Source: Neoconidiobolus thromboides FSU 785 (taxonomy: Eukaryota > Entomophthoromycota > Entomophthoromycetes > Entomophthorales > Neoconidiobolaceae). From it: a DNA stretch of 33,385 nt. Under the pieces are notes generated by a model that saw nothing but the letters and a program-made list of their open reading frames with translations, was not told the DNA's origin and did no database searches. The position numbers and the translations under genes were made by a program. Within the stretch, counting starts at the first letter, position 1. Each line of letters opens with the position of its first letter. Shown piece after piece: positions 1 to 33,385 of the stretch. The stretch is from positions 1 to 33,385 of the forward strand of contig MU626469.1 in assembly GCA_025603075.1 (NCBI GenBank). Reading direction: 5' to 3'.

Positions 1-188
1 ATACTATTCTTTATAAATTAAGTCTATCTTAGTTACATAAACTAAGGTCTTTCGACTTAGAACTAATCAATCAATCAAGAACTACTTTTGACTCCAATCA
101 CTGAGCATCGGATTTCACATTTTATATTAACAAGGAGTAGTATTTAATATTTAAATGTTTTATAATAACTATTTTTTTTTGAAGTTTA
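1..188 (+). repeat. Dispersed repeat R, copy 1 (scaffold end)
   Basis: The first 188 bases recur at 22046-22234, directly after the N gap, with only two substitutions and one extra T. A shorter, more diverged copy lies at 32497-32588, and an inverted piece lies at the very end of the window. The unit contains a small inverted repeat (CTAAGGT ... ACTTAG, about 43-60). No coding frame is visible. That the scaffold starts here suggests a repeat abundant enough to stop assembly. Confidence 0.8.
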
Positions 189-275
189 CTATTTTTTCCA
201 TTTTTCAAGTGCCATTTAAGTGGAAAAATTGGTAGTAAAATTCTTAAATACAGAAATACACTCCTGTATTTTTAT
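161..275 (-). mobile_element. MITE family M, degraded copy M1
   Basis: The order T-run, TTTTTTCCA, a GCCATTTAAGTGGAAAAATT core, GTAAAATTCTTAAATAC and AAATACACTCC matches the minus-strand form of the ~100-bp element seen intact at 32694-32794. The GGGGATGT end is lost and the other end is altered (ACACTCC instead of ACATCCCC). Its left part lies inside repeat R. Copy 2 of R keeps only that left part. Confidence 0.6.
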
Positions 276-1452
276 TTAGTAAAAAATAATTAAGAATTTG
301 ATAAAAGTAAATTAAATTAAAGAATATAGCATTCTAAATTATGATAATTTTATATAAGTAATTTAAAAGAATAAAATAAAAATGATAGTAATAATAAAAT
401 TTTATAAAATTCTTTACATTTTTTATTTAACTATTTAATTATGGTTATAAAAGATACTTTCATTAACTAAAAAAAAATATTTAAAAAGTATGTTAAAACC
501 GATATAGTTAAATTAACATGTATTAGTTTTAAGCTGACAATTTTTATAGATTAGCTTAAAAATCGTTAGATATCTTCTATTGCTTTAATTCGTAGTTATT
601 TTTTAGTACGGATTTGAAGGCTACAAGTTTTTATAATTTTTAAACCTATATTAAAAAAAATTTAGCTACAGATTACAAGCAATGAAAGACTTCTGACTCC
701 AAGCTGTCCTCTCAAATGCTACTGCTTTTTGATCTAATTAAAAGCTTTTTTCTATTGTAGTCTATTCTATCTAATCATGTGTTAATGATTAGCGTAAATA
801 TTTTATTATGCTGCAAATCAATACTTTTTCTATATGCTCTTTGCCCAAAAATACAGAATGTATAGAAAGGCAATAAGTATCATATTTTTGCATTTTCTAC
901 ATTTATAAATAAACATATAACTATCCAAAATATTAAAAAGATTTTTTTTCACAAAGTTTTGTATTTACTTTTTTGTTTAATATTAAATAACAGCTATGAA
1001 AAGGATTAAAATATATTAATAAATGCTCAATAAATGCTTAATAAATGCTTAAAATTAACAAAGGGGTGGATATTTTTAAAATATGCCTAGGGAGTAAATT
1101 AAGAATTTTGGAATTTGAAAATTAAAACTTTTTTCTATAAAAAACGGTGCCTCTTTGCCAAACATATGGGATAAAGTGAAAGATAATTTAAATAGGCATA
1201 TAAATATAATTATAAAATAAGGATATCAAAGGGATGTATATAATAAAATGAGTTGAAATAACTGGACTTGAGATACAAATCCATCTGGTACTTAAATTAC
1301 TAGGGAGAGGCAGTATAAACAAAGTCATAATTAAAAAATACCCAATTAAACTCAAAATAAAATTATAATAATCCAAGCTTTCAAGGATTAAACAAAATAA
1401 AATAAGAATTTTATAAACAAAACATATTGCTATTAGGATCAATTTAGTGCAG
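276..1452. other. Intergenic, no gene seen
   Basis: This is AT-rich DNA with many stops in all frames and no homologous-looking peptide. It holds a small tandem repeat, three copies of the 11-bp unit AATAAATGCTT, at 1018-1050. The open frame on the minus strand at 1188-1463 is low-complexity hydrophobic sequence and is not supported as a gene. Confidence 0.5.
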
Positions 1453-1459
1453 TATATAA
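1453..1459 (+). promoter_or_regulatory. TATA box of the first 7TM receptor
   Basis: TATATAA lies 43-49 bp before the ATG at 1502. Similar boxes stand at comparable distances before several other accessory genes in the window. Prediction from sequence and position only. Confidence 0.4.
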
Positions 1460-1501
1460 TCAATAAATTATGAATTGGTACTTATAACATTAAATTCAAA
1501 G

Positions 1502-2632
1502 ATGATATCTAAAGAAGAACAGGAAAGGATTGATATTGAAACTGATATCCTTGATACAATGGACATGATAATCTTAGGAATAAGTACCTTGCTTTGCCTC
1601 ATAGTGGTGGCCATAGTAGCCGGATCCCGTATACTTAAACTACCATCGTCTGGTAGGTTGAGTTTTAAGTTATCCTTATGGGTAGCTATTGCAGATATTG
1701 TGTTTTCTATTTCCTATATGATCCCAATACTTATGCTGAGAATTGCTCCGAAATGGGCTCAGGAAGTACTCACTGAAAATAGAATTATTACTCTACTTTG
1801 CACTTTGATTTCAACGTTTGGTAGTATTTGGTACATGGTTCTTATATCTTTAATTGTGCTAAATCTACAGTTTACCTTTTTATCAAAGTGGAAATATAAT
1901 CATCTATTTACCGAGTTTAATATGGTGGTAGTCTCTTTAATTCTCCCAAGCTTAGTGATTGTTCCTTCGATTATAATTTGTCATCAATATAGCATATATA
2001 GCTTACTTGAACTTATTGAGACAGGATCAATATATAGACTTTTATTAACCTGGGTACAAGTCGACTTGTGGCTTACTATTTGTATTGTTTACTGTACAAT
2101 TACTATTATAAAAATCTTAAAAGTATTTTCAAAGTACTCGAGGACTATTAAAGACCAGAGTTCAGAAAATCAGGTTCAATTTCAAATATCTAAAAATATG
2201 ATCAGTAGTCCAGAAACTAGATCCATTTCTACTGATAAAACTAATAGTGCCGATATACTTTGGTCCAAGCCTAAAGAATTCAAAACCACTTCAATTGAAT
2301 TTACTCCACCCAAGGTAGAAGTAATAACCAATTCTCTTTTGGAAAAAAAATTAAGTCGAATTGCATTGCGAGTAGCCTGTTATGGGATTATACCTATCAT
2401 TACCCAAACCATTTTTGTCCTCATTAGCACTTACACTGCATTGACAAGAAATGGGTCTTTTGGGCTACGAGTTGTTTTTGATTTATGCAACTTTCTTAAT
2501 GGTATTCTAAATTCAATCGTTTTTTTATTTGATCCAGCGCTTCCAGATATCTTACACCAATTTAAGAATACCTATTTAAAAGGTTTAGATATGCAATCTG
2601 ATTCTATCTCTAAATCTGAATTGAAACTGTAA
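1502..2632 (+). CDS. Seven-transmembrane receptor (GPCR-like), long third loop
   Basis: Single-exon gene of 376 residues. The first in-frame ATG is at 1502; an upstream TTG extension is ignored. Seven hydrophobic segments are visible at about residues 20-44, 53-78, 94-123, 138-160, 180-207, 285-310 and 320-345, giving the N-out topology of a G-protein-coupled receptor. Motifs shared with its paralog at 8071-9075 are RLSxxLxLWxxxADIxF in TM2, IWYM/LWYM in TM3, YxIIPIxTQxIFV in TM6, and FDPALPxI at the end of TM7, where NPxxY sits in rhodopsin-like receptors. The third intracellular loop is about 80 residues and rich in Ser, Thr and charged residues, the usual place for G-protein coupling and phosphorylation. 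The ligand is unknown. The GPCR call rests on topology and the TM7 motif; I do not recognise a named fungal class. Confidence 0.75.
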   Translation: MISKEEQERIDIETDILDTMDMIILGISTLLCLIVVAIVAGSRILKLPSSGRLSFKLSLWVAIADIVFSISYMIPILMLRIAPKWAQEVLTENRIITLLCTLISTFGSIWYMVLISLIVLNLQFTFLSKWKYNHLFTEFNMVVVSLILPSLVIVPSIIICHQYSIYSLLELIETGSIYRLLLTWVQVDLWLTICIVYCTITIIKILKVFSKYSRTIKDQSSENQVQFQISKNMISSPETRSISTDKTNSADILWSKPKEFKTTSIEFTPPKVEVITNSLLEKKLSRIALRVACYGIIPIITQTIFVLISTYTALTRNGSFGLRVVFDLCNFLNGILNSIVFLFDPALPDILHQFKNTYLKGLDMQSDSISKSELKL

Positions 2633-3275
2633 ATATAATAAAATACCTTCATATTTATTATAAAACTTTGAAAATTTACGTATCAATAAGATATCATTTC
2701 TTAAGTTTTTATATTATATAATCAATGCAATCATATAACTTTGTTTACGTTCAATAATTCCTTACTTTGCCTTGAAAACAAGATAAATCTTTTCAAGTCT
2801 TTCAGCTGCTATTTGGAGTGAAAATTTTGAAAAAATTACAGGTTTTTACTTCTCCTTATCTCTTACCTTTAATTATTTATCTCTTTAGCCTTCTCCACTT
2901 GTCCCATTAATTAGTTTTATTAATCCACGTATTGATTCAGTTTGAAAATTAACTTAATTATTTAAAAAAGAATATAAAAAAGCAGTCTTTTAATATAATG
3001 AATAACAAATAAATAGAGATCTAATTACTACAGTTAGTAAACATAACATTAAATTCTTTTATTTACACCTAACCAAATTTGAAATGTTCTTCAACTAAAA
3101 TTAAATTCAGAGTTAATGAAACTTTGGATTAGTCTAAAACCTTGTTAAATATTCTTTTAGGGTCTATGCAAGTAAAAAATCAATGAAGTAGATAAAACAA
3201 TCGCAATTCTTTTACTAAATGTGGTTGATATGACGAATAAAACAATGCACTCTCTTTTGAACTAAAACTATTACA
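2633..3275. other. Intergenic, no gene seen
   Basis: AT-rich spacer between the receptor and the kelch relic. The last ~30 bases resemble the sequence upstream of the intact kelch gene (CTCTTTTG followed by AACTAAAAC/AATTTAAAAC), so the duplication that gave the relic probably included its promoter side. No other structure is apparent. Confidence 0.5.
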
Positions 3276-4716
3276 ATTTTTTGTCAAAGACTTGTGTTAA
3301 TTGTGTTATGTGATATCGATAAGCTTGTTAAAACAACAATTAGTTGTGAATTTACATGTTTATTTGCAGAAACTGGTGGGATTATAAATAATACATTGTA
3401 TGTTTTTGAAGCAATAGACACGAAAAATATAGATTTTAATAGTAGTATCTATAACAAGGCTTTATTTAGCAGCGGTGTTTATATTTTGAGTCTTAAGAGT
3501 GGAATACAACTAAATGGCGCACAAGAGGCGGATTAGGAACGTAACCAACTTGACAATCATCCTTTTGGGACATTGTTTGTACCAAATGTCATTGAAATAG
3601 AGAACACTTTAGAAGAGTTTTTTGTCATAGGTGGGTCTCATTAGACATCTATTGAAGAAAATGTAAAGATATTTGATACAAAGCCAAACGTATAGAAAAT
3701 TGGTACAGATGTAGATGAGTTTACAAAAGGATTAAACTTTTCAAAATCAAAAGGAGGGACATCAAAATTTGGACCAGTAGAAGCTGCTTCAAATCATTTT
3801 GATTTAAATCCTGATGAGTTGGTTCTATATGGTGGGGAGTATTTCTTTAAAAAGAAATTAAAAAATATAAGGCACAACCCTATCCAGGGTTAATAGCTTA
3901 TAACTCAAGGAATAATCAATGAAAGACTATTAGTGAGCAAGATTATTATCATATTTATGGTCCTAGTTCAATTGTATATAACGCTAACTTGATAGTGTTT
4001 GGTGGGAAGAATACTGCTACTTAGGAATATCTTGGGATTTAAAAATGTCATTAGTTTTTTTCAAAATGCACCAGGGAAATTCTTAGAAAGGTTTGTTAAT
4101 TTTGGGTTAAAAAAAGGATGACCATGTTTACATCTTAAATGGTATTACTAACAACGGTGAGACCAATTATGGAGATAGTTTTCTTTATGTTTTAGATTTA
4201 AATACCCTTATTTGGGAAAGTAAGTATGCTTCTGGATTAACTAGCATTATATCTACCACAACGAGATGTTATAATGGCTATCTTCCGTGCAATTTTGGAG
4301 TGTACAATAATTTCACCTACTCAAAGCACAGATAGTGAGCCTTAGTAATTGTACCTTGGTAAATCAAATATCCTTAATGGAAGAACTAGGAAACAAAATC
4401 AAAAGCCGATTATATGTTGTCATCGGTGAATCAATAGAAAGATTTATTGGGTTAACAATATTAATCATTTTATGCTAATTTGGATGTAAGGACCAAGAGA
4501 AAGATTGTTAAAAGAACCCCATTTCTCTTTGTTTTAGAACCCACTTGCAATAAAACACAACTTGCTGCTAACTACCGAAAATTATCATTCGATAATGATC
4601 ATGGGTTCGATACTAGTATATCTAAACTAGAAAAAAAATCGTGGTTTAGGATTAAACCATGTTTATTCAAAGCTGAGTGGTATGACTGTCAAGGATATAG
4701 TATGTCTTTCAAATAA
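3276..4716 (+). pseudogene. Decayed paralog of the kelch-repeat membrane protein
   Basis: Nearly the whole length aligns by eye with the intact kelch protein at 27381-28778 once stops and frame changes are bridged. Recognisable blocks, in order, are a degraded leader (FCQRLVLIVL against FYQSLILNIL), TGGIINNTLYVF against VGGIVNDTFYVF, FFVIGGSH, FTKGLNFSKSKGGT, DLNPDELVLYGGEYFF, LIVFGGKN, HVYILNGITNNG, a remnant of the transmembrane segment, and the cytoplasmic KRTPFLFVLEPTCNKTQ. The start codon position reads ATT. At least five in-frame stops replace Trp or Gln codons (for example near 3535, 3642, 3692 and 3920), and there are several frameshifts (near 3860, 4035, 4120 and 4480). No intact product is possible. 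It is an old, non-processed duplicate. Confidence 0.88.
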
Positions 4717-5157
4717 ATTTAATATTATATTTCATACTGCTTTTTAAGCCATAAAGATATTCATAAATAATATAACTAGTATTTTCTTGTGTTTAAATAT
4801 TAGTATAATCGAAATCGTGACCTATATTTCATAAGAAAACATTAGGATAATGAGACTTACTGAAGCATGTTGAATATTGACTGAGCTATATAAAAATTTG
4901 TTGTTTTTATTTTATTCAAAGTTTGACTTTTTGGCTTTATAAACTATTTGTAAATATTTTAACATAAAATCAATATCCTCTTTCATGATAACTAAAACTT
5001 TAGTCTTGATTAAAATTTCTATAATTATTATCTTTTAAACCAAATTGCTTTATACTGCAAAACAGCAATAAAAACTATCAACAGAATTCCAATCTAATGC
5101 CATAAAATTAAAAGTATTTTTTTAAATTTAAATCTTAGAAAACAAATATAAATTTTA
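4717..5157. other. Intergenic, no gene seen
   Basis: AT-rich spacer between the kelch relic and the ATP23 gene. I find no repeat of the families described here, no RNA gene and no coding-like frame. Confidence 0.5.
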
Positions 5158-6031
5158 ATGAGTAACACAAAAGAAGTAGGAAAAGAGGAAAAAGAAGTAT
5201 ATAGCAAATGGAGCCAATATTTCAACTATAAATTAGGTTTGTTGAGTAAGAAAGAACAAGAAGCTTATGATATAGAAAAAAGCAAAGTAAATTATCGAAA
5301 AGATTATATTCGTTGTGAAAAATGGAAAGAACAGATAATGACCAACAGTATGAATTTAATGCTATTTTAAAAATGTTATTTAACTAAACTGCTTAGGTCC
5401 AATAGTGGTATTTTTATTAAAAGAACTGAGAAAACAAGGGTGTACATTTAATCAAGCCCATCTTGTCTGTGCACCTTGCGATACATCCAGAAGCTCAGCG
5501 TTTAATCCAGAAGCCGAACTGGGTAAAGGACCGATATTATTATGTCAGAATAGATTTTCGAGTAAAACTCATTTAGAAACAACAATGGCTCATGAGCTTA
5601 TACACGCCTATGATCATTGGTATTTTTTCTTTAAATAATTATTCTAAAAATTATAACTCTTTTAGTCGTTATAATGTCCAGTGGGATAACCTATATCACT
5701 ATGCTTGTTCAAGTGTATTATTTAATAAACTAGAAAGCTCAAATTTAACATCGTTTTTTAGATCCGAGCCAACAGCTTAAGTGGAGACTGTAAATTTGGG
5801 AACGAAATAAAAAGGGGGAAGTTTGGAATTTCAAAGCAACATCAGGTAATAATAGTTTTTATTTAGTTCATTAAAATAACATCGTTTTTTTAGAAATGTG
5901 TAAGACGCCGCGCTATTTTATCCGTCAAAGCACATCCACTATGTCCAGATGAAGATACCGCTAAAGTGGCAGTCAATGCTGTTTTTGACTCTTGTTTTGC
6001 AGATACAGCGCCGTTTGATGAGATATACTAA
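5158..6031 (+). CDS. ATP23: Mitochondrial inner-membrane metalloprotease ATP23
   Basis: Five exons: 5158-5347, 5397-5619, 5666-5714, 5762-5845 and 5894-6031, all with GT..AG introns of 46-49 bp, giving 227 residues, the usual size of the family. The zinc site HELIH is at residues 129-133, followed by AYDHC with the Cys codon split by an intron. Family blocks are [12 protein letters not shown], the CAPCD cysteine pair, the [13 protein letters not shown] segment, and the C-terminal [14 protein letters not shown] ... [15 protein letters not shown]. Atp23 acts in the intermembrane space, where in yeast it matures Atp6 and assists ATP-synthase assembly; the many cysteines fit import by oxidative folding. 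It sits alone between accessory genes. Start: first ATG, followed by a short charged N-terminus. The exon joins were placed by frame and family match. Confidence 0.93.
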
Positions 6032-6363
6032 TGAATAGATTTAAGTTGAATTTAAAATAGAACTTTAAAATAAAATTTAATATTCAGTTAGTTTAGTTCT
6101 AATTTCAGAATAGCTTGAATATTTTATACTAAGATATTTAAACTTAGTTTAACTATATTATGTGAGTATATTGACCAATACCTTAAAATAAATACTAAGT
6201 GTTTGTAGTACTTATTTTTTGATGTATAGTCGATCCGTTAAAGCGAAGATATAAATTTACTTTTTAAAAGGACTAAATGTAACATCCATTATAAATGTTG
6301 AAAACAGAATAAAAAACATTTAAATAACAAACAATGAACTATCAAATTTAATACTCAATTAAA
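6032..6363. other. Convergent intergenic spacer
   Basis: 332 bp between the stops of ATP23 (plus) and the dynactin-like gene (minus). The DNA is AT-rich with no coding frame or repeat noted. It must hold both 3' ends. Confidence 0.5.
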
Positions 6364-7084
6364 CTAAGTTTGCTCTTGTTTCCTTTTTTCCAATCTAGTA
6401 ATATACAAATCCATACGTTCGATTCCTTTTTCTAAATAAATTAGAGTTTCTCCAACAGCATCACACTATATCTATTAATAAATGTAAACTCAAATTTTAT
6501 AAAATTACCCATTGATTAAAAGTTTCCATTACTAATAATATATCTTGATTGCTTCTATTTACGCTTGGAATAAAGCCATCAAACTTTTCAATTACTGAAT
6601 TTATTCTTTCGATCGGGCGTATATAACCTAAAAAATGGTCAAATAAACCAAAAAATATTATCTAGATACCTTTAAATTCTGGAGGATTGATGAAGCCTTC
6701 CAAGGCATAAGCGCTCTCTATTTGATTAACCGCATTAACAAGCGAATTAAAATTCTGTAACATTAGCAATAATTTCTCCTTATACGATAACGAGCTCTCA
6801 TTCATCGCCAATAACAACTCATCCCTATTATCTAATGTATGTTCCTTAATAGCCTTATAGTACTTAGTGACCAATTTATTTAATAGTGGTTCCTCTCGAT
6901 AGCTCACTTTCTCTGTCCATACTTCCATCACTTGAACATATTTTTCAAATAAACTTTCATTGTCCAGAGCATCTCCTTTTTGTAATGAGGGTGGTAATAC
7001 TTTGGATTTTACTAAAGCTAATTCAAGCTTTACTAAACGTTCTTCCATCCCCTCGAAATAGCGATCTGGTAGTTGTTGTGTCAT
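6364..7084 (-). CDS. Dynactin subunit 3 (p24)-like coiled-coil protein
   Basis: Three exons on the minus strand: 7084-6670, 6627-6509 and 6465-6364, with introns of 42 and 43 bp, giving 211 residues. The protein is helical and charged throughout, with no membrane segment or signal. The order of features matches the dynactin p22/p24 family: an N-terminal EERLVKLE coiled coil, a middle KYYKAIKEHTLDN block, a LLLMLQNFNSLVNAV helix, and a C-terminal METFNQWCDAV helix (compare SKQFVQWDELL in human DCTN3). p24 sits in the dynactin shoulder and supports dynein-driven transport. Similarity is by recalled pattern and is weak, as usual for this subunit; another small coiled-coil protein is possible. 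Start: first ATG of the frame. Confidence 0.6.
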
Positions 7085-8029
7085 TTTGGTTTGATTAAAA
7101 GTTGAGCTAGGCTATTACGTTAGAGTTCCTAATTAATGAGCTAATGTTATTGCAAAATTGGTGTCTTCATAATTTCGCAAACTTAGTTTTAAAATTTTGC
7201 AGTTAAGGTTTGAGCATTATGCTTAAACCCTATATACTTAATAAAAGTATCAAAAAATGAATTGAGATCATATAAGTAAATCTACATCCATTGCACTAAC
7301 TTACTAATATAAAACTAGTTAAATTAAATAAAACTTCATTTCAGTTATTAAGCGTTATAGTTTTTAATGCTCCATTGTCTACCAAGCGTTTATTATTTTA
7401 TTATCTTATTGTTATCTAACAACAATTCAAAAAACATTCTTAAGCCTATAAACTTTGAGCAACATAAAACATTAAATTTAATAAATACATTCAGTTTAAA
7501 GCTTTTATTTCCTGTATTCATAAATGTTAAGGATGCTATACTTAATTGTACTAAAAGTTAAATCACTGATATATTTATTTTTAAATATTTAATTAATTGA
7601 ATATTTAATTAAAGGTACTATGGTTAGTGATCATTATAATATTTTTAATAATCCAATTTGTTTACATTAAATAGTTAAAACCTATTATATTCTCTTATTC
7701 TAAAAACCAACAAGCTGAACCTAATACGTTTTATTTAAACCCTGAACAAAGACTAAAGGAATATAACATTGGCATTTTGTATATTTAGAAAGTGTAAAAA
7801 TATGATAAATTAAATTATTTATAGTTTATTATAAAAGTCATATTTCCCAACTAAAAAGGATTATTGATTTGTTCAAATGAATTATATGAGAAAACTAGTA
7901 TTATAAAAAGTGATCCTAATATAAAAATTATATAGCAATACTCACATTATTACAATTATCCAATTAAACTAAAAATAAAAATTAAACAATATAAACGTTA
8001 ATAAGCTATGTATTATTGCCCAAAAAAAG
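7085..8029. other. Intergenic, no supported gene
   Basis: Nearly 1 kb of AT-rich DNA between the divergently placed dynactin-like gene and the second receptor. The open frame at 7367-7561 has Asn/Leu/Ile-rich low-complexity sequence, no family match and no sign of splicing to anything, so I leave it out as a gene. Confidence 0.45.
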
Positions 8030-8038
8030 TATATAAAT
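8030..8038 (+). promoter_or_regulatory. TATA box of the second 7TM receptor
   Basis: TATATAAAT lies 33-41 bp before the ATG at 8071, much as TATATAA stands before the paralog at 1502. Prediction from position only. Confidence 0.4.
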
Positions 8039-8070
8039 GACAAACTAGATTAATAAAATACAGAAAATAA

Positions 8071-9075
8071 ATGCAAATGTTGACTCAGGAACAATTAGAA
8101 ACAATAGACCGGGTTGGGTTAATAGTATTAATACTCTCCTTCACTAGTAGCGTACTAGTCTTGTTAATAGTGTTGGTAAGCAGGCTATTAAAACTACGAG
8201 GTAGCCAAAGGCTAAGTTATAGACTGCAGTTATGGATTTCGCTGGCTGATATTCTATTTTGTATTGCCTATTCCTTCCCTATTTTCATATCTAACGATAA
8301 TATTGGTCATACGAATTCTATAATGGAAATTCGATTTTTTCAATTAGCCAACGCCAATATACCTATCTTTTGTCAACTATGGTACATGTTGTTGATATTT
8401 TTTATCATTTTGACTTTACATTTTACTTTATTTCTAAAGAATAGTAGATATGTTTATCTGTTCAATGAGTTAAATATTGTAATCACCACATTTTTGATAT
8501 CTCTTTTATTTATACTACCATCATTTATTATATGCTGGGTTAACAACAAATATACTGTTCTTGATTTCTTTCCTATTGGTATCTCTAAATTCTTAATCCT
8601 TTGGTTACAACTTAATTTAGTATTATTCATTATTAGCACATATTGCACAATTATGGTGGTTAAAATCAGCATATTATTATTGAATTATAAAAAAGCGCTT
8701 GATGCCATCTATTTACAAAATACTAGTCAAAGTTTGATAGAATCCTATATCGATGTTAAGGCAAACCAAGTGATCAATAAAAATCTCTGTGAGATAGTAC
8801 TGAGAGTCATTTTTTATGCCATTATTCCTATTACCACTCAGTTCATTTTTGTAGTTATCTCATCATATTACACTTTGTCCAAAGAAAGAAATAGCTTTGG
8901 ATTAAGGATTGTTTATGATAGCTTGAATTTTTTGAACGGTTTGCTCAATTCGCTGTTCTTTTTATGTTTTGATCCTGCATTGCCTAGTATCTTTAAAGAG
9001 TTTATTACAATTTATATCAGAAAGGAGAGTTATGAAAATTTACAATCATGTTACAGTGATAAGATTAATATTTAA
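8071..9075 (+). CDS. Seven-transmembrane receptor (GPCR-like), short third loop
   Basis: Single-exon gene of 334 residues. It is a clear paralog of the receptor at 1502-2632: SQRLSYRLQLW and ADILF in TM2, LWYMLLIFFIILTLHFTLF in TM3, IVLRVIFYAIIPITTQFIF in TM6, and NSFGLRIVYDSLNFLNGLLN leading to FDPALPSIF after TM7. Seven hydrophobic stretches lie at about 16-40, 52-74, 96-122, 134-155, 172-200, 240-262 and 275-300. The third intracellular loop is only about 40 residues, half that of its paralog, and lacks the Ser/Thr-rich insert, so coupling or desensitisation may differ. The C-terminal tail is short. Ligand unknown. The two receptors are about 5.4 kb apart with unrelated genes between them, so this is an old local duplication. 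Confidence 0.75.
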   Translation: MQMLTQEQLETIDRVGLIVLILSFTSSVLVLLIVLVSRLLKLRGSQRLSYRLQLWISLADILFCIAYSFPIFISNDNIGHTNSIMEIRFFQLANANIPIFCQLWYMLLIFFIILTLHFTLFLKNSRYVYLFNELNIVITTFLISLLFILPSFIICWVNNKYTVLDFFPIGISKFLILWLQLNLVLFIISTYCTIMVVKISILLLNYKKALDAIYLQNTSQSLIESYIDVKANQVINKNLCEIVLRVIFYAIIPITTQFIFVVISSYYTLSKERNSFGLRIVYDSLNFLNGLLNSLFFLCFDPALPSIFKEFITIYIRKESYENLQSCYSDKINI

Positions 9076-9677
9076 TTTAAGGCATGGTTTAGCTTTATTC
9101 ATGAAGTTTGGTTATACATTAAATAAATTAGAGCTATTTTGGTTGAAGATTTATAATATAAAGTTGTTTTTTTGAATATTTTTATAGTTTATAAATATGA
9201 TATTTTATTCAAGATTTAGCCACTCTTTTTGCAAGCAAATTTCTCCATTTTATAATTTTTATAATCCTTGGAATAATTATTGGAGAATATATTTTTGTTT
9301 AAATTATTAGCCAAATTCCTCATCACGACATAGTACTTACATTGAGTCATATAATAAATCACATATAATTATCATGTTGTATCGGTTTAACTTGAATTTT
9401 TTTAAAATTCCTTATCTACTGATATAAATATTTAGCCCAAAATACTACTTACCTAAATCATAAGTTTTAATGTTAATTTCCGACACAATCAAATTCACCC
9501 ACATTATCCAGGAGATATTTAAGCCTATTCATTACCAAAAAGGGTAAAACTTGGTCAAACCAATGGGGCAAGGATTTGAGCCACGTAATAAAGGGTGAAA
9601 AGACCTTTACATGAAAAATAATGCAAAGACAAAATTTTATTATTCTTAACGTTTAATTCAATTTAAAAAAGATAGTA
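9076..9677. other. Intergenic, upstream region of the SEC7 gene
   Basis: AT-rich spacer without coding frame. The most notable element is a CCAAT box (9560-9564) in the less AT-rich last 200 bp. No TATATAA-type box is seen before the SEC7 start. Confidence 0.5.
9560..9564 (+). promoter_or_regulatory. CCAAT box upstream of SEC7
   Basis: AAACCAATGGGGC stands about 115 bp before the ATG at 9678. The CCAAT pentamer is the known target of the HAP/NF-Y complex. One short match only. Confidence 0.3.
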
Positions 9678-12600
9678 ATGGAATCACCTGAAGATAATGA
9701 AACAATAGTAGTCCCTAAAGATGATCAAAATAATAAAGTAAATGGACGCAAATCAGAAAGTAGTTCAAAGAAAAGTGTTGTTAATGAAAGTGTTGTAAAC
9801 GAAAGTATCAGTCGAAAAACGAGTAACAGTAGTACTTATAAAATAGCAGCTCCAAAGTCGTCCCATTTTTTCCTGGTGAGTTGTTACCAGCAGTTGTTAG
9901 AATCAAAATCAATGAAAAGATTTCCAGACATTAAGGATGATGTGACTCGAGCTTATGGTAATTAAAGCTTACTTGTATTAAATAATAAAACTAATAAAAA
10001 TAGAGTTGGTTAAAGTAGACAATTTTACCAAAGAAAGAGCGTAAATATATTATTTTTATTTAAGAAACTGGCTTATCAAAATTTAGTATGAACCCACACA
10101 ACATTGACTTAATCCTATCCCCGCTGATTCAATGCTGCAATAGTGGCTCTCAAACATTATCTATAATAGCTTTAGATGGTATAAGCAAATTGATATCCTA
10201 TGAATATCTAAGTAATGACTTACTACCAGGAGATAGTGATAAAAAGAAACGTAGCCCAATAGAAAAGGCCGTATTGGCTGTGTGCAGCTGCTTTGTAGGT
10301 GAAACAACGAATGAAAAGATACAAACACAAGTGATAAAGGTATTTTTTTTCCGATATGCAGCTAATTTTATCTTATAAATAAAAAGTGTTTGATGTCAGC
10401 AGTAAGTTCAACCGAGGTCCCTTTACATCAAGAAGCGCTGTTGAATGCTATACGTACTTTATACAATATCTTTTTGTTATCCCATGATATCAACAATCAA
10501 ACAATTGCACAAGGAACTCTGTTACAGATGTCTAGATCTATCTTTTCTAGGATTGATTTTAGTGAGAGAAGTAAAGAGGGTGACACCCTAAAGAATTTAC
10601 CTAAGCCACCAAGATCCAATAGTGAGGTGCTAAATGAGCTGACCTACGATGACGATGAAGACGACAATAAAAGAGAGAGCTTAGGTAACTGAAACTTAAT
10701 ATTAAGACTACTAAGTACTCATCGTTTTAGACTATAAACTATCTGAAAGAGAAAAGTTAAGCTTGGAAGCTATTGGGGGGTAAATACTATTCATTATCTT
10801 TTATAGTGGTTTTTTATATTGAATTATTTAGTAAAGCAGCAGAAGCAGCAGCGAATGCTCAAGTGCAAGGGAATATTGATGACAGTGTCAGTGATTTAAA
10901 TGTTCTGGATGCTTTCCTATTGTTCAGAGCCCTATGTAAATTAAGTATTAAGCCTTTTCAATCGGACGGGTAATTATTAGTTCAGCTTACATATTAATTC
11001 ATTACAATTTTAAATAATAGCTCCTCTGATCATAGATGTATGTCCTTAAGATCTAAACTACTATCTTTATATTTAATATTAGTGATATTACATGAATATT
11101 CTGATGTTTTTCTTAAAGCCACTGTGTTTTTCCTTAATCCAGGGAACTCCGATACCCCTCGAAAAATTCGTGAAGAAATCTTTTTAAAAGCGGTTAAGCC
11201 CTATTTTTGCTTATGTCTAAGTCGTAACTTGGTTTCTGATTTACCCAAAGTCTATGAGTTGACAATGGCTATTTTTGAATTAGTTATTACAAAATTAAGG
11301 AAACATATGAAGGTAAGAAAGGATTTTAATAAAGTGATAGCGTTTAAATTTAAATTATTAGCGTGAAGTAGAAGTGTTACTAAAGGAGATTATTGTACCC
11401 ATCTTAGAAATGAAATCGCACGGAAGCCAACACCAAAAACATATCTTAATATCAATATTTCTACGAAGAGTATGTAGCGATCCCCAAATTTTAGTTGAAA
11501 TTTATTTAAACTATGATTGTGACCAACTATCCTTAAAAAACAACATCTTTGAAAGTATTGTTGGAGCTTTATCAAGATTAACAACGATTCCAAGGAGTAG
11601 TCAAGACTTTGATGAAGCTGGCAGTTTCTTATGGGATGAACCTGAGTCTTATTATATCAATACCCAGAGTGTTAATAAAATGGATCTGATCAATTTGCCA
11701 CCACTTACTTCTGATAGGTTTTCAGGCTATTTCACAGCTCACTCGTTCTTTAATCGAGCACTATTTTCAGACTTTATATTGCAGCATAAGTCTATGGACT
11801 GTTTAGTTAACATTTTAAAATCCTTAGTGCAGTGGTCCAACCGTGGGTTGAACTTATCAGAAGAAGAGATTGAGGGTGGGGGAATAGTAGCCAACGGAAA
11901 GTGTAAAAGTCCAGATAGTAACACATTAAACAATGATGCATTATCTGAATCAGAAACTACTACTCTATCGGGACAAGAAAAAGATATTGTGAGTACTTTG
12001 GATGATCCAAGCCAGTTTGAAAGAATTAAAAATGAAAAACAAATTTTACAAAAATGTGTAGATCTCTTCAATCGTAAACCAAAGAAAGGAATCGAAAGCT
12101 TAGTTTCAAATGGAATCATTGCTTCAAATAATCCAAATGAAATAGCCATTTTTCTTTTACAGAGCAGTGATTTGGATAAAGATATGATCGGAGAATACTT
12201 AGGCGAAGTTGACAATGTGGCCATCATGCATTGCTTTGTTGATCAATTGGATTTCACTGGTTTAGAGTTTGTTGCCGCCTTAAGGAAATATTTAAAAACA
12301 TTTAGACTACCTGGAGAAGCACAAAAAATCGATAGATTTATGCTAAAATTTTCTGAACGTTATGTGAGTCAAAACCCTGGTGTGTTCCATAATGCAGATA
12401 CTTCTTACGTCTTAGCTTATTCCGTCATCATGCTAAATACCGATTTGCATAACCCTCAAGTTAAGAGAAGGATGAAAAAAGAGGAGTTCTTAAAGAACAA
12501 CCGTGGTATTGATGATGGAAAAGACATAGCTGAAAACATTTTGCTTGGTATCTATGACCAAATTTCTAAAAACGAAATCATGCTTAAAGATATTCAACAA

Positions 12601-15600
12601 GAAGAGGTGGAAACTCAAACTAATTTCAACCCTTTGTCAGCAGCTTCATTAGCCTCTCAGTTTGATATTTTAGGAGCTAAAAAGAAGTTACAAAAGTCGT
12701 CAAGCACAGCATCTTCGATTAGGATGCAAACCAATGCAGAGGTAACTCAATGATAAACTTGGTTTAATTTTATTAATAGCAAATTTAGAAATACTTGAAA
12801 AAAATGTTAAGTAGAAAAACATATAGAGAAGATATGGGTGGTATGGCTATCTTTTATAGTGCCTCTCACTTTGAGCACGTTAGGCCCATGTTCGAAGTGT
12901 CATGGATGGCCTTTTTAGCTGCTTTAAGTGCACCTTTAAAGGAAAGTGATGATGAAGAAACAATCAACATGTGTTTGGAAGGGTTCAGCTATGCAATCCA
13001 TGTGGCTGGCTTCTTTGATTTGGAATTGGCACGTAGTGCATTAGTTACTACTCTTAGTAACTTTTCGTTCTTAAGTGATATTTCCGAAATGAAAAGCAAA
13101 AACATAATGGCTGTTAAAGCAATCTTGGATATCGCTGTTATGGACGGGAATTATTTAAAAAAGGCTTGGGGCGATGTACTTCAGGTAGTAAATCATCTAG
13201 TTCGCTTACAGCTTGTTCCTAACTTTTCGGCAACGACAAATGGACGTGATCGATCCTTAGTAGCTCACAGAGACTCTCAATCTAGACCTTATAGCAATAT
13301 CGCCTTGCTTGAAGGCAACTCACAAGCAATGCTAATTTCTGTAGATAAAGTATTTGCTTCTACTGTATATCTTAATGGTCCAGCAATTGTCGATTTCATG
13401 AAAGCGCTGTGTGATATTTCGTGGAAGGAATTAAAGTCGATCCCTAACTCATTTGATCCATCCAAAACCAAAACATCGCCTAAAATGTTTTCGATACAAA
13501 AGTTGGTGGAAGTAGCGTATTATAATATGTCTCGTATCAAGTTAGAATGGAAAGAGATTTGGGAAGTTTTAGAACCTTTGTTTAACCAAGTAATTTTTGA
13601 GTTTTTAATTTTTATTCCTTGATAATAATCAACTTTAGGTTGGGTCACATAGACACGATGTGGTAGCTTCGTTTGCCATTGATTCTTTACGTCAATTATC
13701 TATGAAATTCCTTGAAAAGAGAGAGCTTCCTTACTTTCAATTTCAAAAAGTTTTTTTGCAGCCTTTTGTACATATTATTAAAAACAACCCTTCTCTAAAT
13801 ATCAAAGACATGGTAATTCATAATATTAAGTATGTATATAAACTAAGTTTTTTTTAGGTGCTTCAATGTATTAACCAAATGATTAAGGCTCATAAACCTA
13901 ATCTAAATTCTGGATGGATTACTATTTTAAATGTTCTTTCTATGGCCAGTCATGATCGTGCAGGTAATTTTATTAGAATCAGCACGGCTCCTTGTTAACT
14001 GTATACTTTTTTAGAGCCTTTAGTAACACAAGCATTTGACATGACTCAAGCTATTCTATTTACTTCATTTGAAGACGTCATATGTCAACCGGAGATCTTT
14101 GCCAACTACTTGCATTGCCTTACCCAGTTCTCAAAAAATTCTGGATATGAAAACATTGGGTATAATACTTATCAAACTTTTCAAACTTGTTCATTAAAAT
14201 TTAATTTAGATTAAGCGCAGTAGAAACGTTCAAAGAATGCTGTGATCGAATGATTGAATATATGGAAAATCAAGATAAATCAAATCTTGTTTTGTTCAAA
14301 TGCTCATATAATGAAAGCGTTTTTGCTGAAGTACAGGAAAAGTTCCCACAGCTGAACCATTGGATCCCCATCTTTCATTATCTAATGTGTATCATTACTG
14401 AAGTACTAGATCTGAAAATAAGAACAAGGTACTTTTATTTTAGATATCAAAATAGGTGGCTAATTTTAATAGAGCATTAAATTTATTGTTTTCATATCTG
14501 CATGAGTTTGGAGGTGATTTCCCAGATGGCTTTTGGCACATCATCTTAGATTCCGTCATCTTTCCTATCTTTTCAAATCTCGGTATGGTGGATCGTAACA
14601 TAAGTATTAAATTTACAAGCAAAGAAGACTGCTATATTTGGGTTTCTACAACTCTTGCTCAAGCTTTAAAGAAATTTGTTGATCTATTCACCGAATACTA
14701 TGATAAAGTGTTCAAGTTTTTGAATGGGCTACTAGATTTGTTGTCCTTATGTTTGTGTCAAGGTAAGATTATATATTTAGTTATTTCCCTTAGTTAAAAT
14801 CAAATAGCGAACCGAGGATTGGTGGAAATTGGTAGTGAATGTTTAATTCTATTGGTGGAAAAGAATGCAGACCGACTGCAAACAGAAGACTGGGAACGAT
14901 TAATTTGTATTGTCTTAAGGTTGTTTCAAGCTTCCAGTAGAGTACCAAAAGATGTAAAAAATTCAGCTTCGCTTACTATAACTGATCGATCAAAGACTAG
15001 TAAGTTACTATTGATGAATTGTATTGTAAAGTCTTATAAAAACTTAGATAACGTTCTTGAAAAGATGCAAATACTTGAGAGTGTTTCACCTTTGCCTCTA
15101 ACCCCTTCAACGCCAACGCAGCAGCTGAATTTATCATTAAATATGATATTGGTAGTTGAAGACGCCTTTTTACAAAACGATATTGTATTTCAAAAACTAC
15201 AAACGGATCATATTTTTGCTATCTTAGATATCATTGAACGAAGTTATTTAGAATCAAAAGAACTGAATACTTCTTTTGACCTTAAAGGAGCGATTGAAAG
15301 ACAAGGTATTTTATTTAAAAAGTCAAAGACCAAAAACTAATTTTTTTAGCTACCTCTAAATTGGAAAGATTTGCGCTTACCTCACTTTCTCTGGAGCTTA
15401 ATTCGCTTGTTTGTTTGGCCAAAGTATTACTAAAGATGTATACATCTGATAAAGAGGCATATATAGCTTATAAAAAGGATATTGAAGAGAGACTGATACC
15501 GTAAGCTTACTTTATTATTTAAAGCATTTATTTTATATGTATAAAAATAGATTATGTAAAGACACTTTTACTCAATTCAATGAGTTAAGCGAGTACCCAC

Positions 15601-15891
15601 TAATCCCAGGGTTCAATGAAATCTTTGACTTATGGCATCAAGTTGTGCTAAGAATAGGCAACTTTTTGTGTGTAGCCGATGGACAAGATGTAATTTTATT
15701 TTTATTTTATTTTTTTCTTTCAGTTAACCAAATTTTAGTTTGTTACAATCTTCTCACCTTCTTCAGCACAAATTTTATTAACTTTAAAGCATCGCCACCT
15801 TACTCATGATATCCAATCTATGCTGTTTAACATTATGCAAAGGGTGGATCAACTCTTTATCCATAGCAAGTTAGACTCTTCAAAAAATTAA
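9678..15891 (+). CDS. SEC7: SEC7/BIG-type Arf guanine-nucleotide exchange factor
   Basis: Seventeen exons: 9678-9957, 10065-10339, 10387-10684, 10731-10779, 10832-10969, 11021-11312, 11362-12741, 12789-13589, 13639-13812, 13858-13963, 14015-14159, 14210-14428, 14473-14762, 14808-15305, 15350-15500, 15551-15689 and 15739-15891. The sum is in frame: 1795 residues, like yeast Sec7 and human BIG1. Parts in order: Ser-rich N-terminus, DCB region, HUS box NYDCD (494-498), acidic linker, Sec7 domain (about 665-853) with the glutamic finger in FRLPGEAQ (E763) and the Arf-binding [16 protein letters not shown], then HDS repeats including [20 protein letters not shown]. The enzyme loads GTP on Arf at the trans-Golgi and starts vesicle budding. 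Joins were chosen by frame and family match; for exon 9 the donor at 13813 restores [12 protein letters not shown]. Sixteen introns make it the most intron-rich gene here. It ends 285 bp from TAF5. Confidence 0.95.
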
Positions 15892-16176
15892 TCTTTTAAT
15901 TTATTAAATTTTATACCAAAAACCCTTCTTTTAATGGCTTTTGTTTTTAGTGGTCAATTATAGTTCTATAGTTGCATCTTATTATATTTGATAAAGTTAA
16001 CTTTATATATTTTTAGCATAAAATGTAAAAGCTTAAAAAATGTTATTAACACATAACCTCAAAAGTTTTATTATTCACTATGCTCCTTTTCTTTGATATC
16101 GAATTTTGTATAATGATAATCGTTTTTATAAAGTTCAACGCTCCACCATCTACCATTTTTAACACCTTATGTATTG

Positions 16177-18668
16177 TTAGGGATTAAAGCTCCCTGCCGC
16201 CAAAATAAGATTACGAGGGGTGCATTTAAGATGGAGAATACTGGTCCTCTTGGTTTTAAATACTTTAATGGGATGACTTGGCTTACTAGTAGTATCTGCG
16301 ATTGCAGGTTGGGAAACTGGAGGCACTGGATTATTGGTAGGTGCTTGTACATCCCAGATTCGAATCTTATAATCATTCCCTCCAGAGATAAGGGACTCAT
16401 CAGAATACGAAAAGGTAAGACTATACGTTGTACCTAACCCTTGGGGATCCTCAAAGGTATGTGTTAAACGTCCAGTAAGAATGTCCCAAACTAATATATG
16501 ACCATCGGAGCCAGCAGTGGCCAAGAGCTTACCATTGTTGCTTACAGCTATACGATCGATGCTTGAGGTATGACCAGTGAATACGCGTACACAGGAACCA
16601 GTAGAGATATCCCAAAGTCTGGCTGTTTTATCTGTAGAACCAGTTGCAACGTATCTGCCATTTGGATGGAATTTGACACACTAAAATTTGTTAACTATTA
16701 TCATTTTTTGCTACTTATAATATTACATCAACGTCGGATATATGGCCAGCAAAAATACGAAGTGGGGAGGTATGCTCAGTACTCCAAAGCCTAGCAGTAC
16801 GATCGTGAGAAGCGGTAACAAAGTAAGTACCGTTAGGACTGAAATCGACATCCCAGATTGGATAGTTGTGACCACGATAACATGCAAGGCATATGAAGGT
16901 TAATGTATTCCATAACCTCACTAAACAATTAAAATTTAAGTTTTTGCATAGTATATGAATTACCAGTTCCATCTTCGGAACAAGAAATTAAATATCTTGA
17001 GCAGGGACTAAAGCTTATACCATAAACTGGGCCAGAATGACCAATCAACAGCTTAAATTCGCTGCCACCTTTTTCTCTGTTTATATCCAAGCTTGATTCT
17101 AATCATGAAATAAATTGGTTGTCTAATAATATTTCAATATAAATACCTTCATTAACCATGGTAGCATTAAAAGTTGCTTTTAGGTTGCGAAGTTTTTCGC
17201 CTTTTAAGGACCAAAGTTTAATGTAAGAATCGTGCATAGCAGTTGCCATAAAATGAAGGTTATTTGAAATTGTAATATTATTAGCTCTAAATAGTTAAAA
17301 ATCATACACATTTAGTTAAAAAATGAACTACCCTTCGTTAGAATTATGTAAAGTATAAAAGCAAATAGAAGCAGTAACTTTACCACCATCTACTATTTTG
17401 GCTTGCTTGGTGATATCTTTTATTTCTTGGATTGTTCTTAATACATCCACTCCCTTACTAAAGAAAATATTATTAAAGTTTTAATGGTTGATTCTTATGA
17501 TTACGCTGGTGGCAATGGAAACTCATCACGGCTATAGCCGTCATTGAATCTTTTAGTTGATATCTCACGATATTGTTCCAATAAAGATGGGAAAGGTGAA
17601 GCATCAGATTTGCTCTATTAAAAAAATAAGAAAAATCTCAAATAAATAGATAAAAATACCAATTTTCTTTTTTTTAGATTATCTTCATCCTTTAAAAGTT
17701 GTTCTACATCATTCTTGAACTCTTGAGTAGGAGCAGGTAGCCCAAGGCTCAATTTCTTACCATTATACGCCCCTAACTGTATATTGGTATGTCCTGTTAA
17801 GCCAATAATGGGGTCGGCCAATTCTCCATTACCAGGTATAGCAGCGATTGCTTTGAAAACAATTAATTTATAATAAAGAAATATTGCTATTTACTGATAA
17901 TGCTTAGGTAATCGTTAATCAATCTCAAAATAGTGATCATTTCATTCTCTTGTATATAAGCGATTAAAAGATCAAAGCCAACTTTTGATATTCTTAAACC
18001 ATATTTGTTTTCCCTATACAACTTTGCTAAAGTGCTTTCTTTAACCTGCTCTGGGGTTTTGATACTGATTAATGCCTTTAAATCATCAGAGTGGAAGGGT
18101 TGGTGCTCCTCGTTATTTTGGTTATAAAAATTGAATGCTATTTTTTAAAAATCATAAAACAAACTAATTTTATAAATTTACCTTTTTCATAATAACTTTT
18201 TGATACTAAGTCCAAATAGCTATGAATAAATAAAGGATAGAGAAAAGCATTAAGTTCAGGCTAAAAGAATTAGAAAAATTTGCAAAAATAGAATTGAGTT
18301 ACCTTGTATAATTCCAATGATTCTTGAATCCAACTTCTTAATCCTTTATAATTCGAAAAGTAAGCATCAGGGTCAAACTTTAATCCATTATTAGCATAAA
18401 AGTCAGCAACCGAAGAACCACTTCCGTTGATTTTAGGCCTACCGCTTTCTATCCCACTCTCCTCTCTGAATGTTTGTAATGTTGAGTTATACCCCCTGGC
18501 CCTAAGAAACTCAAAGATGATCTTTTCTAAACTTTGCGCTTGTGTCAAAGGCTGTGCCTGAACCTGAATTTTACCATTTGTTTCACCACCTAGATTTGTG
18601 CTATCCGGTTTATTATTTTCTCTGCTTGAGGCGTTATTAACCATATTTGTTTGGTTATTCGGCTCCAT
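16177..18668 (-). CDS. TAF5: TFIID subunit 5 (TAF5), LisH-NTD2-WD40 protein
   Basis: Ten exons on the minus strand: 18668-18303, 18260-18182, 18137-17895, 17850-17660, 17614-17505, 17457-17332, 17286-17147, 17098-16964, 16920-16727 and 16680-16177, with introns of 42-48 bp and a total of 695 residues. A Gln/Asn-rich start is followed by a LisH motif (about 46-72, EKIIFEFLRARGYNSTLQTF), the TAF5 NTD2 helical domain (about 97-235), a linker, and a WD40 propeller from about residue 372 with repeats such as GHSGPVYGISFSP, VRLWNT, GHNYPIWDVDFSPNGTYF, DRTARLW, GHTSSIDRIAVS and DYKIRIWD. The end LKCTPRNLILAAGSFNP matches the end of animal TAF5. TAF5 scaffolds TFIID (and SAGA in some fungi) in the nucleus. 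The general WD-protein alternative is excluded by NTD2 and the C-terminal match. Confidence 0.94.
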
Positions 18669-19403
18669 CTTTAAAAAATATTTTAAAAAACTTCAACTAG
18701 TAAAAGAAGTGCTTGGACCTAGATAAGTAAATAAATGGGCGCTAATTGGCTGCTTTTTAATTGGGAAAAGATTTAACTACTTGACTCAATACTACTATAT
18801 AGTAGATTTTAAAATAACAGTATATAATACTATCACTTATAAAACACTGTTTTTAATAAATAGAAAGATAAAGGAATTGATTATAAAGTAGTTTTAAACA
18901 TTCTTATAGAGTGTTAATAGGGATTTAGCTTTACTTTGAGACTTTTGAGATAATAGTTTTTCGAAAATATCAATTTATAGTGGCACTTGTATTGCATAAT
19001 AAGGGATGAGAGAATAAAATAATCAATGAGGCAGTTAGAATATATGTAACTAAAGTAATGAATTTTTAAAAATCATCACTGGTAGTGAACGCATGGTTAA
19101 CTCTTTGATTGATATCTTCCATGTTCAAGTAAACAAGTAATCAACATAATCAAAATTATATACTAAGTTGAAAAATTAGCCATAAAAAATTTATTAGAAA
19201 AGCAAAAAAACAGTCTTTAAACGTGAAAAGCTAAGACATTAAATTATTTACATGTTAAAGGTTAAGATTAAGATCTTATTGGTGTTGTCATTATACTAAG
19301 ACGCAATAGTTTTAGATATACATAACCCTATCTTCATTCTTTTTTGGTATCTCTGTTATTATTGTATTACTTTATAGTTATTTTATATTAAGAAATATTA
19401 ATA
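18669..19403. other. Intergenic, TAF5 promoter side
   Basis: Divergent spacer upstream of TAF5 and, farther off, of the GDSL-fold gene. Two CCAAT boxes lie close to TAF5. The remainder is AT-rich without coding frame; MITE copy M2 follows at 19404. Confidence 0.5.
18745..18764 (-). promoter_or_regulatory. Two CCAAT boxes upstream of TAF5
   Basis: On the minus strand CCAAT occurs at 18749-18745 and 18764-18760, 77-96 bp before the ATG at 18668 and 15 bp apart. Paired CCAAT boxes suit a constitutive promoter served by the HAP/NF-Y complex. No TATA box is visible nearby. Confidence 0.35.
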
Positions 19404-19500
19404 TGGGGATGTATTCTTTTGCTTGAGGATTTTACTAACAATTTTTCTACTCAAATAGTGCTTAAAAAATGGAAAAGTAATGAAACCAAAAACATCCCCA
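19404..19500 (+). mobile_element. MITE family M, copy M2 (intact ends)
   Basis: 97 bp from TGGGGATGT to ACATCCCCA, perfect 9-bp terminal inverted repeats, flanked on both sides by TA (19402-19403 and 19501-19502) as a target-site duplication. The inside carries TTTTACTAACAATTTTTC, CTCAAATAGTGCTTAAAAAA and TGGAAAAG, shared with the other copies. No coding capacity; mobilisation would need a transposase from elsewhere. Confidence 0.8.
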
Positions 19501-19920
19501 TATAATAGTTAAAAAATAATAATTCTAGTTAAAAATTGAAGAGTCATTTAGTTACAACAATCAATATTTAAGGCTTAAATATTTTTATAAATCTTTCTTA
19601 CTGTAGCAACTCTATATTCTTAAAATAATTTTGAAGTTCCTAAAAAATAAAGGAGTTATAGAAACCCTGCTATAAAATTTTATGCTATTTCTTGTATTCT
19701 AATTTTAAATTAAATATCTTAATCTTTTATATAAGTTTGAAAAACCACAGCTTGAACTTTTCGTCTAAACAAGTTTGTGTGTCATTATTTTTAGATTGTG
19801 AATTTCCTGCCCAAAAAGCAGCCCACTCCGATTGATTCACTCAAATTAATTTGTACTTTTTAAGGATAAAAATCAACAAGATCAACTTGATAAAAATAAA
19901 AATGCAGTATGCTCAAAACT
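19501..19920. other. Intergenic, upstream of the GDSL-fold gene
   Basis: AT-rich spacer between MITE M2 and the TATA box at 19921. Nothing else stands out except a less AT-rich patch around 19810-19835. Confidence 0.45.
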
Positions 19921-19927
19921 TATATAA
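19921..19927 (+). promoter_or_regulatory. TATA box of the GDSL-fold gene
   Basis: TATATAA lies 34-40 bp before the ATG at 19961. Prediction from position only. Confidence 0.4.
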
Positions 19928-19960
19928 CTAAAAAAGAGAAGCTTTATTATTCAACTAAAA

Positions 19961-20978
19961 ATGAAGGGACTATTTTCATCCACCTTATTAATAGCTGGTC
20001 TATTAGGACTCTTACCAACTGCTTATTGCGTCAAGTATAAAAATATCATAGCATTTGGAGACGGCTTTTCAGATTTTGGGAACTATTTTGAAAATAATGG
20101 TCGTCAAGATCCAGACCCAAAATTTTATTTTAAAGGTAGAACTTCAAATGGACCATTATGGATTGAATATTTAACTAAAGCTTTGGGGAGTCCAAAGTTG
20201 AAGTCATTTGCTTATCATTTAGCTACATGTAATGGAAAAGGTAACTAGCTGTATACAAATAGCTTTTTTTACTAATATCTTTTTAGGAAACTACATTAAT
20301 AAAGCACCTGGGGCCAACAGCCAAGTAAACGTACTGTTTAAAAAATACTACGAAGAAAATAAGGAAAGGTTGGACAAAGAAAAGAACGATTCGTTATTAT
20401 GCTATACTTTTACTGGGTCAGAATATTTTTTAGATGACATAGGTGCGGAAGAAGTGGTAAAAGAACTGGAGACCCACTTAAAAGAAGCTCTTAGACTTTA
20501 TCCAGTTAAGGATGTATTGATTCCTATTAGCACTAATGTCGATTCATTGGAAGTTACTAAGGAATACTCAAGTCTTAAAACTATAACTCCTTCAATATTC
20601 AAATCTGATTTCAAAGAAAGTTGGACCTTTGCTATAGAAAATCTGAAGGACGAGTTTCCTGATATCAATTTTATAGAATATGACTATGATTGTAAGATAA
20701 CTATTTATTATTTTAACAACTTATTAATCTCTGATTTAGTGTTTTGGAATCGCTTATCTAGCACTCCAGCTGAAGACGGAAACGGGAAGCTATTTATTAC
20801 GGATAAACCCTGTTTGACTACGGACTCTGATGGACACAAAACCAAATGTGATGACCCAAGTAAGTTTGCCCTCTATGATCCCTTCTATCCTACTACCGAA
20901 GTACATAAATTGATTGCTAAAGACGTTTTAAAATACCTTAAAGCTGGTACTAATCCATATGCTAATATGTATTATTGA
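19961..20978 (+). CDS. Secreted GDSL/SGNH-fold protein, catalytic site lost
   Basis: Three exons: 19961-20240, 20287-20691 and 20740-20978, with introns of 46 and 48 bp, giving 307 residues. Signal peptide about 1-23 (cleavage after AYC). The layout is that of fungal GDSL esterases/lysophospholipases: block I IIAFGDGFSDFGNYF, then KGRTSNGPLWIEYL, block II FAYHLAT, block III FTGSEYF, and a C-terminal DPSKFALYDPFYPTTEVHKL. Every SGNH residue differs from the norm: the nucleophile Ser is Gly35 (GDG for GDS), the block II GG is His86-Leu87, the block III Asn is Ser138, and the catalytic His of DxxHP is Tyr278. Frame, splice sites and signal are intact, so it looks expressed but catalytically dead: a secreted pseudoenzyme, perhaps lipid-binding (inference). 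A TATA box lies 34-40 bp upstream of the start. Confidence 0.85.
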
Positions 20979-21641
20979 ATAAATTGGTTATTTGCTTAAA
21001 ATGTTGTATGTGAAATTGGTTATTCTAAATTTATAATTGAAACTATGAAGTAATGTTTATTATCATAACATAGACTTCATCTGGTTGTTTCATCAAAACC
21101 ACATTTAAATATTGAATTATAGTGGATCCAAATACTATCAACAATAAGGCTTGTCCTTTCATTATTAATTCAATAGTAGCCCCATTGAGTCTAAAAATAG
21201 CACTCTTAATAAAATAAATCCAACAATTTCGAAAATATACCAATATTAAGTAAAATCCAGCGCTATTAGTTATAGTATAAACATTAATAAAATACTATCG
21301 CAATTTTTCTGGAATATTCAATATGAGATGGAATTTAAAATTTGGCTATTAGATAATCTAAAAAAGTTAATAGTAAGAGACGTAGCTTCTGGCATCACCA
21401 CCTTTAATTTACTTTTATTTTTGATTCAAATTCAAACATAGGGCCCCTTTGGCATCTTTATAAAAAACAGACTTTAATATATAACTTTCTTTAGGTGTTA
21501 ACTCCTATACTGTTTATTTTAAGTGTTAGACTTATATTTGATAATAGATAGCTATATTAACTAAAATTTTAAGCTCATAATAATAGTGTAACCTTTTAAC
21601 TCATTAACTGGTTTTTATTATCTCCGCAAGGAGTTCAAGAC
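20979..21641. other. Intergenic with a possible gene relic
   Basis: Spacer between the GDSL-fold gene and the truncated protease. It contains the weak minus-strand coding-like stretch listed at 21043-21330. The rest (21331-21641) shows no frame or repeat I recognise. Confidence 0.45.
21043..21330 (-). pseudogene. Possible relic of a membrane-protein gene
   Basis: On the minus strand about 95 codons read with a single internal stop (TAG near 21295), where random DNA this AT-rich would give seven or more. The peptide has hydrophobic runs (GFYLILVYF, QALLLIVFGSTIIQYLNVV) split by charged turns and reads like part of a polytopic membrane protein. I recognise no family. It has no clear start and could be chance. 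Confidence 0.25.
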
Positions 21642-21945
21642 TTATAAATATTGTTGAATAAAGCTCTTAAGATATGAAACACGAGCGAAAACAGAGTAAG
21701 ATCTGCAGGCATTACCGTATGAAACGGTACCTACTAAAATATTACCATTAGCAACTAATGGACCTCCAGAATCTCCATTACATGGGGTTTCAACATCAGT
21801 AGCACCATGTACACAAACAGACCAACGACCATCGTAACCTCCAAGAGATCTTTGACATTCAGAATCAGCTCTGACAGTAAGCCCTACCTGTAAGAGAGTA
21901 CTGGATGATGGACCACCGTTACGGATGTTACCCCATCCATAGTTT
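21642..21945 (-). CDS. Trypsin-like S1 serine protease, C-terminal part cut by gap
   Basis: The reading frame enters from the N gap and gives about 101 residues to the stop at 21642. It contains YGWGNIRNGGPSSSTLLQVG, the ECQ...C disulphide pair, ETPCNGDSGGPL with the catalytic Ser, and the C-terminal helix YLKSFIQQYL. It matches the end of the intact protease at 25132-25860. The His and Asp of the triad and the leader fall in or beyond the gap, so whether the gene is whole cannot be told. Against the intact copy about 22 of 209 bases differ up to 21850, then none of the 95 bases that abut the gap. Like its partner it has Thr at the base of the S1 pocket. Truncation is by assembly, not by mutation seen here. 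Confidence 0.85.
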
Positions 21946-22045
21946 NNNNNNNNNNNNNNNNNNNNNNNNNNNNNNNNNNNNNNNNNNNNNNNNNNNNNNN
22001 NNNNNNNNNNNNNNNNNNNNNNNNNNNNNNNNNNNNNNNNNNNNN
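21946..22045. other. Assembly gap (100 N)
   Basis: Exactly 100 N, the conventional filler for a gap of unknown size. The left edge cuts a protease gene and the right edge begins with repeat R, so order and distance across it depend on scaffolding alone. Confidence 0.99.
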
Positions 22046-22234
22046 ATACTATTCTTTATAAATTAAGTCTATCTTAGTTACATAAACTAAGGTCTTTCGA
22101 CTTAGAACCAATCAATCAATCAAGAACTACTTTTGACTCCAATCACTGAGCATCGGATTTCACATTTTATATTAACAAGGAGTAGTATTTAATATTTGAA
22201 TGTTTTATAATAACTATTTTTTTTTTGAAGTTTA
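22046..22234 (+). repeat. Dispersed repeat R, copy 2 (contig end)
   Basis: Same sequence as 1-188 apart from T/C at 22114, A/G near 22198 and one extra T in the T-run. It starts at the same base as the scaffold start, immediately after the Ns. The identity ends in a stump of MITE M (T-run followed by GAAGTTTA). Confidence 0.85.
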
Positions 22235-22266
22235 TTAATTAACACTTCTATTTTATAACAAATATA

Positions 22267-22366
22267 TGGGGATGTATTTCTGTATTTAAGAATTTTACTA
22301 ACAATTTTTCCACCCAAATAACGCTAAAAGATGGAAAAAGTAATGAAGCCAAAAAAAACAGCTCCA
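22267..22366 (+). mobile_element. MITE family M, copy M3
   Basis: 100 bp, TGGGGATGT at the left and AGCTCCA at the right (one end slightly mutated), flanked by TA on both sides. Inside are AAGAATTTTACTAACAATTT and GGAAAAAGTAATGAAGCC as in the other copies. It lies 33 bp beyond repeat R copy 2. Confidence 0.8.
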
Positions 22367-22797
22367 TATATTAAAAATAGTTAAAAAGATTTATTCTATT
22401 ATTTTCTCATTTATAAATCAATATTTTTTTCATAATATAAAATTAATTAAACTAATAAAAATGTGATATTTATAATTCTAAAACTTTACTAATAAAAAAA
22501 TAATAGTAAAAAAACATGCTCATATAAAAACGCTATTCAAAACATATAAAGAAATTAAAAAATCAAAGGTAGTTAAAACTAAACATAACAATTCTACAAC
22601 TAATAACTTCCTGTTCTTTTAGTGAAAATTTACATAAATTTATAGAAAAATTTAATAAAAGGCAAATATATTTTCAAAGTACAAAAATTATTTATTACAA
22701 TATCCATGATTAAAGTCAAATACTAATCTACTATCACTAAAAACAAGAATTCATCATTTGGATGTAAAAAATACTTTTTCTTAATTCCAACAATAGG
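22367..22797. other. Intergenic, no gene seen
   Basis: Extremely AT-rich spacer between MITE M3 and the 35-bp tandem repeat, with stops in all frames. No structure noted. Confidence 0.5.
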
Positions 22798-22902
22798 TTA
22801 CATACTCGTTTTTATTTTTTTTACACAATAAATTATGTACTCGCTTTTATTTTTTTTACACAATAAATTATGTACTCGCTTTTATTTTTTTTACACAATA
22901 TA
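22798..22902 (+). repeat. Tandem repeat, 35-bp unit, three copies
   Basis: Three consecutive units each carry TACTCG, a T-rich run and ACACAATA. The TACTCG marks are at 22803, 22838 and 22873, exactly 35 bp apart. The second and third units are almost identical; the first has CATACTCGT in place of TGTACTCGC. The array ends about 100 bp before the start of the beta-lactamase-like gene. Confidence 0.9.
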
Positions 22903-22999
22903 TGTGATATAACTTCCTATATCATATGAAAGTACTGTGCATAGAGCTATATTTAAGAATATAGATATCTAATTTGATCTTCTAAAATTAATAAAAATC

Positions 23000-24449
23000 A
23001 TGTCAAAGATTATTTTGCAGTCAATTTTAGTTTCAACTGTTATTGTCGCTTATCTTGGTAAAAAGGTTCTTGATGAAAGTGTATTCCTTCCGTGGTATTC
23101 TAGATACTTGAAACTTCCAAAGCCAGATTATCCTACAGAGGGTATATGTGAGGATGATTATAAACAAGTAGAAGAGGTATTCAAAGATCATTTTGATCGA
23201 GGACTTGAAGTTGGAGCTTCAGTAGTAGTATACAACAAAGGAACACCAGTAGTTGAGCTTTATGGTGGCTATCAAGACTTTGGAAAGAGAATAGCATATA
23301 CTTCATCCACTTTGAACATAGTGTTTTCATCTTCAAAATTTATGGTAGTTTTATTTTCAAAATATTGAGCTTGTTTTAATAATTATTTTATAGGTAAGTG
23401 CTGTTATTGCTAGACTAGTAGACCAAGGACTACTTGATTATGATGAGAAAATAAGTACATATTGGCCTGAATTTGGTAATGGTAATAAAGGCGAAGTGAC
23501 ATTGGCCGATGTCCTGCGTCATGAAGGAGGGGTCCCCTTCCTAATGAACCCAGAACCAACTTATGAGGAGGTATATGATACAACTAAACTTAAAATCATC
23601 ATTGCTAATACACCACACGAATACGATGGTAAAAAAGTCAGATGTTACCATGGTATAACAAGAGGCCTAATTCTTAATGAAATTGTGAAAACGGTTGATA
23701 AGAAAAGACGTAGCATTGGACAATTATTTAAAGAAGAAATTAATCCGGAATATAATATGGAGTTTTATCTAGGGTTGGAGGAAAAAGATAGTTACCGAAG
23801 GGCAAGATGGTACAGTTATCCTATCCTGGATATGTTAACACTTTTTTTACCAAAATGGTTATTGGGAAGAAAAGCTATCAAACTTAATAGAGGTTACATG
23901 AAGAAAGATTCTGATATATCTAAAATCATGAAGCTAAAGATATCAAAAGATAAAGATTTACCCAATGCTGCAGATATGATTACTATTGAACTTCCAAGCG
24001 TTAATGGCCACACAAATGCAAAATCCGTAAGTCTATATTAGTTTAGCTTAATTTAGGTCACTCACTTTAATTTAAAGCTTGCATATATAGCTAGTTTCTT
24101 TGCTAATAATAGACAGGTGTGCAACGAAAGATTTATAAGTGAATCAGGAGTAAAAGAATCAATACCCGAACCAACTAAGGGGTTTGATAATGCAATTTTA
24201 GAAAACACAGAAATGACTAAGGGTGGATTTGGGATTTTTAGGTTTCCAGAACTGGGTGAGTACTCAGATGTGCCTTTCTATGGTTGGGGTGGTATGGGTG
24301 GTAGTTGCGTTTTGTTCTCCCCAGAATATAACTTTTCTTTTGCATATGCTATGAATGCCCATCATCTTGTTATGATGGGTGAAGGAAGGGCCACTAATTT
24401 GTTGGTTGCCGCATTCAATGCACATATTAAGAATATTTCAAAAAATTAA
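23000..24449 (+). CDS. Beta-lactamase-fold serine hydrolase (PF00144 type)
   Basis: Three exons: 23000-23344, 23394-24026 and 24078-24449, with introns of 49 and 51 bp, giving 449 residues. The N-terminus (about 4-19) is hydrophobic and could be a signal anchor. The family marks are the SxxK motif S110-S-S-K113 just before the first intron, LADVLRHEGGVP, Y200-H in RCYHGITRG (second motif), and GGMGGSCVLFSPEYNFSFAY near the end. Proteins of this type (class C beta-lactamase-like, LACTB and EstB relatives) are esterases or peptidases rather than antibiotic-degrading enzymes in fungi. The third motif has Trp (GWGG) where relatives commonly have His (GHxG), so activity may be altered. The substrate is unknown. 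The acceptor at 24077 is chosen because it restores AKSLAYIASFFANN. Confidence 0.85.
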
Positions 24450-25131
24450 AAGAATGGCTTTTATCATGTTTTTAAAAACAAATAATTAAAATTTTTCTAA
24501 AAAATATAGTAAAGCTATTTCTGATTATCAAATTACTTGTATAAAAACAAGTTCAAAAAACAATTTGCATTTGTTGCTAATATTGTAGATTAATTATCAA
24601 ATCAAAAAAATTAAAATGGGTTTTGAAAATGTCAATTATTGAAAATATAATTAAGTAAAAGGCTGTAAAATACAATCTTGCTTTAGCACATAATGTTATT
24701 TAGTATCCTAAAACTCCTATACTAAGAGTCCAAAATAAAGAAATTCTAATAATTGGTTAAAAAAGTAAAATTATAAGATTTTAATTTTTACAAATAACGC
24801 TTTACAACTTTCAAGTAATCAAAAACAAATATAGATGCTTATATGCTTAAATGAAAGCAAGAACCGTGGTTCAAGGGTATGCCTCTGATTTATTTTCACA
24901 TTACTATTAAACTAGGGCTTTGGTCATTGAACAATAGCAAAAAGTTTAAATAAAATCTACAATCTTTATTATGCACTAAACCATTAAAAATTTATTGCAA
25001 ACATTATTATGAAAACCCGATTAATAATTGTATTAAATATTAAAACAATATAAACTCAAAACTTAAGATGTCTTTATAAAGCTTTTATAATTTGCAAATA
25101 AATTCCATTATCCTTGTTGGGAATTTAAGAC
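24450..25131. other. Convergent intergenic spacer
   Basis: 682 bp of AT-rich DNA between the stops of the beta-lactamase-like gene and the S1 protease. No coding frame, repeat or RNA gene recognised. Confidence 0.5.
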
Positions 25132-25860
25132 TTATAAGTATTGTTGGATAAAACTCTTAAGGTATGAAACACGAGCGAAAACAGAGTAAGATCTGCAAGA
25201 GTCACCGTATGAAACAGTGCCTACTAAAATATTACCATTAGCAACTAATGGACCTCCAGAATCTCCATTGCATGGGGTTTCAACATCAGTAGCACCATGT
25301 GCGCATACAGACCAGCGACCGTCAAAACCATCAAGAGAATTTTGACATTCAGAATCAGCTCTGACAGTAAGCCCTACCTGTAAGAGAGTACTGGATGATG
25401 GACCACCGTTACGGATGTTACCCCATCCATAGTTTACAACAGAAAGTCCTGGAGTAGCAATACCAGTGGTATCAAGTTGAACGAATTGAGTGTTTTTTGA
25501 TGGAGTTGCAAGTTTAATAATGGCTACATCATTTGCAAGGGAGTCATAATCGAAGCCCGGATGAGAGATAATACGAGAAGCACGAAGAGTTTCACCACCT
25601 CCACCACTGAGGTTGGTAATACCTAGACGAACGGTTACTTGACTGGCTGATACACCTTGAACACAGTGGCCAGCGGTAAGTACAGTAGTTGGGTTTAACA
25701 TTTGAGCACCACAGAAATGCCTTCCTCCTGATTGAAGAGAAACCATCCATGGAATCAAAGGAGCTGGAGAGCCACCAACAATACGATCGTTATCTTGAAC
25801 AGCAACTTCTTCAGCAAAGAGAGCTTGAGCAAAAAGTGCAATTAAAACTGGGAATTTCAT
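25132..25860 (-). CDS. Trypsin-like S1 serine protease (zymogen)
   Basis: Single-exon gene of 242 residues. Signal peptide about 1-16, short propeptide ending in Arg26, then mature N-terminus IVGG at 27. Triad: His65 in LTAGHC, Asp111 in NDVAIIKL, Ser201 in GDSGGPL. Six cysteines suit three disulphides (50-66, 172-186, 197-222). Removal of the propeptide after Arg would activate it, as in other S1 enzymes. The base of the S1 pocket (chymotrypsin position 189) is Thr195, not the Asp of true trypsins, and Gly226 is not evident, so cleavage after Lys/Arg is unlikely although the fold is trypsin's. Such secreted enzymes in insect-associated fungi are thought to degrade host protein. A second copy is cut by the gap at 21642-21945. 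A TATA-like box stands about 60 bp upstream. Confidence 0.93.
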   Translation of the reverse strand: MKFPVLIALFAQALFAEEVAVQDNDRIVGGSPAPLIPWMVSLQSGGRHFCGAQMLNPTTVLTAGHCVQGVSASQVTVRLGITNLSGGGGETLRASRIISHPGFDYDSLANDVAIIKLATPSKNTQFVQLDTTGIATPGLSVVNYGWGNIRNGGPSSSTLLQVGLTVRADSECQNSLDGFDGRWSVCAHGATDVETPCNGDSGGPLVANGNILVGTVSYGDSCRSYSVFARVSYLKSFIQQYL

Positions 25861-26956
25861 CTGGACTGTTATAATACTTAAAAGTATGATAATTTATTTA
25901 TGACTTAGACTATTCTTTTTATATGCTTTGATGTTGTTTATAGAACGTTCGCTTGTGATAGGTTTTATATCATGTCTTTAGATGACTATCATATGTCAAT
26001 GTAGTCTAACTTATAAATTATAAAAGAATGGAATCTCATACCCCTGACTAAACTTTCACTAGCTTACTACTCATTAATTATAGTAGTTGACTATTTTTAC
26101 TGAAAGGATTTTGACATGACAATAAGATTAAAAGCAATGACCAAGATCATCTGTTTATTTTTATTCGATGAATAACCAAAATCAGAAAATTGAATAATAA
26201 GTCATTATTTAAAGCACCACTGCATAATCAGAAGTCAACAAACAATTCCTAAAAACATTATTAGTGCGCTAACTAAAATCTCTAGAACCCTTGATCTTCT
26301 AGTAATTGTGCATTTCATGAACTTCATTTAAATGACCTTAATACCAAACAAAACATCAATTAAATAAATTTAATTATAATTGAAGCGCTTACTATATATC
26401 AAAGATGTTTTATTATCATGTGTATTATTACTAATAAAGAAGTCTTTTTTATGGCTATAATGCCTATTTTATGACTTAATCTTAAGGTGACCATTCATAT
26501 TTTTATTATTGATTTTCTTAAAAAAAGAAAGTCAGAAAATCATCCGACTAAATCGTTTGACCTAAAGATTATGCATTTAAAAGTGGTGCTTCAATTTTCT
26601 ACCGTAATTTTTCGCACTTGCCAATTTTTTTAAGCTTAAGATTAAATAGTCATTGTACATAAGTCATGTATTTTGAAACTACCTTTAAGTTAACAGGGTT
26701 GAAGAAAATAAAATATTAACATTTCTGTACTTTAATTTACAACCAAATGATTTATTAACTTTTGAAAAAGCTTATACTCCTAAATGGACTAATAGCAAAT
26801 TGAGAATTTGAGAAATGAGAGAAAGAGACTAGGCAGCAAGAACTAAAGTTTATGAGTTATCAATGAGAACTTCTACGCTTTGATGATAACGCTTTTTTAT
26901 TGATTTTGATTTTTTAGAAAGCCTTCATTTTTTTTTAAAATACCAATTTAATAATA
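25861..26956. other. Intergenic, protease promoter side
   Basis: About 1.1 kb upstream of the protease. Apart from the TATA box near 25920 I see no gene, RNA or tandem array. MITE copy M4 follows. Confidence 0.45.
25916..25923 (-). promoter_or_regulatory. TATA box of the S1 protease
   Basis: TATAAAAA on the minus strand, 56-63 bp before the ATG at 25860. Prediction from position only. Confidence 0.4.
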
Positions 26957-27053
26957 AGGGGATGTTTTTTTGGCTTCATTTTTTCCATATTTTAAGCGCT
27001 ATTTGAGTGGAAAAATTGTTAGTAAAATTGTTAGACAAAAAAATATATTCCCA
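26957..27053 (-). mobile_element. MITE family M, copy M4
   Basis: 97 bp in minus orientation: AGGGGATGT, TTGGCTTCATTTTTTCC, TTTTAAGCGCTATTTGAGTG, TTGTTAGTAAAATT and ATTCCCA. Both ends have point changes from the GGGGATGT/ACATCCCC consensus, and the TA flank survives only on the left. An older insertion than M2. Confidence 0.75.
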
Positions 27054-27380
27054 TTTCTAGAAATTTTCAAAATAATCTAAGATTCAAAATAAGGTATTAA
27101 ATATAGTAAATGTATTTCATCTATTTATTGTTAGCTTTATTTCATAGCTTTTCATTATATTAAAGTAGTGATACAAAATAAAAGTATTTAGTATAACATA
27201 AAAATGGATTGTTTGTTCATAGTATAAATAGCTTCATACAATGGTGTGAATAAATTTATGACTCAAAAGGAGTATAAGATTTAAACTAAAATCTACCCAA
27301 AAGAAATGTTGCCTTTTTAACATGACTACACTACTTAATTTTAAACAGTAGGGTATGAGGTATAACACTTTTTACATGCA
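27054..27380. other. Convergent-side spacer, no gene seen
   Basis: 327 bp of AT-rich DNA downstream of the kelch gene. It holds no frame related to the kelch tail and no repeat. Confidence 0.5.
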
Positions 27381-28778
27381 TTATGGTTGCCTTTCTGACT
27401 TAGACATTGTGTTATCGAATTCAAGATCATTATCAAATGAAAAATTTGGGTCATTAACAATAAACTGAGATTTATCACAAGTAGGTTCGGAAACAAAAGG
27501 AGGGGGAGTCCTTTTAATAATTTCTCTTTTGATTTTCTTAGAACCAAGGTAAATCAAAATAATTAATAATATCAATCCAATGAATCCAGCTATTGATCCA
27601 CCGATAATAGCAGGTAATTGACTTTTTGGTTTTAAGCTCTCTAGCTCTTCCATTGAAGGTATTCGGTTTACTAAAGTATAATTCTTCAAATTAATTATTT
27701 GAGTATTTGAGTAAAGGAGATTATTGTGTGAACCAAAAGTATATAATAAATGACCATTATAATACTCTAAAATGGCAAAAGCAGTACTAATAAACCCAGA
27801 TATATATTTTGTTTCCCAACTAAAAGTATTTAAATCTAAAATGTGAAGGGAGCTATCAGCATAATTAGTGACATTATCATTGGTAGCACCACCTAAGATA
27901 TAAACATAATTACCCACCTTTTTTAACCCAAAAGTAAAAATTCTCTCTGGAATTTTTCCAATAGTATCTTGAAAATACCATTTTTTATCTTTAATATTAA
28001 AACTAATAATCTTATTGAAATTAAGATATTGATTAGTAGCTATATTTTTTCCGCCGAATATCATCAAGTTACCATTATGTATAATGGAGTTGTGCCCAGA
28101 TATATAATATCCATTTGCTTCACCAATTGTTTTCCATTGATTTTCTTTGGAATTATAAACTATTAATCCAGAATAAGATTGTGTTTGATTCACTTCAACT
28201 AGACTTTCAAACAAATATTCGCCACCAAACAAAACTAATTCATCAGGATTTAGATCATTTTGATTTAGAGTAGCACCTAAGGGACCGAAATTCGGTGTAC
28301 CTCCTTCTGATTTTGGAAAATTTAATCCCTTGATAAACTTGCCGCCATCCTTATCAATTTTCCATGTATTTGTTTTGATATCAAATATCCTTACACTACG
28401 TTCAATAAGTGTCTGATGAGCTCCACCAATAATAAGAAATTCAGCTGAGTTATTATTTATTTGAATAACACTCGGTGCTAACATTTTATCTAATGGGTGA
28501 TGTTCAAGTGAGTCAATTTTCCAATTAGCTTCTAGAGCTTCATTTAGTCGGACCCCATCTTTAAGGTTTAGTGAATAAACACCCTGATTAAAATTATCTT
28601 GATTGAAAACATCCTCATCGGTTGGATTTTTGATATCCATACCACCAAAAACGTAAAAGGTATCATTTACTATTCCACCTACTCCACCAAATAGTCCATG
28701 TAGTTCATCACTAGCTATTGCTTTTAATAAAACGATTAATGTTATTAATATATTTAATATAAGACTTTGATAAAACAT
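27381..28778 (-). CDS. Kelch-repeat type I membrane protein
   Basis: Single-exon gene of 465 residues. Signal peptide about 1-23, then six kelch-like blades recognised by hydrophobic strands ending in GG or a variant: FYVFGGMD, FLIIGGAH, LVLFGGEY, LMIFGGKN, YVYILGGATND and LLYTFGSHN, each with a downstream W/Y-containing strand. A transmembrane segment at 390-412 (GGSIAGFIGLILLIILIYLG) is followed by KK and a ~53-residue tail with IIKRTPPPFVSEPTCDKSQF. The predicted form is a beta-propeller outside the cell or in the secretory lumen, one membrane pass and a short cytoplasmic tail. The tail motif is also kept in the decayed copy at 3276-4716, so it was under selection. Function unknown; cell-surface binding or sensing is inference. 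No TATA box is clear. Confidence 0.88.
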   Translation of the reverse strand: MFYQSLILNILITLIVLLKAIASDELHGLFGGVGGIVNDTFYVFGGMDIKNPTDEDVFNQDNFNQGVYSLNLKDGVRLNEALEANWKIDSLEHHPLDKMLAPSVIQINNNSAEFLIIGGAHQTLIERSVRIFDIKTNTWKIDKDGGKFIKGLNFPKSEGGTPNFGPLGATLNQNDLNPDELVLFGGEYLFESLVEVNQTQSYSGLIVYNSKENQWKTIGEANGYYISGHNSIIHNGNLMIFGGKNIATNQYLNFNKIISFNIKDKKWYFQDTIGKIPERIFTFGLKKVGNYVYILGGATNDNVTNYADSSLHILDLNTFSWETKYISGFISTAFAILEYYNGHLLYTFGSHNNLLYSNTQIINLKNYTLVNRIPSMEELESLKPKSQLPAIIGGSIAGFIGLILLIILIYLGSKKIKREIIKRTPPPFVSEPTCDKSQFIVNDPNFSFDNDLEFDNTMSKSERQP

Positions 28779-29756
28779 TGAATTGGTTTTAAATTAACAA
28801 AAGAGATAATTAAAATTTATTAATACTCAATTTTATTAACATACTTGATAACAAAAATTGAGGTATTCTTTAAGTATTAATTTGATTTATCACTTTTCAC
28901 CCTTTATTATATTATGTAGTTCATTTTACCTTGTACTTACTCAAAATGGAAAGTGGAAAATTATTTAGGAGCTTTGATCCTTATTTTGAAGGTGTTCTTT
29001 TACAGTTAATTTAATTCTATTTTCAAATAGTTAAAAATTTTATGATAAAAATCGTTTTCTAATGAACTTTTGCAAAGCCTAATCTATATTTTTACCATGA
29101 TTTCAACTTTTTTTTTCTCAAATGAACAAATGATAATTTTGGAATAAAGTTGGATCAACTTAACTTAGCTGCTATTATATTGATGCGATTCTAAGTACCA
29201 TTGTTTTTTTACACAAACTTAGCTAAATATTCTTCAATTTTAAGCTCCCAAAAAGCGGGTAAATTATTAAACTAAAAAAATCCATGCTTATATTGATATT
29301 GCTGTTCCAACTCTTTTTTGAATTAGTCAGTGATAATTTTTAGTTAAATTCCGTTATCTAATCAATTTTTAAGGCCCAATCTTAATTTCAAAGGTGTTTT
29401 TAGTTTCATTGCTTTTTCAATTTCTCAGTTGTGGTTAGAGTGGAAAAGTTATTGAGAAATTCTTAAACAAAAAAATCACCCCCCTTTAGTTAAATTTCAG
29501 TCAAAATTTGGCCCTTAAATGTACAGTAGAATTTTGAGATAAAATAATTATCTCTTCCATTAATTTGTTAATAAATTTAAAATTTATATACAAAACAATC
29601 AATACACTTATTAAATTAGAAATCTTGTGATTAATGACCCCACTTTTTAAAAAGTAATATACAGTATTAGATTTTATATAATAATACTTATTTAACAAAA
29701 TTTGGTTTTTAGAGATATAAAATTTTGGTGTGTAACTTTTTTATATTTTTAGCATA
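28779..29756. other. Intergenic, contains a degraded MITE
   Basis: Divergent spacer between the kelch gene and the P450 gene. It holds degraded MITE M5 (about 29390-29487). Minus-strand frames at 29501-30025 are AT-rich and low in complexity and are not supported. Confidence 0.45.
29390..29487 (-). mobile_element. MITE family M, degraded copy M5
   Basis: Minus orientation with GGTGTTTTTAGTTTCATTGC, TTTTTCAATTT, TTAGAGTGGAAAAGTTATTG, AAATTCTTAAACAAAAAAAT and CACCCCCC. The internal order matches the family but the ends have drifted and no TA flank is evident. Confidence 0.55.
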
Positions 29757-29857
29757 TGGGGATGTATTTTTGTGTTTAAGAATTTTACCAACAAATTTTC
29801 CGCTTAAATAGCGCTTAAAAAATGGAAAAAATAATGAAGTCAAAAAAAACACACCCA
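29757..29857 (+). mobile_element. MITE family M, copy M6
   Basis: 101 bp from TGGGGATGT to ACACCCA, flanked by TA at 29755-29756 and 29858-29859. It lies 180 bp upstream of the P450 start and 127 bp from its TATA box, in the same orientation as M7 beyond the gene. Confidence 0.8.
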
Positions 29858-29984
29858 TACAACTAAGAATAGGAACAACAAAATACCGAAATTTTTGAAA
29901 TTTTCGGTGCAACTTAGAAATTTAAGTTCTGTAAAGGATAAGATGCATTCAAGTGTAAAAGCTAAAATGTAAGTTAAGAAAAGG

Positions 29985-29992
29985 TATAAAAG
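29985..29992 (+). promoter_or_regulatory. TATA box of the P450 gene
   Basis: TATAAAAG, a textbook TATA box, stands 46-53 bp before the ATG at 30038. Confidence 0.5.
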
Positions 29993-30037
29993 AGCAATAA
30001 ATTTTTCAGAAATAAGATAAAACAAACATTAATAATC

Positions 30038-31641
30038 ATGGCTTATTACTTTTTATTTATCAGTTTACTTTTAGTCACATTGAAACTTTTACTTTTCAAA
30101 AAAAAGGAAATCCAAGATAATCTACCATCTATCAGTTTGTTGAAATTATTTTATTATGTCATTAATCAAACTTCAGTTCAAATAAGAGATAAACAGTTAT
30201 TATCACCTTTATTTCAACAAAATAAATATGTTCAATTCTGGTTAGGAAAGTGGTTTATTATGGTATCAGATTTAAATATTATTAAAAAGATATTAATGGA
30301 TAGTGAAAATTTTATTAAAATGAAACAAAATGAAGATATCAATCAAACCAAATTTTTAGGTAATAATATTGCCTTTTCAAACGGTAAAGAATGGGAAAAA
30401 CATAGAAAAGTAATCAATCCAGTATTTAAAAAAGGGTGGGATATTAATATATTTATTAAAACTGGTATTAAAATGATCAACTATATGAAAATAAATGAAG
30501 ATAAATTTGAATTGATTACTATATTGAAGAACTCAACATTAGACGCTTTAGGTTTATCTATTTTTGACATTGATTTTAATTCAATTGAAGATGAAAACTG
30601 TGAATTAGCATTACTTTATATTAAATTAGTGAAATCTTTAAGCAATTTATGGTTTTTATTATTTCCATTCTTAGACAAATTGCCTATTCCTTCAAGAGTT
30701 CAATTGAAAAAGGATGCTGAACACTTTCGTCAATTAATTAAATCAATGATCAATGAAAAAAGAGAACAAATTAACAAACTTGAATATGATAAAATTCAAT
30801 CAAACTTATTGACTATGTTAATTCAATCCTCAGATACTAATGACAATGATAATTCTGATGGCTTAACTGATGAAGAAATTATTGTAAACTAAATATTTAT
30901 TATATAAAATAACATGAAATAACATAATATTAAATATTTAGAACGATGTTATTATTTTCTTTATCGCTGGACATGATACTACTGCACATACTATATCAAC
31001 TATTTTGTATTATTTAGCAAAGAATCAGGTATGTTTTTGTTTCATTTTATATATCTTCGAGACTCAATTTTATTATATAGGACGTTCAAGCCAAGCTAAG
31101 AAATGAAATCAATCAAGTATTGGGAAAAAAATCAAAGAACATCAAAGATATAAAAATAAACCAAGAGGAGTTAAATAAAATGGTTTATTTAGAAGCAGTT
31201 ATTACCGAAGGTATGAGAATTGTACCAGTTTCAACTTTGATTATTAGAGAAGTTTCAAAAGACATTAATTTCAATAATGAAATTAGATTTAAAAAAGGAC
31301 AATTGTTAATGTTGAATTTATTATTAGCAATGAATAATGATAACGAGTTTAAGAACCCTGAGGAATTTAATCCAGACAGATTTTTAATTAATAATGATAA
31401 TAATGAACAAGCTCAAATCAATAAAAAACTATCAAAAGATATGATTACCTTTGGTTTTGGTTCTCGTATGTGTACCGGAAGTCAATTTTCCATTTTGGAA
31501 CAAAAAGTATATTTAATATTATTATTAATATCTTTCAAAATCGAACTGCCATTTGATTCTTTACACCATAATTATCCTGTGCTTCCAGCTTTTGGTATTG
31601 TTAGTCCTAAAGATCTTAAACTAAATTTTATAGCAATTTAA
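30038..31641 (+). CDS. Cytochrome P450 monooxygenase
   Basis: Three exons: 30038-30883, 30942-31028 and 31081-31641, with introns of 58 and 52 bp, giving 497 residues, normal for a microsomal P450. The N-terminal hydrophobic anchor (about 2-20, followed by KKKE) points to the ER membrane. The C-helix WEKHRK is present, the I-helix oxygen-binding AGHDTT is in the small second exon, the K-helix EGMR supplies ExxR, NPDRF replaces the PERF motif, and the heme loop FGFGSRMCTG places the ligand Cys at residue 442. All core residues are present, so it should be active with a P450 reductase. Layout resembles CYP4/CYP3-like fatty-acid or xenobiotic hydroxylases, but the substrate cannot be told. The gene is flanked by two MITEs in the same orientation. 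Confidence 0.94.
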
Positions 31642-31836
31642 TAAAATTCAATTTATGTATTCTTGAAGTTTTTTTTCTTTCAAATTATAAACACATTATT
31701 TAAATTAATGTTAAATATTTCAAAATATAAAAATCAAAACAAAAATACTACTCTAAAAATTTAAAAATATTAACATTGGCTATCAATATTGTACAACTGA
31801 ATACAACTTGAATTATTTCAAAAACATTTATCAATA
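31642..31836. other. P450 downstream spacer
   Basis: 195 bp of AT-rich DNA between the P450 stop and MITE M7. Nothing else seen. Confidence 0.5.
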
Positions 31837-31936
31837 TGGGGATGTATTTTTATATTTAAAAATTTTACTAATGATTTTTCCGCTCAAATAGTGCTTAAAG
31901 GATAAAAAAAGTCATGAAACCAAAAAACACCTCCCA
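31837..31936 (+). mobile_element. MITE family M, copy M7
   Basis: 100 bp from TGGGGATGT to CCTCCCA, flanked by TA on both sides (31835-31836 and 31937-31938). Inside are AAAATTTTACTAATGATTTT, CCGCTCAAATAGTGCTTAAA and GTCATGAAACC. Same orientation as M6, about 2 kb away. Confidence 0.8.
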
Positions 31937-31979
31937 TATATTGAAATTTAAAAAATAAATCAACTAATAGATGATTTAT

Positions 31980-32250
31980 TTAATTATAATAACAGTAATA
32001 TGTTTGTTCAGTAAAACTACAATAATCCCTACGACTATACATACTGGTTGGATCAGAGCATCTTTTACACTAATTATTACATAATTCTCCTCCACCAAAC
32101 CCATGACAAGAGCCTGTAGCACCATATTGTTAAGTAATAGTTATTACATTATATGAAATATTGCTTTGCCAGCCCCATGGTTAATTATAGCATAATAATT
32201 GTCTAAGTTGCTGTGCTCTTGAGTTCAGAGACAATCAATCCCATACTCTT
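31980..32250 (-). pseudogene. Possible relic of a cysteine-rich protein gene
   Basis: Reading the minus strand toward a TAA at 31980-31982 gives a compositionally striking peptide: QYGATGSCHGFGGGELCNN, a TAG, then CKRCSDPTSMYSRRDYCS and a Tyr/Cys-rich end. Preceding it in frame are NSRAQQLRQLLCYN, a TAA, PWGWQSN and another TAA. Six or more Cys with Gly and Tyr resemble a small secreted domain, and each stop is one C-to-T change from a Gln codon. I recognise no family. Upstream of about 32250 stops reach the density expected by chance, so only the last ~90 codons are supported. Confidence 0.35.
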
Positions 32251-32496
32251 ATTTTGACCTGCTATGAGAATTTCTATCTTCCTCTCAAAGAATATTATCT
32301 TCTCGTTTTGATATCTATGCTTGTCGGAGTATAAAAGAAATTTTAGAACACAGTAACCCAAAGCTTTTCAATCGAATTGTTCCTTGATATCGTACCTTTA
32401 ATAAACCCACTAAACCTTTCTGATAATATTTTACATAAACTTTAAAGTAGTATTATCTACTATATTCGTCTTATACAGTCCATAGCATATTAGGCG

Positions 32497-32588
32497 CTAT
32501 TCTTCATAAACTAAGACCTTTCGACTTACAGTATAGTCAATTAGGCAATAGCTGTTCTTGAGTTCAATCACTGAGTACCAGATTTCAC
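32497..32588 (+). repeat. Dispersed repeat R, diverged copy 3
   Basis: CTATTCTTCATAAACTAAG, CCTTTCGACTTA and TTCAATCACTGAGTACCAGA recall the matching parts of copies 1 and 2, with a ~20-bp deletion near the start. The part from 32544 (GGCAATAGCTGTTCTTGAG) is repeated in inverted form at the end of the window. Confidence 0.7.
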
Positions 32589-33337
32589 GATTATCATTAG
32601 AAATAGCAGCAAAAGCGGTATTGATAAAATTGCTAAAAAACAAGTTATAGTTGAAAGTTTTATCTTTGTGAAATTAGCTTAAATTTTATTAAATGGGGAT
32701 GTTTTTTTTGGCTTCATTATTTTTTCCATCTTTTAAGCGCTATTTGGATAGAAAAATTGTTAGCAAAATTCTCAAATACAAAAATACATCCCCAAATGTT
32801 AATGTCAATTGTTTTGTGCTGATCTATTCTTTATATTTGTATTTTATATTTTTGTTGAATATGTTGCTTTAAATTTAATTGTCATTTTGAATAAAATAAT
32901 ATAAAAATATGACATTTTTTTTTTAATAATTTTTTTTTAAAAAGCTAAAAATTAATTCAACTTTAGTTAAACCTGTTAAATTTCCTTGCTATAATGTTTT
33001 TTAATTCTTTTAAATTAAATAACAAATTAAATCTGTGAACTTTTATTTAAAAAAAGCTGATTTAGTTATACTGAAAATTAATTAAGAAAATAAGAATAGA
33101 GTAAGAATAGAATAAAATAAAAATAAAGCATTTTACAATTTTTACTTTTTTGTGTTAATAAATTGAGTTTGGTATATAAATTCAATATATTAATGTGATT
33201 TTTAATATACTGTTACAAATGGTATAAAATTAGTTATTAAAAAAATCATGTTATTATTGTTTATTACTCCTATAATTACATAATACTAGTAATTGTTTTA
33301 CTAAATTTACTTTGATTTTTTTATTTGGTGTGAAACT
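32589..33337. other. Gene-free interior of an inverted-repeat segment
   Basis: About 750 bp between the inverted copies of repeat R. It holds MITE M8 and otherwise very AT-rich sequence with long A and T runs. No coding frame. Confidence 0.5.
32694..32794 (-). mobile_element. MITE family M, copy M8
   Basis: 101 bp with perfect ends TGGGGATGT and ACATCCCCA, minus orientation (TTTGGCTTCATT first). Flanks are AA on both sides rather than TA, either by later mutation or a different target. Inside is CTTTTAAGCGCTATTTGGAT. Confidence 0.8.
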
Positions 33338-33385
33338 GTGAAATCTGGTACTCAGGGTTTGGAGTCAAGAACAGCTATTGCTGGG
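33338..33385 (-). repeat. Inverted end copy of repeat R at the scaffold end
   Basis: The last 48 bases, read on the minus strand (GCAATAGCTGTTCTTGACTC ... CTGAGTACCAGATTTCAC), match 32544-32588 with a few differences. The window stops inside this copy, so its full length is unknown. Confidence 0.75.

What the first reader, a model, noticed from the sequence alone, without database searches (positions are those of the whole stretch)
19961..20978. SGNH-fold secreted protein that has lost all four signature residues
Seen directly: block I reads GDGFSD (Gly35 for the nucleophile Ser; GGC is one transition from AGC), block II reads FAYHLAT where relatives have FAYGGAT, block III reads TGSEYF where relatives have GGNDYF, and the C-terminal motif reads DPFYPTT where relatives have DxxHPTT. 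The frame, signal peptide, two clean introns, TATA box and the rest of the family sequence are intact. Loss of every catalytic position with the fold kept argues for a recruited pseudoenzyme, such as a secreted binding protein or a decoy, rather than a dying gene.
Basis: partly seen in the sequence, partly recalled or inferred. Interest (0 to 1): 0.75.

Follow-up and report, generated by a model that had tools for sequence, protein, structure and literature searches.

The report
Fungal secreted lipase-like protein, catalytically dead
A fungus related to insect pathogens carries a secreted protein that keeps the shape of a bacterial-type lipase but has lost the residues that do the chemistry, so it probably works by binding something rather than cutting fats; similar dead relatives are already known in plants.

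Summary
Window 19961-20978 is one three-exon gene of Neoconidiobolus thromboides, identical to public "hypothetical protein" K502DRAFT_344127 (307 aa). It has Gly35 for the nucleophile Ser, Leu87 for the block II Gly, Ser138 for Asn and Tyr278 for His; Asp275 of the triad is kept. In 59 aligned bacterial relatives these columns are Ser 58, Gly 55, Asn 57, His 59. Two qualifications: two paralogs with Ser, Asn, Asp and His intact already carry Ala in place of the Gly, and no ortholog was found, so there is no dN/dS. The closest solved relatives are the bacterial thermolabile-hemolysin / PlaA / ChoE type. The fold is predicted intact (pLDDT 85.8). Neutral decay fits badly: runs to 31% identity all gained at least 8 stops, and none kept as much of the hydrophobic core. 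A maintained secreted pseudoenzyme is the best reading; what it binds is unknown. GDSL pseudoenzymes, one with Gly at the Ser position, are known in plants (ERMO3/MVP1/GOLD36). New here: the lineage, the subfamily and the near-total loss of the active site. A new member of a known kind.

The parts
19961..20978 (+). whole gene, ATG to stop, 307 aa, = K502DRAFT_344127
   Evidence: spliced translation identical to the public protein
19961..20029 (+). likely signal peptide, residues 1-23 (hydrophobic stretch, TAYC|VK)
   Evidence: sequence read by eye; no signal-peptide program was available
20057..20074 (+). block I GDGFSD; Gly35 (GGC, 20063-20065) at the nucleophile Ser position
20207..20227 (+). 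block II FAYHLAT; Leu87 (TTA, 20219-20221) at the block II Gly position, His86 beside it
20241..20286 (+). intron 1, phase 1, codon 94; a phase-1 intron lies at codon 92 of my L012 model
20412..20429 (+). block III TGSEYF; Ser138 (TCA, 20418-20420) at the oxyanion Asn position, Glu139 for Asp
20692..20739 (+). intron 2, phase 1, codon 229; a phase-1 intron lies at the matching place in the four annotated paralogs and in my L012 model
20811..20849 (+). Cys253 to Cys265, present in 6 of 6 fungal rows (45 and 22 of 59 bacterial rows); region of the PlaA-type disulfide loop
   Evidence: loop described in PMC5701174 (passages); the bond itself is not shown
20877..20897 (+). block V DPFYPTT; Asp275 (20877-20879) kept, Tyr278 (TAT, 20886-20888) at the His position

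Best explanation
A secreted SGNH/GDSL pseudoenzyme. It belongs to a small family of PlaA/thermolabile-hemolysin/ChoE-type proteins in N. thromboides that arose by duplication. This copy lost the nucleophile, the general base and the oxyanion residues but stayed under selection for a folded, secreted domain. Shown: residue losses, intact gene, conserved core. Predicted: fold, secretion. Inferred: no canonical ester hydrolysis, because Ser and His are both missing. Most likely mode (inferred, about 0.35): it binds a ligand, a lipid or ester-like molecule or a partner protein, through a remodelled groove in which His86-Leu87 replace two mostly small residues. The regulator and decoy readings listed as rivals are narrower forms of this one, so the odds are not exclusive.
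Against: No ortholog and no transcript seen. The Pfam score is barely over the cut-off (24.0 against 23.6). The tip branch is long (1.88, against about 0.9-1.1 summed for the four paralogs), which fits relaxed constraint as well as a new job. Eight other well-conserved columns are lost besides the four. Residues around 181-190 are poorly predicted, and the fold prediction leaned on an alignment of active-type relatives. The simulations do not exclude a recent release from constraint.
Confidence: 0.66

Rival explanations
1. A gene on its way out: constraint was relaxed after duplication and the intact frame is luck or youth.
For: Long tip branch; P0001 loses 12 of 29 highly conserved columns; the equally diverged copy L012 was not among the proteins found.
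Against: From P0004 as start, median neutral divergence at the first stop is 0.012 per site, and 0.05% of 2000 runs pass 0.1 without one; the best joint value over divergences of no stop and at least 6 of 12 signature bases changed is 8e-7. Core kept in 54 of 61 columns. These tests speak against a wholly neutral history since the loss, not against a very recent release.
Confidence: 0.2
2. A regulator or partner of the four active-looking paralogs, by heterodimer or shared substrate (a narrower form of the best explanation).
For: Four paralogs with Ser, Asn, Asp and His in the same genome; such pseudoenzyme regulators are known in other families (PMC10211241, abstract and passages). Domain net charge is opposite to the paralogs (-7.9 against +3.0 to +4.3).
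Against: No interaction data. Acidic charge is the common state of the bacterial relatives (44 of 59 below -6), so it is not evidence of a matched surface.
Confidence: 0.12
3. A decoy for host inhibitors or immune recognition of the active lipases (a narrower form of the best explanation).
For: Same fold and probable secretion; otherwise only by analogy.
Against: 24-30% identity and opposite charge to the paralogs make a shared binding surface unlikely (inference). A beetle polygalacturonase pseudoenzyme, an obvious analogue, was not bound by the classical inhibitors, though it did bind inhibitor-like proteins (PMC8213348, abstract and passages).
Confidence: 0.06
4. A rewired enzyme: another residue set (for example His86, Ser138, Asp275, His284) catalyses a different reaction.
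For: His86 and Ser138 sit in active-site motifs; Asp275 and His284 are kept; migrated catalytic residues occur in other pseudoenzyme families (PMC10211241, abstract and passages).
Against: No ortholog set to show that the new residues are conserved; side-chain geometry could not be measured.
Confidence: 0.05

Closest known systems
Arabidopsis ERMO3/MVP1/GOLD36 (GDSL pseudoenzyme)
   Same: GDSL-family protein of the secretory route with Gly at the catalytic-centre position; said to appear to be a pseudoenzyme, with a test suggesting that it works regardless of enzymatic activity (PMC3498303, passages and section 7 read).
   Different: Plant protein of another GDSL subfamily (placement recalled). 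In what I read only that one position was discussed; here the Asn, His and Gly positions are replaced as well.
Thermolabile hemolysin (8h09), PlaA lysophospholipase/acyltransferase (8a24-8a26), ChoE (6uqv)
   Same: Nearest by profile (E 4e-30, 1.9e-27 and 4.1e-17) and by fold; same motif layout.
   Different: These are active enzymes; PlaA activity needs its Ser, Asp and His (PMC5701174, passages). The protein here lacks Ser and His and has a shorter stretch between the Cys pair (11 residues, against 28 between Cys243 and Cys272 of PlaA).
Paralogs P0002-P0005 (K502DRAFT_358867, 331124, 366274, 357995) in the same genome
   Same: Same family, phase-1 intron at the place of intron 2, same Cys pair.
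   Different: Ser, Asn, Asp and His intact; basic domains; shorter branches.
Fungal CE16 acetyl xylan esterase (7ztn) and Aspergillus GDSL acetylesterase AnAE (9l1r)
   Different: Weaker by sequence (E 4e-4 and 4e-3; best AnAE chain 3.6e-4) than the bacterial group above; enzymes by title.

Membership tests
SGNH/GDSL hydrolase family (Pfam Lipase_GDSL) | Profile match over the curated cut-off | tested here: met
   24.0 bits against 23.6, residues 29-290: only just; paralogs score 63.2-75.0
SGNH/GDSL hydrolase family (Pfam Lipase_GDSL) | alpha/beta/alpha SGNH fold | tested here: met
SGNH/GDSL hydrolase family (Pfam Lipase_GDSL) | Block I nucleophile Ser | tested here: not met
   Gly35; Ser in 58 of 59 bacterial rows and 4 of 4 annotated paralogs
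SGNH/GDSL hydrolase family (Pfam Lipase_GDSL) | Block II Gly | tested here: not met
   Leu87; Gly in 55 of 59 bacterial rows, but Ala in 2 of 4 annotated paralogs
SGNH/GDSL hydrolase family (Pfam Lipase_GDSL) | Block III Asn | tested here: not met
   Ser138; Asn in 57 of 59
SGNH/GDSL hydrolase family (Pfam Lipase_GDSL) | Block V Asp | tested here: met
   Asp275; 59 of 59
SGNH/GDSL hydrolase family (Pfam Lipase_GDSL) | Block V His | tested here: not met
   Tyr278; His in 59 of 59
PlaA/TLH/ChoE-type subgroup | Closest sequence and fold neighbours | tested here: met
   the PlaA equivalog model gives 74.9 bits, far below its cut-off of 450, so not a PlaA ortholog
PlaA/TLH/ChoE-type subgroup | Cys pair of the disulfide loop | tested here: met
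   Cys253 and Cys265 in 6 of 6 fungal rows, 45 and 22 of 59 bacterial rows; bond itself not shown
PlaA/TLH/ChoE-type subgroup | (Lyso)phospholipase or acyltransferase activity | not testable with these tools
   bench assay needed; Ser and His missing
Pseudoenzyme | Catalytic residues missing by sequence | tested here: met
   Asp275 kept
Pseudoenzyme | Gene maintained by selection | tested here: inconclusive
   Neutral simulations do not reproduce it, but no ortholog, hence no dN/dS
Pseudoenzyme | A non-catalytic function | not testable with these tools
   no expression or binding data

The most novel reading that the evidence does not exclude
A bacterial-type secreted lipase family entered the Neoconidiobolus lineage by horizontal transfer and was duplicated. 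One copy was then stripped of its active site and made into a secreted lipid-binding protein, or a regulator of its own active sister lipases: a fungal counterpart of the plant GDSL pseudoenzymes, arisen independently.
Probability: 0.15. Interest if true: 0.6.

Novelty: new member of a known kind. Interest (0 to 1): 0.36.

Why it matters
If true, it gives an independent origin of a secreted GDSL pseudoenzyme outside plants, beside four active-looking paralogs in one small genome, so gain of a non-catalytic role can be studied by comparison. It is also a warning for annotation: the gene scores just over the Pfam lipase cut-off and could be counted as a lipase.

Tried and rejected
Orthologs: three protein searches (the last two with the same alignment at different cut-offs) gave only P0001-P0005 of this genome. 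The tool is word-limited (P0001 alone did not find its own paralogs), so absence elsewhere is not shown. No tool held other fungal genomes to search.

dN/dS: not computed. The nearest sequences are 24-30% identical and I expect synonymous sites to be saturated.

Horizontal transfer: the six fungal rows form one group (97/96) next to Serratia/Luteibacter/Phaseolibacter inside a bacterial sample, but only prokaryotes and this genome were sampled. Suggestive only.

Acidic charge as a sign of a new role: rejected, since 44 of 59 bacterial relatives are below -6.

Promoter scan uses a bacterial consensus and says nothing here; TATA is common in this window.

P0001 and L012 as sisters: unresolved; their nearly matching intron 1 is suggestive only, and L012 rests on my own splice model.

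Literature: 8 searches. The listings shown (3 of 3, 20 of 89, 9 of 9, 10 of 15, 10 of 410, 12 of 25, 8 of 14 and 10 of 20 papers) held no title or abstract start on this gene or on a fungal GDSL pseudoenzyme; the rest I did not see. Beyond listings I read passages of PMC5701174, PMC3498303 (also its section 7), PMC4757993, PMC11105155, PMC10211241 and PMC8213348.

The names of the motif blocks and the roles of the Gly and Asn (oxyanion hole) are recalled from general knowledge of SGNH enzymes.

Full report
What is there. The window is a contig of Neoconidiobolus thromboides FSU 785 (one search names the organism of the identical protein; the genome held is 23.1 Mb in 392 contigs). The gene runs from the ATG at 19961 to the stop at 20976-20978. 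Introns 20241-20286 and 20692-20739 leave a 307-residue product identical to the public "hypothetical protein" K502DRAFT_344127. The public record shows no precomputed Pfam domain; my scan finds Lipase_GDSL at 24.0 bits against a cut-off of 23.6, while four paralogs score 63.2 to 75.0. The first 23 residues look like a signal peptide by eye.

The signature residues. I modelled five further copies of this family in the genome. Four match public proteins exactly (P0002-P0005); the fifth, L012, was not among the proteins found. A scan of prokaryotic genomes with the six-row alignment returned 75 loci, the best in Nostoc at 29-31% identity; the two patterns used for that scan do not include the nucleophile. 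Of these, 59 were aligned (dropped rows are told under Tried and rejected). The nucleophile column is Ser in 58 of 59 (Ala in one), block II Gly in 55, block III Asn in 57, and Asp and His in 59 each. P0001 has Gly, Leu, Ser, Asp and Tyr. The four annotated paralogs keep Ser, Asn, Asp and His, but two of them (P0004, P0005) have Ala at the Gly column, so that loss is not telling. L012 keeps Ser, Asp and His but has Asn at the Gly column and Ser at the Asn column.

More than chance? Of 29 columns at least 93% conserved in the 59 bacterial rows, P0001 keeps 17, L012 23 and the four paralogs 24 to 28. The lost columns are S35, N82, G87, G136, N138, D139, L161, G166, P182, N203, F273 and H278 in P0001 numbering. 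That all four signature columns fall among the 12 has probability 0.02 if losses were spread at random; in the 23 columns kept by all four paralogs, Ser, Asn and His falling among the 7 losses also gives 0.02 (my arithmetic, post hoc). So loss is concentrated in the active site, moderately so; other motif positions such as G33-D34, R60, S62-N63-G64, W67 and Asp275 stay.

Dying or kept? The null model starts from the P0004 coding sequence, with 75% AT at equilibrium, kappa 2 and no indels. Runs without a stop: 1 of 200 at 75% identity, 0 of 200 at 60%, 45% and 31%; at 31% the mean is 18.5 stops and the minimum 8. The median divergence at the first stop is 0.012 per site, and 1 in 2000 runs passes 0.1. 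The codons matter too: against P0004, Ser AGT is GGC (2 changes), the Gly-column codon GCA is TTA (2), Asn AAT is TCA (3) and His CAT is TAT (1), 8 of 12 bases, so the loss is not a single fresh hit. The best joint value of no stop and at least 6 of these 12 bases changed is 8e-7. P0001 keeps 54 of 61 hydrophobic core columns (P0004 58, L012 53); neutral runs to 29% identity keep 39.4 on average, at most 48; at 50% identity 1 of 300 reached 54. GC at the three codon positions falls from first to third as in the other copies. These tests speak against a wholly neutral history since the loss. They do not exclude a recent release, and without orthologs there is no dN/dS. The tip branch is long (1.88, L012 1.76, against about 0.9 to 1.1 summed for the four paralogs; 1.63 and 1.81 in a smaller tree): faster change, about twofold.

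Mechanism. With Ser and His gone, canonical ester hydrolysis is not expected (inference). His86-Leu87 replace two mostly small residues beside the oxyanion site, which should remodel the groove (inference; geometry not measured). I put most weight on a secreted binding role, ligand or partner unknown. A decoy for inhibitors of the active-looking paralogs is less likely because identity is 24-30% and net charge is opposite. Acidic charge is usual in the bacterial relatives (44 of 59 below -6), so it is not itself a new feature.

Known or new. GDSL pseudoenzymes are a known kind. Arabidopsis ERMO3/MVP1/GOLD36 has Gly59 at the catalytic-centre position, is said to appear to be a pseudoenzyme, and a test suggested that it maintains ER morphology regardless of enzymatic activity (PMC3498303, passages and section 7). 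A plant-wide survey counts 3 of 116 Arabidopsis GDSL sequences as dead enzymes (PMC4757993, passage). The listings of my searches showed no fungal case, within a library of open-licence papers and with most long lists cut. The six fungal rows form one group inside a bacterial sample (97/96), which hints at horizontal transfer, but no eukaryote other than this genome was sampled.

Verdict. Real, in the main correctly described, and probably a maintained secreted pseudoenzyme; a new member of a known kind, of moderate interest.

Noticed in passing
window 19401-19503: A 103-base element with 15-base terminal inverted repeats (93% complementary), about 460 bases upstream of the gene; seven related copies in the window, and 45 matches in the genome from only 40 scored of 3528 first-look candidates: looks like an abundant MITE.
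   Followed up: partly
window 21630-22240: Part of a trypsin gene copy, 92% identical over 316 bases to 25120-25435, is cut by a 100-N gap (21946-22045); the 195 bases right after the gap match window 1-194 at 97%, so the scaffold join may be unsafe.
   Followed up: partly
L012 (G000:C3, about 316.3-317.5 kb): A second diverged copy of the family, not among the public proteins found: Ser, Asp and His kept, Asn to Ser, block II Gly to Asn, Pro after His to Gly, and a C-terminal extension in my splice model; long branch like P0001.
   Followed up: partly
L008 and L009 (P0004, P0005): Copies with Ser, Asn, Asp and His intact but Ala at the block II Gly, which 55 of 59 bacterial relatives keep.
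   Followed up: no
window 20692-20739: Intron 2 is 48 bases, in frame and without a stop, so its retention would add 16 residues.
   Followed up: no
window 27381-28793 and 3251-4633: A kelch-repeat gene and an inverted stretch related to it, 67% identical over 1431 columns, in which only short open frames were listed.
   Followed up: no
window 1460-2632 and 8071-9075: Two open frames of 390 and 334 aa that look alike and rich in hydrophobic stretches (by eye), with no Pfam match at E 0.001.
   Followed up: no
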